Of a DNA stretch of 64,000 bases, positions 1 to 64,000 are shown in pieces (position 1 is the stretch's first letter; each line of letters starts with the position of its first letter). The DNA is from Parahoeflea alexandrii. Lineage in GTDB: Bacteria > Pseudomonadota > Alphaproteobacteria > Rhizobiales > Rhizobiaceae. A program made the position numbers and the translations under genes. The stretch is from contig NZ_JAPWHB010000002.1 in assembly GCF_027214025.1 (NCBI RefSeq), positions 558,001-622,000 on the forward strand, written 5' to 3'. The notes under the pieces are model-generated. The model saw nothing but the letters and a program-made list of their open reading frames with translations. It had not been told where the DNA came from and searched no databases.

Positions 1-248
1 TGCGGGACCGCCGGCATCTCGGGCGACCAGACCCACCAGCCGTCTTCAAGCCTTGCGCCAGCGCCCGGATCCATGCCCGCGCCCGAGCCCTTGACCCGCG
101 CCTCGGTGAGTTCAAGCCCCTGCGCTGTCACCTGCCAGCTCTCCGACCATTCGGTCTTTTCCACCGAATGGGTCCACGACAGCGTAAACAGCGTGGTCGC
201 AACCACCACCATCTTGCCGCCAGCCGCAACACAGAGCGCGAGTGCCAT
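1..248 (-). CDS. DUF1850 domain protein, partial (cut by window edge)
   Basis: The 82 visible codons begin at an ATG at 248, which follows directly on the TGA of the TRAP permease, so the two are surely co-translated. After a hydrophobic N-terminal segment comes LSWTHSVEKTEW, then GSGAGMDPG and DGWWVW, the conserved pattern of DUF1850 proteins. These small secreted proteins are habitually encoded next to TAXI-type TRAP permeases and are thought to be accessory to transport, although their role is unknown. The C-terminus lies outside the window. Confidence 0.85.
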   Translation of the reverse strand, partial: MALALCVAAGGKMVVVATTLFTLSWTHSVEKTEWSESWQVTAQGLELTEARVKGSGAGMDPGAGARLEDGWWVWSPEMPAVP

Positions 249-2354
249 TCAGGCCGCTGCCGCGCGGCCGCGCATTTGCCGCCAGGCGAGCCCGGCAAAC
301 AGCGCCGCCAGCGCAAAGCCGATCTCGTCGGTCAGCGGCAGCGAGGCAATCAGGGTAAAGGCCGCGACCATCCCGAGAGCCCGCATCGGCCAGCCGAGCG
401 GACTGCCGAGGAAGCCGATCACCGCAGCCCCCCACAGCCCGATCGCCAGCGCCGTCTTGGCGACGATGTAGATCACCGCCGGCACGTAGCCGATCTCGGC
501 CGCCAGCGGCCCGCCATCCTGCAGCATTAGCGCCGGCGTGTAGACCGCCATGAACGGAATGACGAAGCCCGCGGCGGCCACCTTGATCGCCTCCATCGAG
601 ATCTTCAGCCCGTTCTCCTTGGCAATGGGTGCTGCGGCAAAACAGGCGAGCGCCACTGGCGGCGTCAGGTCGGCGAGGATGCCGAAATAGAACACGAACA
701 TGTGGCTGACGATCAGCGGCACGCCCAGTTCCAGCAGCGCCGGCCCCGCAATCGACGAGGTGATGATGTAGTTCGGGATCGTCGGAATCCCCATGCCGAG
801 CACGATGCAGGTGATCATCGTCAGCACCAGCGACAGGAACAGGCTCTTGTCGCCCACCGAGACGATGAATTGCCCGAACGTGTTGGCGGCACCGGTCAGC
901 GTCATGGTGCCGATGATGATGCCGACCACGGCGCAGGCGACACCCACCGGCAGCGCCGTCTTGGCCCCTTCGGCCAGCGAATCCCGGCAGATCGCCAGTG
1001 TTTCTCTTCCACCCTTCGACAGCGCGTTCCAGCCGATCAGCGCCAGCACGGCCAAAAGGATCACCATGATGCCGAACTGCAGGAAGGCAGCCGCCACCAG
1101 TCCCAGTCCGATCCAGAAGATCACCCGGATCGCACCTTGCGGCAGTCCGAGCGCGATCGAACCGCCAAGGATCAGCAGCACCGTCAGCGCCAATCCCACC
1201 GTACCGGCAAACAGCGGCGTGTAGCCCGAAAACAGCAGGTAGATCAGCATCAGCAGCGGCAGCACCAGGTACCACTGCGCTTTCAGCGCCTTCATCGGCG
1301 ACGGCAGTTCATCCTTGGGAAGGCCGATGAGATTGTGCTTGCCGGCTTCCAGATGCACCATCCAGAAGGCGGAGGCGAAATAGAGCACCGCCGGAATGAT
1401 CGCCGCCTGCACCACCTCGTAATATTCGACGCCGAGCGTCTCGGCCATGATGAAGGCCACCGCCCCCATCACCGGCGGCATCAGCTGACCGCCCATCGAC
1501 GAGGTCGATTCAACGCCGCCGGCGAAGGCGGCGCGGTAGCCGAACTTCTTCATCAGCGGAATGGTGAACTGCCCGGTGGTCACCACATTGGCGACGCCGG
1601 ATCCGGAAATCGTTCCCATCAGCCCCGACGAGATCACCGAGACCTTGGCGGCACCGCCGCGCTTGTGGCCGACCATCCCAAGCGACACGTCGGTGAACAG
1701 CTGGATCATTCCGGCTTTCTCGAGAAACGAGCCGAACAGGATGAACAGGAAGATGAAGCTCGACGACACGAAGATCGGAATGCCGTAGATGCCTTCCGTG
1801 CCGTAGGCCATGTGGTCGATCACCTGGGCGAAATCATAGCCGCGGTGATCGAACGGCGCCGGCAGGTATTCGCCGAACAGGCAATAAGCCAGGAATGCCC
1901 CGGAAATGATCGGCAGCGCCGGCCCCATGATCACCCAGGCGGCGGCAAACACCGTGGCCAGAGCAATCACGCCCAGTACGATGTCGCGCGTCAACGGATC
2001 GCCCGCGCGCAGCAACAGTTCGGTATATTCGTACCATTGATAGAAGGCGACAACGACGCCAAGACCGGCCATGATCCAGGCCAGCAGCTTCACCGCCGGG
2101 CCGGATTTCCTGGCCAGGGCGACCAGCGGGAAGGTCAGCAGCATCAGGAAGCCGACATGGATTGCCCGCACCACCTGGCTGGCAAAATCGACGATATGGG
2201 CCGCCGTGGCAATCTGGAAAACCGAGAAGATCAGCGCCAGCCAGAACAGCAACCGCCCTTCACGTGTCGCCGGAAAGCTCTCCGCCAGCGGATCGTGCAG
2301 GCCGAGATCGGGTTGGTTTTCCGGAACCTGATGCGGCGTCTGGTCGTGAAGCAT
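249..2354 (-). CDS. TAXI-type TRAP transporter fused permease
   Basis: This 701-residue polytopic membrane protein has the length and many hydrophobic helices of TRAP permeases in which the small (DctQ-like) and large (DctM-like) subunits are fused. These import organic acids using an ion gradient with a periplasmic binding protein. The DctM-like part contains GTISGSGVANVVTTG and GMGIPTIPNYI, typical of the family. I chose the ATG at 2354 because GGGGAGGA lies just upstream; a GTG at 2375 would add seven residues. It sits between the TAXI binding protein (upstream) and DUF1850 (downstream). The substrate cannot be read from sequence; glutamate, C4-acids or other carboxylates are known for relatives. 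Confidence 0.93.
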   Translation of the reverse strand: MLHDQTPHQVPENQPDLGLHDPLAESFPATREGRLLFWLALIFSVFQIATAAHIVDFASQVVRAIHVGFLMLLTFPLVALARKSGPAVKLLAWIMAGLGVVVAFYQWYEYTELLLRAGDPLTRDIVLGVIALATVFAAAWVIMGPALPIISGAFLAYCLFGEYLPAPFDHRGYDFAQVIDHMAYGTEGIYGIPIFVSSSFIFLFILFGSFLEKAGMIQLFTDVSLGMVGHKRGGAAKVSVISSGLMGTISGSGVANVVTTGQFTIPLMKKFGYRAAFAGGVESTSSMGGQLMPPVMGAVAFIMAETLGVEYYEVVQAAIIPAVLYFASAFWMVHLEAGKHNLIGLPKDELPSPMKALKAQWYLVLPLLMLIYLLFSGYTPLFAGTVGLALTVLLILGGSIALGLPQGAIRVIFWIGLGLVAAAFLQFGIMVILLAVLALIGWNALSKGGRETLAICRDSLAEGAKTALPVGVACAVVGIIIGTMTLTGAANTFGQFIVSVGDKSLFLSLVLTMITCIVLGMGIPTIPNYIITSSIAGPALLELGVPLIVSHMFVFYFGILADLTPPVALACFAAAPIAKENGLKISMEAIKVAAAGFVIPFMAVYTPALMLQDGGPLAAEIGYVPAVIYIVAKTALAIGLWGAAVIGFLGSPLGWPMRALGMVAAFTLIASLPLTDEIGFALAALFAGLAWRQMRGRAAAA

Positions 2355-2447
2355 GCGATGTCCTCCCCAAGACACGAAATCCCGTGGCGGCCGCCTTCGT
2401 CAGGGGCCACCACGGTCAGATGATGATGCGAGCCGGTTTGCCCGGTC

Positions 2448-3404
2448 TTACATCAGGCCTTTTTCCTTGTAGTAACGCTCGGCGCCCGGATGCAGAGGCA
2501 GCGGCATGCCGTTGAGCGCGTTCTCCAGTTTGATCTGGGTTGCGGCCTTGTGCGCGGCCTCGAGTTCCGGAAGGTTCTCGAACAGCTGCTTGGTCATCTG
2601 GTAGGCAAGCTCGTCGCTGACATCGGAATGCGTGACGAGGAAGTTGACCACGGCCACGGTGCTGACATCAGCGTCCTGGCCGTTGTAGGTACCGGCAGGA
2701 ATGGTTGCGGCGATGTAGGGTGCGCCAAGCGCCTTCACCACATCCTCGGGAACGGCAACCATCTGGATGTCGATCGAGGTCGACAGGTCCTTGATCGACG
2801 ACACGCCGAGACCGGCCGACTGCAGCGTTGCATCCAGCTGGCGGTTCTTGATCAGCTCGACCGATTCCGCGAACGGCAGGTATTCGGTCTTCGACAGGTC
2901 GTCATAGGACATGCCCGCAGCACTGAAGATCTTGCGCGCGTTGAGCTCGGTGCCGGACTTGGCAGCACCCACCGACAGGCTCTTGCCGTTCAGATCGGCG
3001 AAGTTCCTGATGCCGGATTCCTTCGAGGCAACGATCTGGATGTAGTTCGGGTAGACCGCCGCAATGCCGCGCAGCTTGTCGAGCGGCGCCTTGAAACCGG
3101 CTTCCGGGTCGCCTTCCCAGGCGAGCTTGACGGAATCGCCGAGCGCCAGCGCCAGTTCGCCCTTGCCCTGCTGCAAGAGGTTGAGGTTTTCAACCGAAGC
3201 CTTGGTCGATTGCACCTGGGTGCGAACGCCATCGATCTTCTCGGCATAGATCTTCGACAGGCCGACGCCGAGCGGATAATAGACGCCCGAGGTGCCGCCG
3301 GTCAGGATGTTGACGAATTCGGAAGCCTTTGCGGGCGCCATCGACAGGCTCATGGCTGTCGCGGCCATAAGGGTGACAAGGCTTCTACGGTTGATGTTGA
3401 TCAT
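2448..3404 (-). CDS. TAXI family TRAP transporter solute-binding protein
   Basis: A 318-residue periplasmic protein with a signal peptide (basic MININRRS, hydrophobic stretch, cleavage near AKASE). The mature start NILTGGTSGVYYPLG is the hallmark of TAXI binding proteins, which hand a ligand to the TRAP permease encoded next. The ATG at 3404 is preceded by GGAGGAGATCCTT, a strong ribosome-binding site, so longer readings upstream are not used. About 93 bp separate it from the permease start. Ligand unknown. Confidence 0.93.
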   Translation of the reverse strand: MININRRSLVTLMAATAMSLSMAPAKASEFVNILTGGTSGVYYPLGVGLSKIYAEKIDGVRTQVQSTKASVENLNLLQQGKGELALALGDSVKLAWEGDPEAGFKAPLDKLRGIAAVYPNYIQIVASKESGIRNFADLNGKSLSVGAAKSGTELNARKIFSAAGMSYDDLSKTEYLPFAESVELIKNRQLDATLQSAGLGVSSIKDLSTSIDIQMVAVPEDVVKALGAPYIAATIPAGTYNGQDADVSTVAVVNFLVTHSDVSDELAYQMTKQLFENLPELEAAHKAATQIKLENALNGMPLPLHPGAERYYKEKGLM

Positions 3405-3631
3405 AAGGATCTCCTCCACTGTTTTCTGATTGGCGAGCACGCGGCTTCGCAGCACTCACTTGCGGGTATCCGCCTGCAACGAACGTGCCAGATCCTGTTC
3501 TACAGGAATTCAGCCATCCCGGGCAGGTCCGGAGTTCGATAGTGGCAATTTCTTGCCCACATGCAAGACCCAATGGGCACTGGGTTGCCCACCCCGCACC
3601 TATGGCGCGTTGTGCGAGCGTCCGGCAGCGT

Positions 3632-5029
3632 TCACCAGACCGGCTGCGACCGCCCCAGCTTTCCCGCAGGCCTGTCCCAGCGCATCACAGCGTCGCCGAG
3701 CATCAGCGGCGAGTTCAACCGCAGCGCCAGCCCCCAATCGGTCTGTTCGACGTCTTGCGCATAATCGGCCGGCTCCGCCTTGCCGATCGGGTCGGCAACC
3801 GGGCCTTGGCGATGCGCTGCCAGAAACCCGCCGACCCGTGCCAGCGACGTGCGCCAGCGTGAACCGGTACCCTGTGTCTGGCGAAGGGTCAGTCCGCGCA
3901 CTGCGGCGGCAGCGAGCAGGTAGCCCGTGCCGTGGTCGAGCGCCTGCACCGGCAGCGGCACCGGCACCGGCCGGTCGGCCCCGGCGGCGGCCATGCCCGC
4001 TTCGGCAATACCGGAACTCATCTGCACCAGACTGTCAAACCCGCGCCGGTTGGCCCACGGCCCGCTCCAGCCATAGGCGTCGTGCGAGACGTCGATCAGG
4101 CCGGGACGAATACCGGCGCGAACTTCCGCTCCCAGTCCCAGCGCCTCCAGCGCATCGGGCCGGTAGCCATGCACCAGCACATCCGCTTCGGAAAGCAGCG
4201 CCTTGAAGCGCCCCCGCCCGGCCGTGTCCTTCAGGTCGAGCCGGGCGCAGCGCTTGCCGGGCGTCACGTCCGGAACCACGCCGGGTTCCTCCCAGGATGG
4301 CGGATCGATCCGCAGCACGTCCGCTCCGAACCCGGCGAGAAGCCGTGTCGCGACCGGCCCGGCCAGCACGCGGGTCAGGTCCAGGACCCTGATCCCCTTG
4401 AGCGGTTGCGCCGGATCGAATTCCCCGGCAAACGTCTCCGCAGTATCCCGCGTTTCCATCCGCATCAGCGGCTCCGCCAGCACCGCCCGGCCCTGCGGGT
4501 GCTCCGCCCATTCCTGAGTGCTGCGCATCACTGCCGCACAGCCGCCTTCGGCAACGATCGCGGCCTCCAGCTCGTCGCCGCGCCACTTCGCCACCGCCGC
4601 TGTCACCGCATCGCGTTCGGCCGCAGTTCCCAGCACCTTCAGCGCCGCCTCCCTGTGGTGAGGCGCGTTGGTGTGCAGCCGGATCCAGCCGTCGGCTGAG
4701 GCGTAGTCCCCGGCGACCGGATCCCAGGCCGGCGGCAGCACCCAGCCCTGCGGCGCGATCGAGAATCCGAACCACAGTGACGCCAGCCGCCGGTCGACGG
4801 CGACGGACGGTCGCCGCCCGGACCGCGCATCGCTCCATTCGGCGAGCGCCAGCCCCGCCGCCGCCACGGAAGCCGCCGCGAAATTGCTCACCGCAAAGAC
4901 CGACGGCAGCGAGCCCCGGCCAGTAAATTCAACGTTTCCGGGCATCTCCGGCGTCCCGCCGAGCGCGCTCCAGAGCGCGGATGTCATCGCATCTGCGGAT
5001 GTCGGCTCAGTTATTGATCTCTGCGGCAT
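3632..5029 (-). CDS. CaiB/BaiF (class III) CoA-transferase family protein
   Basis: A 465-residue protein whose second half carries the class III CoA-transferase core: LKGIRVLDLTRVLAGP, a nucleotide-like fold, and GFDSLVQMSSGI, where the Asp is at the position of the catalytic aspartate that forms the aspartyl-CoA intermediate in family members. These enzymes move CoA between carboxylic acids. The N-terminal ~200 residues look like a diverged second copy of the fold. GGAGA precedes the ATG at 5029. It is transcribed divergently from the HTH-citrate synthase 94 bp away, which suggests shared control and a linked acyl-CoA pathway. The substrate is not evident. Confidence 0.85.
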   Translation of the reverse strand: MPQRSITEPTSADAMTSALWSALGGTPEMPGNVEFTGRGSLPSVFAVSNFAAASVAAAGLALAEWSDARSGRRPSVAVDRRLASLWFGFSIAPQGWVLPPAWDPVAGDYASADGWIRLHTNAPHHREAALKVLGTAAERDAVTAAVAKWRGDELEAAIVAEGGCAAVMRSTQEWAEHPQGRAVLAEPLMRMETRDTAETFAGEFDPAQPLKGIRVLDLTRVLAGPVATRLLAGFGADVLRIDPPSWEEPGVVPDVTPGKRCARLDLKDTAGRGRFKALLSEADVLVHGYRPDALEALGLGAEVRAGIRPGLIDVSHDAYGWSGPWANRRGFDSLVQMSSGIAEAGMAAAGADRPVPVPLPVQALDHGTGYLLAAAAVRGLTLRQTQGTGSRWRTSLARVGGFLAAHRQGPVADPIGKAEPADYAQDVEQTDWGLALRLNSPLMLGDAVMRWDRPAGKLGRSQPVW

Positions 5030-5084
5030 GGCAGGTCTCCTTTCCGGTTTCGTGCTTCACACAACCGCCAAACTGAGATATCGT

Positions 5085-5106
5085 CAATATTGATCATATA
5101 AATCAA
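5085..5106. promoter_or_regulatory. AT-rich dyad in the CoA-transferase/citrate synthase divergent region
   Basis: Between the two divergent starts (5029 and 5124) lie CAATATTG (5085-5092), TGATCA (5091-5096), and the inverted repeat TTGAT/ATCAA (5090-5094 and 5102-5106, spacer 7). Overlapping dyads of this kind are plausible operators for the adjacent helix-turn-helix protein. The spacing is wrong for an FNR box. No binding data; inference. Confidence 0.35.
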
Positions 5107-5123
5107 CTATCAGGTTTTCAGCC

Positions 5124-6302
5124 ATGGCCGACTACATCGACGCGAAACAGGCCGCCGATCGCCTCAGCGTCTCCCGCCAGACGCTCTACGCCTATGTCAG
5201 CCGCGGCTTGATCAAGGCCGTGCCCGGCGACGATCCGCGTCAAAGCCGCTATCTCGCCGACGCCGTCGAGCAACTGGCCGAAACCAGGCGACGCGGCCGC
5301 AAGCCCAGGGAAATCGCCAAAGCGACGCTCGACTGGGGCATGCCGGTGCTGGAATCGGGACTGACGCTGATCGAGAACGGCGCGTGCTACTATCGCGGAC
5401 AAAGCGCCGTGGAGCTCTCGCGCACCGCCGCGCTCGAGGACATCGCCGCCCTGCTCTGGCAGTTGCCTGTGGGGAGCGCCTTCCCGCGCCGCGCCCCTCT
5501 TACCATCAAGGCTTATCTCGAACTGGCTTCCCAGGTGGGCGATGCATTGCCGGCCGAAACGCTGCTGCCGCTATTCGCGGTCGCCGCGCGTGACGAACCG
5601 ACCTCCGCCTGGCGAACCGATCCGGCAGCGGTGGCGCGTGGCAGTGGCGACCTGGTCCGCATCCTCGCGGCCTGCGCACTCAGGCAGGCGCCCACCTCCG
5701 CACCGGTCCACCAGCAACTCGCTGCAACATGGGGCGTCGACGCGGCAGGCGCCGATCTGATCCGCCAGGCACTCGTCCTCTGCGCCGATCATGAACTCAA
5801 CGCCTCCAGCTTCACCGCCCGCTGCATCGCCTCCACCGGCGCCTCGCTGAAAGCCGTCATCGTCGGCGCGCTCGCGGCCCTCAGTGGAGTCAAGCACGGA
5901 GCCACCACCACAAGCGTCGAATCCCTGTGGACCAGCATCGATCCCGACGCCCCGGCGAAAAGCCTCCGCGACCGGCTGCAGGCCGGCGGCTCGCTACCGG
6001 GCTTTGGTCATCCGCTCTATCCGGACGGCGATATCCGCGCCAGGGCGCTGCTTTCGGCAATCGGAGATGATTTTCCTGAAGCCACCCGGCTGACGGCGGC
6101 CGTCGACGATCTGACCGGCACGGCGCCCTCGATCGATTTTGCGCTTGTCGCGCTCAGGAGATATCTGCGGCTGCCCGAGGGTTCAGCCTTCCTGCTCTTC
6201 GCCATCGGCCGCTCGGTCGGCTGGATCGCCCACGGGCTGGAGCAACGCACCACGAACCAGTTGATCCGTCCGAGAGCGCTTTATACCGGAGAGCGGCCCT
6301 GA
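5124..6302 (+). CDS. citrate synthase family protein with N-terminal helix-turn-helix
   Basis: 392 residues. Residues about 1-60 form an excisionase/MerR-like helix-turn-helix (AKQAADRLSVSRQTLYAYVS, then a basic RRRGRKPREI linker). The rest is a citrate synthase domain with DHELNASSF (first catalytic His), VKHGATT, GFGHPLYP (second catalytic His) and a C-terminal SIDFALVALRRYL holding the usual catalytic Asp. It may be an active (methyl)citrate synthase-like enzyme, a DNA-binding sensor built from one, or both. It is divergent from the CoA-transferase, and the 94-bp gap contains AT-rich dyads that could be its own operator. Function beyond the fold is inference. Confidence 0.85.
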   Translation: MADYIDAKQAADRLSVSRQTLYAYVSRGLIKAVPGDDPRQSRYLADAVEQLAETRRRGRKPREIAKATLDWGMPVLESGLTLIENGACYYRGQSAVELSRTAALEDIAALLWQLPVGSAFPRRAPLTIKAYLELASQVGDALPAETLLPLFAVAARDEPTSAWRTDPAAVARGSGDLVRILAACALRQAPTSAPVHQQLAATWGVDAAGADLIRQALVLCADHELNASSFTARCIASTGASLKAVIVGALAALSGVKHGATTTSVESLWTSIDPDAPAKSLRDRLQAGGSLPGFGHPLYPDGDIRARALLSAIGDDFPEATRLTAAVDDLTGTAPSIDFALVALRRYLRLPEGSAFLLFAIGRSVGWIAHGLEQRTTNQLIRPRALYTGERP

Positions 6303-6389
6303 GGCGGAAGCAGGTTTTCGGCCTTGTGAACACCACCGCCAGCTGGCACTTTGCTGATGTATGATTCACACCGCAGGGAGAGGGAGCAG

Positions 6390-6566
6390 ATGGCTCACAA
6401 GTTTGAAATCTACAAGGACAAGAAGGGCGAATTCCGCGTTCGCTTCAAATACAACAACGAGATCATGTTCTCGACGGAAGGGTATTCGAGCAAGGCCAGC
6501 GCCCAGAACGCCATTGACTCGATCAAGAAAAACGGCCCCGCGGCCCCGGTCGAAGACAACAGCTGA
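6390..6566 (+). CDS. DUF1508 (YegP-like) small protein
   Basis: A 58-residue protein: FEIYKDKKGEFRVRF followed by NNEIMFSTEGYSSKASAQNAI is the single DUF1508/YegP repeat. Members are small, of unknown function, and common in proteobacteria. The ATG at 6390 follows GGGAGAGGGAGC, a good ribosome-binding site, so the longer reading from 6351 is rejected. It is followed by a convergent TetR gene with a hairpin element between them. Confidence 0.88.
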   Translation: MAHKFEIYKDKKGEFRVRFKYNNEIMFSTEGYSSKASAQNAIDSIKKNGPAAPVEDNS

Positions 6567-6581
6567 ATTCAGGCCGGGGAA

Positions 6582-6660
6582 CGGGGACAGTTTACTTTTG
6601 GCGCAATATCCAATGGGGATGGTCTAACGGACCCTGAGCGCTGAAAGTAAACTGTCCCCG
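6582..6660. repeat. GGGGACAG-type inverted repeat (REP-like hairpin), copy 1
   Basis: Two perfect 17-bp arms, CGGGGACAGTTTACTTT at 6582-6598 and its complement at 6644-6660, enclose a 45-nt loop. A related element lies at 25309-25356. Both fill the gap between convergent genes (here DUF1508 and tetR). Short GGGGACAG palindromes of this type are often scattered in proteobacterial genomes alongside REP-associated transposases; no such transposase is in the window. Confidence 0.8.
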
Positions 6661-6663
6661 ATG

Positions 6664-7266
6664 TTATTCGCACACCGCCGGCAGTCCGCCGATCACGAGA
6701 TCCGCGACGATGTCGGCATAGGCGTCGCGGTCGACCGGCCCGCCCGGCTTGTGCCAGAGATAGAACCAGTTGAGCATGCCGAACACCGACATCGTCACCG
6801 GCGCCAGAAGCTCCGGTCGCGCCCTGAACCGCTCGGGTTCGATCTCGCGCACACACTCCGACATGCAGGCGACCAGCCGCCGCTGCAAGGCGCGCAGGTG
6901 GATCTGGTTGTCTTCGGGCAGCGACGATAGCGCATCGAGCTGCACCTTGTGCTCGGCGTCGGAATCCCGGTAGGCGATCAGGATGGCGCGGACCAGCGCA
7001 CGCAGCCGCCCGGAGCGCGATCCGGGCTCGGCCGCGGCCGTCTCCACCACGTCGACCAGCGCCGTCAGATGCGTATCGAGAATATCGAACAGAAGCGCGT
7101 CCTTGGACGGATAATAATGATAGATCAACGCCTTGGAGACGCCGCAGGCATCCGCCAGCTTGCCCATCGAGGCCCGGTCAAAGCCCTGTTTCGCGAAGAA
7201 GGACGCGGCGGTCTTCAGGATCGCCTCGCGTTTTGCCTCGTGATCCTTGGCGATTGTCCGGGCCAT
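6664..7266 (-). CDS. TetR family repressor of the phenylacetate genes (PaaR-like)
   Basis: 200 residues. The N-terminal TetR helix-turn-helix is clear (REAILKTAASFFAKQGFDRAS, then GVSKALIYHYYPSKDALL); the C-terminal domain is a variable ligand-binding bundle. The ATG at 7266 lies 4 bp after the stop of paaK, so it is the last gene of paaG-paaI-paaK-tetR. TetR proteins at this position (PaaR) repress phenylacetate genes and are released by phenylacetyl-CoA in several bacteria; that role is inferred here. A candidate operator lies at 9926-9937 in the divergent control region. Confidence 0.85.
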   Translation of the reverse strand: MARTIAKDHEAKREAILKTAASFFAKQGFDRASMGKLADACGVSKALIYHYYPSKDALLFDILDTHLTALVDVVETAAAEPGSRSGRLRALVRAILIAYRDSDAEHKVQLDALSSLPEDNQIHLRALQRRLVACMSECVREIEPERFRARPELLAPVTMSVFGMLNWFYLWHKPGGPVDRDAYADIVADLVIGGLPAVCE

Positions 7267-7270
7267 GGCC

Positions 7271-8581
7271 TCAGGTCCGGTTCCGGTTGTCGACCACGCG
7301 CTTGGCCTTGCCCTCGGAGCGCGCCACCTTGCCCGGTTCGGCGACATTGATCCGGGCGGTGACCCCGACCACGCTCTTGATGTGATGCGCCAGTTCCTTG
7401 CCCGACACCGTGCGCGCCTCTTCGGACGCACTGGTGACGGTGCACTCCACGTGAACCGTCATCTGATCCATGCGGCCGCTGGTGCTCAGCTCGATCTGGA
7501 AATGCGGCGCAAGCCCTGCGCATTTGAGGATCTGCTCCTCGATCTGGGTCGGGAACACGTTGACGCCGCGCAGGATGATCATGTCGTCGGACCGACCGGT
7601 AATCTTTTCCATCCGCCGCATAGACCGCGCCGTGCCGGGCAGCAGCCTTGTCAGGTCGCGGGTGCGGTAGCGCACCATCGGCAGCGCTTCCTTCGACAGC
7701 GTTGTGAACACCAGTTCGCCGATCTCGCCGTCCGGCAGCACTTCGCCGGTCACCGGGTCGATGATCTCGGGATAGAAATGATCCTCCCAGATATGCAGCC
7801 CGTCCTTGGTCTCGACGCACTCGTTGGCAACCCCCGGCCCCATCACCTCGGAAAGCCCGTAGATGTCGACCGCGTGCATGTCGAAGGCCTGCTCGATCTC
7901 GCTGCGCATCGAATTGGTCCATGGCTCCGCCCCGAAGATGCCGACGGCCAGCGAGCTCTCGCGCGGATCGATGCCCTGCCGGCGGAACTCGTCGAGGATC
8001 GACAGCATGTAGGACGGCGTCACCATGATCACCTGCGGCTTGAAATCGGTGATCAGCTGCACCTGCCGCTCGGTCATGCCGCCCGAAATCGGCACCACCG
8101 TGCAGCCGAGCCGCTCGGCCCCGTAATGCGCACCGAGACCGCCGGTAAACAGCCCGTAACCGTAGGAGACATGCACGATATCGCCGGGACGCCCGCCCGA
8201 GGCCCGGATCGAGCGCGCCACCAGATCAGACCACATGTCGATGTCGGCCGCGGTGTAGCCGACCACGGTCGGCTTGCCGGTGGTTCCCGACGAGCCGTGG
8301 ATCCGCACCACCTTCTCGCGCGGCACCGCGAACATGCCGAAGGGGTAATTGTCCCTGAGATCGATCTTGGTGGTGAACGGAAATTTCGACAGGTCGGCCA
8401 GCGTCTTCAGGTCATCCGGATGCACGCCCTTTTCGTCGAACGACGCCTTGTAGTGCGGCACGTTCTCGTAGGCATGGGCCAGCGACCATTTCATCCGTTT
8501 GAGCTGCAGCGCGGAAATCTCGTCGCGCGAGGCGGTTTCGATCGGATCGAGACTTGCCCGGTCGGGCGTCAAATCAAGCAT
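7271..8581 (-). CDS. paaK: phenylacetate-CoA ligase
   Basis: 436 residues, the usual PaaK length. This cytoplasmic adenylate-forming enzyme activates phenylacetate to phenylacetyl-CoA, the first step of the pathway. It has the AMP-binding loop GSSGTTGKPTVVGYT and the family motifs YGYGLFTGG, GLSEVMGPGVANEC and TRDLTRLLPG. The ATG at 8581 is preceded by GGAGAACCCG; a longer reading to 8938 would overlap paaI and is rejected. It lies 77 bp after paaI and directly before the TetR gene. Confidence 0.95.
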   Translation of the reverse strand: MLDLTPDRASLDPIETASRDEISALQLKRMKWSLAHAYENVPHYKASFDEKGVHPDDLKTLADLSKFPFTTKIDLRDNYPFGMFAVPREKVVRIHGSSGTTGKPTVVGYTAADIDMWSDLVARSIRASGGRPGDIVHVSYGYGLFTGGLGAHYGAERLGCTVVPISGGMTERQVQLITDFKPQVIMVTPSYMLSILDEFRRQGIDPRESSLAVGIFGAEPWTNSMRSEIEQAFDMHAVDIYGLSEVMGPGVANECVETKDGLHIWEDHFYPEIIDPVTGEVLPDGEIGELVFTTLSKEALPMVRYRTRDLTRLLPGTARSMRRMEKITGRSDDMIILRGVNVFPTQIEEQILKCAGLAPHFQIELSTSGRMDQMTVHVECTVTSASEEARTVSGKELAHHIKSVVGVTARINVAEPGKVARSEGKAKRVVDNRNRT

Positions 8582-8658
8582 CGGGTTCTCCAGCAATCCC
8601 GGGGCGGCGGTTTGCGTAAAACCGGCGGCCCTCTCCCAAATTCTGTTCGGCCACCGCC

Positions 8659-9102
8659 TCAGGCGGCGGGCTCCTCGAAATGCGTGCCCGGTATGGTCCG
8701 CGACAGGCCGCGGAACTCGGCGATCGTCACCCCGTCCTGCCGCGTCACGCTGACATCGTAGATGCCGGAGCGGCCGGCGAGCGACACCTCGCGCGCCGTC
8801 GCGGTCAGCCGGTCGCCTTCCCGCCCCGGCGCCAGGAACGTCACCGAGCAGTGCTGCGCCACGGTGATCGTGTTGCGGCTGTTGCAGGCGAATGCGAAGG
8901 CGCTGTCGGCGAGCGTGAAGATCGCGCCGCCATGGCAAGAGCCATGGCCGTTGAGATGGTCCTTGCGCACCAGCATCGACAGCGTCGCCGTACCCGGTCC
9001 CACCGCGTCGATGGTCATGCCCATACCCTTGGTGGTGTAGTCGTCTTTAAACATTGCCTCCGAGGATCGCTCGGCGCGTTCCTGATCCGAGATCGCGTTC
9101 AT
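8659..9102 (-). CDS. paaI: hydroxyphenylacetyl-CoA thioesterase
   Basis: A 147-residue hotdog-fold thioesterase. GHGSCHGGAIFTLADSAFAFA is the PaaI signature helix, with the Asp that serves catalysis in the family. PaaI hydrolyses dead-end or ring-hydroxylated phenylacetyl-CoA thioesters and frees CoA. Its ATG overlaps the end of paaG by 4 bp, showing tight translational coupling in paaG-paaI-paaK. Confidence 0.94.
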   Translation of the reverse strand: MNAISDQERAERSSEAMFKDDYTTKGMGMTIDAVGPGTATLSMLVRKDHLNGHGSCHGGAIFTLADSAFAFACNSRNTITVAQHCSVTFLAPGREGDRLTATAREVSLAGRSGIYDVSVTRQDGVTIAEFRGLSRTIPGTHFEEPAA

Positions 9103-9890
9103 TGGCTGCCCCCGAATTTCGGCTCGCGCTTTTCAAGAAAGGCCCGCACGCCCTCGGCGTAATCGGCAGAGAAGCCGGCCTCGCGCTGGGTCTCGGCTTC
9201 CAGATCGAGATGCGTGTCGAGCTCCTGCCCGGCGGCCGCCTGGATCAGGCCCTTCATCAGGCCGAGCCCGAAGGTCGGCCCGATGGCAAGGCGGGCGGCC
9301 AGCGCTCGCGCCTCGTCCATCAGCTCGGCATCGTCATGGGTTTTCCAGATCATGCCCCAGTGCTCGGCCCGCTCGGCGGTCACCGGCTCTGCGGTCATGG
9401 CGATCGCCTTTGCCCGCGCCTCACCAATCAGCCGCGGCAGCATCCATGAACCGCCGGCGTCGGGAATGAGGCCGACCCGGGAAAACGACTGGATGAACTT
9501 GGCGCTGCGCGCCGCCAGCACGATGTCACAGGCGAGCGCCAGGTTGGCCCCGGCCCCGGCCGCCACCCCGTTGACCGCGCAGACGACCGGCTTTTCCAGC
9601 GTCCGGATGCGGCGGATCAGCGGATTGTAGAACCGGGTCAGCGTGTCGCCGAGATCCGGTGGACCATCCATCTTGGACGGGTCGCGCGCCGACAGGTCCT
9701 GCCCCGCGCAGAAGCCGCGCCCCGCTCCGGTCAGCAGCACAGCCCGGCAGCGCGCATCGTCCCGCGCCGTGTCGAGACAATCCGCCAAAGCAAGGTGCAT
9801 GTCGTCATTGAAGGAATTCAATCGATCCGGCCGGTTCAGCGTGATTTCCAGCACGCCGCCGTTCCAGGAATGTAGTACCAGTTCACTCAT
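9099..9890 (-). CDS. paaG: 2-(1,2-epoxy-1,2-dihydrophenyl)acetyl-CoA isomerase
   Basis: A 263-residue crotonase-fold enzyme that converts ring-epoxide phenylacetyl-CoA to oxepin-CoA and later isomerises double bonds. Visible are the oxyanion segments GRGFCAGQDLSARDPSKM and AAGAGANLALACDIVLAA, and GLIPDAGGSWMLPRLIG, in which the Asp replaces the hydratase Glu as in PaaG. I chose the ATG at 9890, with AGGAGGA upstream. It is the first gene of the leftward paa operon and is divergent from the fused hydratase/dehydrogenase. Confidence 0.93.
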   Translation of the reverse strand: MSELVLHSWNGGVLEITLNRPDRLNSFNDDMHLALADCLDTARDDARCRAVLLTGAGRGFCAGQDLSARDPSKMDGPPDLGDTLTRFYNPLIRRIRTLEKPVVCAVNGVAAGAGANLALACDIVLAARSAKFIQSFSRVGLIPDAGGSWMLPRLIGEARAKAIAMTAEPVTAERAEHWGMIWKTHDDAELMDEARALAARLAIGPTFGLGLMKGLIQAAAGQELDTHLDLEAETQREAGFSADYAEGVRAFLEKREPKFGGSQ

Positions 9891-9925
9891 CGCAGGAGTC
9901 CTCCTGAAAATAATGGTTGCATAAG

Positions 9926-9937
9926 CCGACCGGTTGG
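9926..9937. promoter_or_regulatory. candidate TetR (PaaR) operator in the paa divergent region
   Basis: CCGACCGGTTGG is a near-perfect dyad (CCGACC/GGTTGG, one mismatched pair) in the 112-bp gap between the paaG and 10003 starts. Several PaaR-type TetR proteins bind CCG/CGG-rich palindromes. The position would allow control of both operons. Inference from position and symmetry only. Confidence 0.45.
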
Positions 9938-10002
9938 TCAATTAATAATCTCACGGTATTTGATACTTAAAATTTCACCTCGCCACTCCGGGAGCCGCCA
10001 CA

Positions 10003-12066
10003 GTGACCACGCCTTCAGCCACCCTTCACGCAAGTCAGGAAACACGGGTGGTCGACGTCACGATAGAGAATGGCCATGCGCTGGTAACCATCGACAACCC
10101 GCCGGTCAATCCGCTCTCGGTCAGTGTTCGGAAAGGACTGATGGAGGCCGTCCGCCAGGTCAACGAAGCCAATTGCCAAACCGCGGCCATCGTATGCGCC
10201 GGGCGCACCTTCGTCGCCGGCGGCGACATTTCCGAATTCGCCGGTCCGCCGCCATTGCCGCACCTGCCGGATGTACTCGACGCCATTGAGGCAAGCGCCA
10301 CCCCGTTCATCGCCGTCATGCACGGCACGGTTCTCGGCGGCGGACTGGAACTGGCGCTCGCCTGCGCCTGGCGCATCGCCGACAAGGCAACGAAATTCGG
10401 CCTTCCGGAAGTAAATCTCGGCCTGATTCCCGGCGCCGGCGGCACCCAGCGCCTGCCGCGCGTCATCGGGCTCGAGCGCGCCGCCCGCATGGCCGCCAAT
10501 GGCAAACCGGTGAACGCCAGGACCTTCGAGGAGTTCAGCGGCCTCGATCTCGTCTTTGACGGCGACCCGATGCAGGCCCTCGCCGGCTTCCGTGCGTCCC
10601 TGCCCGCCCGTCCCCTCAACACCTCGGAGCGCACGGTCGAAAACGCCGACCTCACCGTGCTCAAGGCCGAGATCGCCAAATCCGCCAAGGGCGCCGACGC
10701 GCCGATGATCGCGCTTGAAACCACCGCGCTTGCAGCCACCCTCCCCTTTGCCGAAGGCAGCAGGATTGAGCGCCAGACCCATCTCGATCTGCGGTCAAGC
10801 GCCCAGTCGCGCGCCCTGCGCCGGCTGTTCTTCGCCAGCCGTTCCGTCACAAGGCCGGACCGCCTGAAGGCCTTCAAGCCGGCCACGATCAACCATGTCG
10901 TCATCGTCGGCGGCGGCCTGATGGGTGCCGGCATCGCTGCCGCCAGCCTCACCGCCGGCCACCGGGTCACCCTGCTTGAACGCGATGTCGAAAGCGCCGA
11001 GGCCGGACGCGCCCGCGTCGAAGCCATCATCTCCGGCGACCTGGCGTCGGGCCGCATCTCTGACGACAAGGCCGCGGCACGTCGCGCCAATCTCGCCGCC
11101 GGCGCCAACTACGCAACAGCCTTTGACGCCGACATCGCCATCGAAGCCGTGTTCGAGGACCCCGAAATCAAGCGCGCCGTATTCGGCCAACTTGCAGCCG
11201 TCATGTCCCCCGAAGCGTTGATTGCCACCAATACTTCCTATCTCGATCCCAACATGATCAGCCAAGGCATGCCCGGCCCGGGACGTTTTCTCGGCCTGCA
11301 TTTCTTCTCTCCCGCCAACATCATGAAGCTGGTCGAAGTCGTCGGCACTTCGGCCACCGCCGACCAGAGCATGGCCACCGCCTTCGCCTTCGCCCGGGGC
11401 CTCGGCAAGATCCCGGTCGAAACCGGCGTCTGCGACGGCTTCATCGGCAACCGCATCCTCTCGGCCTACCGCCGCCAGGCCGATTACATGGTTGCCGACG
11501 GCGCTTCGCCCTATGATGTCGACAAGGCCATGCGTACGCTCGGCATGCCGATGGGACCCTACGAGTTGCAGGACCGCACCGGGCTGCAGATCAGCTGGGC
11601 CAACCGCAAGCGCCAGCTTGCCGCCGGCACATGGCCGGGCCGCTATGTCGATATCGCCGACAGGCTCTGCGAGATGGGCCGGCAGGGCCGCGGCAGCCCG
11701 ATGAAGAAGGGCTGGTACGATCACACCGGCGGCGCCGGCCAGCCCGATCCGGAGATCGAGGCGATGGTTGCCGCATGGCGCAGAGAGCATTCGACCGGTG
11801 GTCAGTCGTTTTCCGCCGACGAGATCACGATGCGCATCATGGCGGCCATCGTCAACGAGGCCAACCTGATCCTCGAGGAAGGGATCGCCACCAGCGACAC
11901 CGCGGTCGATATCGTCTGGACCGAGGGCTATGGTTTCCCCAAACATCTGGGCGGCCCGATGTTCTGGGCGGAAGAGACCGGTATCGAGCGATTGCGCGAG
12001 GCCTTTGCCGCGATCACGGCCCAGAGCCCCGGCTCGTGGAAGGCCGCAAAAATATTTCAGGGATAG
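10003..12066 (+). CDS. fused enoyl-CoA hydratase / 3-hydroxyacyl-CoA dehydrogenase
   Basis: 687 residues with two enzymes in one chain. Residues about 15-190 are a crotonase domain (GRTFVAGGDISEFAG and GLPEVNLGLIPGAGGTQRLP with both catalytic Glu positions). From about 300 comes the dehydrogenase: NAD-binding HVVIVGGGLMGAGIAAASL, then FLGLHFFSPANIMKLVEVV and GFIGNRIL. The start is GTG with GGGAG 8 nt upstream. It probably covers the PaaF and PaaH steps (hydration and oxidation of the C6-C8 dicarboxyl-CoA), since no separate paaF or paaH is present, though a general beta-oxidation role is possible. It is the first gene of the rightward operon with paaZ. Confidence 0.88.
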   Translation: MTTPSATLHASQETRVVDVTIENGHALVTIDNPPVNPLSVSVRKGLMEAVRQVNEANCQTAAIVCAGRTFVAGGDISEFAGPPPLPHLPDVLDAIEASATPFIAVMHGTVLGGGLELALACAWRIADKATKFGLPEVNLGLIPGAGGTQRLPRVIGLERAARMAANGKPVNARTFEEFSGLDLVFDGDPMQALAGFRASLPARPLNTSERTVENADLTVLKAEIAKSAKGADAPMIALETTALAATLPFAEGSRIERQTHLDLRSSAQSRALRRLFFASRSVTRPDRLKAFKPATINHVVIVGGGLMGAGIAAASLTAGHRVTLLERDVESAEAGRARVEAIISGDLASGRISDDKAAARRANLAAGANYATAFDADIAIEAVFEDPEIKRAVFGQLAAVMSPEALIATNTSYLDPNMISQGMPGPGRFLGLHFFSPANIMKLVEVVGTSATADQSMATAFAFARGLGKIPVETGVCDGFIGNRILSAYRRQADYMVADGASPYDVDKAMRTLGMPMGPYELQDRTGLQISWANRKRQLAAGTWPGRYVDIADRLCEMGRQGRGSPMKKGWYDHTGGAGQPDPEIEAMVAAWRREHSTGGQSFSADEITMRIMAAIVNEANLILEEGIATSDTAVDIVWTEGYGFPKHLGGPMFWAEETGIERLREAFAAITAQSPGSWKAAKIFQG

Positions 12067-12126
12067 TCATCCCGCGCCGCATGGGCGCAAGACAGACGGC
12101 GGAAATCCGCCAAAAGGGAGAGAGAC

Positions 12127-14163
12127 ATGGGTTTGATCAATGTGCAGAGCTTTGTCGCCGGCAACTGGCGTCCGGCCGATGACGGCGCCCGTCCCATCGC
12201 CAGCGCCGTCACCGGCGAGCCGCTGGCCATCGCCGGACAGGCTTCGCTCGACACGGCAGGCATGATCGATTTCGCCCGGCAAAAAGGCGGACCGGCGCTC
12301 AGGGCAATGACATTCCACGATCGCGCCCGCATGCTCAAGGCTCTGGCGCTGGAGCTCGGCAAGTTCAAGGACGAGCTCTATGCCCTGTCCTATACCACCG
12401 GCGCCACAAAGCCGGATTCGATGATCGACATCGACGGCGGCATCGGCACCATGCTGGTCTATGCCTCCAAGGGCCGCCGCGAGATGCCCGATGGTCACAT
12501 CTATGTCGACGGCGAGCTGGAAATGCTCTCGCGCAACGGCAGCTTTGTCGGCCAGCATGTCGCCACCTCGCTCCAGGGCGTCGCCGTCCACATCAACGCC
12601 TTCAATTTCCCGGTCTGGGGCATGCTCGAGAAACTCGCGCCGACTTTGCTCGCTGGCATGCCGGCGATCGTCAAGCCGGCGACGGCCACCTGCCACGTCA
12701 CCGAGCAATGCGTCCGCCGCATGATCGAGAGCGGCATCCTGCCCGAAGGCGCCGTGCAGCTGGTGTCCGGCGGTCTGGGCGACCTGCTCGACAGGCTCGA
12801 TTATCAGGACGTGGTCGGCTTCACCGGCTCGGCCAGGACCGCGCTGATGCTGCGCTCCAATCCGCACCTGCTGGAAAACTCCGTGCGCTTCGTCGCCGAA
12901 CAGGACAGCCTCAACGCCTCCGTGCTCGGCCCGGACGTCACCGAAGGCAGCCCGGAATTCGACATCCTCGTCAAGGAAGTCGTCCGCGAGATGACCGCCA
13001 AGGCCGGCCAGAAATGCACCGCCATCCGCCGCATCATCGTGCCCCAGGCCCTTATCGGCCCGGTCGGCGACGCCATTGCCGAGAAACTTTCAAAGATCCG
13101 CATCGGCGACCCGGCGCTCGAGACCACCCGCATGGGCGCGCTGGCGTCGGCCGCGCAGAAAGCCGACGTGCTCGACAAGGCAAGCCGCATCGCCGCCGAA
13201 TGCCGCCAGCTCACCGGCGACCAGGGCACGTTCGAAGTCGATGGCGCCGACAAGGCAAAGGGCGCCTTCGTCGCCCCGATGCTGTTTGCCTGCGACGATC
13301 CGGATGCGGCTGAAGCCGTGCACTCGGTCGAGGCCTTCGGCCCGGTCGCAACCCTGATGCCCTACCGCGATCTGGCTCATGCCGGGCAATTGATGAACCG
13401 CGGCAAGGGAAGCCTTGTTGCCTCCGTCATCACCCATGATCCGGCCGTCGCCCGCTCGCTGCTGGTCGATGCAGGCGCAGCCCATGGCCGCATCTATGTC
13501 AACAACCGCGACAGTGCGAAGGAAGCGACCGGCCACGGCTCGCCGCTGCCGCACATGGTCCATGGCGGACCGGGACGCGCCGGCGGCGGCGAGGAACTCG
13601 GCGGCATCCGCGGCGTCATGCACTACATGCAGCGCACGGCCGTGCAGGGCAGCCCGGACATCATCTCCGGCATCACCGGCACCTGGATCAAGGGCGCCGC
13701 CAAGCCGAAATCCCCCGTCCACCCGTTCACCCGCACCTTCGATGAACTTGCGATCGGCGACACCATCGAGGCCGGCCCGCGCGTGGTCACGCTCGAGGAC
13801 ATAGAGCATTTCGCCCACTTCACCGGCGATACCTTCTATGCCCACATGGACGAGGAGGCGGCGAAGGCCAACCCGTTCTTCCCCGGTCGCGTCGCCCACG
13901 GCTACCTGCTCCTGTCCTTCGCAGCCGGCCTGTTCGTCGAGCCCAATCCGGGCCCGGTGCTCGCCAACACCGGCCTCGACGGGCTCAAGTTCATGAAGCC
14001 GGTCTCGCCGGGCGACGCGATCTCGGTCGAGCTCACCGTCAAGCGCAAGACCCGCCGCACCGACGAGTATGGCGAAGTCCGCTGGCACGTGGCGGTGCTG
14101 AACCAGGACGGCGACGACGTCGCCGAATACGAGCTGCACACGATGAACGCCTACGAGCGGTGA
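12127..14163 (+). CDS. paaZ: oxepin-CoA hydrolase / semialdehyde dehydrogenase, bifunctional
   Basis: 678 residues. The N-terminal ~520 form an aldehyde dehydrogenase with Asn in INAFNFP (about 160), Glu in FVAEQDS (258) and the catalytic Cys in GQKCTAIRR (297), each two off the E. coli PaaZ numbering. The C-terminal ~150 form a MaoC-like hydratase with [10 protein letters not shown] and [12 protein letters not shown]. It cleaves the oxepin ring and oxidises the resulting aldehyde to 3-oxo-5,6-dehydrosuberyl-CoA. AAAGGGAGAGAGAC precedes the ATG. It is 60 bp downstream of the hydratase/dehydrogenase gene in the same operon. Confidence 0.95.
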
Positions 14164-14203
14164 TATTAGACCTGCCTTGAAATGGGGAGCCCAATTCTCC
14201 GTC

Positions 14204-14249
14204 ATCCCGGCCTTGAGCCGGGATCCAGCGACCCGGCGTCCGCCGGGTC
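14204..14249. repeat. double-hairpin intergenic palindrome between convergent genes
   Basis: Two hairpins lie back to back: ATCCCGGC/GCCGGGAT (14204-14211 and 14217-14224, loop CTTGA) and GACCCGGCG/CGCCGGGTC (14230-14238 and 14241-14249, loop TC). The CATCCCGG...CCGGGATCC form is a widespread intergenic repeat in Hyphomicrobiales. It lies between paaZ and the convergent DUF1194 gene and could also end transcription, though no T-run follows. Confidence 0.75.
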
Positions 14250-14352
14250 AGAAAATCCTTTCAAGCCAAAGACTTGAGCCAGAAAGATACCGGATCAGGT
14301 CTTGCAGGACGGAAGCCGGGAAATCACACTCCAGGCAGTGTCAGGTTCCGCC

Positions 14353-15078
14353 CTATTGCAGGCTCGCCAGTTCCAGGATGAACTTCCTGCGGATCATCTC
14401 GCCGAACGAGGCATAGCCCTTGGCGGCCTGGACGAAGGATCCGGGCCCGCCCACCACATTGGCCTCGAAATAGTTGACCAGCCCGCCGTCAGGCCGCGTG
14501 TGCGTGCCGTCGGGAAACGGCGACAGCGAATCCTCGATCGCCAGCGCATTGATCACCACGCCCCGGCTCACCGCCAGGTCGCGCATGACATCGATGCGCG
14601 CGCCGACATTGCTGGTGCCGTCCGACGAGATGTCGATCACCATCCGCCGCGCCGCCACAGGGGCTGATTGAAACCGGCGCAGGCAATACTCCACCACCTG
14701 GCTGGTCGAGGTGTTGCGGACACTCATGCTGATCCATGGCGGCAAGGCCGAGTGGCGGATCTTCTGGGCGGCATCGCGCGCAGATTCCATGTCCCCGATC
14801 ACCTGCTAGTCCATCTCGGCATATTGCTGCAGCTGGTCGGCCCATTCGACATAGTGGACCGCGATCCGGCCGTAGGCTCCCGCCTGGATCAGCGCCACCA
14901 CCTCCGGATCCTCGATCGCCGAGGCATGGCCCTGCTTCTGAAGATCGTATTCGCCGGCGGTGACGCTTTCCGACACGTCGGCGGCAAGGCACAACAGCAT
15001 GTCCACAGGTTCCGCGCGCACCGGCAACACGGACTGCATCGCAAGCGCGATTGCGCCAGGGAGGCCATATTTCAGCAT
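14353..15078 (-). pseudogene. DUF1194 (von Willebrand A-like) protein interrupted by one amber codon
   Basis: 242 codons from the ATG at 15078 (GGGAGAGGGG upstream) to 14353, in a single frame broken only by TAG at 14806-14808. Upstream: signal peptide (MLKYGLPGAIALAMQ... ending VRAEP) and LCLAADVSESV, a vWA-type metal-site start. Downstream: ARRMVIDISSDGTSN, NALAIED and a complete C-terminus. The context EMD-stop-QVIGD matches a site that is normally Trp, so TGG to TAG explains it. The family is periplasmic and of unknown role. Either a fresh pseudogene, a sequencing error, or a tolerated nonsense codon; the rest of the gene is undamaged. Confidence 0.85.
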
Positions 15079-15264
15079 GCCCCTCTCCCGCGAGGCCTTG
15101 ATGGCCCAGACAATCAGTGTGCCATAAAAAAGGCATCTGTAAATTGGCCACGTCCCGTGCGCGGCGATGCACGTAATCCACCAGGAAATCCCGCCGGGCA
15201 AAAAACGCGCTCGATTTTCAAGCACATGCTGCTAGGCTCCGGCGCAACCAGGGAGAGAGACAAT

Positions 15265-16155
15265 TTGCTGCAGACACCGACCGAAGTGAGATCCCGCACC
15301 TCCGCGGGCATTGTCCTGATGTGCGTGGGCGTCGCCAGCCTCTGCGTCAACGACGCGCTGGCCAAGACCCTGACCGCGCATTACTCGCCGTTCCAGATCC
15401 AGTTCCTGCGCAATCTGATCGCGCTGCCCTTCGCCATCCTGATCGCCCACCGGATGGGCGGCCACGCGGCGCTTCGCTCGCACCGGCCGCTGGCGCATCT
15501 GATGCGCGGCGGGCTCTGGGTCGGCGCCACCTTCCTGTTCTTCACCTCGATCACCTATATGGGGCTCGCCGAAGCCACCGCGCTGATTTTCGTCGCGCCC
15601 TTGTTCATCACCGCACTGTCGGCGCTGGTCTTCCGCGAGCATGTCGGCTGGAAGCGCTGGCTTGCCGTGCTTGTCGGTTTCGCCGGCGTGCTGATCGCGG
15701 TCAGGCCCGGCACCTCGGCCTTCCAGGCGATATCGCTGCTGCCGGTCGCCACCGCCTTCGTCTACGCGCTTCTGATGCTCTCGGCCCGTTTCGTCGACAG
15801 CCGCGAAAGCGTCTGGACGCTGCTGCTCTACATGACCGGAACCGGCGCGCTGATCAGCCTGTTCATCGTCCCGTTCATCTGGGTGCCGCTGAGAGCCGAG
15901 GACCTCTGGCTGTTCGCGGCCATCGCCATATTCGGCACCGCCGGCATGACCATGATGACCCAGGCCTTCCGCTTGGCCCCCGCCTTCGTCGTCGCACCGC
16001 TCGACTACACCGCCATCATCTGGGCCACGCTGCTGGGCTGGATCTTCTGGGCGGAGATCCCGGATGCGCTGGTGTTCGTGGGGGCGGCAGTGATCATCGC
16101 CAGCGGCGTGTTCATCATCTGGAGGGAGCACAGGGGGGAGAGTTTCCGGGACTGA
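15265..16155 (+). CDS. DMT superfamily (EamA/RhaT) transporter
   Basis: A 296-residue inner-membrane protein with about ten hydrophobic helices in two EamA repeats. The first holds VNDALAKTLTAHY and the FLRNLIALPF turn; the second runs from LLPVATAFVYALL to FVGAAVIIASGVFII. Family members export or import metabolites such as amino acids; the substrate is unknown. I chose the TTG at 15265 because GGGAGAGAGAC sits at the right distance. An ATG at 15226 would add 13 unlikely residues and has no ribosome-binding site. Confidence 0.85.
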   Translation: MLQTPTEVRSRTSAGIVLMCVGVASLCVNDALAKTLTAHYSPFQIQFLRNLIALPFAILIAHRMGGHAALRSHRPLAHLMRGGLWVGATFLFFTSITYMGLAEATALIFVAPLFITALSALVFREHVGWKRWLAVLVGFAGVLIAVRPGTSAFQAISLLPVATAFVYALLMLSARFVDSRESVWTLLLYMTGTGALISLFIVPFIWVPLRAEDLWLFAAIAIFGTAGMTMMTQAFRLAPAFVVAPLDYTAIIWATLLGWIFWAEIPDALVFVGAAVIIASGVFIIWREHRGESFRD

Positions 16156-16220
16156 GTGGCCATACAAATGGCACGATATAATCGCTTGAGTTGCCACACC
16201 CCTCGGGTACAACAATTGCC

Positions 16221-18428
16221 ATGACAAGGAATCAAACCTATTCGGTCAAAGGAGACAGGGCACTAAGCTCCGCGGACGAGGATAAGCTCGGATTTCGTGA
16301 GATTGCAAAGCGAATAGCGACTTCGCTTGTGGATCGCGCATCAGAAGAGGGTTTGGTTATCGGGGTGGAAGGGTCTTGGGGTTCAGGTAAGTCGAGCCTC
16401 TTGTTTCTAATTGGAGATGAGCTTGGAAGACTTCCTGAGGACCAGAGGCCAACAGTTATTAACTTCCGGCCTTGGCTAATCGGCAATCGAGACGCACTGA
16501 TCACGAGCCTATTCGGCGACCTCTCCAGGGGGCTGGATCGGGTTACTCTAAACGCAGGGGACGCCACGCGAATATCTGTTGCAAAAGCTAAAGAGGCAGG
16601 CAATGCACTTCGAAGTTTTATGCGCGGCCTGAGCAAGGCTGGTTCTGCTATCGAAGTCGCCGGTGATGCTTCAGGATTCGGGCCAATTAAGTGGATTGGC
16701 AAAGGGTTGAACGCGCTTGGCGGTCTCTTCAGCAAGGAGAGCAATCGTATTCAGCTATCAAGACTTAAGGACGATCTGGAAAAATCTCTCCGTCAACTAA
16801 ACCATCGGTTCGTCATCACAATCGATGACGTAGACCGTCTTGAGCCCGGCGAAGTTATTGAGATCCTGCGGCTCGTACGTTCGGTGATTGACCTTCCAAA
16901 CGTGATCTATTTGCTCTGCTACGACAGCGATATCTTGGCACATAGCATCGAGAAGGCAGCTAAAGTAAAGAGCGGCAAGTCATATCTGGAAAAGATCGTT
17001 CAACTCACAGTTATGGTTCCAAAGCCGGAGCCATTCCAGCTACGTCAGTGGTTCACTGATGAGCTACAAACGATGGCCTCAGTGAAGGATGATGACGAGC
17101 TTTCGCGGTTGAAGCGAGTGATAGACTATGAAGGTGGGCGTCAACTGCGAACACCAAGATCAGTCGTGCGGGCTTTGGATGCAATTAGGTTTTTCTGGCC
17201 CCCTTTGCGCGAGGCTCATGCCGACCTCGGTGACCTTGTGTGGCTTCAGCTTATAAAGGATGGAAATCCTGCTCTATACCGATGGATAGAGGAATATTGC
17301 GGCACCGTCGCAGCTGTATCGCTTGGTACAACATCAATAGACGACACCGAAAGGGGGCGTAAACTTGATACTCTCTTGGCATCAGTGCCAAATGGTCACT
17401 TTGAAGATATAAATTATCGCCATGCTTTTGCTGACAATCTGCTAGGTGTTGATCCAGGATATTCCGCCGGCGAAAGTGTGTTTGAGTTATTTTCACCGAT
17501 AAATGACCAAGAGCGTGACGAGACGATCCGGAACAAACGTCTCGCCAGCCCCGACCACTATCGCCTCTATTTTGCACTTGGGGGGCCGTCACATGCACTG
17601 ACCCAGAGTGACTTCCAGTCAATTTGGGCGGCAATTGAAGCTGATGCCGCTGAAGCGGGCATGGCATTGCTGAACCTTCACAGTGAGAAGGCGCTGGGAA
17701 CGCTGACTAAGGCCGACCTATTGCTTGAGAGAATCAATGGCGGCGCTTACGAGGTGCTAACGCCTCAACAATGCGAGAACTTCTTGGTGGCATTTTCGCA
17801 GGTGATGGACCAAGCCTATCTACTTGATCCATTCGAACGCTCTCGCTTAGGATCCATCTGGGATCGCGCCGAGAGGTTAATACCCATGCTATTGATGCGT
17901 CTTGAGCCAACGCAACGCGAGGGCGTGATCAAGGCAATGTTTCGAGATGGTGCAGCTATAGGCTGGCTTACAACTCTCTTCCGAAGCGAAACATTTGCGC
18001 ACGGTCGCTATGGCAACCGTAAAATAAGCGATGCTGAATGGCTATTTAGTGACGGCGAACTCAACAAGATCACAGAACTTATGCTATCTCGTTATCGGGA
18101 TATGTCGGCAGAGGAATTGTTTGCTACCCCCGACCCAGCCAACTTGCTCTATGCTTGGCAGCAGGGAGGCGACCGACAAGGCCCACGTGATCTACTTCAG
18201 GCGCACATCGCTTCAGATGTTGGGCTGATTCAAACCCTCTCTCATCTAAGCAACACGATCAATAGTAGCGATCGAGGTGTATTTCGCGTTTTAAGAAAGG
18301 ACAGCATTGAGCCATTTATTGATTATGACGCTGCAGCAAAAAGAATCCTAGGCTTGGAGGCTCATCCCGATCTCGGTGCCAGAGCCAAGCAAATTGCGGT
18401 AGAACTCAAAGATGGTACCCACTTTTAA
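16221..18428 (+). CDS. KAP family P-loop NTPase
   Basis: 735 residues with Walker A GSWGSGKS at 51-58 and Walker B FVITIDDVDRL at 197-207, followed by DLPNVIYLLCYDSDILA and KSYLEKIVQL, the KAP NTPase pattern. Between the Walker motifs is a Gly-rich hydrophobic stretch (about 140-170) where KAP proteins often carry a membrane-associated insert. The C-terminal ~400 residues are helical and unassigned. Base composition is visibly more AT-rich and codon use less GC3-biased than all neighbours, suggesting transfer. KAP NTPases recur in phage-defence and mobile loci. No partner gene is adjacent. There is no clear ribosome-binding site before the ATG at 16221. Confidence 0.85.
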   Translation: MTRNQTYSVKGDRALSSADEDKLGFREIAKRIATSLVDRASEEGLVIGVEGSWGSGKSSLLFLIGDELGRLPEDQRPTVINFRPWLIGNRDALITSLFGDLSRGLDRVTLNAGDATRISVAKAKEAGNALRSFMRGLSKAGSAIEVAGDASGFGPIKWIGKGLNALGGLFSKESNRIQLSRLKDDLEKSLRQLNHRFVITIDDVDRLEPGEVIEILRLVRSVIDLPNVIYLLCYDSDILAHSIEKAAKVKSGKSYLEKIVQLTVMVPKPEPFQLRQWFTDELQTMASVKDDDELSRLKRVIDYEGGRQLRTPRSVVRALDAIRFFWPPLREAHADLGDLVWLQLIKDGNPALYRWIEEYCGTVAAVSLGTTSIDDTERGRKLDTLLASVPNGHFEDINYRHAFADNLLGVDPGYSAGESVFELFSPINDQERDETIRNKRLASPDHYRLYFALGGPSHALTQSDFQSIWAAIEADAAEAGMALLNLHSEKALGTLTKADLLLERINGGAYEVLTPQQCENFLVAFSQVMDQAYLLDPFERSRLGSIWDRAERLIPMLLMRLEPTQREGVIKAMFRDGAAIGWLTTLFRSETFAHGRYGNRKISDAEWLFSDGELNKITELMLSRYRDMSAEELFATPDPANLLYAWQQGGDRQGPRDLLQAHIASDVGLIQTLSHLSNTINSSDRGVFRVLRKDSIEPFIDYDAAAKRILGLEAHPDLGARAKQIAVELKDGTHF

Positions 18429-18506
18429 AGTACCTTGAGAGTTGGATGAAATCGGGTCCGATACCATTAACTCAGTTCCCAAGTATCATTCCCCTAATGC
18501 CGCCTC

Positions 18507-18650
18507 TCACCCATACCGCTCCCAGATCAACCCGTCGAAATCGATCTCCGGCTTCTTGCCCTGCACCACATCCGTCACCGCGCGGCCCGAGCCATAGGTC
18601 ATGGTCCAGCCCAGCATACCGTGGCCGATGTTGAGGTAGAGATTGCCTGG
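18507..18650 (-). pseudogene. C-terminal remnant of a dadA-like D-amino acid dehydrogenase
   Basis: In the minus frame ending at 18507 the sequence reads LYLNIGHGMLGWTMTYGSG and continues to a terminal IDFDGLIWERYG. This matches the last 44 residues of the intact DadA 580 bp away with roughly 80% identity and the same stop position. No start or catalytic domain precedes it; homology ends near 18650. It is the tail of a diverged second dadA copy, truncated next to the KAP island. Confidence 0.85.
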
Positions 18651-18695
18651 CACGAGGGATCGAGCAAGTCCGCGCGTCCGCCCGGCCCGCATCAC

Positions 18696-19055
18696 TCACT
18701 GAGGGATCAGTCTCTCCGTGCCGGAGCCGGACTGGCCGTCGATGGTCCAGGCGCCTTCAAGCGTGCCGTCGTCCATCACCTGATAGACCACCAGCCCGAC
18801 GGCCCCGGTTTCGAAGACGTAGCCGGCGGCGAAGGCGTTGTCGTAGAGCATGCAGATGCCGTCGGATTCGGTGCCCGTGCTCCAGTGGATGTGGCAGGTG
18901 GTGTCCGAGCTCAGTTCAATGGTGGCGGTGCCGCCGTAGGCGCTACCGTCGAGATTGGTTCCCTCCACCGTATAGGTGCCGGTTGCCACCTGCGCTTGTG
19001 CGGCGCCGATCAGGCCCAGCGTTGCCGCCAGACATGCCAATACCCTGTTTTTCAT
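18696..19055 (-). CDS. small secreted protein of unknown function
   Basis: 119 residues beginning with a clear signal peptide (MKNRVLACLAATLGLIGAAQAQ, cleaved after AQA). The mature part is beta-rich: TGTYTVEGTNLDGSAYGG, then TCHIHWSTGTESDGICML with two Cys that could form a disulfide, and GTLEGAWTIDGQSGSGTERLIPQ at the end. I do not recognise a named family. It lies between the dadA remnant and intact dadA, on the same strand as both. Confidence 0.75.
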   Translation of the reverse strand: MKNRVLACLAATLGLIGAAQAQVATGTYTVEGTNLDGSAYGGTATIELSSDTTCHIHWSTGTESDGICMLYDNAFAAGYVFETGAVGLVVYQVMDDGTLEGAWTIDGQSGSGTERLIPQ

Positions 19056-19226
19056 CTGAACTACCCCTGTTGGCCCCGACCGGCACATCGCCGTGGGCAC
19101 GCCACGCTCGGTCCGGCCGCAGTCATTGTCAATTGGCGCGATCGGACTGCGGGAGATATATTTCATGGATCACCGAACCGGCAGCGCCGACCGTCAGGCT
19201 GGCCGTCGCGGGACCGTCTTGGCCCC

Positions 19227-20483
19227 TCACCCGTACCTCTCCCAGGTCAGCCCGTCGAAGTCGATCTCCGGCTTTTTGCCGAGCACCACATCCGCCACCG
19301 CCCGGCCCGAGCCGCAGGCCATGGTCCAGCCGAGCGTGCCGTGGCCGGTGTTGAGGAAGAGATTGTCATAACGCGAGGGGCCGAGCACCGGGGTGCCGTC
19401 GGGCGTCATCGGCCTGAGGCCCGTCCAGCCTTCCGCCTTTGAAATGTCGCCCCCCTTCGGGAACAGGTCACCGATCACATGCTTGACCGTGTCGGTGGCG
19501 TGCGGGCCGAGACGGTTGGAATAGCCGGCGATCTCGGCTGTGCCGGCGACGCGAATGCGGTCGCCAAGCCGGGTAATCGCCACCTTGTGGGTTTCGTCCA
19601 TGATCGTCGATTGCGGCGCGAAGGCGTCGTCGGTCACCGGCAGCGTCACCGAATAGCCCTTGACCGGATAGACCGGCAGGTTGACGCCGATGGGCTTCAA
19701 AAGCTTCGGGCCGTAGCTGCCGAGTGCGCAGACATAGGCATCGCCGGTGATCCGACCGGCGATCTCGGTGTCGACCCCGGCAATCCGGCCGTTCTCCACC
19801 GCAATTCCCCGAATCGACTGACCATACTGAAACTCGACGCCCATCTCGGCGCATTTCTCCGCAAGCGCGATCGTGAACATGCGGCAGTCGCCGGTGCGGT
19901 CGGCCGTCAACCGCAAGCCGCCGACGAACTTGCCCCGTACCTCCGCCAGCGCCGGTTCGGAGGCAATGCAGGCGTCGCGGTCGAGCACCTCGTAGGGCGA
20001 ATCGTATTCCGCCAGGATCTCCTGGTCGGCCTTCGAATCCTTCATCTGCTTGGCCGTCCGGAACAATTGCAGAGTCCCTTGCGACCGCCCGTCATACTCG
20101 ATGCCGGTCTCTTCTATCAGCTCCGGCATCACGTCGCGCGAATAGTTCGAGATCCGCACCATCCGCCCCTTGTTGATGCGGTAGCGCTCGTCGTTGCAGT
20201 TCTGAAGCATCTGCAGCCCCCATTTCCACATGGTCGGGCTGATCAGCGGCCAGATGAACAGCGGCCGCCGCTTCATGAACAGCCACTTGAGCGCCTTCAT
20301 CGGCACGCCGGGCGCAGCCCACGGCGAGGTCATGCCGTAGCTCAACTCGCCCGCATTGGCGTAGCTGGTCTCGAGCCCCGGCCCGGCCTGCCGGTCGAGC
20401 ACCACGACCTGCGCCCCGCCCTTGGCCAGATAATAGGCGGTGGTGACCCCGATTACCCCGGCTCCCATGACGACAACTTTCAT
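19227..20483 (-). CDS. dadA: D-amino acid dehydrogenase small subunit
   Basis: A 418-residue FAD-dependent oxidoreductase. KVVVMGAGVIGVTTAYYLA at the N-terminus is the dinucleotide-binding motif; GLETSYANAGELSYG, YPVKGYSVTLPV, GLRPMTPDGTPVLGP and LNTGHGTLGWTMACGSG are the DadA signature blocks. It oxidises D-alanine and other D-amino acids to 2-oxo acids and passes electrons to the respiratory chain at the inner membrane. Start ATG at 20483 with GGAAGGA upstream. Divergent from paaX. Confidence 0.94.
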   Translation of the reverse strand: MKVVVMGAGVIGVTTAYYLAKGGAQVVVLDRQAGPGLETSYANAGELSYGMTSPWAAPGVPMKALKWLFMKRRPLFIWPLISPTMWKWGLQMLQNCNDERYRINKGRMVRISNYSRDVMPELIEETGIEYDGRSQGTLQLFRTAKQMKDSKADQEILAEYDSPYEVLDRDACIASEPALAEVRGKFVGGLRLTADRTGDCRMFTIALAEKCAEMGVEFQYGQSIRGIAVENGRIAGVDTEIAGRITGDAYVCALGSYGPKLLKPIGVNLPVYPVKGYSVTLPVTDDAFAPQSTIMDETHKVAITRLGDRIRVAGTAEIAGYSNRLGPHATDTVKHVIGDLFPKGGDISKAEGWTGLRPMTPDGTPVLGPSRYDNLFLNTGHGTLGWTMACGSGRAVADVVLGKKPEIDFDGLTWERYG

Positions 20484-20624
20484 GACTGGCAATCCTTCCC
20501 GGTCTGTCCCATCCGCTGATCCCGTTAGAGCCTAGCCGATCCGAATGCAAACACCAACGGCACCTGCAGGAGAGCGGCGCGCCCTCTTCCAGCATCCGCC
20601 AAATCCGTCTATTGCCTGTTCCCC

Positions 20625-21515
20625 ATGCGTGAGCCCGACCCAATTGCCGAAACCATCACCGTCCGCCTTGCCAGCCTGCAGGCGGGTGGACGGCTGTCGG
20701 CCTGGTCGCTGATCGTCAGTTTTCTCGGCGATGCCATCGGCCCGCGCGGCGGCGTGGTGTCGGCCGGCACGCTGCAGGCCGTGATGCAGCGGCTCGGCAT
20801 CGGTGCCGGCGCCGTCCGCACCGCCATCTCCCGGCTGTCCGCCGATGGCTGGATCGAGCGATCGCGCGAGGGCCGCAACAGTTTCTACCGGCTCTCGGGC
20901 GATGTCGAGGAAACGGTGCGCGCCGCCGAACGCCGCATCTACGCCAGGACTTCGCTGCTGCCGGCGGACGCGTCCCGGTCGCTGATCATCGCAGCCGAGC
21001 CCTTGTCCGAACAGGTGCTCGGCGCCCTCGAACAGGCCGGCGCGCTGCAACTTGCCCCACAGCTGATCCTGTGTTTCGCGGCTGTTGCAGATCTGCCCGA
21101 CAGCCTGTGCATTCCCGGCGCCACGCTCGCCGGCCTGTCAAGCCTTGAGCCCGGCGACGCCATGCGGGCACGGCTCGCCGAAGCCCGGCATTTCGCCGAC
21201 TTCGAGGAGCTGCATGCGGCCTATCAGCCGCTCGGCACGGCCTTGCAACAGCCAGGCAGTCCGCCGCCCGTCGACGCCATGGCGCTCCGTTGCCTCGTGA
21301 TCCACGAATGGCGGCGCCTGGCGCTCAGGGTTCCGGCGATCCCCGCCGATCTCGTGGAGCCCGGCGACCCGGAACCCGGAACCCGCGCGCTGATCGCCGC
21401 GATCTACGCCAAACTGCTGCCCGCCTCCGAGGCCTGGCTCGATGCCAGCGCCACCACGCCCTCGGGTCCCTTGCCGCCGCCCGACGCCCGGCTCGCCGCC
21501 CGTTTCGGCGGCTGA
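20625..21515 (+). CDS. paaX: PaaX family transcriptional repressor
   Basis: 296 residues, matching PaaX (GntR-like winged helix plus C-terminal effector domain). RLSAWSLIVSFLGDAIGPRGG is the typical PaaX start, and AVRTAISRLSADGWIERSREG is the recognition region. In E. coli it represses paa operons and is released by phenylacetyl-CoA. It lies 98 bp upstream of paaA in the same direction. The window also holds a TetR-type regulator by the other paa block, so control may be shared. Confidence 0.92.
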   Translation: MREPDPIAETITVRLASLQAGGRLSAWSLIVSFLGDAIGPRGGVVSAGTLQAVMQRLGIGAGAVRTAISRLSADGWIERSREGRNSFYRLSGDVEETVRAAERRIYARTSLLPADASRSLIIAAEPLSEQVLGALEQAGALQLAPQLILCFAAVADLPDSLCIPGATLAGLSSLEPGDAMRARLAEARHFADFEELHAAYQPLGTALQQPGSPPPVDAMALRCLVIHEWRRLALRVPAIPADLVEPGDPEPGTRALIAAIYAKLLPASEAWLDASATTPSGPLPPPDARLAARFGG

Positions 21516-21544
21516 CGATCAAACCGGTGTCCATTCGTCAATAC

Positions 21545-21588
21545 GTTACACGATTGCCTTGACATTCTTTATGCTTGTAACATATAAG
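21545..21588 (+). promoter_or_regulatory. paaA promoter with flanking inverted repeat
   Basis: A -35 TTGACA (21559-21564) and a -10-like TATAAG (21583-21588) are 18 bp apart. The inverted repeat GTTACA (21545-21550) and TGTAAC (21576-21581), spacer 25 bp, brackets the -35. Its wide spacing resembles the split palindrome bound by E. coli PaaX, though the half-sites differ. It is the best candidate PaaX operator here. Confidence 0.55.
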
Positions 21589-21613
21589 ATACTCCACAGC
21601 GGAGGATCACGAT

Positions 21614-22609
21614 ATGTACAGCCAGGGCCTCATCGGCGCGGATTCCAGCACCACCGAATCCGAAGAGTTTCTCGCAGCCTTCCAGGCGCGGATTGACCGC
21701 GAGGAAAAGATCGAACCCAACGACCCGATGCCCGAAGGCTACCGCCGCACGCTGGTCCGCCAGATCGGCCAGCACGCGCATTCGGAAATCGTCGGCATGC
21801 TGCCCGAGGGCAACTGGATCACCCGCGCGCCGTCGCTGCGCCGCAAGATCGCGCTGCTCGCCAAGGTGCAGGACGAGGGCGGCCACGGCCTCTATCTCTA
21901 TTCCGCCGCCGAGACGCTGGGCGTCTCCCGCGAGCAGATGACCGAGGAGCTGCTGTCGGGCAAGGCCAAGTATTCCTCGATCTTCAACTACCCGACACCG
22001 ACCTGGGCCGACATCGGCGCCATCGGCTGGCTGGTCGATGGTGCTGCGATCATGAACCAGATTCCGCTCTGCCGCTGCTCCTTCGGCCCCTATGCCCGCG
22101 CCATGATCCGCGTCTGCAAGGAGGAAAGTTTCCATCAGCGCCAGGGCTACGAGATCATGATGACGCTGGCACGCGGCTCCGAAGAGCAGAAGCAGATGGC
22201 GCAGGAGGCGCTCAATCGCTGGTGGTGGCCGTCGTTGATGATGTTCGGCCCCTCCGACACCGACAGCACAAATTCCGACCAGTCGATGAAGTGGAAGATC
22301 AAGCGCTTCTCCAATGACGAGTTGCGCCAGAAATTCATCACCGCCACCGTGCCGCAGGCCGAGTATCTGGGCCTCACCGTCCCCGATCCGGATCTTAAGT
22401 GGAACGAGGAGACCAAGCTCTACGACCATGGCGAGATCGACTGGTCCGAGTTCAAGGCGGTGGTCTCCGGCAACGGCCAGATGAACCGCGACCGCATCCG
22501 CGACCGCAACCAGGCCTGGGACGACGGGGCCTGGGTGCGCGAAGCCGCCCTCGCCAATGCCAGGAAACGCGCAGACAATCAGCATATCGCCCGGGAGGCA
22601 GCAGAATGA
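21614..22609 (+). CDS. paaA: phenylacetyl-CoA 1,2-epoxidase catalytic subunit
   Basis: A 331-residue diiron oxygenase subunit. With PaaB, PaaC and the reductase PaaE it epoxidises the aromatic ring of phenylacetyl-CoA. Diiron ligand regions are visible as [17 protein letters not shown] (E..H) and [14 protein letters not shown] (E..H), and [13 protein letters not shown] is highly conserved. AGCGGAGGATCACGAT precedes the ATG. It is the first gene of paaABCDE; its stop overlaps the start of paaB by 4 bp. Confidence 0.96.
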
Positions 22610-22899
22610 CCGACAGACACGACCTCACGCCCCTCTGGGAAGTCTTCATCCGCCCGCGCAACGGGCTGCATCACCGCCACGTCGGATCGCTGCATGCCGC
22701 AGACTCAGCGCTGGCGCTGCAGGCCGCCCGCGACGTCTACACCCGCCGCGGCGAAGGCAACTCGATCTGGGTCTGCCGTTCCGCCGACATCGCCGCCTCC
22801 GATCCGTCCTTTGCGGAAGCCAATTTCGAGCCCGCCGACGACAAGATCTACCGTCACCCGACCTTTTACGACATCCCCGATGAAGTGGGGCACATGTGA
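22606..22899 (+). CDS. paaB: phenylacetyl-CoA epoxidase subunit B
   Basis: A 97-residue protein: [22 protein letters not shown] and [16 protein letters not shown] are the conserved PaaB blocks. PaaB is non-catalytic and bridges PaaAC heterodimers into the full complex. ATGA overlap with paaA upstream and TGATG overlap with paaC downstream show translational coupling. Confidence 0.95.
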
Positions 22900-23660
22900 T
22901 GGCCGCTGTTGAAACCCATGTCCCGGCCATCCTCGAGATCGCCGATGACTGCCTGATCCTCGGCCACCGCCTGTCGGAATGGTGCGGCCACGCGCCGATC
23001 CTGGAAGAGGAAATGGCGCTCGCCAATATGGGGCTCGACCTGCTCGGCCAGGCCCGCGCGCTCTATGCCCATGCGGGCGAGATCGAGGACAAGGGCCGGA
23101 CCGAGGACGATCTCGCCTTCCTGCGTCGCGAACGCGAGTACAGAAACTGCCTGCTGGTCGAGCGCCGCAACGGCGACTTCGCCCACACCATGCTGCGCCA
23201 GTTCTATTTCGCAGCCTTCATGCAGCCGTTCTGGCGCGACGTTGCCGCGGGCTCCACCGACGCAACGCTCGCGGGCATCGCCGCCAAGGCAGAGAAGGAA
23301 ATGGCCTATCACCTGCGCCATTCAGGCGAATGGGTAATCCGCATGGGCGACGGCACCGAGGAGAGCGCCCGCCGCATGGCCGACGCCGTCATCGAGCTGC
23401 ACCGCTACACCGGCGAATTGTTCATGGCATCGCCTGCGCGGCAACAGGCCATTGCATCCGGCCTGCTGCCCGACCCGGAGAGCCTGCGCGCCGAATGGGA
23501 CGAGACCATCGCCGCTGTCTTCAATGAGGCGAAGCTGGAGATGCCCGAGATCCGCGTCATGCAGAAGGGCGGCCGCGACGGCAACCATGGCGAGGACATG
23601 GGCCACCTGCTGGCCGAGCTGCAATTCATGCAGCGCGCCTATCCCGGCCAGACCTGGTAG
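22899..23660 (+). CDS. paaC: phenylacetyl-CoA epoxidase structural subunit C
   Basis: A 253-residue ferritin-like helical subunit that pairs with PaaA but lacks its active-site role. GHRLSEWCGHAPILEEEMALAN, LRRERE and NGDFAHTMLRQFYF are typical of the family. I use the ATG at 22899, which overlaps the paaB stop (TGATG), over a GTG one codon earlier. Confidence 0.95.
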   Translation: MAAVETHVPAILEIADDCLILGHRLSEWCGHAPILEEEMALANMGLDLLGQARALYAHAGEIEDKGRTEDDLAFLRREREYRNCLLVERRNGDFAHTMLRQFYFAAFMQPFWRDVAAGSTDATLAGIAAKAEKEMAYHLRHSGEWVIRMGDGTEESARRMADAVIELHRYTGELFMASPARQQAIASGLLPDPESLRAEWDETIAAVFNEAKLEMPEIRVMQKGGRDGNHGEDMGHLLAELQFMQRAYPGQTW

Positions 23661-23665
23661 ATGCC

Positions 23666-24205
23666 GTGAGCCAGTCACCCACCATGACGGCAGGCAGCGA
23701 AGCCCCCGGCACGACCGGGACCGACTTCGAGCTCGCCCGCGCGCTGGACGTGGCAAGCGGCGTGCCCGACCCGGAAGTGCCCTGCGTCACCGTTGCCGAT
23801 CTCGGCATCCTGCGCTCGGTCACCCGCAACGAGGATGGCCGGATCGTAGTCAGGCTGACGCCGACCTATTCCGGCTGCCCGGCGGTGATCGCCATTGAGA
23901 TGGCGGTTCAGACAGCACTGCTAAACGCCGGTATAGACTCGACAATCGAGCGGGTCATCTCACCCGCCTGGACCACCGACTGGATTTCCGCCGAAGGCCG
24001 CGAGAAGCTCCGCGCCTATGGCATCGCCCCGCCGGTGGGCTCCTCGGGCGGCAGGCGCGCCTTCTTTTCTGAAGACGTGATCGCCTGCCCGCGCTGCGGC
24101 TCCACCCACACCACGAAAGTTTCCGAGTTCGGCTCGACCGCCTGCAAGGCGCATTACCGCTGCGACGACTGCGCCGAACCCTTCGATTATTTCAAGTGCA
24201 TCTGA
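23666..24205 (+). CDS. paaD: PaaD, Fe-S maturation protein of the phenylacetyl-CoA epoxidase
   Basis: 179 residues. The N-terminal two thirds are a MIP18/DUF59 (SufT-like) domain (VPDPEVPCVTVADLGILR and TPTYSGCPAVIAIE). The C-terminus holds a four-Cys zinc ribbon: CPRCGSTHT and CDDCAEPFDYFKC. PaaD is needed for maturation or stability of the epoxidase, probably its iron site. The start is a GTG at 23666, 5 bp after paaC; an ATG at 23684 would shorten it by six residues and is possible. Confidence 0.92.
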   Translation: MSQSPTMTAGSEAPGTTGTDFELARALDVASGVPDPEVPCVTVADLGILRSVTRNEDGRIVVRLTPTYSGCPAVIAIEMAVQTALLNAGIDSTIERVISPAWTTDWISAEGREKLRAYGIAPPVGSSGGRRAFFSEDVIACPRCGSTHTTKVSEFGSTACKAHYRCDDCAEPFDYFKCI

Positions 24206-24216
24206 GGACCTGACCG

Positions 24217-25302
24217 ATGGCCGCACCCCGCTTTCACACACTCGAAATCGCCGCTGTCCGCAACGAGACCCCGGATGCGGTGGCGATCAGCTTCGCCATC
24301 CCCGAGGATCTCTCCGACACCTTCGCCTTCGTGCCGGGCCAGTACCTGACGCTTCGCGCCGATATCGGCGGCGAGGACATGCGCCGCTCCTATTCGATCT
24401 GCTCGCCGCTCAATGAGACCAGCCGCCGCACCGTCGGCGTCAAGCGCATCGAGGACGGTCGCTTCTCGAGCTTCGCCCAGACGCTGAAGCAGGGCGACCG
24501 CATCGAGGTGATGCCGCCGCAGGGCCGGTTTACGGCTCAGATCGGCGGCGAGCACGACTACCTGCTGCTGGCCGCCGGCTCCGGCATCACGCCCTGCCTG
24601 TCGATCGCCAAGTCGGTGCTCGCCGGCGAGCCGGATTCGACCGTCACCCTGCTCTACGCCAACCGCAATTCATCGAGCGTCATGTTCCGCGACGATTTGA
24701 ATGATCTCAAGGACCGCTACACCACCCGCTTCACGCTGCTGCACGTGATGGACGAGGAGGTGCAGGACGTCGAGATCATGAACGGCAGGCTCGACGCCGA
24801 GAAGCTCGAGAACCTCGCCAACCTCGGCGTCATCGACCCGAAAGCCGCCGACGCCATCTATATCTGCGGCCCCGAGCCGATGATCCTCTCGGCGTCCGCC
24901 GCCATGACTACGCTCGGCGTCGACCAGAACAAGATCAAGTTCGAACTCTTCACCCCCGCCCCAGGCGCGAAACCGGCGCCGGCCAAGACCAACGGCACGC
25001 CGGTCAATGGGGCCAAGCACGGCGCCTCGGTGGAAATCATCCTCGATGGCGCCCGCCGCACCATCGAGGTCGACGCGGCCCAGGACACGGTGCTGACCGC
25101 CGCGATGAAGGCCGGTCTCGACCTGCCCTATTCCTGCGCCGGCGGCATGTGCTGCACCTGCCGCTGCAGGATCGTCGAGGGCGCCGCCACCATGGACGAG
25201 AATTTTTCGCTCGAGCCTTGGGAAATCGAGGCGGGCTTCACGCTCTCCTGCCAGGCCCGGCCCGACACCGACCGGCTGGTGCTGGATTTCGACGCGCAGT
25301 AA
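24217..25302 (+). CDS. paaE: phenylacetyl-CoA epoxidase reductase
   Basis: 361 residues. An FNR-type flavin domain (PGQYLTLR, RRSYSICS), an NAD(P)H domain (LAAGSGITPCLSIAKS, YICGPEPMI), a Pro/Ala linker near 250-265, then a plant-type 2Fe-2S domain with Cys ligands in SCAGGMCCTCRC and LSCQA. It moves electrons from NADPH to the PaaA diiron centre. Last gene of paaABCDE; the hairpin at 25309 lies 6 bp after its stop. Confidence 0.95.
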   Translation: MAAPRFHTLEIAAVRNETPDAVAISFAIPEDLSDTFAFVPGQYLTLRADIGGEDMRRSYSICSPLNETSRRTVGVKRIEDGRFSSFAQTLKQGDRIEVMPPQGRFTAQIGGEHDYLLLAAGSGITPCLSIAKSVLAGEPDSTVTLLYANRNSSSVMFRDDLNDLKDRYTTRFTLLHVMDEEVQDVEIMNGRLDAEKLENLANLGVIDPKAADAIYICGPEPMILSASAAMTTLGVDQNKIKFELFTPAPGAKPAPAKTNGTPVNGAKHGASVEIILDGARRTIEVDAAQDTVLTAAMKAGLDLPYSCAGGMCCTCRCRIVEGAATMDENFSLEPWEIEAGFTLSCQARPDTDRLVLDFDAQ

Positions 25303-25308
25303 AACGTT

Positions 25309-25356
25309 CGGGGACAGTTACTTTTCGGGCGATGCCCTAAGAAGTAACTGTCCCCG
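25309..25356. repeat. GGGGACAG-type inverted repeat (REP-like hairpin), copy 2
   Basis: Arms of 15 bp (CGGGGACAGTTACTT at 25309-25323 and its complement at 25342-25356) with an 18-nt loop. It shares the outer arm with the element at 6582-6660. It sits between convergent paaE and the chemoreceptor gene, so it may also serve as a two-way terminator. Confidence 0.8.
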
Positions 25357-25380
25357 GATTTAGGTCAGGCTTCTGTACCC

Positions 25381-27738
25381 TCAGAACTCCTGCCAGTCGT
25401 CACTGGCCACGGCTGCCGATCCGGACGCGAACGCCGCTGCCAGTTTTTGGTTCATGGCGTGCGGCGCCGAGCGCACGGCAGGTCGTGCCTCCGCCTGATC
25501 CGCGCGAGCGGGCACGGCGCGGACAGCCGACGGGGCGAGCCGGGACGGGGTCGTGGCGGGACGGGCCAACTCCTTGCCGAGGTTGAACTGGGCGAGTCGG
25601 CTGGTGAGCGCCCCGACTTCCGAGGCCAGCGTGTGGGCCGCGGCGGTGGACTGTTCAACCATGGCGGCGTTCTGCTGCGTACCCTGATCGATCTGGTTGA
25701 CCGCAGTGTTGATCTCCTGGAGGCCGTTCGACTGCTCCCGCGCGGCCTGCACGATTGCCTGGACGTTCAGGTTGATCTCCTGAACCTCTCCGACGATGCT
25801 TTCGAGCGCACGTCCCGTTTCATCGACCAGTCCCACGCCGTTCTTCACATGATTGCCGGACGACAGGATCAGGCTCTTGATTTCCTTGGCTGCCTCGGCC
25901 GAGCGTTGGGCGAGTTCGCGCACTTCCTGAGCCACCACGGCAAAACCCCTGCCAGCCTCCCCGGCGCGCGCGGCCTCGACCCCGGCATTGAGCGCCAACA
26001 GGTTGGTCTGGAAAGCAATTTCGTCGATGACACCGATGATGTTCGAGATCGAATCGGCGGAACGCTCGATTTCACCCATCGCGGCGACCGCGCTGCGAAC
26101 GATCTCGCCGGATCTCTCCGCGCCCTGTTTGGTTCGGGCGACCAGGGCGCCGGCCTCCTCGGCGCGGGACGTGGAATCCCTGACCGAAGTTGTTATCTCC
26201 TCGATCGCCGCCGCGGTTTCCTCCACGGAAGCCGCCTGCTGCTCTGTCCGGCGCGCCAGATCATTGGCCGCCGACGTAATCTCACTCGAGCCGTTTTGAA
26301 TGGTAGACGCATTTTCGGAGAAGGCCAGCATCGCTTCTTGCAGCTTTTGGATGGAGCTGTTGAAATCGACGCGGATCGGATCGAGTTGCCGGTCGAATTG
26401 GTGCTCGAGCCGCACCGTCATATCGCCATTCGACAGTCGCGAAAGCCCCTCGCCCAGTTCACCGACCGCGAAACGAACCGCCTCTTCCTGTGCTGCACTG
26501 ATGTTGGCGCGTTCGCGGCGGTCGTCTTCTTCCCTGATCCGCGCGATTTCCGACTCCCGCTCCAGTTCGACTTTGCGGCGATTGTTCTCGAGCAGCGTGC
26601 CGAGCGAACGCGAAAGGTCGCCGAGCTCGTCCTGCCGCTCGATATCCGTCAACTCGACCTCGAGATTCCCCGCGGCGATCATGTTCGTCTGGTCGATGAC
26701 GTTGCTGATGCGCGCGACAAATCGGCGCGAGATGAACAGGCCGAGCAGCGCGAGTAGCGCAGTCGCCACGATGGTCACGGCTGCCGCGGTCCACACAAGT
26801 CTGTTAACTGCAGCGTAAACCGTCGCTTCGGGAACCGACACGATCGCATACCAGCTGTTGTCGTCCGTCAGGCGCACCGGGTAGCCAACCGAAAGGATAT
26901 TGCCGTCGGCGGGACTCGTGGTCTCGATGACCTGCCCCGGATTTGCGATCAGCCTGTCCCACCCCGCCGTTGCTTGGCCGGTGTCGGCCAGCGACTTGCC
27001 GGCCAGGCTTTGATCGGGATGCGCCACGACATGTCCGGCGCTCGTCACCAGGCTCACGCGACCGTCACCCATGGGACGAACAGCCGACAGCGCCTCGTTT
27101 GTGCCGACGAGCGACAGGTCGACACCGGCGACCCCGACCGATTTGCCATCGAACACCACCGGGACGACGAGGGAAGTAATGAGCTGTTCCGTACCTTCGA
27201 TCGGATAGAGATAGGGCTCCACCACCTGCGGAGCGCCGCTGTCATGGGCGAGAATGTAGTAATCGCCCGCGCCGGGCACGGTGTAGTCGACCAGAACTTC
27301 GTTGATGATCTTGCCGCCACTGCGAACCCAGTAAGGCACATAGCGGCCCGTCGCGTCATATCCCGGAGCACCGGCAAATTCCAGGTCCCGGCCATCGAAA
27401 GCATCGACGTCCCAGCCCGTCCATACACCGAGCGCGTTCGGATTGTCTTTCAAGAGGTTCTTCTGAAGCCGGTTGGCAGCCTCACGGCTCGGATCGCCGC
27501 CTTCCTTGAACGCCACCAGAGCACTGGCGAGATTGTTGGCGATGCTGAATGCGCCGGACATCCGGTTCTCGATCTCGGACGCTTGCAGGGCAGCTGCCTG
27601 GCGCATCTCTTCAAGTGCCGAGCGTTCAGAATTCTGATAGGCGAGGCCGATCAGGACGCCGGCTGTAGCCAAGGTCGCGACCAGTCCCGACGCGGCAATC
27701 GCGAAAATGTTCCGGGTAGTTGCAGATTTAAAAAGCAT
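25381..27738 (-). CDS. methyl-accepting chemotaxis protein with dCache-like sensor
   Basis: 785 residues: TM1 near 10-30, a periplasmic dCache-like domain ([37 protein letters not shown]), TM2 near 310-335, a HAMP domain and a long signalling coiled coil with [23 protein letters not shown]-type core and [20 protein letters not shown]. It ends in DWQEF, which fits the CheR/CheB-docking pentapeptide. It would steer motility through a CheA kinase encoded elsewhere. GGGGGAA precedes the ATG at 27738. Ligand unknown. Confidence 0.93.
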
Positions 27739-27977
27739 GAGTTCCCCCAAGATGACCTGACCGGCATCATCGACCCTTCTCGATGACCTCGTATGACGCG
27801 CGATATTGAGCGTTATTTCTTAAAGAGTAATTGAGCAGACGAGTTCGCGGGACCATTTGCCGGGAGACTATGTCGCAATCCGGTCCAGCGGTCAGGCAGA
27901 CCTGAAACTCAGGCGAATCCCCCAAGTCGCGCCGGAGCCGGCAAATCCCCACTACATCCTCACCCGACAGGCCCCCC

Positions 27978-28595
27978 TCACCCGATCGCCGCGACAATCT
28001 TCCGCAACTCCACATTCCGCGCGCCGAGCATCAGCACGTTCTTCAGCGCCGTTTTCGGGTCGGAGGTGCGGAACAGGACGCCGTTGTCATGGATGTCGCG
28101 GTTGACCACCGGGCGGGGTGTCTCGGCCCCTTCGCCAGCTTCTCCGGGCTTCATCGCCACGGCGAAATACATTCGCGCGTAGCCGGGGCTGACATGGCTG
28201 AAGAAGTGCTCGTCGCCGCTGATCTCGGCCGAGAAATTGGCGATGTAGAAGCCCCAGGTGACATCCTTGTGCTCGGCGATGTCGGTCTTCGAGGCGGTGA
28301 CATGGACGTAGCCGAGATGCGGCGCGGTCGCCAGCGTCTTGTGGAAGATGATCTCGGGAAAGCGGATCTTGCGGTGGAAGCTGTTGAGCCGCTGGTGCGT
28401 CTTCTTGCCGGCGCTTTCGAGCCGCTTGCCGGTGCGCTCCGCCACCTCCTCCTCGGTCAGGTAGCGCCGCTCTTCCTCGACCCAGTCGTCCTGGCGGCTG
28501 ATGCGCCCGGTCCGGAGAAAATTGGTGTAGATCGCCAGCCCCGGGCCGGATGCCTGCGGCGGTGTCTTGGATGCGTAGTATCTGAACATCGACAT
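27978..28595 (-). CDS. conserved-looking protein of unknown function
   Basis: 205 residues (ATG at 28595; 28589 is an alternative two codons later). It is soluble, rich in charged and aromatic residues, with RYYASKTPPQASGPGLAIYTNFLRTGR at the start, HQRLNSFHRKIRFPEIIFHK and WGFYIANFSAEISGDEHFFSHVSPGYA in the middle, and SDPKTALKNVLMLGARN near the end. No signal peptide or membrane segment. GC3-biased codon use supports a real gene. I recognise no family. Confidence 0.7.
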   Translation of the reverse strand: MSMFRYYASKTPPQASGPGLAIYTNFLRTGRISRQDDWVEEERRYLTEEEVAERTGKRLESAGKKTHQRLNSFHRKIRFPEIIFHKTLATAPHLGYVHVTASKTDIAEHKDVTWGFYIANFSAEISGDEHFFSHVSPGYARMYFAVAMKPGEAGEGAETPRPVVNRDIHDNGVLFRTSDPKTALKNVLMLGARNVELRKIVAAIG

Positions 28596-28861
28596 TTCGC
28601 GACCGAGCTCCGGTTTCGCCAAGCCAATTCCGGCGACAGGCAGACCCGGTCTCGCCTGCGGAATTGCATGAAAACAACAAGATAGGACTTTGTCGCCGAT
28701 TCTGCTGCCGGCTGAAAAGCTCTAAACAATGTATGAACGCAAATGGTTAACCAATTGCTGCAGCCAGGCACGCGGGGCGGAACGGGTGGCCCGGTGCGAG
28801 GAGCCGGGCGGCAAGCCCGGCCGCGCTTGAGGCGCCCTCGCGGCAACAGTGGCGCCCAGCC

Positions 28862-29797
28862 TTACCGCCCCTCGAGCGCCAGGTGGACCGCGTGCGCGAT
28901 CATCACGTCGAGATGGGCGCCGCCGCCGTTCTTGAAAATGGTGATCTCGTCGGGGGAATGGCGGCTCACGCGCCCGTGCACCAGAGCGTGCAGATCACCC
29001 TGGATATCCTCGCGGGAAATTACGCCCGCGGCCATCGGGATCATCACCTCGCCGATATGGCCGACCGTGGTGGCGAAACTGTCGACGAACAACCGTCCGC
29101 GGGTGAGCGCCGCGTCGTCGGCCTCGCGCATCGACGGCGTGTAGGCGCCGACCAGATCGACATGCGCACCGGGTTTGAGCGCCTCGCCCCTGATCAGCGG
29201 CTCGGTCGACATGGTGGCCGATGAGATCAGGTCGGCGCGCGAGACAGCCTCGTCGAGATCGGCGACCACCTCGGCGCTGACGCCATCAGCTTCGAGCGAT
29301 TGCACCAGCGCCTCGGCGCGCTCGCGCCCGCGGTTCCACACCAGCACGGTCTCGAGCGACGGCCGCATCGCCCGGTGCGCGTCGATCAGCGGCCGCGCCA
29401 TCGAGCCGGCGCCGACCATCAGCATGGTGGCGACGTCCTGCCGCGCAAGGCAGGAGGCGCCGAGAGCCGAATCGCCGGCGGTCTTCCAGGCGGTCAGATC
29501 GACACCCTCGAGCACCGCGACGACGTCGCCGCGCGCCTCGTCGAACAGCAGCACCTGCCCCTGCACCGACGGCATCGGCGGGGTTGCGGACGGATTGCCG
29601 GGATAGATCGTCACCGCCTTGACGCCGGAGGCAAGGCCGGGGATCCAGGCGGTCCGGACCAGCATCTTGCGGCCGGCCTGCTCGATCAGCGAATCGCGCA
29701 GATCCGCCGGCGGCATCAGGTGGCCGGCCCTCAGCGCTTCCACCGCGAACGGCCAGGAACAGACGGAACGGATATCGTTACCGGTAACAATGCGCAT
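28862..29797 (-). CDS. ornithine cyclodeaminase / mu-crystallin family protein
   Basis: A 311-residue NAD(P)-dependent enzyme. KAVTIYPGNPSATPPMPSVQG holds the substrate Lys region, MLMVGAGSMARPLIDAH is the Rossmann loop, and HVDLVGAYTPSMREADDAAL and GVISREDIQGDL are family blocks. Members deaminate ornithine to proline, reduce cyclic imines, or act as dehydrogenases of opine-type compounds; the exact substrate cannot be told. GGGGAAACCAGC precedes the ATG at 29797. It stands alone. Confidence 0.9.
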   Translation of the reverse strand: MRIVTGNDIRSVCSWPFAVEALRAGHLMPPADLRDSLIEQAGRKMLVRTAWIPGLASGVKAVTIYPGNPSATPPMPSVQGQVLLFDEARGDVVAVLEGVDLTAWKTAGDSALGASCLARQDVATMLMVGAGSMARPLIDAHRAMRPSLETVLVWNRGRERAEALVQSLEADGVSAEVVADLDEAVSRADLISSATMSTEPLIRGEALKPGAHVDLVGAYTPSMREADDAALTRGRLFVDSFATTVGHIGEVMIPMAAGVISREDIQGDLHALVHGRVSRHSPDEITIFKNGGGAHLDVMIAHAVHLALEGR

Positions 29798-29972
29798 GCT
29801 GGTTTCCCCGTATATCGTAGTGTGTATGGCGATCTGTATCGCAGTCCTGTCGCACCCTATGCGCCCCGGCGCACCTCGCGCAACCCGTGCGGACAGGTCG
29901 ACCCTGATATACTCCCGGTCCTGCAAAAGCCGCGGCGCATGACTGGCGTCGGCACCAGAGCCGCAAGCGAAA

Positions 29973-30002
29973 ACGGGCCGGTGACGCGATGCACCGGCCC
30001 GT
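29973..30002 (-). terminator. rho-independent terminator of the phasin gene
   Basis: Arms of 11 bp, ACGGGCCGGTG and its complement (29973-29983 and 29992-30002), loop 8 nt, followed on the minus strand by a short TTTT run. It lies 23 bp after the phasin stop. Confidence 0.7.
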
Positions 30003-30024
30003 GAAATCGAGTTGCCGATAAGGC

Positions 30025-30462
30025 CTATTTCTTGCCCTGGCCGGTCATCGCCTTGCGCGCTTCCTCGAGCGTCTCCTGCATGTTCTGCTGCAGCACCTTG
30101 AAGGCGTCTGTGGAGGATTTCTGCGCCAGTTCGGCAATCTCGGAGGTGTTCTGGATCGCCTTCTCGAACGAGCGTTTGGCGAACTCGGTCTGCGCCGCCA
30201 TCAGGCTCTGCGGATCAGTGCCGCCCTTTACCTTCTCGGCCATCGCCGAAATCTCGTCGAGCGCCTCCTGCACCATCTCGCGCTGCTTCGCCAGGATCGA
30301 GCTCGCCCCCGAGCCGGCGGTTTTGGCCGCGGTATCGAGCGCCAGCAGGTTCTTCTTGTGACGCTCGACAATCGCCTCGAGGTCAGGGGTAGGAAGCTTC
30401 ATGTCCTTGCCGAAATTCATGAACATCGAAACCAGGTCGTCGGTGGCTTTCTTGTCGGTCAT
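30025..30462 (-). CDS. phasin family protein
   Basis: A 145-residue helical, Cys-free protein rich in Ala, Lys and Glu: VERHKKNLLALDTAAKTA, then heptad-like AQTEFAKRSFEKAIQNTSEIAELAQKS. It matches the phasin domain. Phasins coat polyhydroxyalkanoate granules and control their size; presence suggests the organism stores PHA. GGAGGATTCCC-type ribosome-binding site precedes the ATG. Monocistronic, with a terminator just downstream. Confidence 0.88.
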   Translation of the reverse strand: MTDKKATDDLVSMFMNFGKDMKLPTPDLEAIVERHKKNLLALDTAAKTAGSGASSILAKQREMVQEALDEISAMAEKVKGGTDPQSLMAAQTEFAKRSFEKAIQNTSEIAELAQKSSTDAFKVLQQNMQETLEEARKAMTGQGKK

Positions 30463-30699
30463 GGGAATCCTCCGGGTTGCGGCGGGCGGACCCGCCGGTT
30501 GCAGTGCCCCCGACTATACAGACCCTTGGCCCAGACCCCAATGGTTTATCCGCCTCGGCCCCGTTTCATCGATCCCACGCCCCGCCGGACGGCTGTCCGG
30601 CACCGGGCCGAACACTCCAAACCTGAACGCTTTTCTTTTACAGATCAGAGACTTGAGCAAGATTTCGGACTCAATTTCGCAGACAGTTGAATCAGTTTC

Positions 30700-31305
30700 T
30701 TATATGAGCGATGCCGAAACTGCGGGCGGCTCGGCGACCGGCAGCGGCGGCGCCGGGAAGTTGCGGTTCGCAAGCTTGCGGGCCGCGAGCCTGAGCCCGT
30801 CGGCGACATTGATCCGCCCGACCGACTGGTCGCCGGCAAACTGCATCCTGGCGCCGAAGCGGCGCGCCAGCGCCTTCATCGCGTGGTTCTGCGAACCGGT
30901 CATGACGATGATGGTGGAGATGTCGTTGTCCGACGCGGCGCGCAGCATCGCCTTCAGGAGGATGGTGCCGAGCCCCTTGTGGCGCCAGTCTGACGCCACC
31001 GAGAAGGCCGACTCGCCCTGCCCCGGCTCGATCCTGCCGCCAGTGTGCAGCTCGCCCACGCCGACCAGGTGATCCCCGGCAAAAGCGCCGACGACGATGG
31101 CCTCGTTCAGCGACCGGGCGATATACTTGTCGAGCCAGTAGTCCGACACCAGCCCGTTGAAACGGTCGCGAAAATCCTCGAAGTGAAGCTCGTGGATATG
31201 GTCGCGGAAAGCGCCCGCGTCGGAGGGGCCGAGATATCTCAGCCTGATGTCATCGCCCAGGGCGAATTGCGGTTCACGCGGTTTGAACAGAAACTTCAAG
31301 AGCAT
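30700..31305 (-). CDS. GNAT family N-acetyltransferase
   Basis: 201 residues. A GNAT fold begins at DDIRLRYLGPSDAGAF; GVGELHTGG is strand 4 and SDWRHKGLGTILLKAMLRAA is the acetyl-CoA-binding R/Q-x-x-G-x-G/A motif. The last ~25 residues are a Pro/Ala-rich tail. GGAGGTCGACA precedes the ATG at 31305, so the longer reading to 31473 is not used. Substrate unknown. Confidence 0.85.
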   Translation of the reverse strand: MLLKFLFKPREPQFALGDDIRLRYLGPSDAGAFRDHIHELHFEDFRDRFNGLVSDYWLDKYIARSLNEAIVVGAFAGDHLVGVGELHTGGRIEPGQGESAFSVASDWRHKGLGTILLKAMLRAASDNDISTIIVMTGSQNHAMKALARRFGARMQFAGDQSVGRINVADGLRLAARKLANRNFPAPPLPVAEPPAVSASLI

Positions 31306-31501
31306 TGTCGACCTCCAGCGGTCATTCCTCCCGAAAAATCCTAGCCCTGATTTAATGCTGCAACGCAACAAAATCAAGACACGAATATGTGACAAGGGTA
31401 ACCCGAAGTGATGCGGCACGCACCTCCCCTGCCATCGCTTTCCCGCAGTACCGCGACAGGTTCCTGGCCGCAACTCCGGCCGTTCCGAGCGATGCCGGCG
31501 C

Positions 31502-32160
31502 TCAGCGCAGCCGGTGGCGCATGACGCCGTCCGGCTCGCCGTCGCCCGGCAGCTTGACGCTGTAGCCGAAAGCCCGTTTCAGGCTCGCCTGGTCCCATTC
31601 GAGCATTTCCGCCGAACGGTAATTGCCGATCAGCGAAAACCCGCCCTCACGGGAAACCGCCACTCTGGCGATAGCTTCCCGGTCGGGGTAGTCATGCCGC
31701 GAACCGTCGGTCGAGACCAGGAAGCTGTCGCAGTCGACCGCGGCGAGCAGCGACGGCGGCAGGGTCCCGTGGCTGCCGTGGTGCGACAGCTTGACGACAT
31801 CGACGGCCAGCCTGCCGCCGCCGGTCAGCCGCCCGATCGATGCCTCCAGCGCCTCACCATGGGCATCGCCCGCAAGCAGCGCCGTCTTGCCGCCGTACTC
31901 AGGCCGGCCTTCTCGCATTCCTTCTTCCACATCGGCCTGAGCGCTTCCAGCGCCGGCCAGTGCGGCGACAGCAGCGTGACCTTCATCCCGCCCGCCAGCG
32001 TGACGGCAGGCAGCGGCCGGTCATCGCCGACGACCACCGACTAATTGCCGAAGGCGCCATTCCAGCTCCATTGCCGGTTTATGATCCCATCCGTGAGTTG
32101 ATCCATGACTTAGGTGGCGACCTGCCCGATTGGCATCACCAGCTGACGCCGTAGCGAGAC
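31502..32160 (-). pseudogene. decayed ComEC/Rec2-like metallo-beta-lactamase-fold hydrolase
   Basis: The C-terminal half is readable: TALLAGDAHGEALEASI and DVVKLSHHGSHG, which holds the His residues of the metal site in ComEC-like hydrolases. Upstream the same protein continues in another frame (VVVGDDRPLPAVTLAGGMKVTLLSPH, 31900-32037), and further upstream (WSWNGAFGN, about 32045-32070) after a TAG. At least one frameshift (near 31925) and stops show decay; the N-terminal half is missing. Confidence 0.8.
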
Positions 32161-32179
32161 ATGATGTCGGGCGGCGTGG

Positions 32180-32770
32180 TCAACGACTTTCGAGGTGCCG
32201 ATGCTCACTCGCCTTGTCCTCGATCTCATTCGCGTGACGCGCTTCGGCGGCTGCGAAATCCGCCGCAACTCCGTCGATGCGGGGCCGGCCTTTGGGCCGC
32301 CAGTCCTCGATTCCGAACAGCAGAAGGTAAGCGTTCAGCAAATCAAAACTGCTGTTCCATCCCCGGCCATGACCATCCCGTTCCTCACGGTTGATGAACG
32401 GCGTCTGCCTGAACAGCATTCGCGTGGTGCCCTCAGGCTGCGCGATGAAGTCCATGGTCACGATTGTTTCGAAGCCGTCGCTCGCATTGGTATAGGTAAA
32501 GCTCAACCGGCGCGGTTCATCGATCTCGACAAATTCTCCGAAGATCACGTGGGCATGGCCGAGGCCAGCGGTCATCGTGCGGCGCCATTTCCCGCCGGGG
32601 CGAAAATCCTGCTCACACTGACTGAGCGCGCAACCCTCGGGGCCATGCCAGCGCACCAGATGCTCAGGGTCTTTCCACAATCTCCAGACCAGCTCCCGCG
32701 GCGCGGCGAACACCCTGTCGATATCGAGGACAAGCGCTCTCTGCTCTGCTGTCGCATCAGTTTTTGGCAT
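32180..32770 (-). CDS. SRPBCC (AHSA1-like) domain protein
   Basis: 196 residues. DIDRVFAAPRELVWRLWKDPEHLVRWHGPEG opens an AHSA1-type START fold; FRPGGKWRRTM, RRLSFTYTN and GWNSSFDLLNAYL follow. These proteins bind small hydrophobic ligands or act as stress co-factors, and are very often paired with an ArsR regulator, as here: the start at 32770 overlaps the end of the ArsR gene by 14 bp. Its role is unknown. Confidence 0.87.
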   Translation of the reverse strand: MPKTDATAEQRALVLDIDRVFAAPRELVWRLWKDPEHLVRWHGPEGCALSQCEQDFRPGGKWRRTMTAGLGHAHVIFGEFVEIDEPRRLSFTYTNASDGFETIVTMDFIAQPEGTTRMLFRQTPFINREERDGHGRGWNSSFDLLNAYLLLFGIEDWRPKGRPRIDGVAADFAAAEARHANEIEDKASEHRHLESR

Positions 32771-33101
32771 CGGAGTCACCTTTCTGTAGCTCGGCCAGGT
32801 AGTCATCCATACGGTCGAAAGCGCCTTGCCAATGCTGGCGATACCTTTCCACCCAATTGGCAACCTCGGCCAGGGGGGCCGCATTGAGTTGCACCGGCCG
32901 CCACTGTGCGTTCCGGGTCCGCATGACGAGGCCCGCGCGCTCCAGCACCTTCAGGTGGCGAGAGATCGCGGGCATCGAGATATCGAAGGGTTCGGTCAGC
33001 TCTCCAACCGATGCCTCACCCTCACTCAGACGCTGCAGGATAGCCCGGCGGGTAGGGTCGCCCAGCGCGGAAAATGTGAGGGATAGAGAATCAGTTTGCA
33101 T
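32757..33101 (-). CDS. ArsR family transcriptional regulator
   Basis: A 114-residue winged-helix protein: LSLTFSALGDPTRRAILQRLSEG, then ISMPAISRHLKVLERAGLV as recognition helix. No metal-binding Cys, as usual in the ArsR type that is coupled to SRPBCC genes. It probably regulates itself and the downstream SRPBCC gene. First gene of the pair. Confidence 0.9.
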   Translation of the reverse strand: MQTDSLSLTFSALGDPTRRAILQRLSEGEASVGELTEPFDISMPAISRHLKVLERAGLVMRTRNAQWRPVQLNAAPLAEVANWVERYRQHWQGAFDRMDDYLAELQKGDSDAKN

Positions 33102-33348
33102 TTAACACACCGGTTATGTAACAAATGCGTTAAATATGAATTTTCTTAAGTCGTCAAGATGGAGTGGAGTGTGCTGAGGGATCGGTTGCAATACAAGCCA
33201 GAGGAAATCTTTCAAGAGTTGCGGCAGATCGGGGTGCTTGTCGGCCAATTTCGATGTCGTCACCATAGAGGCTGCGCAGCGCAGCGCCTATGTGGTCACG
33301 CAGAGCCGACCGGCCCCGCGCCCCATGCAGCAGGGAGGTCGAAGTAGC

Positions 33349-33903
33349 ATGAGACGCCTGATCGCCTGGAATATCATGACACTCGACGGCTGCTTCGAGG
33401 GCGCGCAGCCTTGGCAGCTCGACATGCACGGCACCGTCTGGGGCGAAGAGCTTGAGGCTTTCTCGCTCGAACAGGGGGCGGAGATCGGCACGCTCCTCTT
33501 CGGCCGCCGCACCTACGAGGGGATGCGCGACTACTGGATGAAAGAGACGGGACCGATCGCCAAGATGATGAACGACCTGCCCAAGGCCGTGGCCTCACGC
33601 TCGCTCGACGAGGCTGACTGGTCGAACAGCCGCCTCTTGAAGGGCGAGGCGTCCGGCGCGGTGCGGGCGCTAAAGCAGGAGGACGGGCGCGACGTCTTCG
33701 TCTTCGGCAGCGCCGACCTTCTCGCGACCTTGATGTCCGAGGACTTGGTCGACGAGTACCGGATCTGCCTCGCACCGGTTGTATGGGGCGAGGGCAAGCC
33801 TCTCTTCAGGCCGCAAGGCGGCCGAACCCACTTCACGCTCCGCGAGGCGCGACCACTCCGCACCGGCGGTGTGAACCTGTTTTACGAACGGGTGGCCGAA
33901 TAG
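33349..33903 (+). CDS. dihydrofolate reductase / RibD C-terminal family protein
   Basis: 184 residues: LIAWNIMTLDGCFEG, LLFGRRTYEGMRDYW, KAVASRSLDEADWSNS and DVFVFGSADLLATLM are the blocks of RibD-C proteins related to DHFR. NADPH-dependent reductases of unknown physiological substrate. GGGAGGTCGAAGTAGC precedes the ATG at 33349. Upstream sequence 33160-33340 has no gene I can support. Confidence 0.87.
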   Translation: MRRLIAWNIMTLDGCFEGAQPWQLDMHGTVWGEELEAFSLEQGAEIGTLLFGRRTYEGMRDYWMKETGPIAKMMNDLPKAVASRSLDEADWSNSRLLKGEASGAVRALKQEDGRDVFVFGSADLLATLMSEDLVDEYRICLAPVVWGEGKPLFRPQGGRTHFTLREARPLRTGGVNLFYERVAE

Positions 33904-33978
33904 TCTGGCCAGCCGCTACCAACTTTCCGCCTGAGCAATCGACTTCGTCTGCCGGTCCAACTCGGTCATCGCAGCGAC

Positions 33979-34080
33979 ATGGACAAACGAAGACTTCAGG
34001 CAAAACTTGGACAAATTCAATCCGTCTTCGATGAAGCAGCGATGCAGAAAACCGATACAAAACTTGAAAGGAGCAAATGA
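33979..34080 (+). other. possible 33-codon ORF coupled to the YCII start
   Basis: An ATG at 33979 opens 33 codons (MDKRRLQAKLGQIQS..., ending KLERSK) whose TGA overlaps the YCII ATGATG. There is no ribosome-binding site before it and no family match. It may be a leader, a remnant or chance. Confidence 0.2.
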
Positions 34081-34403
34081 TGCCGAAGTTTTTGACCATC
34101 GGGTAAGGAGATCGAGACGGCTACAATCGAACGCCAGAGGCCATCCGTGCCGCCGCGCATGAACAAGACGCCAAACTTGTCGCAGGGGGTGCGCTCATGG
34201 GAATCGCCGGGTCACCAGTGCAGGTTCGGAATCCGGGGGCAACGGGTGTCGAGACAAGCGCGGGGCAATTTATGACCACGGACCTTCCTGTCGCAGGTTT
34301 TGCAGTTATTGAAGCGGCCTCAATTGAGGAGGCAATTGAAATGGTATCGGGCGTTCCATGCGCTGTAGCGCATGGAGTTGTTGAAGTCTGGCCCATGAGC
34401 TGA
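34077..34403 (+). pseudogene. YCII-related protein interrupted by an ochre codon at position 10
   Basis: 109 codons in one frame from ATGATG at 34077 (GAAAGGAGCAA upstream, a strong ribosome-binding site) to 34403, broken only by TAA at 34104-34106. Reading through: MMPKFLTIG-stop-GDRDGYNRTPEA, AAAHEQDAKLVAGGALMG, VRNPGATGVETSAGQF, ending AVAHGVVEVWPM, the YCII/DGPF pattern. The stop stands where relatives carry Tyr (TAC to TAA). A shorter protein could restart at the ATG at 34197. Confidence 0.8.
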
Positions 34404-34527
34404 ATGTGTCAAAGCCCACGTCGCTGCGTCGCCAATCTTGGAGCTGTGGACTCCGAGCTGTCATTCGGCATCGTTGAGTTTAATGGGTCCTGACCCCAGG
34501 TGGCGGATGCCCGCCACCCATCCGAAC

Positions 34528-37500
34528 TCAGCCCAGAAGCCGGATCGCGCGCGACAGGCTCTCGGCGAGGTCCCGCGCATAGGTCGAGAACGCCATGATC
34601 TCGAAATCGTCCTTGCCGAGCCGTGTCAGCTGCACCGGCACGTGGCCGAACAGCGTCGGCGCGCTGGCGCCTGTCTTGAACAGCTTCGCATCCGTGTCGA
34701 CCGCCGACTGGGTGGCTATGATCCCGGCGGCCTCAGGCCCGGAGAGCGAAAACCTCACCCGCGCGTCCGACAGGTCGCACAGGCTCAGATCGGCCGATGC
34801 GCCAAGCCGCGCGGCAAGCGCTGCGAAGCCCTCGCCCGCTTCGCCCACCACTAGCGCCTGTCCGGGCTGCACCGTGCGGATCGTCCCGTCTCCTGCTTTC
34901 GCTGCCCGGCGGACGGCCGCATCCTTTGCCATCGGACCTGCGACCAGACACACCGGCGCATCCGGCAACTGGGTGAGCGACACGCGGTCCGACGCACTGA
35001 CGGTGAGCCCATCCAGCAGGTCCGGCGCACCGCCATCGCGTGCGGCGATCGGCGCATATTCCCGCACCGCGGCGATGGGCTCTTCCTCCGGCGCCTCCAG
35101 GAACACCGGCGAAGATACGCGCACCTCGGTCTCGATCCCCCGCAGCGGATCCCAAACGATCAGCACCTCGCCATGCCGCTCGCGCCCGCGCTTGAGCATG
35201 GCGAGTGCGATGGTGGAGTTGAGATGCGGCGACCAGCAGGACGAGGTCACGTGACCCTGGTCGCTGGCCATTGAGGGAACCGCGCCGGGTTCGAGCAGAT
35301 GGCCGCCCGCGAGCACCCGCTGCGCCGGATTGAGCGGAACGAGGCCCACCAGCTGCTCCCGGTCGGCCCGCTGCAGGCCTTCACGCGAGAGCATGACCTG
35401 GCCGATGAAATCGTCCTTCTTGCCGCTGACCATCTTGCCAAGCCCCAGGTCGCCCGGCGTCGTCCGCCCGTCGATCTCGGCATGGGTGATGAAGCCCTTC
35501 TCGATGCGCAGCACGTTGAGCGCCTCGAGCCCGTAGGGCACGATCCCGAACGGCTTTCCGGCCTCGAGGATGGCCTCGGCCACCGCCTCGCCGTGCCGCG
35601 CAGGGACCGCCAACTCGAAGGCCAGTTCGCCCGAAAACGAGATCCGGAACAGCCGCGCGGCGAGGCCTGAATGCAGACGAACCTCGCGCACCGCCAGGAA
35701 CGGCATCGCCGCTTCCGAGATGTCCGCATCGACCACCCGCTTGAGCACTTCGCGCGAGGCGGGCCCCGCCACCGTGATCTGCGCCCACTGGTCGGTCACA
35801 GACGCCAGCCGCACATCGAGCTCCGGCCACAGCGCCTGGGCGCAGAACTCCATGTGCGCCATCGCCTCGCCGGCAGCCGCCGTGGTGGTGGTGATCAGGT
35901 AGTGGTTTTCGCCGAGCCGGCTCACCGTGCCGTCATCCATCAACAGGCCGTCCTCGCGCAGCGTCAGCCCGTAGCGCGCCTTGCCGATGGCCAGCGTCGA
36001 CATCTTGCCGGTGTAGATGAGATCGAGGAACCGTGCGGCGTCCTTGCCGGAAAGGTCGATCTTGCCGAGCGTCGAGGCATCGGAGATGCCGACGCTTGCC
36101 CGCACGGCAAGCGTCTCGCGGTCGCAGGCTTGCTTCCAGCCCGTTTCCTCCCCTTGCGGGAAATGCGAGGCCCGCATCCAGGCGCCGGCCTCGATGAACA
36201 CCGCGCCGTGTTTCTCGGCCCAGCCATGCAGCGGCGAGCGCCGCACCGGCCGGTAATGCGCCCCGCGATGCTCGCCCGCCAGCGCGCCGATGCTGACCGG
36301 CGTGTAGAACGGCCGGAAGGTCGTGGTACCGACCTGGTCGGGAGTGAGCCCCCGGTTTTCCGCCAGGATGCCGATGGCGTTGACATTGGACAGCTTGCCC
36401 TGGTCGGTGGCCATGCCGGTGGTGGTGTAGCGCTTGGCCAGTTCCACATGGCCGTAGCCCTCGCGCACGGCGAGCCCGAGATCCGCAACCGTGACATCGT
36501 TCTGGAAATCGACGAAGGCTTTTCCCCTGGCTTCCGCCACGTGCCACAGCGTCGTGAACCCCGCCGAACCGCCACAGGCCTCGCGCGAGGCTGGCAGGTC
36601 GGCCGGCTTCGGCTTGAAGCCCAGCTCGCTTGCCGCCCGCGCGCCCTGCTCCGCCCCGCTCTTCAGGCACCCTGCCAGATCGAGCACGCCCGCCGCACTG
36701 CCCGCCACCATCAGCCCGTCGCGTTCCTTTGGCGGCAGGAACATGCCGGAATCCGCGTTCCACACCGGCCGGTCGCCGCGGTGACAGGCGAGATGCACCA
36801 CCGGGTTCCAGCCGCCGGCCATCGCCAGCGCGTCAACCCCGATCCGCAGGCGTTCGCCTGACGCGCGATTGACCGCCTCGACGCCCGACACCGCCTTGCC
36901 GCCCAGCGCATCGGCCACCACATGGCCCGCCAGCAGCCGCGCACCATCGGAGGCCGCGAGCTCCACCGCCGGGATTTCGGCCCGCGCGTCGACCAGCGTC
37001 ACCTCGAGCCCGCGCGCAATCAGATCCCGTGCGCTCTCGTGGCCGGAAGGACCGGTCGCAAACACCGCCACATGATCGCCCGGCCGGATCGCCTGGGCAT
37101 TGGCGAGCCCGCGCATCAGCGACGCCGTCATCACGCCCGGCCGGTCATTGCCGCCAAACACCAGCGGCCGCTCTTCCGCGCCGGCAGCCAGCACAGCGCG
37201 TTTCGCCACGATCCGCCAGACCCGCTGCGCCGGGCCGGAGCCCGCGCCGTCCCGCCGCTCGACCGCGCCGTAGACGCCGCTGTCATAGGTGCCGAACACG
37301 GTCGTGTTCGAAAGCAGCCGCACATTCGGGTTTGCCTCGAGTTCCGCAATCACCGAAGCCGCGAAGCCGGGGCCGTCGGCATCGCCGATCTCGACCCGGT
37401 CCTTCAGCAGCCGTCCGCCGAAGCCGGAATTCTCGTCGCAGAGCACCACCCGGGCGCCGGCCCGCGCCGCCGTCAGCGCCGCTATCAGCCCGGCCGGGCC

Positions 37501-38028
37501 GGACCCGATCACCAGTACATCGCAATGCGCCCAGCGCTTTTCATATTCTTGCGGATCCGGCGCATGGCTCGCCCGGCCGAGCCCGGCTGCCTTGCGGATT
37601 GCCGGCTCGTAGAGCTTTTCCCACAGCGCTGCCGGCCACATGAAGGTCTTGTAGTAGAAGCCGGCGCCGAGGAACGGCGACAGCGCCGAATTGACCGCGC
37701 CGACATCGAAACCGAGCGAGGGCCAGCGGTTCTGGCTTTCGGCCACCAGTCCCTCGCGCAAGCCGACCATCGAGGCGCGCAGATTGGGCTCGCGGGTCTC
37801 GCCATCGCCTATCGTCACCAGCGCGTTGGGTTCCGACGCGCCGCCGCTCAGGAGACCGCGCGGCCGGTGGTACTTGAACGAGCGGCCCATCAGGCTGACG
37901 CCGTTGGCGAGCAGCGCAGAGGCCAGCGTATCGCCGGCATAGCCCTCGAACCGCTTGCCGTCGAAGGAAAAGCCGATGCGGCGCGACCGGTCGATCAGGC
38001 CGCCATCGGAAAACCGGGAGAAGCTCAT
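34528..38028 (-). CDS. soxA: sarcosine oxidase alpha subunit fused to a gamma-like C-terminus
   Basis: 1166 residues, about 170-180 longer than a usual SoxA. Order: N-terminal 2Fe-2S-like/octopine dehydrogenase region with FKYHRPRGLLSGGASEPNALV; FAD/NAD domain (CDVLVIGSGPAGLIAAL near 170, then CDENSGFGGRLL); folate-binding GcvT-like domain (LGKIDLSGKDAARFLDLIY and GLGKMVSGKKDDFIGQ). The usual SoxA end, near SSPVFLE (about 980), is followed by ~180 residues resembling SoxG, with RFSLSGPEAAGIIATQ and DDFEIMAFSTYARDLAESL. It oxidises sarcosine to glycine, feeding C1 units to folate. ATG at 38028 overlaps the soxD stop. Confidence 0.9.
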   Translation of the reverse strand: MSFSRFSDGGLIDRSRRIGFSFDGKRFEGYAGDTLASALLANGVSLMGRSFKYHRPRGLLSGGASEPNALVTIGDGETREPNLRASMVGLREGLVAESQNRWPSLGFDVGAVNSALSPFLGAGFYYKTFMWPAALWEKLYEPAIRKAAGLGRASHAPDPQEYEKRWAHCDVLVIGSGPAGLIAALTAARAGARVVLCDENSGFGGRLLKDRVEIGDADGPGFAASVIAELEANPNVRLLSNTTVFGTYDSGVYGAVERRDGAGSGPAQRVWRIVAKRAVLAAGAEERPLVFGGNDRPGVMTASLMRGLANAQAIRPGDHVAVFATGPSGHESARDLIARGLEVTLVDARAEIPAVELAASDGARLLAGHVVADALGGKAVSGVEAVNRASGERLRIGVDALAMAGGWNPVVHLACHRGDRPVWNADSGMFLPPKERDGLMVAGSAAGVLDLAGCLKSGAEQGARAASELGFKPKPADLPASREACGGSAGFTTLWHVAEARGKAFVDFQNDVTVADLGLAVREGYGHVELAKRYTTTGMATDQGKLSNVNAIGILAENRGLTPDQVGTTTFRPFYTPVSIGALAGEHRGAHYRPVRRSPLHGWAEKHGAVFIEAGAWMRASHFPQGEETGWKQACDRETLAVRASVGISDASTLGKIDLSGKDAARFLDLIYTGKMSTLAIGKARYGLTLREDGLLMDDGTVSRLGENHYLITTTTAAAGEAMAHMEFCAQALWPELDVRLASVTDQWAQITVAGPASREVLKRVVDADISEAAMPFLAVREVRLHSGLAARLFRISFSGELAFELAVPARHGEAVAEAILEAGKPFGIVPYGLEALNVLRIEKGFITHAEIDGRTTPGDLGLGKMVSGKKDDFIGQVMLSREGLQRADREQLVGLVPLNPAQRVLAGGHLLEPGAVPSMASDQGHVTSSCWSPHLNSTIALAMLKRGRERHGEVLIVWDPLRGIETEVRVSSPVFLEAPEEEPIAAVREYAPIAARDGGAPDLLDGLTVSASDRVSLTQLPDAPVCLVAGPMAKDAAVRRAAKAGDGTIRTVQPGQALVVGEAGEGFAALAARLGASADLSLCDLSDARVRFSLSGPEAAGIIATQSAVDTDAKLFKTGASAPTLFGHVPVQLTRLGKDDFEIMAFSTYARDLAESLSRAIRLLG

Positions 38029-38369
38029 GCCTTGCCCCTCCCCTTGGAGGCGGCTTTCGCCGGCTTGGCCGGAGCCGCCTTGCGGCCCGGTTTCGCAGCA
38101 CTCGCCTGAGCAAACTCCGCCGCGTCGACGACCGAATGGACGGCATGGTTGAAGGTGTCGCGCTCCACCACCAGCCAGCGCCGGCAGCCGCCCGAATGCT
38201 GCCAGTGCTCCTTCATCACGCCGCGGACATTGTCGCGCAGATGCACATAGGCGTCCCAGGCGGCAAACTTCGCCTCGGGCGCCGGCCGCACCGGACCGGC
38301 GTCGCCGCGAATGGTGAACTCTTCCTTGGGCCGCACCCCGCAATGGGGACAGGTGATCAGACTGGCCAT
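38025..38369 (-). CDS. soxD: sarcosine oxidase delta subunit
   Basis: 114 residues: ITCPHCGVRPKEEFTIRGDA carries the zinc-binding Cys pair typical of SoxD, followed by WDAYVHLRDNVRGVMKEHWQHSGGCRRWL and NHAVHSV. A Lys/Ala-rich C-terminal tail (KAAPAKPAKAASKGRGKA) is added. It is a small structural subunit of heterotetrameric sarcosine oxidase. It lies 12 bp after soxB and overlaps soxA by 4 bp. Confidence 0.94.
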   Translation of the reverse strand: MASLITCPHCGVRPKEEFTIRGDAGPVRPAPEAKFAAWDAYVHLRDNVRGVMKEHWQHSGGCRRWLVVERDTFNHAVHSVVDAAEFAQASAAKPGRKAAPAKPAKAASKGRGKA

Positions 38370-38381
38370 TCTATCCGCCCC

Positions 38382-39632
38382 CTAGTGCAGGTTTGCCTGG
38401 GCGCCGTGCCCGGTTTCGTCGATCTGATAGCCGCGGCTGAAGCGGTCGAGCCGGAACGCCTTTGCAAGCTCGTGCGTCTCGCCGGTGGCGAGCAGATGCG
38501 CGAAACACCAGCCCGAGGCCGGCGTCGCCTTGAAGCCACCATAGCACCAGCCGCAATTGAGATAGAGGTCATCGACCGGCGTCCGGTCGATGATCGGCGA
38601 GCCGTCCATCGACATGTCCATTACCCCGCCCCAGGCGCGCAGCACCTTGACCCGGGACACCGAGGGCACCATGGCGCAGGCCGCCTCCATGACGCTTTCC
38701 ACCGTCGCAAGATTGCCGCGCTGGGCGTAGGAGTTGTAGAGATCAAGGCTGCCGCCGAACACCAGCCCGCCCTTGTCGGACTGCGACATGTAAAACAGCG
38801 CCGCGCCGAAGGTCACCACCTGGTCGATGAACGGCTTGATGCCTTCCGAGACGAAGGCCTGCAGCACCTGGCTTTCGACCGGCAGCCGCATCCCGGCCAT
38901 TTCCGCCACGCGGCCGGAATTGCCGGCCGCCGCCAGCCCCAACCTGTTGCAGCCGATGAAGCCGCGCGAGGTCTCGACGCCAACGACGCGGCCGCCCTCG
39001 CGGCGGATGCCGGTGACCTCGCAGTTCTGGATCAGATCCACGCCGCGGCTGTCCGCACCCCGCGCGTAACCCCAGGCGACGCCATCATGCCGCGCGGTGC
39101 CGCCGCGCCGCTGCATCAGCCCGCCATGCACGGGAAAGCGCGGATTGTCGAAATCGAGAAACGGTACCAGCTCGCGCACCTGCTCGCGACCAAGCAATTC
39201 CGCGTCCTCGCCGGCCAGCCGCATGGCATTGCCGCGCCGCGCGAACGCGTCGCGTTGCCCGTCGGAGTGATAGAGGTTGATCACCCCGCGCTGCGACATC
39301 ATCGCGTTGAAATTGAGCTCCTGCTCGAGCCCTTCCCACAACTTGAGCGAATGCGAATAGAACGGCTCGTTGCCCTCAAGCAGGTAGTTGGCCCGCACGA
39401 TCGTGGTGTTACGCCCGACATTGCCCGAGCCGAGATAGCCCTTCTCCAGCACTGCGACATTGGTGATGCCGTGGTTTTTTGCCAGATAATAGGCGGTGGC
39501 CAGCCCGTGCCCGCCGCCGCCGACGATGATCACGTCATAGTGCTTCTTCGGCTCCGGCTCCCGCCACGCCGGCCGCCAGCCTTTGTTGCCCGAAAGCCCC
39601 TGTTTGAAGATCGAAAATGCCGAATATTTCAT
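38382..39632 (-). CDS. soxB: sarcosine oxidase beta subunit
   Basis: A 416-residue flavoprotein. YSAFSIFKQGLSGNKGW and YDVIIVGGGGHGLATAYYLA are the SoxB start; VGRNTTIVRANYLL, a HDGVAWGYARGAD block with the covalent-FMN His region, and CGWCYGGFKATPASGW follow. The beta subunit binds FAD and covalent FMN and oxidises sarcosine. I start at the ATG at 39632 (MKYSAF), which matches family starts, over 39662. First gene of soxB-soxD-soxA. Confidence 0.95.
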   Translation of the reverse strand: MKYSAFSIFKQGLSGNKGWRPAWREPEPKKHYDVIIVGGGGHGLATAYYLAKNHGITNVAVLEKGYLGSGNVGRNTTIVRANYLLEGNEPFYSHSLKLWEGLEQELNFNAMMSQRGVINLYHSDGQRDAFARRGNAMRLAGEDAELLGREQVRELVPFLDFDNPRFPVHGGLMQRRGGTARHDGVAWGYARGADSRGVDLIQNCEVTGIRREGGRVVGVETSRGFIGCNRLGLAAAGNSGRVAEMAGMRLPVESQVLQAFVSEGIKPFIDQVVTFGAALFYMSQSDKGGLVFGGSLDLYNSYAQRGNLATVESVMEAACAMVPSVSRVKVLRAWGGVMDMSMDGSPIIDRTPVDDLYLNCGWCYGGFKATPASGWCFAHLLATGETHELAKAFRLDRFSRGYQIDETGHGAQANLH

Positions 39633-39754
39633 GACCCTGCCCATGCCCCGAATGTAACGCATAGGAGAGCCGCGAGAGGCACGGTGTCAAGGACAGGACG
39701 CGACGCGGCGGGGGATTGTTTGCGGCGTGGGGGGATGAAAGATGCAATCAGCAG

Positions 39755-40636
39755 TCAGGCTGCCTTGAAGCGATTGGTGCGATGCCAATCAAGATAGTAG
39801 GGATGCGGCCGCAATCTCGGATTTTCAGGAACGATTGCCTTCATATCCGGCCTCAACAGGTGGGAGACATCGTGATTAAGCTGGCGAGATTTCAATATGG
39901 TGTAGTCATCATCCATCGATAGCAGCCCGCGATCGAACATCCAGTGCACAGTCCCTGACAGAGCAATGCCATTTTGCACCGAGTCGGGCCCGTTCTCCTC
40001 AACCGGCATGATGTGCGCGGCCTCGACTTCCGGCCGGCCTTTGCCATTGATCAACCGCAAACCAGTGAAGGCGCAGCGCCGGTCATAGGCAATACGGACA
40101 TGCTGCCGGAATTTGACATCCCTGAATCGGCGATTGACCAATTGCTCGACAAGAGGGCGCTCCAATGGTGCTTGGGGCGGTTCGTCGAACTCATTGACAA
40201 GGTCAACTTCATCATAGCGTTCAGGCCACGGTACCCGTTCACTCATTCCCGCCGTAAGTATGGCATCGTACTCTTCGTCGTCGATCACCCGAACCGCTTG
40301 GACGGCGCGTCCTCCGCTCACCTTACCATCGGCAAGGAACAATTGGCGTTCAAAGCCGCCATTCTCCTGATAACCAACCAGCCGATCGAAATCGATGTAG
40401 TTCTTGAGGTCGGCGTAGAAATGATCGGGCCGCAAGGGATCTTGGCGGACTCCGGTGACGAGTGCTGTAGCCCAGTAAAATCGGCCCGTTTGACGATCCA
40501 GAGGCCCGTAATAGATGATCGGTTGAGCAATGACCTGCTCTACCCGCGAAAGGTACTGTTTGGGAAAATGATAATAGCGATCCGGCAGGTCATCATAGGC
40601 ACTGTCCGCCTTGTGATAGAAGATTGCTGCTACCAT
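39755..40636 (-). CDS. HNH endonuclease
   Basis: 293 residues. The C-terminal half has an HNH nuclease: YDRRCAFTGLRLINGKG, EVEAAHIMPVEENGPDS, QNGIALSGTVHWMFDRGLLSMDDDY. The N-terminal half (YYHFPKQYLSRVEQ, then RVIDDEEYDAIL) may be a DNA- or modification-recognition domain. Stand-alone nucleases of this layout are often restriction-like, but no methylase or partner is adjacent. Codon use is somewhat less GC-rich than its neighbours, hinting at transfer. Confidence 0.88.
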   Translation of the reverse strand: MVAAIFYHKADSAYDDLPDRYYHFPKQYLSRVEQVIAQPIIYYGPLDRQTGRFYWATALVTGVRQDPLRPDHFYADLKNYIDFDRLVGYQENGGFERQLFLADGKVSGGRAVQAVRVIDDEEYDAILTAGMSERVPWPERYDEVDLVNEFDEPPQAPLERPLVEQLVNRRFRDVKFRQHVRIAYDRRCAFTGLRLINGKGRPEVEAAHIMPVEENGPDSVQNGIALSGTVHWMFDRGLLSMDDDYTILKSRQLNHDVSHLLRPDMKAIVPENPRLRPHPYYLDWHRTNRFKAA

Positions 40637-40772
40637 GAAGTCGATCCAATTCCACCACTTACGGCGGACACCATATTCGACAAAGCTTGAAAGATTACAA
40701 GCTCTTTGCCGAATGCCGAAAATTGTCCAGCCGTTGATACCTGCAAACAGGCAGCAGCGGTCGCGATGCCCA

Positions 40773-40810
40773 ACCCTCCCCCTTGTGGGGAGGGTCGGAC
40801 CGTAGGTCCG
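40773..40810. repeat. C-rich intergenic palindrome A
   Basis: ACCCTCCCC/GGGGAGGGT (40773-40781 and 40787-40795, loop CTTGT) is followed at once by CGGACC/GGTCCG (40796-40801 and 40805-40810). It lies in the 479-bp gap 40637-41115, which holds no gene I can support. The form is like repeats dispersed in Hyphomicrobiales genomes. Confidence 0.7.
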
Positions 40811-40862
40811 GGGCGGGGTTCTTGCAATTTTTCCGCAAATCTTGAGCCGAAAGATAGCTCAC

Positions 40863-40902
40863 AAGCCCCTCCCCAACCCCTCCCCACAGGTGGGAGGGGC
40901 TT
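40863..40902. repeat. C-rich intergenic palindrome B
   Basis: AAGCCCCTCCC and its complement (40863-40873 and 40892-40902) pair across 18 nt; a second CCCCTCCC at 40877-40884 can pair with the same right arm. It is related in composition to palindrome A, 60 bp away. Confidence 0.65.
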
Positions 40903-41115
40903 ATCTGCCGCGAGCATCCCCATCCCCTTTCATCTCCCGGCCACCGCACACCACACCACTCAAGCCTTCTGTCCAAACGGATGCCGCGGGTGTGAGGATC
41001 CGGCAGTGGTGGTGAGTGTTCGCTTGAGGATTTGGGGCGTGGAGATAACAGAACCGGGCCTCCCGGTCCTGCCTCGACCAGCCCGGCCCCTCCCCGGGAC
41101 CGGGCCAAGCCGGTG

Positions 41116-41580
41116 TCAGGGCTTGATGTAGGTGTAGCCCTGCATCTGCAGGTGCGAGAGTTCGGCCACGCCGGAAGGCACGATGTCTTCCTCGAACACG
41201 TCGAACAGGTCGTTCTCGTAGCTGATCTTGCGGCCCTTGAGCGTGTTGTTGCAGACATTGATCGCCACGTTCTGGCCTTTCAGGCTCAGCACCTGGCCCT
41301 GCAGCGCCTCGTTGGTCTTGGCGTGGGCCAGCAGGCCAAGGCCATTGCCGTGCAGCACCACCTTGATCTCCATGTTCTCGGCGCCGACCGCGTTGATGTG
41401 GTTCTGGATGTTCCTGAGCGCGCCCTTGTAGGCCTTGTCGTCTTCGCCGCCATTGTAGTTGATGTGATAGACAACCTTCTGCTTGCCGTAGCGCTCGTTG
41501 GCGCCGGCATTGCCGGCAACCGCCAATACCAGTCCGAGTGTGATCGTGACCGCTGTGCAGAGTCTGGTGAAAAGTCGCAT
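41116..41580 (-). CDS. periplasmic DsrE-family protein
   Basis: 154 residues with a signal peptide (MRLFTRLCTAVTITLGLVLAVAGNAGANE). The mature part, KVVYHINYNGGEDDKAYKGALRNIQNHI, then EIKVVLHGNGLGLLA and INVCNNTLKGRKI, is the DsrE fold with the single conserved Cys. Relatives bind or transfer sulfur species. GGGAGGAACTC precedes the ATG at 41580. It lies 116 bp downstream of the membrane LuxR-type regulator on the same strand, suggesting a shared sulfur-related role. Confidence 0.88.
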   Translation of the reverse strand: MRLFTRLCTAVTITLGLVLAVAGNAGANERYGKQKVVYHINYNGGEDDKAYKGALRNIQNHINAVGAENMEIKVVLHGNGLGLLAHAKTNEALQGQVLSLKGQNVAINVCNNTLKGRKISYENDLFDVFEEDIVPSGVAELSHLQMQGYTYIKP

Positions 41581-41696
41581 GAGTTCCTCCCGAATGTGAC
41601 TGTGAAGCGCGAACGTGAGCAACAACGTCGCGCATCACAGTGTCGCACCCGGCGGCGACGAACTTAACTGGAAGGACTGCGTGTTTTTCACCGAAA

Positions 41697-43022
41697 TCAG
41701 CCTAGGGAAACCCCTTGGTCGTAGCCCAGGCGGGTGGCGATCTGCACCAGATGCGCCATGGTTCCGGCTTCCGTCTTGTGCAGCAGATTCGTCCGGTGGA
41801 ACTCGACCGTCTTCGGACTGATGCCGAGCGCACCGGCGATCGCACGGGTCTGCTTGCCGTTGCAGATCAGCTCCAGGATCTCGCGCTCGCGGCTCGTCAG
41901 GCTCTTCATCCGCTCTTCGTATTGCCGGAATTCGGCGGGCGTCTCAGCCTCCGCCTGGCCGGCCCCGCTGGCAGCCGGCTCTCCGCGGCGCCGCGCGTAG
42001 AGCCCGGCGCCGGTCAGGCCCAGCGCCATCAGCGCGGCCACGACCGCCAGCCAGCCGGAAGACGATCCCGCTTCGGTGGTCCCGGCGGCCAGCGTCACAC
42101 GCTCCTGGTATCGTCCAACCAGCTTGCGCGTGGTCTCGTAGGACAGCGGCGCCGACCACAAATCGCGCAGGCCATAGGCCGAGGCAATCGCTTGATCCTG
42201 GCTCCGCAGCAAGGCAATGAGCACGGTCTCGCGCAGGTGCTTGTCGACCTTCCGCAGCGCCGCGAACGGCCATTCGGAAAACAGCGGGCCGCTGACCCGG
42301 TAGGGAAAACCGCGATGATCCTGCGCGTTGAGCACGCGGAAATCCTCGAGCCTGATCTGCCCGTCGCCGGCGAGAGTTTCCAGAAGACCGGCGCGGATGA
42401 CGCCGGCGTCAACCTCCCCGCGCGCCACCGCAGCCACGATCTCGTCATGCGGAAAGCCCATGAAACGCAGCGATGCAAGGTCGCGGAACGCGTCGACGCC
42501 CTGTGTCTGCATCTGGCTCCAGGCGACCTGGAAGCCGCCGAAAGCGTCGGGGCTGACCGCCGCCAGCTTCCTGCCCTTCAGGTCGTTGAGCGAGGCCACC
42601 GGGCTGTCCTTCGCGACGATGATCGCGGTGCCGAACCGCGACAGGTGCGAGTTGGAAATCTCCGCCCAGCGCTCCCGCGTCGCAATGGCGCTCAAGTCAT
42701 GGCGGGCGGCGAGCGCGACATAGTGGCCGGGATTGGTGATCAGGAAGTCAAGCCGGTCGGCCTCGATCTCGCTTTCCACCGACGACAGCGACACCGGGAT
42801 GAGCTCGAACCGCCAGCCCTCGACGCTGTCGCCGAGATAGGCCGCAAGCGATCGCCACTCAGCAAGCGCGGCGGCGTTGCCGCGATAGGCCAGCACGCCG
42901 ATATGCGCCGTCCGCGGCGCTGCGGCATCGTCGCCGGCGCTTGGCCGCGCACGGCCATCGCCAGCTGCGAGCAAGCCGCACAGCATGACCAGTACGCCGG
43001 TGAAGCGTTTCGGAAAATGCAA
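41697..43022 (-). CDS. membrane-anchored regulator: PhnD-like sensor, TM helix, LuxR HTH
   Basis: 441 residues. N-terminal signal/anchor (about 1-25), a periplasmic-binding-like PhnD domain (HIGVLAYRGNAAALAEW, DRLDFLITNPGHYVALAA, LKGRKLAAVSPDAFGGFQVAW), one TM helix near 323-345 and a cytoplasmic LuxR helix-turn-helix at about 375-435 (LTSREREILELICNGKQTRAIA, GISPKTVEFHRTNLL). There is no kinase or receiver domain, so it should carry a signal from periplasm to DNA in one chain. The PhnD-like fold resembles the sensor of TtrS-type kinases. Start is TTG at 43022 with GGAGGAGAAGGATC; an ATG at 42986 is possible. Confidence 0.87.
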   Translation of the reverse strand: MHFPKRFTGVLVMLCGLLAAGDGRARPSAGDDAAAPRTAHIGVLAYRGNAAALAEWRSLAAYLGDSVEGWRFELIPVSLSSVESEIEADRLDFLITNPGHYVALAARHDLSAIATRERWAEISNSHLSRFGTAIIVAKDSPVASLNDLKGRKLAAVSPDAFGGFQVAWSQMQTQGVDAFRDLASLRFMGFPHDEIVAAVARGEVDAGVIRAGLLETLAGDGQIRLEDFRVLNAQDHRGFPYRVSGPLFSEWPFAALRKVDKHLRETVLIALLRSQDQAIASAYGLRDLWSAPLSYETTRKLVGRYQERVTLAAGTTEAGSSSGWLAVVAALMALGLTGAGLYARRRGEPAASGAGQAEAETPAEFRQYEERMKSLTSREREILELICNGKQTRAIAGALGISPKTVEFHRTNLLHKTEAGTMAHLVQIATRLGYDQGVSLG

Positions 43023-43260
43023 GATCCTTCTCCTCCCAAGAGCATCCTACATATGCAACCCGATGAATACCATTGCCCTCAGGCCAAAGGCAACGCCGCC
43101 CCGCCCGGTGCGGGCCTTGGCGGGGTACGTCCTGGCGGTCCGGCATCCGGTTGAAACGTCAGGCGCCGCGCATCCGGCTGGACACGCGGCGCGTGAGCGT
43201 CATTTGCATGAGCTTCGACCCCGGAGGTTGGCGATGCCGGGCAATGCCGGCCGTCCCCGG

Positions 43261-44613
43261 TCAGTCCAGCGGCAGTCTTTCCAGGAGTTTCAGACCGGCC
43301 AGCACCTTTTCCGAGGCCGCGTTGACCTTGTCGATCTCGTTCAGCGCGCCCTTGACGTTGCCCGAGTTGAACTGCCGCGCGGCCTCGATGCCGTGATGGT
43401 GGACATCGGCGTGGGGCGCCTCGAGTGCGATGAAATGGCTGTTGGAGCCAAGCGCCGTGTGGCGCAGGCTGTCATACCATTTGCCCAGGCGGCAATCGTG
43501 ATGGTTGGACAATTCGTTCGCCTTCAGCCCTTCCCGGCCGATGATCATGTTGGCCAGCCGCCGCTTCCAGATCACGTGGTCCGACTGCGCCAGCTTGACG
43601 ATCTTGCCCGGGAAATTCGCCTTGCCGAGATAAAGCAGGCGGGAGTTGATGCCTGCCTGGGCGTCGCCCATGCAGTCAACCAGGTCTTCCAGCTGCTCCA
43701 GCGAATCGCCGGAACTCATGGCAACGGTCCCAATGCCGCTGGCCACGCTCTGCGACGCTTCCTTCTGCTGCTCCAGCGCCACCGCGATATGGTCCGCATT
43801 GGCGATCACGTCGCTGAGTTCGCGGGATGCATTGGCAAGCGCCGTACGCAGATTGGCAAGCGCCGTATCGCCGTTCTGCGCCGAGGCCCGGCTCGAGTCC
43901 ATGGCGCTGACCATGCCGGTCAGACCGCTGTGCAGCCGGGTGACGATATCGCCGATTTCCTGGGTCGCGATCGCGGTCCGGTCGGACAGCGCCTTGACCT
44001 CGGCGGCGATCACCGCGAAGCCGCGCCCCGCCTCGCCGGCGCGCGCCGCTTCCACCGCCGCGTTGATCGCCAGGATATTGGTTTGCGAGGCGATCTTCCT
44101 GATGTCGGCTGCAATCGCCGAGATATTGGTGCCCAGTTCCTCGACAACGCTGATTCCCGCACTGGTTTCGACCAGTGCATGATTGATGGTCGCCATGCTC
44201 TTGGAGGTCTCGGTCAGTGCGTCTTCGCTGATGCTGCTGGCTTCATTGGCGCGCCGGACATTGTTTCTGATCTCCTCGCCATGCTGCGCAACCTCGTTCA
44301 CCGTGGCGGCCATCTCCTCGGCCGCCGCAGCGATTCCCTGCGCCTCGCCATCGATGTGCCTGAGGTCGTAGAGCAGCTTGGCCGACATCGCCGCCGTCTC
44401 GTTGACGCTGATCGAGGTCTTGACCACATCGTCAAGTTCTGCTGTCGAGCGATCGCGGCAGCGGCGGATGAGCGCGGCGATCGCCTGCGACAGTTCATCC
44501 GTCCCCTTTGGCTCGTGGGTGAAATCGTCATTGGTCGCCGATCGGATGCAATCGAGCAGGTCGTCCGTTTCCGAACCATGCGACTGAACACTGACACTTG
44601 CTGGAAGCCCCAC
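43261..44613 (-). CDS. soluble chemoreceptor with C-terminal CZB zinc-binding domain
   Basis: 450 residues, no membrane segment. The middle is an MCP signalling domain ([41 protein letters not shown]). The C-terminal ~120 residues form a CZB domain: [27 protein letters not shown] and [12 protein letters not shown], giving the conserved His-Cys-His zinc set. CZB receptors sense zinc or hypochlorous acid in the cytoplasm. I chose the GTG at 44613, with AGGAG 6 nt upstream, over a TTG at 44661. Confidence 0.9.
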
Positions 44614-44804
44614 TATCAACTCCTGAAAATATGCCCCGCACGTCGGGCCGGTTCCGCTCAATATGTAGATGTTTTTAGTTAGAGTTTATTAATCAAGACT
44701 TAGCGGAGCCGGCGCTGGCGGCGCCGCTGCAGCTTTTTTTTGCAGCTCTCGCGGAGTGGCGTTTTCCGGTGCCGGCGGAGGACGCCCGGTCTGCCCGGCG
44801 ACGC

Positions 44805-45731
44805 TCAGGCGTCGATAATCGCGCCGAGCCGGAGCACCAGCTTGCGGTCGAACTGCCTGTCGCGCTCGAACATCCACCCGAGCGCCTTGCCGGGACTCCA
44901 GCCCTGCTTGTAGGGCCGGATCGATGTCAGCGCATCGAAGACATCGCAGACGGTGGCAATCCGCACCAGCTGGCTGATTTCGGACCCGGCCAGCCGCGAT
45001 GGATAGCCGCTGCCGTCGAGTGCCTCATGATGATGCAGGCAGATGTCCAGCACCTCATCGGGGATGGCAGGATGCGCCTTGAGGATCTGGTGCCCGCGCC
45101 TTGGGTGGCTCTTGATCGCGGACCGCTCGGAAGCCGTCAGCGCGCCCTGTTTCTGCAGGATCCCGGTCGCAATCGTCAGCTTGCCGACGTCGTGCAGCAA
45201 ACCGCCGACGATCAGCAGCTCGACCGTCTCCACATCGAGGTCCAGCGCATCGCCGAGCTTTCCCATCAGGATACTGACCGCCAGCGAATGCTGGAACGTG
45301 GTTTCATCCTTGTGCTTGAGCCGGGTGACTTCGAAGAAGAACGACGACGTCTGTTGATCGGCCTGGGTGATCTCTTCGACCACCGGCTTGATGCTTGCCA
45401 TATCGAAGAGGTCACCGGTGACAAGGCCGATGAGTTCGGCCTTGAGGATCCTTGTCGAGCGCGCCACCGTGGCGGCGGCCTCGGCCCGCGCCTCAGCCGG
45501 CGAGAGCGGCAGGTTCGCCCTGCCCCTGTCCGGCAGCCGCGCGCCGTTACCGCCAACAGCGCCCAATGTCGTGTTGATGAGCACAAACTCGGCCGGGCTT
45601 TTAAGGATGGCGCTGAGTTCCCGATCTGAATCGAGAAAGAATCGGCGTTTGCCGAATGCAACTTCGGAACACTCCACCGCTTCGACGAACATGCCTCTTT
45701 TGATCTCAGTCTTGGGAATGCGCGTGAGCAT
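44805..45731 (-). CDS. HD-GYP domain cyclic-di-GMP phosphodiesterase
   Basis: 308 residues. The N-terminal ~120 residues (TRIPKTEIKRGMFVEAVECS, RRFFLDSD) match DUF3391. The HD-GYP domain has FQHSLAVSILM, LLHDVGKLTIATGILQKQG, SHPRRGHQIL, CLHHHEALDGSGYPSRLAG and TVCDVFDALTSIRPY, with all metal-binding His/Asp residues. It should hydrolyse c-di-GMP and so favour motility. It lies upstream of, and in line with, the CZB chemoreceptor. Confidence 0.93.
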   Translation of the reverse strand: MLTRIPKTEIKRGMFVEAVECSEVAFGKRRFFLDSDRELSAILKSPAEFVLINTTLGAVGGNGARLPDRGRANLPLSPAEARAEAAATVARSTRILKAELIGLVTGDLFDMASIKPVVEEITQADQQTSSFFFEVTRLKHKDETTFQHSLAVSILMGKLGDALDLDVETVELLIVGGLLHDVGKLTIATGILQKQGALTASERSAIKSHPRRGHQILKAHPAIPDEVLDICLHHHEALDGSGYPSRLAGSEISQLVRIATVCDVFDALTSIRPYKQGWSPGKALGWMFERDRQFDRKLVLRLGAIIDA

Positions 45732-46053
45732 TAACGGACCTGAAGAGAAAATTAGGAAACGCTAATTGTAAGTATATGAGAGACCGTTTCAGAAGTATGA
45801 ACTGCGGCATCTTCCTTTAACAGGGCGGCAGGCAGCAGTGCCCAGCTGCCGGCTGCCATTGCAAAGGCCGGATTGTGCAACGGTCGTCGCGGGAGCATTC
45901 ATGGCTGAGGACCGTTTCGAGGTTCTGTGTATGGCGCAGGACTTGGCATTCGGCCCGGCAGCCGCCTAACGCCCCTCGGTTTCCGGTGGGTTGATAAATC
46001 TCCGCAATAGGATAGCGTGTAATTACGAATCTCTAATATAATGCAACGATTGA
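45732..46053. other. intergenic region, no gene supported
   Basis: This 322-bp gap separates the divergent HD-GYP and response-regulator genes, so it must hold both promoters; AT-rich stretches at 45745-45785 and 46005-46050 are the likely places. A 22-codon ORF (45901-45969, starting MAEDRFEV, GGGAGCATTC before it) is the only coding hint and is weak. Confidence 0.4.
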
Positions 46054-46467
46054 ATGTTACAGCGCCACATCTGCATAGTCGACGATGACAAGGACGACAT
46101 ATTCCTGATGTCGGCCTCATTGAAGCGGCTGGAAAGCAAGACCACAATTCGTTTCAAGATGAGCGCGTTCTACAGTGCCGAAGATGCTTTCTCGTTCTTC
46201 AGCAATCCGGCAATCGACCTGCAAGACCTGCCCGACTGCATATGTCTCGACATCAACATGCCCGGCACCAACGGTCTCCAGCTTCTCAGGATGCTTCGCC
46301 AGATGAGCCATCTGATGGAGATTCCGATCTACATCGTCAGCACAACCAAAAACCAGAATACGCACCAGGAAGCCGTTTCATCCGGAGCGAATGGAACTTA
46401 CGCCAAACCCGACACGATGCTGGGCATGCAAACTTTGCAACGACAATTGCTGGGGATACCAGACTAA
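46054..46467 (+). CDS. single-domain response regulator
   Basis: A 137-residue CheY-like receiver: acidic pocket at 10-12 (CIVDDDKDD), phospho-acceptor Asp at about 66 (CLDINMPGTNG), Ser/Thr in IYIVSTTKN and Lys in TYAKPDT. No output domain. It lies 13 bp upstream of the ethylene-receptor-like kinase, so it is probably its partner. No clear ribosome-binding site precedes the ATG. Confidence 0.9.
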   Translation: MLQRHICIVDDDKDDIFLMSASLKRLESKTTIRFKMSAFYSAEDAFSFFSNPAIDLQDLPDCICLDINMPGTNGLQLLRMLRQMSHLMEIPIYIVSTTKNQNTHQEAVSSGANGTYAKPDTMLGMQTLQRQLLGIPD

Positions 46468-46480
46468 CGGAGTTTTCTCG

Positions 46481-47713
46481 ATGTTGAACAAGGTATTGTT
46501 GTACTTTGAGACGAACTCGTTTCTCGCGCATGGATATTGCCTGACCTGGCGGACCGACCTGATCGCACTGCATGCGATCTCCGATCTCCTGATCTTTGCG
46601 TCCTATTTTGTCATTCCGACTGCCATCATCTATCTCTTCGTCAAGCGGCCCGATCTGCTTCCCCAGCGGGTTGCGGTCCTGTTCTCGGCTTTCATCTGTG
46701 CTTGCGGCCTTACCCACCTGATCGGCCTGATTACCCTTTGGCAGCCGATTTACGGCTTCGAGGGCATCATCAAGGCCGGCACGGCGGTGATCTCCGGGGC
46801 GACAGCGGTCGCCAGCTGGATGCTGATACCCACCGCGCTGAAACTGCCAAGCAGCGTCACGCTGAGCGAGAAGAACAACGCTCTCAGCCATTCAATCCGT
46901 GAACAAAGCCGCGCCTACGAGGAACTCGATCTGATCAAGTCGCAACTCGAGTTGCGCATTCAGGAGCGCACCCGCGAATTGCAGGACAAGGCCGAGGCGC
47001 TGGAGCGGGTCAATGCCAGCCTCTCGCAATACGCCCATTTCGCCTCCCATGACCTTCAGGAGCCGTTGCGGAAGATCGTTTCCTTCTCCGAGCTGGCACT
47101 GGATGAAGGCAAAGCCGGCGGTCCGGAACTCGGCCAGTATCTCGAAACGATCAGGAAATCGGCGAGCCGGGCCAGAAACCTCGTACGAAACCTCCTTCAC
47201 CATGCCGAGTTGGACCGCTACCAACCCGATCTCCAGGAGATTTCGTTGAAACACGAAACCGGGCGGGCGCTGGAAACCCTCGAGCTTCCCATCAACGATC
47301 GCGAATGCGAAGTGCATATCAACGTTCCCGACATCACCATCCGCGCCGATCCGACACTCGTTTTGCAGATCCTGCAGAACCTGATCAGCAACTCCATCAA
47401 GTACACGCCGGCCGACCGCAAGCCGGTGGTATCAATTACAGCGGAAGCAGAGGGCTCCGTAATCAAATACGTCATCCGGGACGACGGCATCGGCTTCGAC
47501 CCGGTCTACAGGGATCGCATTTTCGAACCGTTCGCGCGGCTGAACACCGGCGGTGAGTTTTCCGGCAACGGCATGGGGTTGGCCATCGTCGCCAAGGCGG
47601 CCGCCCTCCTCGGCTGGGATATATCCGTGGAGAGCGCCCCGATGCAGGGCACCAGCTTCAGGATAGGCATTCCCGCCGATCTCAAGGTGGTCAATGGAGG
47701 ACTGGGGGAATGA
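46481..47713 (+). CDS. ethylene-receptor-like (ETR1-type) histidine kinase
   Basis: 410 residues. The N-terminal three-helix membrane domain carries ISDLLIFASYFVIP and FICACGLTHLIGL. Asp35, Tyr42, Ile45, Pro46, Ile72, Cys75 and His79 have exactly the spacing of Asp25, Tyr32, Ile35, Pro36, Ile62, Cys65 and His69 of plant ETR1, which bind copper and ethylene. A coiled coil (about 135-180) leads to the kinase: FASHDLQEPLRK with His190, N-box LISNSIKYT, G1 DDGIGF, G2 GNGMGLAI. There is no GAF domain, unlike plant and cyanobacterial forms. It is flanked by two response regulators. Ethylene binding is inferred. Confidence 0.9.
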   Translation: MLNKVLLYFETNSFLAHGYCLTWRTDLIALHAISDLLIFASYFVIPTAIIYLFVKRPDLLPQRVAVLFSAFICACGLTHLIGLITLWQPIYGFEGIIKAGTAVISGATAVASWMLIPTALKLPSSVTLSEKNNALSHSIREQSRAYEELDLIKSQLELRIQERTRELQDKAEALERVNASLSQYAHFASHDLQEPLRKIVSFSELALDEGKAGGPELGQYLETIRKSASRARNLVRNLLHHAELDRYQPDLQEISLKHETGRALETLELPINDRECEVHINVPDITIRADPTLVLQILQNLISNSIKYTPADRKPVVSITAEAEGSVIKYVIRDDGIGFDPVYRDRIFEPFARLNTGGEFSGNGMGLAIVAKAAALLGWDISVESAPMQGTSFRIGIPADLKVVNGGLGE

Positions 47714-48072
47714 AGGACGTGCTGCTTATCGACGACGACATCATGGAACAGAAGCTCATGCATGTGTTCCTGACGCGCCGTTATGACGAAGACTTCGAAC
47801 TGACATATGTCGACAATCTCGACGCAGGGCTCAAGGCTCTGGATGACGCCGAATTCGATGTGGTATTCATCGACCACTACCTGCCGCCCTACAAGGGCGC
47901 ACACGAAACCTACCCGCTGATCTCCGGCCACGTCCGCAAGGCAAGCCTGATCTATATATCGTCCGGCTTCACACCGGTCGACCGGTTTCCGGCAGACAAG
48001 AATCTCGGTTTCAGCTTCATCGACAAGTTTGACATCAAGGACCGTATCATGAACGGCCTGCTCGACAGCTGA
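47710..48072 (+). CDS. single-domain response regulator downstream of the ETR1-like kinase
   Basis: A 120-residue receiver: LLIDDDIMEQ acidic pocket, phospho-acceptor Asp55 (VVFIDHYLPP), Ser in IYISSGF, Lys106 in FIDKFDIK. No output domain. ATGA overlap with the kinase shows coupling. Its sequence departs from typical CheY proteins and resembles the short receivers encoded next to phytochrome-type kinases. Confidence 0.88.
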   Translation: MKDVLLIDDDIMEQKLMHVFLTRRYDEDFELTYVDNLDAGLKALDDAEFDVVFIDHYLPPYKGAHETYPLISGHVRKASLIYISSGFTPVDRFPADKNLGFSFIDKFDIKDRIMNGLLDS

Positions 48073-48119
48073 ACGTCTTATCCGCAGGGCTGCAGAGCGG
48101 CCTCCGTACCGTCAGGCAC

Positions 48120-48139
48120 GCCCCGGCATCGGCCGGGGC
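48120..48139. terminator. possible two-way terminator hairpin
   Basis: GCCCCGGC/GCCGGGGC (48120-48127 and 48132-48139, loop ATCG) between the convergent response regulator and glutaryl-CoA dehydrogenase genes. No T-run follows on either strand, so termination is only suggested by position. Confidence 0.35.
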
Positions 48140-48165
48140 ATGGCGAGAATGGCAGCGCCGGACTA

Positions 48166-49380
48166 TCAGAAAAACGCCTGGATGCCGGTTTGCGCCCGGC
48201 CGAGGATCAGCGCGTGGACGTCGTGCGTGCCCTCGTAGGTGTTGACGGTTTCCAAGTTCTGCGCATGGCGCATGACGTGGTATTCGGCCTGGATGCCGTT
48301 GCCGCCGTGCATGTCGCGCGCCATGCGGGCGATGTCGAGCGCCTTGCCGCAATTGTTGCGCTTGACGATCGAGATCATTTCCGGCGCGAAGCGGCCCTCG
48401 TCCATCAGCCGCCCGACGCGAAGCGAGCCCTGAAGCCCGAGCGCAATCTCGGTCTGCATGTCGGCGAGCTTCTTCTGGAACAGCTGCGTGCCGGCCAGCG
48501 GCTTGCCGAACTGGTGCCGGTCAAGACCGTACTGCCGCGCCCGGTGCCAGCAGTCTTCCGCTGCCCCCATCGCGCCCCAGGAAATGCCGTAGCGGGCCCG
48601 GTTAAGGCAGCCGAACGGACCCTTCAGGCCCGAGACGTTCGGCAGCAACGCCTCTTCCGACACTTCCACATTGTCCATCACGATCTCGCCGGTGATCGAG
48701 GCGCGAAGCGAGAGCTTGCCGCCGATCTTCGGCGCCGACAGCCCCTTCATGCCCTTTTCCAGCACGAAGCCGCGGATCTCGTTGCCATGCGCTTCCGACT
48801 TGGCCCAGACGACGAAGACATCGGCGATCGGCGCGTTGGAAATCCACATTTTGGAGCCGTTCAGCACGTAGCCTCCGTCAACCTTCTTGGCGCGGGTCTT
48901 CATGCCGCCCGGGTCGGAGCCCGCATCCGGCTCGGTCAGGCCGAAGCAGCCGACCCATTCGCCGCTGGCGAGCTTCGGCAGATACTTCATCCGCTGTTCC
49001 TCGCTGCCATAGGCCTGGATCGGGTACATCACCAGAGATGACTGGACACTCATCATCGAGCGGTACCCCGAATCGATCCGCTCGACCTCGCGCGCCACCA
49101 GTCCGTAGGACACGTAGCCGGCTTCCGCGCCGCCATACTGCTCGGGAACCGTGACGCCGAGCAGGCCGGCCTCACCCATTTCCGAGAAGATCTCGCGGTC
49201 GGTGACCTCGTTGAGATAGGCGTCGGTCACCCGCGGCATCAGCTTGTCGGCGGCGAAAGCCCTGGCCGCGTCCGCAATCATCCGCTCTTCTTCGGTCAGC
49301 TGATCATTGATCAGGAACGGATCGTCCCATTGAAAAGATGATTTCGCGGACTTGATCGAAACGGCGGGGGACACGGACAT
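48166..49380 (-). CDS. gcdH: glutaryl-CoA dehydrogenase
   Basis: A 404-residue acyl-CoA dehydrogenase. [21 protein letters not shown] and [15 protein letters not shown] bind FAD; the end, [19 protein letters not shown], contains the catalytic Glu and is the GcdH pattern. It oxidises and decarboxylates glutaryl-CoA to crotonyl-CoA in lysine and aromatic breakdown. ATG at 49380 with GGAGTTTTTGAG upstream. It is a plausible metabolic neighbour of the aromatic genes but stands alone. Confidence 0.94.
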
Positions 49381-49528
49381 CTCAAAAACTCCAGTTTGTT
49401 CCAGTCGGGACACATGTCGACCCCGGCAAGGGGCACATTGCAGCATATAGTCCTCTTTAACACGGATTAAACGAGATACTATAGGCTTAAAATATATTTC
49501 GTGGGCGACGCTGCTCCGGAGCGCACGC

Positions 49529-50002
49529 TCACACCGCCGCGGGCGGTTCCATCACTTCCCACAGCGCAATCAGCTCCCGCCCGGCGTCTGCCGCAAGCGG
49601 CGCCACCAGCCGCGCCAGCGAAACCGTCCGCCCGCCATGCCACCAGGAGGTTGTCTCGAAATAGTCGGGAATCCCGCTTGCAAGCGTCTCCTCGAAGGCA
49701 TTGATCACACGCTTGATGCTGAGCGGCGGCACGCTTTCCACCACCGGCCTGTTCTTGACCGGAGGACCGAAAGGCCAGGGTTTGCTCGCAGCGAAGTCGC
49801 GCCAGATCAGCTGTCGTTCCGGCCCTTCTACGCCGATCCGCGCCAGCAGCGGATACTCGCTGCTCAGCGCGCCGATGTCGAAGTCGGAGGATTGGGGCAA
49901 GCCGTCCTTCGCCTTCTCAAGCCACAACCCGTGGAATTCACGGATGCGTGGATGGGCTTTGTCGGGCAATTGAAAGCTGGAGGGCGACAAGTGGCTGTTC
50001 AT
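49529..50002 (-). CDS. PAS-like (PAS_5 type) protein
   Basis: 157 residues: [26 protein letters not shown], a variable core ([19 protein letters not shown]), then [27 protein letters not shown], in the pattern of the PAS_5 family common in alphaproteobacteria. It may sense a ligand or bind a partner; no output domain. The ATG at 50002 is chosen over 50044 on length. Divergent from the broken AraC gene 117 bp away. Confidence 0.7.
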
Positions 50003-50119
50003 GCGAAATAGGTACTCATTGCGATGCGGTAATAAGTCTAGCATAGCTTTGATCTCGACAACGTCGCCTGTTCAGCGTTTACTTGGCGCGCCGATCTCTT
50101 AACCTTGGACGCCAACCGC

Positions 50120-51147
50120 ATGAAGCCGACACTGGCAGACCAGTTCGAAGTCGCCGCCGGGTTGGCCTCCGGGATCAGTCGCTATGCGGCCAGTCTCGGC
50201 ATCGATTCCGACCCCATTGCAAGGGCCTGCGGACTGGATCCGAGCCGGTTTACGATCATCGGCGAACGGATCAGTCTCGATCGCGTTTGCCGCTACATGG
50301 AAGCGCTGGCGCTGATATCGGGCGATGACCTGTTCGGACTGAAATCGGTGGAGGGGTTTGAGCGCGGCGCGTCCGGCCCGTTCGGATACGCCATGATGAA
50401 CGCGCCCACCGTGCGCGATTGCCTGGTCTTCATGGGCCGCAATCTTCAAAAGATCAGCGAGACCAGCATCTGCACGCTGGAAATCGGCCCCCGCGCCGCA
50501 CATTTCGAATGGACCTACTCTCCGCTGATCCTGCGCCGCGCTCAGTTCGTCGATCTTGGAACCGCGCAGACTTTCAATCATTTCCGCGCCATCCTCGGCG
50601 ACGACGTTCGCAAGATACGCGTGGAACTGGAGCGCGACCGCCCGATAAATACAAATTTATTCAAACGCTTGTTATCGCCTCATGTGACCTTCAACGCCCC
50701 TGTCAACGCCCTCATCCTGCCAACGGATATCCTTGACCGGGTCAACCCCAGGCCGACCTGCGGCTGTTCGCCATGATGTCGCAGCAGATGGAGGCGATCG
50801 AGCCGCGCCGCGCCGATCTCAACGATCCCGTGGCCATTGTCCGCCTGCACGTGGCCGAAAGCCTGTCAGGCGTACCACTCACCCTGGCAAGCGAGGCCGA
50901 GAGGCTTGGCATGAGCCCGCGTACGCTGCAGCGCCGGTTGACCGACGCCGGAACCAGCATGCAGTCGATCGTCGATGATTGCCGCAAGGAAATGGCCGAA
51001 CGGCTGCTGCTGGAGACCAATCTCACGCTTTCCAGCATCGGCTACAAGATCGGCTTCTCCGCGCCCGCCGCATTCACCCGATCGGCGATCCGGTGGTTTG
51101 GCATGACCCCGAGCGAGTTCCGGGAAAAGCGTGAGAAGGTTCTCTGA
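50120..51147 (+). pseudogene. AraC family regulator broken by a 1-nt frameshift
   Basis: Residues 1-215 read as an AraC N-terminal domain (ASLGIDSDPIARACGLDPSRF, FGYAMMNAPTVRDCL). The C-terminal DNA-binding half lies in the next frame (about 50745-51147): LASEAERLGMSPRTLQRRL and IGYKIGFSAPAAFTRSAIRWFGMTPSEF. Adding one C to the CCCC run at about 50747-50750 restores DRVNPQADLRLFAMMSQQ. The full protein would be about 340 residues. Either a recent frameshift or a homopolymer sequencing error; both halves are intact. Confidence 0.85.
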
Positions 51148-51349
51148 CTTACAAGCGATAGGTTCAATTTTAATCGATTGGTCAAATCACGCTTTTTGGC
51201 GCGCGCCGTGAAGGCGAATTTGTCGCAGACAGGGCATAAGCTTCCCAACACATCAAACACAATCTGGTGTTGCTTCGCGGCGGGACGCCCATCCCGCCGC
51301 GTTGTTCACTTCAGATGCGGCAGACCTTGCCGTGCCGAAAGGACTTCAC

Positions 51350-51583
51350 ATGGATCTCGGAAACGAAAAAGGGTTCCCTCCGTTGACACGAACAGAACTT
51401 TCTTGCCTCCGCCGTTGCGCGGACGGCCGTACCGATCAGGAAATCGGCCGTGAACTGGAATTGACCGCCAGCGAGGTTGCCTCCGTGCTTTCCGTGGTCT
51501 TGCTGAAACTGCGCACGCCCAACCGGATGGCAGGCCTTGCCAAGGCCGGCCGGCTCGGGCTTCTCGTCACCAGCAACGACTGA
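51350..51583 (+). CDS. small LuxR-type HTH protein
   Basis: A 77-residue protein consisting of one GerE-like helix-turn-helix: PLTRTELSCLRRCADGRTDQEIGREL, then LTASEVASVLSVVLLKL. No sensor domain. GAAAGGACTTCAC precedes the ATG at 51350. Such bare HTH proteins can act as modulators; the target is unknown. Confidence 0.78.
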   Translation: MDLGNEKGFPPLTRTELSCLRRCADGRTDQEIGRELELTASEVASVLSVVLLKLRTPNRMAGLAKAGRLGLLVTSND

Positions 51584-51647
51584 CACGAACAAGAACCGCT
51601 GCCCATCAGCCTTCGGGGCGGGGCCGGGTCCGAGGCGCGGTTTTTGA

Positions 51648-51687
51648 GGACGTCAGCCCGAAAAAGGCGGGTTTCGGGCTGACGTCC
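51648..51687. repeat. perfect 16-bp hairpin between convergent genes
   Basis: GGACGTCAGCCCGAAA (51648-51663) and its exact complement (51672-51687) enclose an 8-nt loop. It lies between the LuxR-type gene and the convergent isomerase and is likely a two-way terminator or an intergenic repeat; a T-run is lacking directly after either arm. Confidence 0.7.
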
Positions 51688-51745
51688 ACATTCTTGGATC
51701 AAAAAATTCGGACATTCTCTGCCGGCAATCGCACTGTGCTGACAG

Positions 51746-52432
51746 TCACAGCCAGGTGTCATAGTCCGATACCAGCAGATGCCGCGGTTTCTCGTCTTCG
51801 ATGATCGTTGAAAACCGGCCGATCGGATCGCTAAACACATTGTCCGTCAGATCGTCATTGACGGTCGAGACCTCGCCGATAAGCACATCACCGCCTTCTC
51901 CCCAGAACGCATGCCAGACCCCGGGCATCAGGGTCACGCTCTCGCCGGGATCGAGCTTCAGCAGTCCCCCGGCCGGAAGAGTGCGCATCACCCCGTCGGT
52001 CGGAACCGACACATCGGCCGAAGTGTCGATCGAGCCATCTTCGGCCGCGGCGAACAGTTCCAGCACCAGCTTGCCGCCACCGCGGTTGATGATGTCTTCG
52101 GCCTTGATGTTGTGCCGGTGCATCGGCGAGAACTGGTCCTTGCGTGAGATCATGATCTTCTCGGCGTAGAGCATGCCCCTGCCCGCCGCCAGGTCGGCCG
52201 CCGAGCCGTTGCGCACGGTAAACAGGAACAGGCCCAGATCCTCGAACCTGCCCTGCCCGTAATCGGTGATGTCCCAACCCAGCCGGTTGGCGCGAATGGC
52301 GTCGGCGTCCGAAGCCGTTCGCGCGCGCATTTCCTGAGGGCTCCAATAGGCAAACGGCGGCATCACATAACCGAAGGAGCGGATGAAGCGATCGCTTTCT
52401 TCAAGTATTTCGTTGATCTCACTGCGTTCCAT
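51746..52432 (-). CDS. D-lyxose/D-mannose isomerase-family cupin
   Basis: 228 residues. A cupin with SPMHRHNIKAEDIINRGGGKLVLEL (His-x-His and Glu metal ligands) and VTLMPGVWHAFWGEG (third His). The layout and length match D-lyxose ketol-isomerases (formerly DUF1498), which interconvert D-lyxose/D-xylulose and D-mannose/D-fructose using a divalent metal. ATG at 52432. Divergent from the MarR gene 153 bp away, which may regulate it. Confidence 0.87.
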   Translation of the reverse strand: MERSEINEILEESDRFIRSFGYVMPPFAYWSPQEMRARTASDADAIRANRLGWDITDYGQGRFEDLGLFLFTVRNGSAADLAAGRGMLYAEKIMISRKDQFSPMHRHNIKAEDIINRGGGKLVLELFAAAEDGSIDTSADVSVPTDGVMRTLPAGGLLKLDPGESVTLMPGVWHAFWGEGGDVLIGEVSTVNDDLTDNVFSDPIGRFSTIIEDEKPRHLLVSDYDTWL

Positions 52433-52585
52433 GACATGTCCTGCGGCTCGGATGGAGAGGCTACCTGCTGGCCCCTGATTTAGAGGCCGGTGCCCGGCGT
52501 GGCAATTGCACCGGCTGAACTTTCGCGCTATGCGGGGTCCGCATAACAGTCGCAGTCGCAACAATTAAGGGATAAACCAACGACA

Positions 52586-53062
52586 ATGACTTTGCCCCAG
52601 ACACGATCCGCGGAAACCCCGGTCGCCGGCACACTGGCGCTCGAAGGGTTTCTTCCCTACCGGCTGGCCCGTGCGGCGGAAATCATCAGCCGCCAGTTTG
52701 CCACCCTCTACCGCGAGCGGCACGGCCTGACCCGCCCCGAATGGCGGACATTGGCCACCATCGGCCAGTTCAACCGGATCACCGCCACCGAGATCGGCAC
52801 CCACTCGTCCATGCACAAGACGAAGGTCAGCCGCGCCATCCGCGCGCTCGAGGAGCGCAAGTGGATCACCCGCCAGGTGGATCAGACGGATCGCCGCGTC
52901 GAGCATATCGAGCTCACGCGCGAGGGCCGCATCCATTACCGGGACCTGGTCACGCTTGCTCGCAGCTACGAGGCCCGCCTGGTTGAAATGCTCGGCGAGA
53001 CCGGCGCCGCTGAACTCGAAGCCGGTATCAGCGCCATCGAAACCAGAATCGAGCGCTCCTGA
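52586..53062 (+). CDS. MarR family transcriptional regulator
   Basis: 158 residues: YRLARAAEIISRQFATLYRER, then HGLTRPEWRTLATIGQF, MHKTKVSRAIRALEERKWI as recognition helix and DRRVEHIELTREGR as wing. It binds DNA as a dimer; the ligand is unknown. The divergent isomerase gene is its likely target, by position only. Confidence 0.9.
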   Translation: MTLPQTRSAETPVAGTLALEGFLPYRLARAAEIISRQFATLYRERHGLTRPEWRTLATIGQFNRITATEIGTHSSMHKTKVSRAIRALEERKWITRQVDQTDRRVEHIELTREGRIHYRDLVTLARSYEARLVEMLGETGAAELEAGISAIETRIERS

Positions 53063-53170
53063 GTCAGGGCCGGACGGGCCCACGAACACGCCTCCAGCGG
53101 ACCGATGTCCATCCCTGCGCAGGCGCCCGGTTTGTGCAGCGGCGGCTTGAAGATCATGCCGACTGAACCA

Positions 53171-53905
53171 TCATGACCCGGGTATCGGAACTTCCTGCCG
53201 CATAGCTTCCATGAAGCTGGCAAGCGCGGGCAGAACGTCCGTCGAAGCATCCTCAAGCACGGTGTGCGACGCGAAGGGAAGGTTGAGCAGCCGCGAGCCC
53301 TCGACCCGCTGCGCAAGCTCAAACGCCTGGCGGCGCGAGACGAAAAAATCCTCATCGCCGTGAATGACCATAAGCGGGGCAGAAATGGCGCCCGCCGTTT
53401 CACCGGGATAGGCGTCCGCACTGCTGCCCAGCCACATCGCCCTGGTCGTCTCGAACAGTCTGGCAAATTCGGGGTCAGGGTGCTCGGCCTCGTGGCGCTC
53501 GACTTGCTTCGCGAACATTCCGCACCAGGCCAGACGCGGCAAGCCGGAGCGCGACGATACCGCCATTGCTGTGGCCGATGATCCCTACCTGCCATGACCC
53601 AGATAAGCGAGGACAGCGGCAATATAGTCCGCGAGCCGAGGGCAACTCAGGGTGGCCGCGCCGAGGGCGGACCTTCCAGGTCCCTGGCTGTGTCGATCGC
53701 GATCAGCCGGCAACACATGGCGAGCTGGCCTGCCAGCGGCGCAAAATCCATCCGGCTTCCAGACCGCCATGCAGAAGCACGACCACCGACCGGTCTGCCC
53801 TGCCTGTTTCAGAGACAAACAAAGCAGCATCTCCCGCCCTGACAGTCTCGCCTGTGTCAAACAGGCCGCCTCCAGACCGTCTGACATGGTCCAGTATCTG
53901 CGCGA
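53171..53905 (-). pseudogene. decayed alpha/beta hydrolase
   Basis: Pieces of one hydrolase lie in different frames on the minus strand: VVVLLHGGLEAGW (oxyanion region, about 53765-53800), then MDFAPLAGQLAMCCRLIAIDTA one frame over, the nucleophile elbow VGIIGHSNGGIVALRLA (about 53535-53590) and, in a further frame, APLMVIHGDEDFFV with the catalytic Asp and FASHTVLED with the His. At least three frameshifts; it cannot make a working enzyme. Confidence 0.85.
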
Positions 53906-54079
53906 TACGGTAACTGCGTATTGCTCCAGATTAAGTCAGCAGCGCATCGATTGTTGATGTCAAAGCGCCGTCCCAGTTGGAGCCTCGCAACCAGTCCAGA
54001 CGTCTGTCGCGATTGTTCAAGACATGTCCCGGAACGGGTTCCACATGTCGGCTGTCAACATCACCACAAGGAGCAACAA

Positions 54080-54475
54080 ATGATCTTCAGATATTCGATC
54101 CTCTATGTCGACGATGTCGCGGCGTCGATAGACTTTTATGCCCGTGCCTTCGAGCTGGAAAAGGCCTTTCTGCACGAGTCAGGTGACTATGGCGAACTGG
54201 CGACCGGAACAACGAAGCTCGCATTTTCCTCGACCGCGCTCATGCGCCAGCTTGGCAAGCTCCCCGGCAGGCCTGATCCCAAGGCCCCGGTGTTCGAGTT
54301 GGCGTTTGAAACCGCAGATGTTCGTGCGGCTCTCGACCGCGCCGTCGCGGCGGGAGCCTTGCTGGTGCAAGAGGTGCGGGAGGAGCCGTGGGGCCAGACC
54401 ACATCCTATGTCAGCGATCCAAACGGCTATCTGATCGAAATCTGTTCGTCGGTCCAATTGCCGAGCGCCGGCTGA
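54080..54475 (+). CDS. VOC (glyoxalase/bleomycin-resistance fold) family protein
   Basis: 131 residues: FRYSILYVDDVAASIDFYARAF, FELAFETADVRAALDRAVAAGA, PWGQTTSYVSDPNGYLIEIC, the two beta-alpha-beta-beta-beta units of a VOC fold. Substrate unknown. AAGGAGCAACAA precedes the ATG. Its 3' end overlaps the convergent AraC-type gene by 49 bp. Confidence 0.9.
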   Translation: MIFRYSILYVDDVAASIDFYARAFELEKAFLHESGDYGELATGTTKLAFSSTALMRQLGKLPGRPDPKAPVFELAFETADVRAALDRAVAAGALLVQEVREEPWGQTTSYVSDPNGYLIEICSSVQLPSAG

Positions 54476-55089
54476 CTGACCTGCTCGAGCAGGGAAGCAT
54501 TCCGTCTGAGCTGCGTCGGGGTCCGATGGAACCAGCGGAGGAATTCGCGCGTCATGTGGGCCTGATCGCTGTAGCCGAACGCGCAAGCCACCTCCGCCAG
54601 TGGCGCGGAGGTGGCGAGGTGTCCTGCGGCCAGACGCGCGCGCCCGAGGAGCCGCCAGAAATCCGGAGGCGGCAGATGAAGGTCCCGGAACCGCCTCTGC
54701 AGAGTCCGGGCGGAAACGCCGAGGCTCCCGGAGACCGACTGCACCGTCGATCCGGGAAAAGTCAGGGCCAGAATGGCGTGGCCCAACTCTTCTGAAAAGA
54801 CGGCCGCATTCCCGATCAGGTCCTCGGTGCCGCCCGCGCTTTTCGCCTTCGCGGCAAGCGCTCGCGGATCAACCGTCGCGCCGGGGCGGAGCCGAAAGCC
54901 GCGGATGTCCGTGCCGGCCCGAAGCGGGACGGCACGCGGGTGAAAGTCAATATCCGTCAAGACGATGCGATCTGGCCTGCCTTTCTCGGCAATGACCAGC
55001 ACATCGCGGCACCCATCGGGAAACACGATGGACGTTTCGGTGGCCTCGGCGACATGATGCCATTTTTGAAAGTGAGCTGCGGTGTCCAT
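54427..55089 (-). CDS. AraC-type regulator (DUF6597-like plus HTH)
   Basis: 220 residues. A short N-terminal domain (IVFPDGCRDVLVIAEKG, FHPRAVPLRAGTDIRGFRLRPG) is followed by an AraC double helix-turn-helix: VQSVSGSLGVSARTLQRRFRDL and LAEVACAFGYSDQAHMTREFLRWFHRTPTQ. Convergent with, and overlapping, the VOC gene; the pair may be functionally linked. Confidence 0.88.
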   Translation of the reverse strand: MDTAAHFQKWHHVAEATETSIVFPDGCRDVLVIAEKGRPDRIVLTDIDFHPRAVPLRAGTDIRGFRLRPGATVDPRALAAKAKSAGGTEDLIGNAAVFSEELGHAILALTFPGSTVQSVSGSLGVSARTLQRRFRDLHLPPPDFWRLLGRARLAAGHLATSAPLAEVACAFGYSDQAHMTREFLRWFHRTPTQLRRNASLLEQVSQPALGNWTDEQISIR

Positions 55090-55156
55090 GGAGTCGTCGA
55101 TAACAGATGGCCAGACGCTGAGGCAATGTCGGTTTCCTGGCTTTTCCTCCGCGAGG

Positions 55157-55780
55157 CTACCGCTCCATCGCTCCCTTGCCTGCGATGATCTTGTCTCGAT
55201 ATTTGGCGATGCGGTTAATGCGGGTCTGGGAGGTCTTGGCTGAGCTCAAAGCGATGACGTAGCTCTTCTGGCGGCCAGGCGTGAGAGCGTGGAAGGCTTC
55301 GGCAAGCTCGGGGTCGGCGTCGAGCACCTCGACCAGTTCGTCTGGCAGATCGAACCCGCCCTCCTCTTTCGGCGGTTTGAGGCCTTTTTCGGCATAGGCC
55401 ATCGCCTCTTCCAGATAGGACCGGATGATGGATTCCATCGCTGCCACCTGTTCATTGCCGGTGAACCGGATCATGTCGGGATGCCTTGTGTTTGGACCCT
55501 GCCGCTCAAGCACGCCGTCGGGATCCTTCATCAGGCCCGCATTGAAGAAGCTCAGCCGGAAATCGCCGCGCAGGGCGCCGATGATGGCGATGTTGCGCCC
55601 CGCGTGCATGTAGCACGGATGCGCCCACTTGACGGTTTCCTCGAGCCCCACGTCGCGGCAGATGCGGCGCAGCGTCTCAAGCCCTTCGGTCCATTGCTTC
55701 ACCGAACAGTCGGGCGTGTCGAACCGGGCGCACCGCCCGCAGCCCCGTGTGAAAAAATCCTCGATGTCGGTGATCATCAT
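55157..55780 (-). CDS. YdeI/OmpD-associated family protein (DUF1801 plus YdeI domain)
   Basis: 207 residues. The N-terminal part (LRRICRDVGLEETVKWAHPCYMHAGRNIAIIGAL) is DUF1801-like; the C-terminal part (DLPDELVEVLDADPELAEAFHALTPGRQKSYV, then SSAKTSQTRINRI) is the YdeI domain. Function unknown; some relatives affect stress or peptide resistance. ATG at 55780. Confidence 0.88.
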   Translation of the reverse strand: MMITDIEDFFTRGCGRCARFDTPDCSVKQWTEGLETLRRICRDVGLEETVKWAHPCYMHAGRNIAIIGALRGDFRLSFFNAGLMKDPDGVLERQGPNTRHPDMIRFTGNEQVAAMESIIRSYLEEAMAYAEKGLKPPKEEGGFDLPDELVEVLDADPELAEAFHALTPGRQKSYVIALSSAKTSQTRINRIAKYRDKIIAGKGAMER

Positions 55781-55831
55781 GGCGCGCTCCTCTGCACGGT
55801 CCGGCAGCTCCATTCGCCCGGCAATGCGGGT

Positions 55832-57244
55832 TCAGCCGCCCCATGGCCCGTGGTGTTCGCCTTCAGCATCCAGCCGCTCGAACCCGTGCGCGCCGAAGAA
55901 ATCGCGCTGTGCCTGGATCAGGTTGGCGGTGCCGCGTCCGCGCCGGTAGGTGTCGAAATAACCAAGCGCGCTGGCGAGTGCCGGCACCGGCAGGCCGTTC
56001 AGGGCCGCCTCCGCCACAATCCGCCGAAGCTCCATGTCGGTGTCCTCGATGATTTTCGAGAACGCCGGGGTCAGCGCCAGGTTCGGCACATCCGGGTTTT
56101 CGGTAAAGGCGGTGGCGATTTCATCGAGGAACAGAGACCGGATGATGCAGCCGGCGCGCCAGATCCGGGCGATGGTGGCCATCGGCAGGTTCCAGCCGAA
56201 TTCCTCCGAGGCGGCAGCCATGACGGCAAACCCTTGCGCGTAGGCTGCGACCTTTCCGGCCAGCAACGCCTTTCCGAGATCATCGACCACCTGCTGGTCG
56301 TCGCGCCGGTCCTGCTGACGGGGGAGCCCCAGAAGCTTTTCGGCCTGCGCTCTCTGCGCGCGCATCGCCGACAGCGAGCGTGCCGCCACTGCCGCCTCGA
56401 TTGCGGTCGCCGGCACACCCATCATCTGGCTTTCGATCACCGACCAGCGGCCGGTGCCCTTCTGCCCCGCCGCATCGACGATCATGTCGACGATCGGGCG
56501 TCCGGTTGCCGCGTCCTGGACGCTGAGAACCTCGGCGGTGATGTCGATCAGGTAGGAATCGAGCGGTCCCTTCGACCAGGCAGAGAAGACCGACGCCATC
56601 GTCGGCGCATCCATGGAGAGATGGTCTCGCATGACCCCGTAGACCTCGGCGATCATCTGCATGTCGGCATATTCGATGCCGTTGTGGATGGTCTTGACGA
56701 AATGCCCGGCGCCATTTTCGCCGAGCCATGCCGCACAGGGCTCGCCCTGGTACTTGGCGGAAATCGCGGTGAGCACCGGCTCGACCCGGCGCCAGGCCTC
56801 CTCCTTGCCGCCGACCATGATTGAGGGCCCGCGGCGCGCACCTTCCTCGCCACCCGAAACGCCCATGCCGATGAAGGTCAGGCCCGAGCCCTCGAGTTCG
56901 GTGAAGCGGCGCATGGTATCGCGGAAGTTGGCGTTGCCGGCATCGATGATGATGTCATTGGCTTCAAGCAGCGGCCTCAGCGCCGAGATCTGCTGGTCGA
57001 CCGGCTCTCCCGCCTTGACCATGATGATCACCGGCCGCGGCGGACGGATGGCGGCAACGAACTCCTCAAGCGTGGCGCAAGCAGTTACCCTGTCGGACAG
57101 GTCACCGGCTGCGGCCGCGAATTCCTCCGTGCGCGACGCCGTCCGGTTGTAGACGGCGACATGATAGCCGTTGTCGGCGATGTTCAGCGCCAGGTTGGCG
57201 CCCATCACGCCCAGTCCGATCACCCCTATTTCAGCTTCGGCCAT
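55832..57244 (-). CDS. gnd: 6-phosphogluconate dehydrogenase, decarboxylating
   Basis: 470 residues, the standard long form. IGVIGLGVMGANLALNIADNGY binds NADP; GVSGGEEGARRGPSIMVGG and GHFVKTIHNGIEYADMQ hold the substrate and catalytic Lys region; RRGRGTANLIQAQRDFFGAHGFE is the C-terminal signature. It converts 6-phosphogluconate to ribulose-5-phosphate. GGGAGAGTTGT precedes the ATG at 57244. Confidence 0.95.
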   Translation of the reverse strand: MAEAEIGVIGLGVMGANLALNIADNGYHVAVYNRTASRTEEFAAAAGDLSDRVTACATLEEFVAAIRPPRPVIIMVKAGEPVDQQISALRPLLEANDIIIDAGNANFRDTMRRFTELEGSGLTFIGMGVSGGEEGARRGPSIMVGGKEEAWRRVEPVLTAISAKYQGEPCAAWLGENGAGHFVKTIHNGIEYADMQMIAEVYGVMRDHLSMDAPTMASVFSAWSKGPLDSYLIDITAEVLSVQDAATGRPIVDMIVDAAGQKGTGRWSVIESQMMGVPATAIEAAVAARSLSAMRAQRAQAEKLLGLPRQQDRRDDQQVVDDLGKALLAGKVAAYAQGFAVMAAASEEFGWNLPMATIARIWRAGCIIRSLFLDEIATAFTENPDVPNLALTPAFSKIIEDTDMELRRIVAEAALNGLPVPALASALGYFDTYRRGRGTANLIQAQRDFFGAHGFERLDAEGEHHGPWGG

Positions 57245-57492
57245 ACAACTCTCCCATTCCCATCGCCAGTCCGCTTTAAATCTGAAATGATTCAAAGAGA
57301 TGACTGCGCGCCACCCCGCAAACTCCACAGCATGTGCTCCACGCGCGTTGCGATGCTTCAGGCGCGGAACGACCGGATCAAACTGTGGCCCATGCCGCCC
57401 GTGACGGCAAGCGCAGGGGATGATTATCCCATTCAATTGTCATGGATTGGTAGAGGTACGTCCTGTCCGCGCGGGCGGGTTTCGCGAAAGGC

Positions 57493-57651
57493 TCAGTCCG
57501 GTTTCGGCTTGTCGTCACCATCGTCAAGCACCCGCCAGGCTGCGCCGTCGAGGTCCTCGTACTGGCCGCTTTTCATCGACCACAGGAAGGCGCCAAGCCC
57601 CAGTGCCCCGAGAAAAAGCGCTATCGGAATAAGGAAGATCAGATTGTTCAT
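57493..57651 (-). CDS. ccoS: cbb3-type cytochrome oxidase assembly protein CcoS
   Basis: 52 residues: one N-terminal TM helix (LIFLIPIALFLGALGLGAFLW) followed by SMKSGQYEDLDGAAWRVLDD, the CcoS/FixS pattern. It is needed to load cofactors into cbb3 oxidase. Its ATG overlaps the ccoI stop (ATGA). Last gene of ccoGHIS. Confidence 0.93.
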   Translation of the reverse strand: MNNLIFLIPIALFLGALGLGAFLWSMKSGQYEDLDGAAWRVLDDGDDKPKPD

Positions 57652-59984
57652 GCTTGCGCCCCGAGGCCGGGACGGACAGCGGCTGGTGCGGCCTGTTCCG
57701 GCGCGGCCTTCGCGAACTGCTCGACCCGCGTCTTGCGCCTGAGCCTCAGGGAATTGAGAACGACGATGACCGACGACGACGACATCGCCAACGCGGCGAT
57801 CAGCGGTGTGGCGTAGCCCATCACCGCAATAGGTACGGCGATCACATTGTAGGCGACAGCCAGCGCGAAATTCTGCCGGATCAGGCTGCCAGCCTTGCGC
57901 GAAACAGCGATCGCCAGCGGCACGGCCTCGAGTGAATCATGCAGGAACACGAAATCCGCTGCCATGCGGCCGACATCGGCGGCACTTGCCGGCGCCATCG
58001 ACACATGCGCCGCCGACAGTGCTGGCGCGTCATTCAGCCCGTCGCCCACCATCAGTGGCTTGCGGCCCTCCGCCGCCAGCGCCTTGATGCGGTCGACCTT
58101 GCCGCGCGGCCGCACACCGGCGACATAGGCGCTCACGCCAAGTTCGCCGGCCAGCGCCTTGACCGGCCCCTCGCGATCGCCCGACAGGATTTCGGCGTCG
58201 ATGCCGAGCGCCGACAGACCCGCCACCGCCTGGGCCGCGCCGCGCCGCATCTGATCGGAGAAAAGGAAGATATCGAGAAACCTACCGTTCTTCGACAGGA
58301 TCACCTGGCTCGCGTCGGCGGCGCGTGCGATCCCCTCGTCGCGCTCATCGAGCGCGAAGACGGCGCGGCCGAGCCGGTAGACATCGCCCTCGGGGGAAGT
58401 CGCCTCGACCCCTTCGCCGGGCGTTTCGGTGATGTCGAACTCCGTCAATCCATCGTCGCCCGAATCGAAATCGGCCAGCGCCTGGCTTAACGGATGGCGC
58501 GAGGCCCGCGCGATCCGCGCCGCGATGGCAAGGTGATCGGGCGCCACAGCGGCGGAATTGATCAGCCTCGGCTTGCCCCGCGTCAGCGTGCCGGTCTTGT
58601 CGAAAACCACATGGTCAGCCTGCGCCAGCCGCTCCATGGCCGAACCGTCCTTGACCATGATGCCGTTCTCAAACAGCCGTCCCGCCGCAATCACCTGAAC
58701 CACCGGCACCGCGAGCCCCAGCGCGCAGGGACAGGTGATGATCAGCACGGCCACCGCAGTCAGCATCGCGGTGCGCCAGTCGCCCGACACCATCATCCAG
58801 CCGATGAAGGTGCCGAGCGCCAGAAGATGCACCGCCGGCGCATAGATGGCCGATGCCCGGTCGGCGATGCGCCGGTAGCCGGCGCGGCCGCTTTCCGCAG
58901 CCTCCATCATCGACACCATTTCCGCCAGGAACGAGTTTTGCGCGCTTCGCGTCGCTTCCAGCACCAGCGCGCCGGTCAGATTGAGCGTGCCCGCCGGTGT
59001 CAGCGATCCGGCCTCGACCAGTTGCGGCGCGCTCTCGCCGTTGACAACAGCGAAATCCATGTCGGAACGGCCGGAGACGACCCGCCCGTCGACCGGAATC
59101 CGGTCGCCCGGCGCGATCGCCAGCCGCATGCCGGGTTCGATCTCGTCCAGCGCCAGGTACTCGCGGCTGCCGTCGTCGCGGATCACCATGGCCCCGCGCG
59201 GCGACAGCCGCACCAGGTTGCGCACCGCCGAACGGGCCTTCTCGCGCATCATGTGGTCGAGCGTGCGCCCGGCCAGCAGGAAGAACAGCAGCGTCACCGA
59301 GGCGTCGAAATAGGCGTGTTCGCCGTGGGTAATGGTCTCGTGCAGCGAAATCCCGTAGGCGAGGATCACCCCCAGCGAGATCGGCACGTCCATGTTGGCG
59401 CGGCCGTGCCTGAGCGCACCCCAGGCCGAGACAAAGAAGATGCGGCCGGAATAGATTAGCGCAGGCGCCGCGATCAACGCCGAGATCCAGTGAAACAGGT
59501 CGCGTGTCGCCGCTTCTGCGCCGGACCAGACCGAGACCGACAGGAGCATGACGTTCATCGAGGCAAATCCGGCGACAGCCAGCGCCTTGAGCAGCTCGCG
59601 CAGTGCTGGATCGGCGCTCTCGTCGGCGCCGCCGGGCAGATGCGCCGGATAGCCCAATGACTTGAGTTTTTCTCCGAGAGCAGTCAGCACGGTTTCCGGA
59701 TGCCCGCCGCCATCGGCGCCATTGTCCTTGCCGTCAAACACCACCGACACACGGCGGGTGGAAAGATTGACGCGCGCATGATCGACGCCAGCGGTCTTGG
59801 GGAGTTCCTTCTCCAGAAGCGCGATGCAGGCACCACAATGCACGCCCGGCACGATTAGGTCGACCTGGCGCAATCCATCGCCGAGCGGACGGCTCGACAG
59901 CCACATTTCCTCGGCTGACGGACCTTCCGATTTCAGCGCTTCAAGTTCGGCAGCGCTTTCCGTACCTGCCGCGCAGCAACTCAA
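57648..59984 (-). CDS. ccoI: copper-transporting P-type ATPase of cbb3 oxidase assembly
   Basis: A 778-residue P1B ATPase. An N-terminal SCC start, heavy-metal domain VPGVHCGACIALL, eight TM helices, NMDVPISLGV, the CPC ion-binding motif ITCPCALGLAVP, phosphorylation site VVFDKTGTLTRG and VGDGLNDAPAL. FixI-type pumps supply copper to the cbb3 oxidase. I start at the TTG at 59984, which overlaps the ccoH stop and has GGGAG upstream; an internal ATG would delete the SCC start. Confidence 0.95.
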   Translation of the reverse strand: MSCCAAGTESAAELEALKSEGPSAEEMWLSSRPLGDGLRQVDLIVPGVHCGACIALLEKELPKTAGVDHARVNLSTRRVSVVFDGKDNGADGGGHPETVLTALGEKLKSLGYPAHLPGGADESADPALRELLKALAVAGFASMNVMLLSVSVWSGAEAATRDLFHWISALIAAPALIYSGRIFFVSAWGALRHGRANMDVPISLGVILAYGISLHETITHGEHAYFDASVTLLFFLLAGRTLDHMMREKARSAVRNLVRLSPRGAMVIRDDGSREYLALDEIEPGMRLAIAPGDRIPVDGRVVSGRSDMDFAVVNGESAPQLVEAGSLTPAGTLNLTGALVLEATRSAQNSFLAEMVSMMEAAESGRAGYRRIADRASAIYAPAVHLLALGTFIGWMMVSGDWRTAMLTAVAVLIITCPCALGLAVPVVQVIAAGRLFENGIMVKDGSAMERLAQADHVVFDKTGTLTRGKPRLINSAAVAPDHLAIAARIARASRHPLSQALADFDSGDDGLTEFDITETPGEGVEATSPEGDVYRLGRAVFALDERDEGIARAADASQVILSKNGRFLDIFLFSDQMRRGAAQAVAGLSALGIDAEILSGDREGPVKALAGELGVSAYVAGVRPRGKVDRIKALAAEGRKPLMVGDGLNDAPALSAAHVSMAPASAADVGRMAADFVFLHDSLEAVPLAIAVSRKAGSLIRQNFALAVAYNVIAVPIAVMGYATPLIAALAMSSSSVIVVLNSLRLRRKTRVEQFAKAAPEQAAPAAVRPGLGAQA

Positions 59985-60490
59985 TTTCCGATGCTCCCGT
60001 CCGCCCTGACGTGAAACCGCCGGCCCTTCTTGTAAAGCGTCTGCCCGTCCCGCGTTGCGGTCACCGTGGCGATCCACTCGCCTTCCGCAAGTTCGCCGGC
60101 GCCGCGATAGATGCCATCGGCATCGCGCGTCAGCACCATGTGACGGTCGCTGTGCTCGCCCACCGGCCGCCGCAACTCGGCGATCATTGTGTCCGCAATG
60201 GCGAGGTTACCCGCGGCATCGATGAAATCGATCTCCAGCCCATCGACATTCGGAATCAGCTTCATCCGGTAGCCGAGCGCGTCGATGGCGCGGGCTTCGG
60301 CCGCCTTGGCGTTGAACTCCTGGCTGGCCACGTAGGTATTGGGCACAACCAGCCCGCTCCAGGTGGTGATCGCGAACCGGGCCATCACCAAGTTGACGGT
60401 GATGATGACGCCGAAGAATGCCACCATGGTCGCCAGCATGTGCTTGCCGGTAAATTCGGTTGGCTGGAATATCGAGCGCAACATCTGCAT
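59981..60490 (-). CDS. ccoH: FixH/CcoH cbb3 oxidase assembly protein
   Basis: 169 residues with one TM helix near the N-terminus (LATMVAFFGVIITVNLVMARFA) followed by TTWSGLVVPNTYVASQEFN and a periplasmic beta-rich domain, the FixH pattern. It helps assemble the cbb3 oxidase. The ATG at 60490 overlaps the ccoG stop (TGATG). Confidence 0.94.
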   Translation of the reverse strand: MQMLRSIFQPTEFTGKHMLATMVAFFGVIITVNLVMARFAITTWSGLVVPNTYVASQEFNAKAAEARAIDALGYRMKLIPNVDGLEIDFIDAAGNLAIADTMIAELRRPVGEHSDRHMVLTRDADGIYRGAGELAEGEWIATVTATRDGQTLYKKGRRFHVRADGSIGN

Positions 60491-62073
60491 CACTTCGTCT
60501 CCGGACCGTGGAAGTTGGCGGTATAGGCGTCACGTTCGAAGCTCGACTTGTCTTCGGCGATGAAACGGAACGTCGCGGTCTCCGAGCTCACGAATTCCTT
60601 CGGCTGCAGCACGTTGACCCTGAGTTCCCGCAGCCGGTCGGGTTCGACCGGGATCGCGAACGAGACACCTGCCGGCTGCTCGATGCCCGGTATCTTCATG
60701 GTCGCGCCAGGCAGGCCCTCGATCGACAGGAAGATGACGCGCGGTTCCGGGATCATGTTGAGGATCTTGACCGAATAGCCGTTGCGGATGTCGCCGTTGG
60801 ATTCCAGCACGAATTGCGGATTGCGGTCATGCAGCACATTGACCTCGAGCCGGTCGCGCGACAGCAGCGCCACCAGAAGGCCGATGCCGACCAATGACCA
60901 CACACCCATATACAACAGCGAGCGCGCCCTGAACACGATGCGCCAATTGAAATGCTTGACCGCATCGATGAACCCGCCATCGGCGGTGCGCACCCGGCTC
61001 GGATTGAGCGCGCCGGTTTCCGGGTCGCGCGCCAGCGTCATGTTGTCGGCATAGTCGGACAGCGTGGCGTAGGAAATCAGCCCGCGCGGCCGGTCGAGCT
61101 TGTCCATGATCGCGTCGCATGCATCGATACACAGCGCGCAGGTGATGCATTCGAGCTGCTGGCCGTCGCGGATGTCGATGCCCATCGGGCACACCGCGAC
61201 ACAGGCATTGCAATCGACGCAATCCCCCTGGATCAGCCCCTGTGCCGCCGCCTTCTTGGCGTGACGGCCACGCGGCTCGCCGCGCCAGTCATTGTAGGTG
61301 ACGACCAGCGAATTCTCGTCGAGCATCGCCGCCTGGATGCGCGGCCAAGGGCACATGTAGATGCAGACCTGCTCGCGCATCAGCCCGCCGAACGTGTAGG
61401 TGGTGGCCGTCAGGATCGCCACGGTGATATAGGCCACCGGCGCGGCATTGCCGGTGAGGAAATTCATCAGAAGCGTCGGCGCATCGGCAAAATAGAAGAT
61501 CCAAGCGCCGCCGGTGGCCACGCCGATGAAGATCCAGATCGCGTGCTTAGCCACGCGTTTGCCGAGCTTGGAAGCGCTCCAAGGCGCGTTTTCGAGCTTC
61601 ATGCGCTGGTTGCGGTCGCCCTCGATCGCCCGTTCGACCACCAAGAACAGATCCACCCAGACGGTCTGCGGACAGGTGTAGCCGCACCAGGCGCGGCCGA
61701 CAGCGGACGTGATCAGGAACAGCCCGAAGCCAGCCATCACCAGAAGACCGGCGACGAAGAAGAACTCCTGCGGCCAGATCTCGATGAAGAAGAAGTAGAA
61801 CCGCCGGTTGGCGAGGTCGAGCAGCACCGCCTGGTCGGGGGCGTACGGACCGCGATCCCATCTCAGCCAGGGCGTGACATAGTAGATGCCCAGCGTCACC
61901 AGCATGATCAGCCACTTGAAGCGGCGGTAGGTTCCCTCCGCCCGCTTCGGAAAGATCTTCTTGCGGGCTTCATAAAGCGGCTTGCGTTTCCAGGCGGCAT
62001 TGACCGCTTCGGCCTCAAGCCGTTCGATTTCATCGAGGTCTGCGGAAGGGTCTGCGGGCGTCTGCGTGTTCAT
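60490..62073 (-). CDS. ccoG: FixG/CcoG cupric reductase, cbb3 oxidase assembly
   Basis: A 527-residue membrane ferredoxin-like protein with about six TM helices, GRAWCGYTCPQTVWVDLF, IYMCPWPRIQAAM and two 4Fe-4S motifs (CVDCNACVAVCPMGIDI, CITCALCIDACDAIM), then a C-terminal Ig-like domain. CcoG reduces Cu(II) for delivery to cbb3 oxidase. The start is uncertain between ATGs at 62073 and 62085. First gene of ccoGHIS, 54 bp below an FNR/FixK box. Confidence 0.95.
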   Translation of the reverse strand: MNTQTPADPSADLDEIERLEAEAVNAAWKRKPLYEARKKIFPKRAEGTYRRFKWLIMLVTLGIYYVTPWLRWDRGPYAPDQAVLLDLANRRFYFFFIEIWPQEFFFVAGLLVMAGFGLFLITSAVGRAWCGYTCPQTVWVDLFLVVERAIEGDRNQRMKLENAPWSASKLGKRVAKHAIWIFIGVATGGAWIFYFADAPTLLMNFLTGNAAPVAYITVAILTATTYTFGGLMREQVCIYMCPWPRIQAAMLDENSLVVTYNDWRGEPRGRHAKKAAAQGLIQGDCVDCNACVAVCPMGIDIRDGQQLECITCALCIDACDAIMDKLDRPRGLISYATLSDYADNMTLARDPETGALNPSRVRTADGGFIDAVKHFNWRIVFRARSLLYMGVWSLVGIGLLVALLSRDRLEVNVLHDRNPQFVLESNGDIRNGYSVKILNMIPEPRVIFLSIEGLPGATMKIPGIEQPAGVSFAIPVEPDRLRELRVNVLQPKEFVSSETATFRFIAEDKSSFERDAYTANFHGPETK

Positions 62074-62126
62074 ATCGGGCACCATTGGTTTGGAGCGCAC
62101 CATGCATCCGCGACTTCACACATGCC

Positions 62127-62140
62127 TTGATCAAGATCAA
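62127..62140 (-). promoter_or_regulatory. FNR/FixK-type anaerobox upstream of ccoGHIS
   Basis: TTGATCAAGATCAA is a perfect TTGAT-N4-ATCAA palindrome, the consensus of FNR, FnrN and FixK regulators. It lies 42-54 bp upstream of the ccoG start, a usual activator position, so ccoGHIS should be induced by low oxygen. Confidence 0.88.
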
Positions 62141-62700
62141 TCCGTCACAGCCAGCGCCCGCCCGTGCCCGCGGCGTCCGGGCGCCGTCGGGCGCCCCGGC
62201 GACGAGGCGGCGCCCTCGTCCCGGAAGTCCCTGCCGATCATCCCGATCGCCACATCGGTGCCGAAATCCGGCGACCAGGCCGCCGCGACGATCTGCCCCG
62301 CGATCTCTTCTCCGGCGCTGGCAATCCAAGGCTCCGTGCGGGACGGCACCGTCTTTCCGTCGATCTTCAGAGAGCAGATCTGCTTGAGCGGACCTTGCTT
62401 CGCGACCCGCAGCAGCGCATCGCGGCCGACCCAGCCGATGGCCGGGCGTGTGTCGCAAAACCGCCCCAGGCACGCATTCATGCGGCGTATTGGCGCGGCT
62501 CATGTCTTTGCCGCAGGACGGCATCCCGGTTTCGATCCGTTCGATCAGGTTCGGGCACCCGGCCCGCACGTCGAGATCCCTGCCCGCCTCGAACAATGGC
62601 GGCATTGGAAGTTTCCCCGGCAAGCGGCACGCAGTCATGCTCTGCACCGTGAGACCAGTCGCGGCATTCCAGGTGACGCGGACCAAACCGCGCCATTTGA
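62137..62700 (-). pseudogene. decayed DmdA/GcvT-like aminomethyltransferase fragment
   Basis: The minus strand reads FEAGRDLDVRAGCPNLIERIETG and KDMSRANTPHEC in one frame (62450-62620), then after a frameshift near 62475, GRFCDTRPAIGWVGRDALLRVA, DGKTVPSRTEPWI and VAAAWSPDFGTDVAIGMI down to a stop at 62137. These are the C-terminal blocks of DmdA-like folate-dependent demethylases and GcvT. The N-terminal two thirds are absent. Upstream of 62620 homology fades. Confidence 0.75.
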
Positions 62701-62717
62701 GAACACTGTTCCGGCGC

Positions 62718-63875
62718 TCAGGCCACCAGTCCGGTGCGTTCGGCAAACCACCACACCGCCACGCAGGCGATCGCCAGCGACATCGGCATGGTGACCCGCG
62801 CCCGGTACCAGCTCTTCTCGGAGAACCATGCCCCGAACAAAGCATAGCAGGCAGCCACGACAGCCAGCTGGCCCACTTCCACGCCGACATTGAAGCCAAT
62901 CAGGCCGCTGACAAAATGCGTCGGCGACAGCCCGAACTCCGTCAGCACGCCGGCAAAGCCGAGACCGTGCAGCAGCCCGAAGCCGAACACCACGAAGGGC
63001 CGCCAGGGGCTCAGGCGGTTGGTCGCCAGGTTTTCCACCGCGATAAAGACGATGGAGGCAGCAATCAGCGGCTCGACGATGCTGGAAGGCGCGGAAATCA
63101 CGCCGAGCATGGCCAGCGCCAGCGTCACCGAATGGGCGATGGTAAAGGAGGTGATCTGGATCAGCAGCGGCTTGAGCCGCGGCGACAGCAGGAACAGCCC
63201 GACGACGAACAGGATGTGATCGAGTCCCTTGGGAACGATGTGGGTGAAGCCGATGCCGATGTAATCCCAGAACACTTGTCCCGCGCTCACGGTAAGCCCG
63301 CCTTCCACCGGTATCGGCTCGCTGGGGCTGCCGTCGCCGAGATAGGCGGAATAGCCGTACCCGCCCTCAGCATCCGGCACCCGGATGACGCTCGGACCGA
63401 AGGCGGGATCAAACGAGTAGACCACGTTCTCTGCTCCGGCCGGCAACGGGCCCGAGAGCTGCAACCGGCTCAGCCGGGCGAAATCCGTGTCTCCCACCGG
63501 ATCAAGCTCGATCCCAACGACATCCAGCGGAACATCGGCCCCATCAGCGGTCAGCCTGACGCCCTGCAGAAACCTCGGCCTGAACCGCTCGAACTCCGCC
63601 GCCAGCCCGGTCTCATCGAGACGCCGCAGGTCGTCGTAGCGTGCAGCATTGGGGCTGTCGTCGGTGTCGCCATGCTCCGCGCCGATCTCCGCCAGCGCCG
63701 CCTCGAGGATCAGCGACATGTCGAGCCGCACCGTGCCGTCGCCGGCAAACACCAGATCAGCGATAGCCGGCCGGATTTCATGGGCGCGCAAGCCGGAAGG
63801 CCCCGCCAAGACCAGCAGAACCGCAACCACCAGGCCCGCAAGCACTTGATTTATCATTCGGGAGCACATCTTCAT
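62718..63875 (-). CDS. HupE/UreJ family membrane protein
   Basis: About 385 residues. A signal peptide (hydrophobic VLAGLVVAVLLVLAG, cleavage before HEIRP) leads to a periplasmic domain of ~180 residues, then about six TM helices with GFTHIVPKGLDHILFVVGLFLLS, SFTIAHSVTLALAMLGV and FGFGLLHGLGFAGVL, whose His residues are typical of HupE/UreJ proteins, thought to pass nickel or cobalt. The substrate is unproven. The start is uncertain: ATGs at 63875, 63869 and 63857 are all possible and none has a clear ribosome-binding site. Confidence 0.87.
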   Translation of the reverse strand: MKMCSRMINQVLAGLVVAVLLVLAGPSGLRAHEIRPAIADLVFAGDGTVRLDMSLILEAALAEIGAEHGDTDDSPNAARYDDLRRLDETGLAAEFERFRPRFLQGVRLTADGADVPLDVVGIELDPVGDTDFARLSRLQLSGPLPAGAENVVYSFDPAFGPSVIRVPDAEGGYGYSAYLGDGSPSEPIPVEGGLTVSAGQVFWDYIGIGFTHIVPKGLDHILFVVGLFLLSPRLKPLLIQITSFTIAHSVTLALAMLGVISAPSSIVEPLIAASIVFIAVENLATNRLSPWRPFVVFGFGLLHGLGFAGVLTEFGLSPTHFVSGLIGFNVGVEVGQLAVVAACYALFGAWFSEKSWYRARVTMPMSLAIACVAVWWFAERTGLVA

Positions 63876-63902
63876 CTGGAAAGCCACTTTGGAGAAAACA
63901 CG

Positions 63903-64000
63903 ATGGAACGACCGGCACGGCCCAGCCTGATCCTTGGACTGGCATGGGCACTAGTTGGCGCGGTGCTGGCCGCAAGTCCAGTCTCGGCGCATGAATTCTG
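63903..64000 (+). CDS. secreted protein, partial (cut by window edge)
   Basis: An ATG at 63903 with GGAGAAAACACG upstream opens 32 codons: MERPARPSLILGLAWALVG, a hydrophobic core, then PVSAHEF, a signal peptide with cleavage after SA. The HEF start of the mature part recalls HupE-related or DUF4198-type proteins, but too little is visible to name it. Divergent from the HupE gene, with only about 30 bp between starts. Confidence 0.65.
   Translation, partial: MERPARPSLILGLAWALVGAVLAASPVSAHEF

Follow-up and report, generated by a model that had tools for sequence, protein, structure and literature searches.

The window, the whole stretch of 64,000 nucleotides from Parahoeflea alexandrii that was analysed, carries a three-gene module which we predict, with a probability of roughly three in four, to be a bacterial ethylene-receptor two-component system, in which an ethylene-regulated histidine kinase has as its main partner the receiver encoded directly upstream of it. 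The module is real and probably functional, and would belong with the known bacterial ethylene receptors, its wiring being modestly unusual. That such receptors occur in bacteria was already known; what is new is a Hoeflea member with this slightly unusual wiring, its distribution and its genomic site, which extend functional-looking ethylene receptors to Hoeflea.

Organisation of the module

All three genes lie on the forward strand. A single-domain response regulator of 137 aa (46054-46467; Pfam Response_reg, E 1.5e-15), here called the upstream receiver, is separated by 13 bp from the gene of the 410 aa kinase (46481-47713). The start codon of the downstream receiver, a single-domain receiver-like protein of 120 aa that is read here as an accessory partner (47710-48072), overlaps the kinase stop codon in the sequence ATGA. 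Gene order, coordinates, gap and overlap are all as first described in a sequence-only reading of this DNA. The frames are open in the window, and binding and catalytic motifs are kept.

The module lies between two genes on the reverse strand. The divergent neighbour encodes an HD-GYP-type protein (44805-45731; Pfam HD_5, E 2.1e-29, and DUF3391, E 2.5e-07), which is counted here as a neighbour only; together with genes for a CZB-domain chemoreceptor and a LuxR-type protein it occupies positions 41697-45731. The convergent neighbour (48166-49446) is a putative acyl-CoA dehydrogenase gene, named from reading of its sequence, and is an anchor for the genomic site, outside the circuit.

The membrane domain is of the ethylene-binding type

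The profile search that had been proposed as a check assigned the membrane domain of the kinase (residues 27-122, 46559-46846, forward strand) to Pfam ETR1_N, and not elsewhere, with E 5.6e-32. The domain holds D35, Y42, I45, P46, I72, C75 and H79, the pattern reported by the sequence-only reading, and these are all seven residues that AtETR1 needs for ethylene binding; K98 is also present. Y42, I45, P46 and I72 carry their position numbers in ETR1. Chance is ruled out as the source of the spacing, because the profile scores 110.3 bits against a cut-off of 27. One match was returned at E 0.001 when the organism's own genome was searched with the domain.

The family has three transmembrane helices; in the window kinase, hydropathy has maxima at residues 28-55 and 64-82 and a weaker one at 97-121. 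A structure model of low confidence (mean pLDDT 60.6, three sequences) places helices at 25-55, 57-86 and 89-119, followed by a long helix at 125-209 that carries H190. Among solved structures, none matched this domain even at E values as high as 1.

Among plasmids, Azospirillum brasilense Sp7 was seen to encode a relative of 525 aa (L067, 3001-4578), whose gene overlaps a receiver frame that comes after it. This protein was identified as AzoEtr1, since its strain and length and the overlap with a receiver match the description in PMC11819568. From residue 1, 66 of 140 positions (47%) are identical between the two proteins without internal gaps, all seven residues are shared, and the D35, C75, H79 and K98 that PMC11819568 gives for AzoEtr1 stand at the same numbers in the window kinase. 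AzoEtr1 residues 1-130 bind ethylene saturably, as stated in that paper. Ethylene sensing by the kinase is thus a prediction well supported by homology, on the profile match, the seven residues and the identity to AzoEtr1; that much of the original proposal stands, and the plant or algal source of ethylene that it added is a guess.

The residues are also common among relatives, as all seven were found in 45 of 64 aligned ETR1_N domains. This alignment comprised the window and 63 of 70 loci, from which L034, L061 and L062 had been dropped because tblastn with the window domain found nothing in them, and L001, L025, L064 and L065 as duplicates. The kinase of one other Hoeflea carrier, G003, has F in place of Y42. 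In three ETR1_N proteins, at L030, L031 and L033, most of these positions are changed (DCTAMTH, HYISMYH and NCIAFRN), and the ligand is perhaps another one. At L008, L012, L016 and L032 there are ETR1_N frames of 138-184 aa without a kinase, which could be small membrane proteins or truncated genes.

Kinase core and linker

Behind a linker of approximately 60 residues without PAS or GAF, the protein has the parts of a HisKA histidine kinase, namely HisKA at residues 182-244 (E 7.6e-10) with the phospho-accepting H190, and HATPase_c at 290-399 (E 1.1e-23) with N304 in the N-box. In receptors of the plant and cyanobacterial type, plant ETR1 included, a GAF domain separates the membrane domain from the kinase part; the window kinase has none, as had been noticed from the sequence, since Pfam at E up to 1 found only ETR1_N, HisKA and HATPase_c and neither PAS nor GAF. 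Photosensory domains were likewise not found at E up to 1. Bacteriophytochromes are defined by a PAS-GAF-PHY photosensory module, so the kinase is not one of them and the likeness is limited to the core and the receiver.

Of the solved structures, the histidine kinase 8f71 is nearest to the core (E 1.9e-35), with bacteriophytochromes next (E 8.6e-27 to 1.2e-24) and other kinases such as 4jas (1.4e-23) not far off. A 'phytochrome-type' label for the core would therefore be a weak one, as 8f71 is the best match and 4jas is nearly as close as the bacteriophytochromes. The H-box reads HDLQEPLR and places D191 at H+1, E194 at H+4 and R197 at H+7. In PMC8292422, kinase activity is linked with an acidic residue at H+1 and Asn in the N-box, and the phosphatase activity of DrBphP with Glu at H+4 and Arg at H+7. 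Kinase activity is accordingly predicted as likely from D191 and N304, which the window kinase shares with Agp1. E194 and R197, as in DrBphP, suggest that the core may also act as a phosphatase, but this step is uncertain, because Glu added at H+4 of Agp1 gave no net phosphatase activity and the conservation of H+4 Glu and H+7 Arg is lost where H+1 is acidic (both from PMC8292422).

The two receivers

The upstream receiver has the motifs VDDD (9-12), D66 (LDINMPG), VSTT (95-98) and K118 (AKPD). Its closest solved relative is 6xvu (E 2.3e-10), which PMC8292422 names as DrRR, the bacteriophytochrome regulator; a bacteriophytochrome-receiver fusion, 8avv (4.7e-09), and PleD (2.8e-07) follow. DrBphP and DrRR thus resemble the present pair in the receiver, in the H+4 and H+7 residues and in a related core, and differ, like Agp1 with AtRR1, in that the input of the window kinase is an ETR1_N membrane domain. 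The downstream receiver has IDDD at 7-10, D55 (FIDHYLPP) and K106 (IDKFD), and is a weak match to Pfam Response_reg (E 3.1e-06; 27.7 bits, below the cut-off of 30.2); no solved structure in the PDB matched it at E 0.01. By length and by Pfam, neither receiver has an output domain.

The kinase was found in six of 18 Hoeflea genomes, the organism's own included. Exactly these six have the upstream receiver, which lies directly 5' of the kinase in every one, although for neighbouring genes such joint presence is to some extent trivial. Only three carriers (G000, G003 and G005) have the downstream receiver at the module, and beside the kinase in the other three, and beside a related kinase on a Rhizobium plasmid, no match to it was found. 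The constant unit is the upstream receiver with the kinase, as the contrast of 6/6 with 3/6 demonstrates, and the downstream receiver was rejected as a constant partner. The three-gene circuit originally proposed therefore holds for the window and two other Hoeflea genomes and not for the remaining carriers. Relatives of the downstream receiver, at 33-38% identity, occur in four Hoeflea genomes without the module; the sole one inspected, in G002, adjoins a different kinase-like gene, of PAS type by reading, that runs on the opposite strand. The second receiver, present in half of the carriers, offers a natural comparison for its role.

Distribution and genomic site

The kinases of the other five Hoeflea carriers are 63-64% identical to that of the window over nearly their full length. 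With the whole kinase at E 1e-60, matches came from 4 of 394 sampled genomes of the family, all four Hoeflea, and a scan of contigs gave two loci with relatives, in Hoeflea sp. BAL378 and Hoeflea olei. Rhizobium sp. 32-5/1, whose source is a Vicia cracca root nodule, has a further copy on a plasmid, at 68% identity. Matches to the upstream receiver are there split over two frames (L066, 3597-3982). In the domain tree this copy groups with the window sequence, and both fall among those of Hoeflea (supports 0.95 and 0.88), but in the full-length tree its partner is G003, with a support of only 57%. A transposase-like frame, IS110-type by reading, is present on the same plasmid approximately 1 kb upstream of the receiver (L066, 1597-2640).

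A relative of the acyl-CoA dehydrogenase gene, at 89-100% identity, occurs in 18/18 Hoeflea genomes. The stretch beyond it was surveyed in 10 of the 12 genomes without the module (G008 and G012 being the other two). In five (G001, G010, G009, G006 and G004) the HD-GYP gene follows directly, and in the other five neither this gene nor the module was found within approximately 8 kb. In G001 the dehydrogenase and HD-GYP genes are approximately 0.28 kb apart, and beyond the latter are chemoreceptor and LuxR-type genes as in the window, where the module intervenes. Among the carriers, the module adjoins the dehydrogenase gene in G003, G011 and G013, with no HD-GYP match beyond it; the two are approximately 2.4 kb apart in G005 and are on different contigs in G007. 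Based on this survey and the dehydrogenase gene tree, the pattern fits a module that has long resided at a single site and was lost more than once, with independent gain as the alternative.

Proposed mechanism and alternative readings

Binding of ethylene by the membrane domain most likely involves a copper ion on C75 and H79, as inferred from AzoEtr1 and ETR1, and the helical linker would relay the change to the core with no PAS or GAF domain between. The core should be kinase-competent (H190, Asp at H+1, N304) and perhaps also acts as a phosphatase, with the DrRR-like upstream receiver as its main partner. Net phosphorylation probably falls in the presence of ethylene, if AtETR1 and, less directly, SynEtr1 are taken as a guide: PMC11819568 gives the kinase activity of AtETR1 as inhibited by ethylene and the evidence for SynEtr1 as indirect. 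The downstream receiver is probably a second acceptor or a phosphate sink. As neither receiver has an output domain, output would run through protein contacts and perhaps affect attachment or metabolism, as with AzoEtr1. More tentatively, an ETR1_N domain may have been set directly on a bacteriophytochrome-like kinase/phosphatase core, with a DrRR-like receiver taken over and, in some Hoeflea only, the other receiver serving as a phosphate sink that can be tuned, to form a minimal gas-sensing circuit; we regard this more specific account as possible rather than probable.

It is unlikely that the domain keeps its copper site but has a natural signal other than ethylene, for instance copper itself, oxygen, a change in redox state or a different small alkene. 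The three relatives without most of the seven residues do suggest that ligands may vary in the family, and no ethylene context is known for this organism, but the window kinase keeps all seven and its characterised relative at 47% identity binds ethylene. A reversal of roles, in which the downstream receiver is the genuine output partner of the kinase and the upstream one the sink, is given a similarly low chance. Coupling to the kinase by the ATGA overlap is in its favour, as is the AzoEtr1 gene, which also overlaps a downstream receiver gene. Against this, the downstream receiver has no match beside the kinase in half of the Hoeflea carriers or in the Rhizobium plasmid copy, and its distant relatives occur in four genomes that lack the module, the G002 one by another kinase-like gene.

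The least probable of the readings considered, and very unlikely in our view, is that of a mere passenger, in decay or without function. Its patchy presence in 6/18 Hoeflea genomes, the empty site in relatives and the two-frame receiver of the Rhizobium plasmid copy would be expected of one; however, the frames of the window are open, with binding and catalytic motifs intact, and the other five Hoeflea kinases are conserved at 63-64% identity and nearly full length. An ethylene-regulated kinase paired with the upstream receiver is the preferred reading. As a compact natural receptor without a second sensor domain, the protein could serve to measure how ethylene alters the kinase and phosphatase activities when no PAS or GAF input interferes.

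With regard to ecology, Hoeflea is named in papers on algal microbiota among the matches listed. Nothing was found in the papers searched that joins Hoeflea with 'ethylene receptor', and for marine ethylene sensing the titles among the matches listed were all off subject. ACC deaminase was not found in the genome (0/1), and as the control genomes over the cut-off were also 0/14, this result has no positive control.

Spread of the domain and comparison with known systems

Sampling of the class gave ETR1_N in 28 of 385 genomes, and sampling of the phylum, at E 0.001, in 29 of 398 (28 over the cut-off), in both cases with 0/14 control genomes; among 72,556 plasmid records, 18 have a match to the window domain. 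It is thus not limited to 'a few proteobacteria' as first suggested, and PMC7700396 already describes proteins of this kind in many proteobacteria, their outputs ranging from the simple to the complex. GAF was found at E 0.001 in none of the 38 complete ETR1_N proteins scanned, and any single PAS-type profile matched at most 8 of these. The scan covered 41 complete relatives minus the four short frames at L008, L012, L016 and L032, plus the window; a further 22 relatives, mostly long, are cut at locus ends and fall outside it, so that the scan has too few long proteins, and GAF may occur among those 22. The lack of a GAF domain was accordingly rejected as a special trait. Given this, the frequency of ETR1_N in the class and the AzoEtr1 gene, which likewise overlaps its receiver gene, the sequence-only reading had overstated the novelty of the module.

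AzoEtr1 and AzoRR(etr1) are similar to the module in that the gene of a downstream single-domain receiver overlaps that of the kinase. AzoEtr1 differs in its length of 525 aa with a PAS domain (PMC11819568), whereas the window kinase has 410 aa without one, in its core, which is 24% identical in the aligned piece, and in its H-box (HEMSQP); at its locus the receiver profile finds a downstream receiver only. SynEtr1 (Slr1212) of Synechocystis and plant ETR1, compared by description, share the combination of an N-terminal ethylene-binding domain with a histidine kinase, but SynEtr1 has a GAF domain (PMC7700396). As given in PMC11819568, SynEtr1 signals to Slr1213 and the plant receptors mainly to a Ser/Thr kinase.

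Short ETR1_N kinases near receiver genes are also found on Novosphingobium sp. ES2-1 plasmid p2 (L068, 384 aa) and Blastomonas sp. RAC04 pBSY18_2 (L070, 381 aa), but they are only approximately 28% identical over the kinase, and Blastomonas differs further in having two receivers on the opposite strand. On the Blastomonas plasmid, the source of which is an algal phycosphere, the kinase faces these two response regulator genes (L070, 2113-4095). On the Novosphingobium plasmid, typed as conjugative, the kinase and a response regulator are near an annotated type II Cas9 gene (L068, 1-4462).
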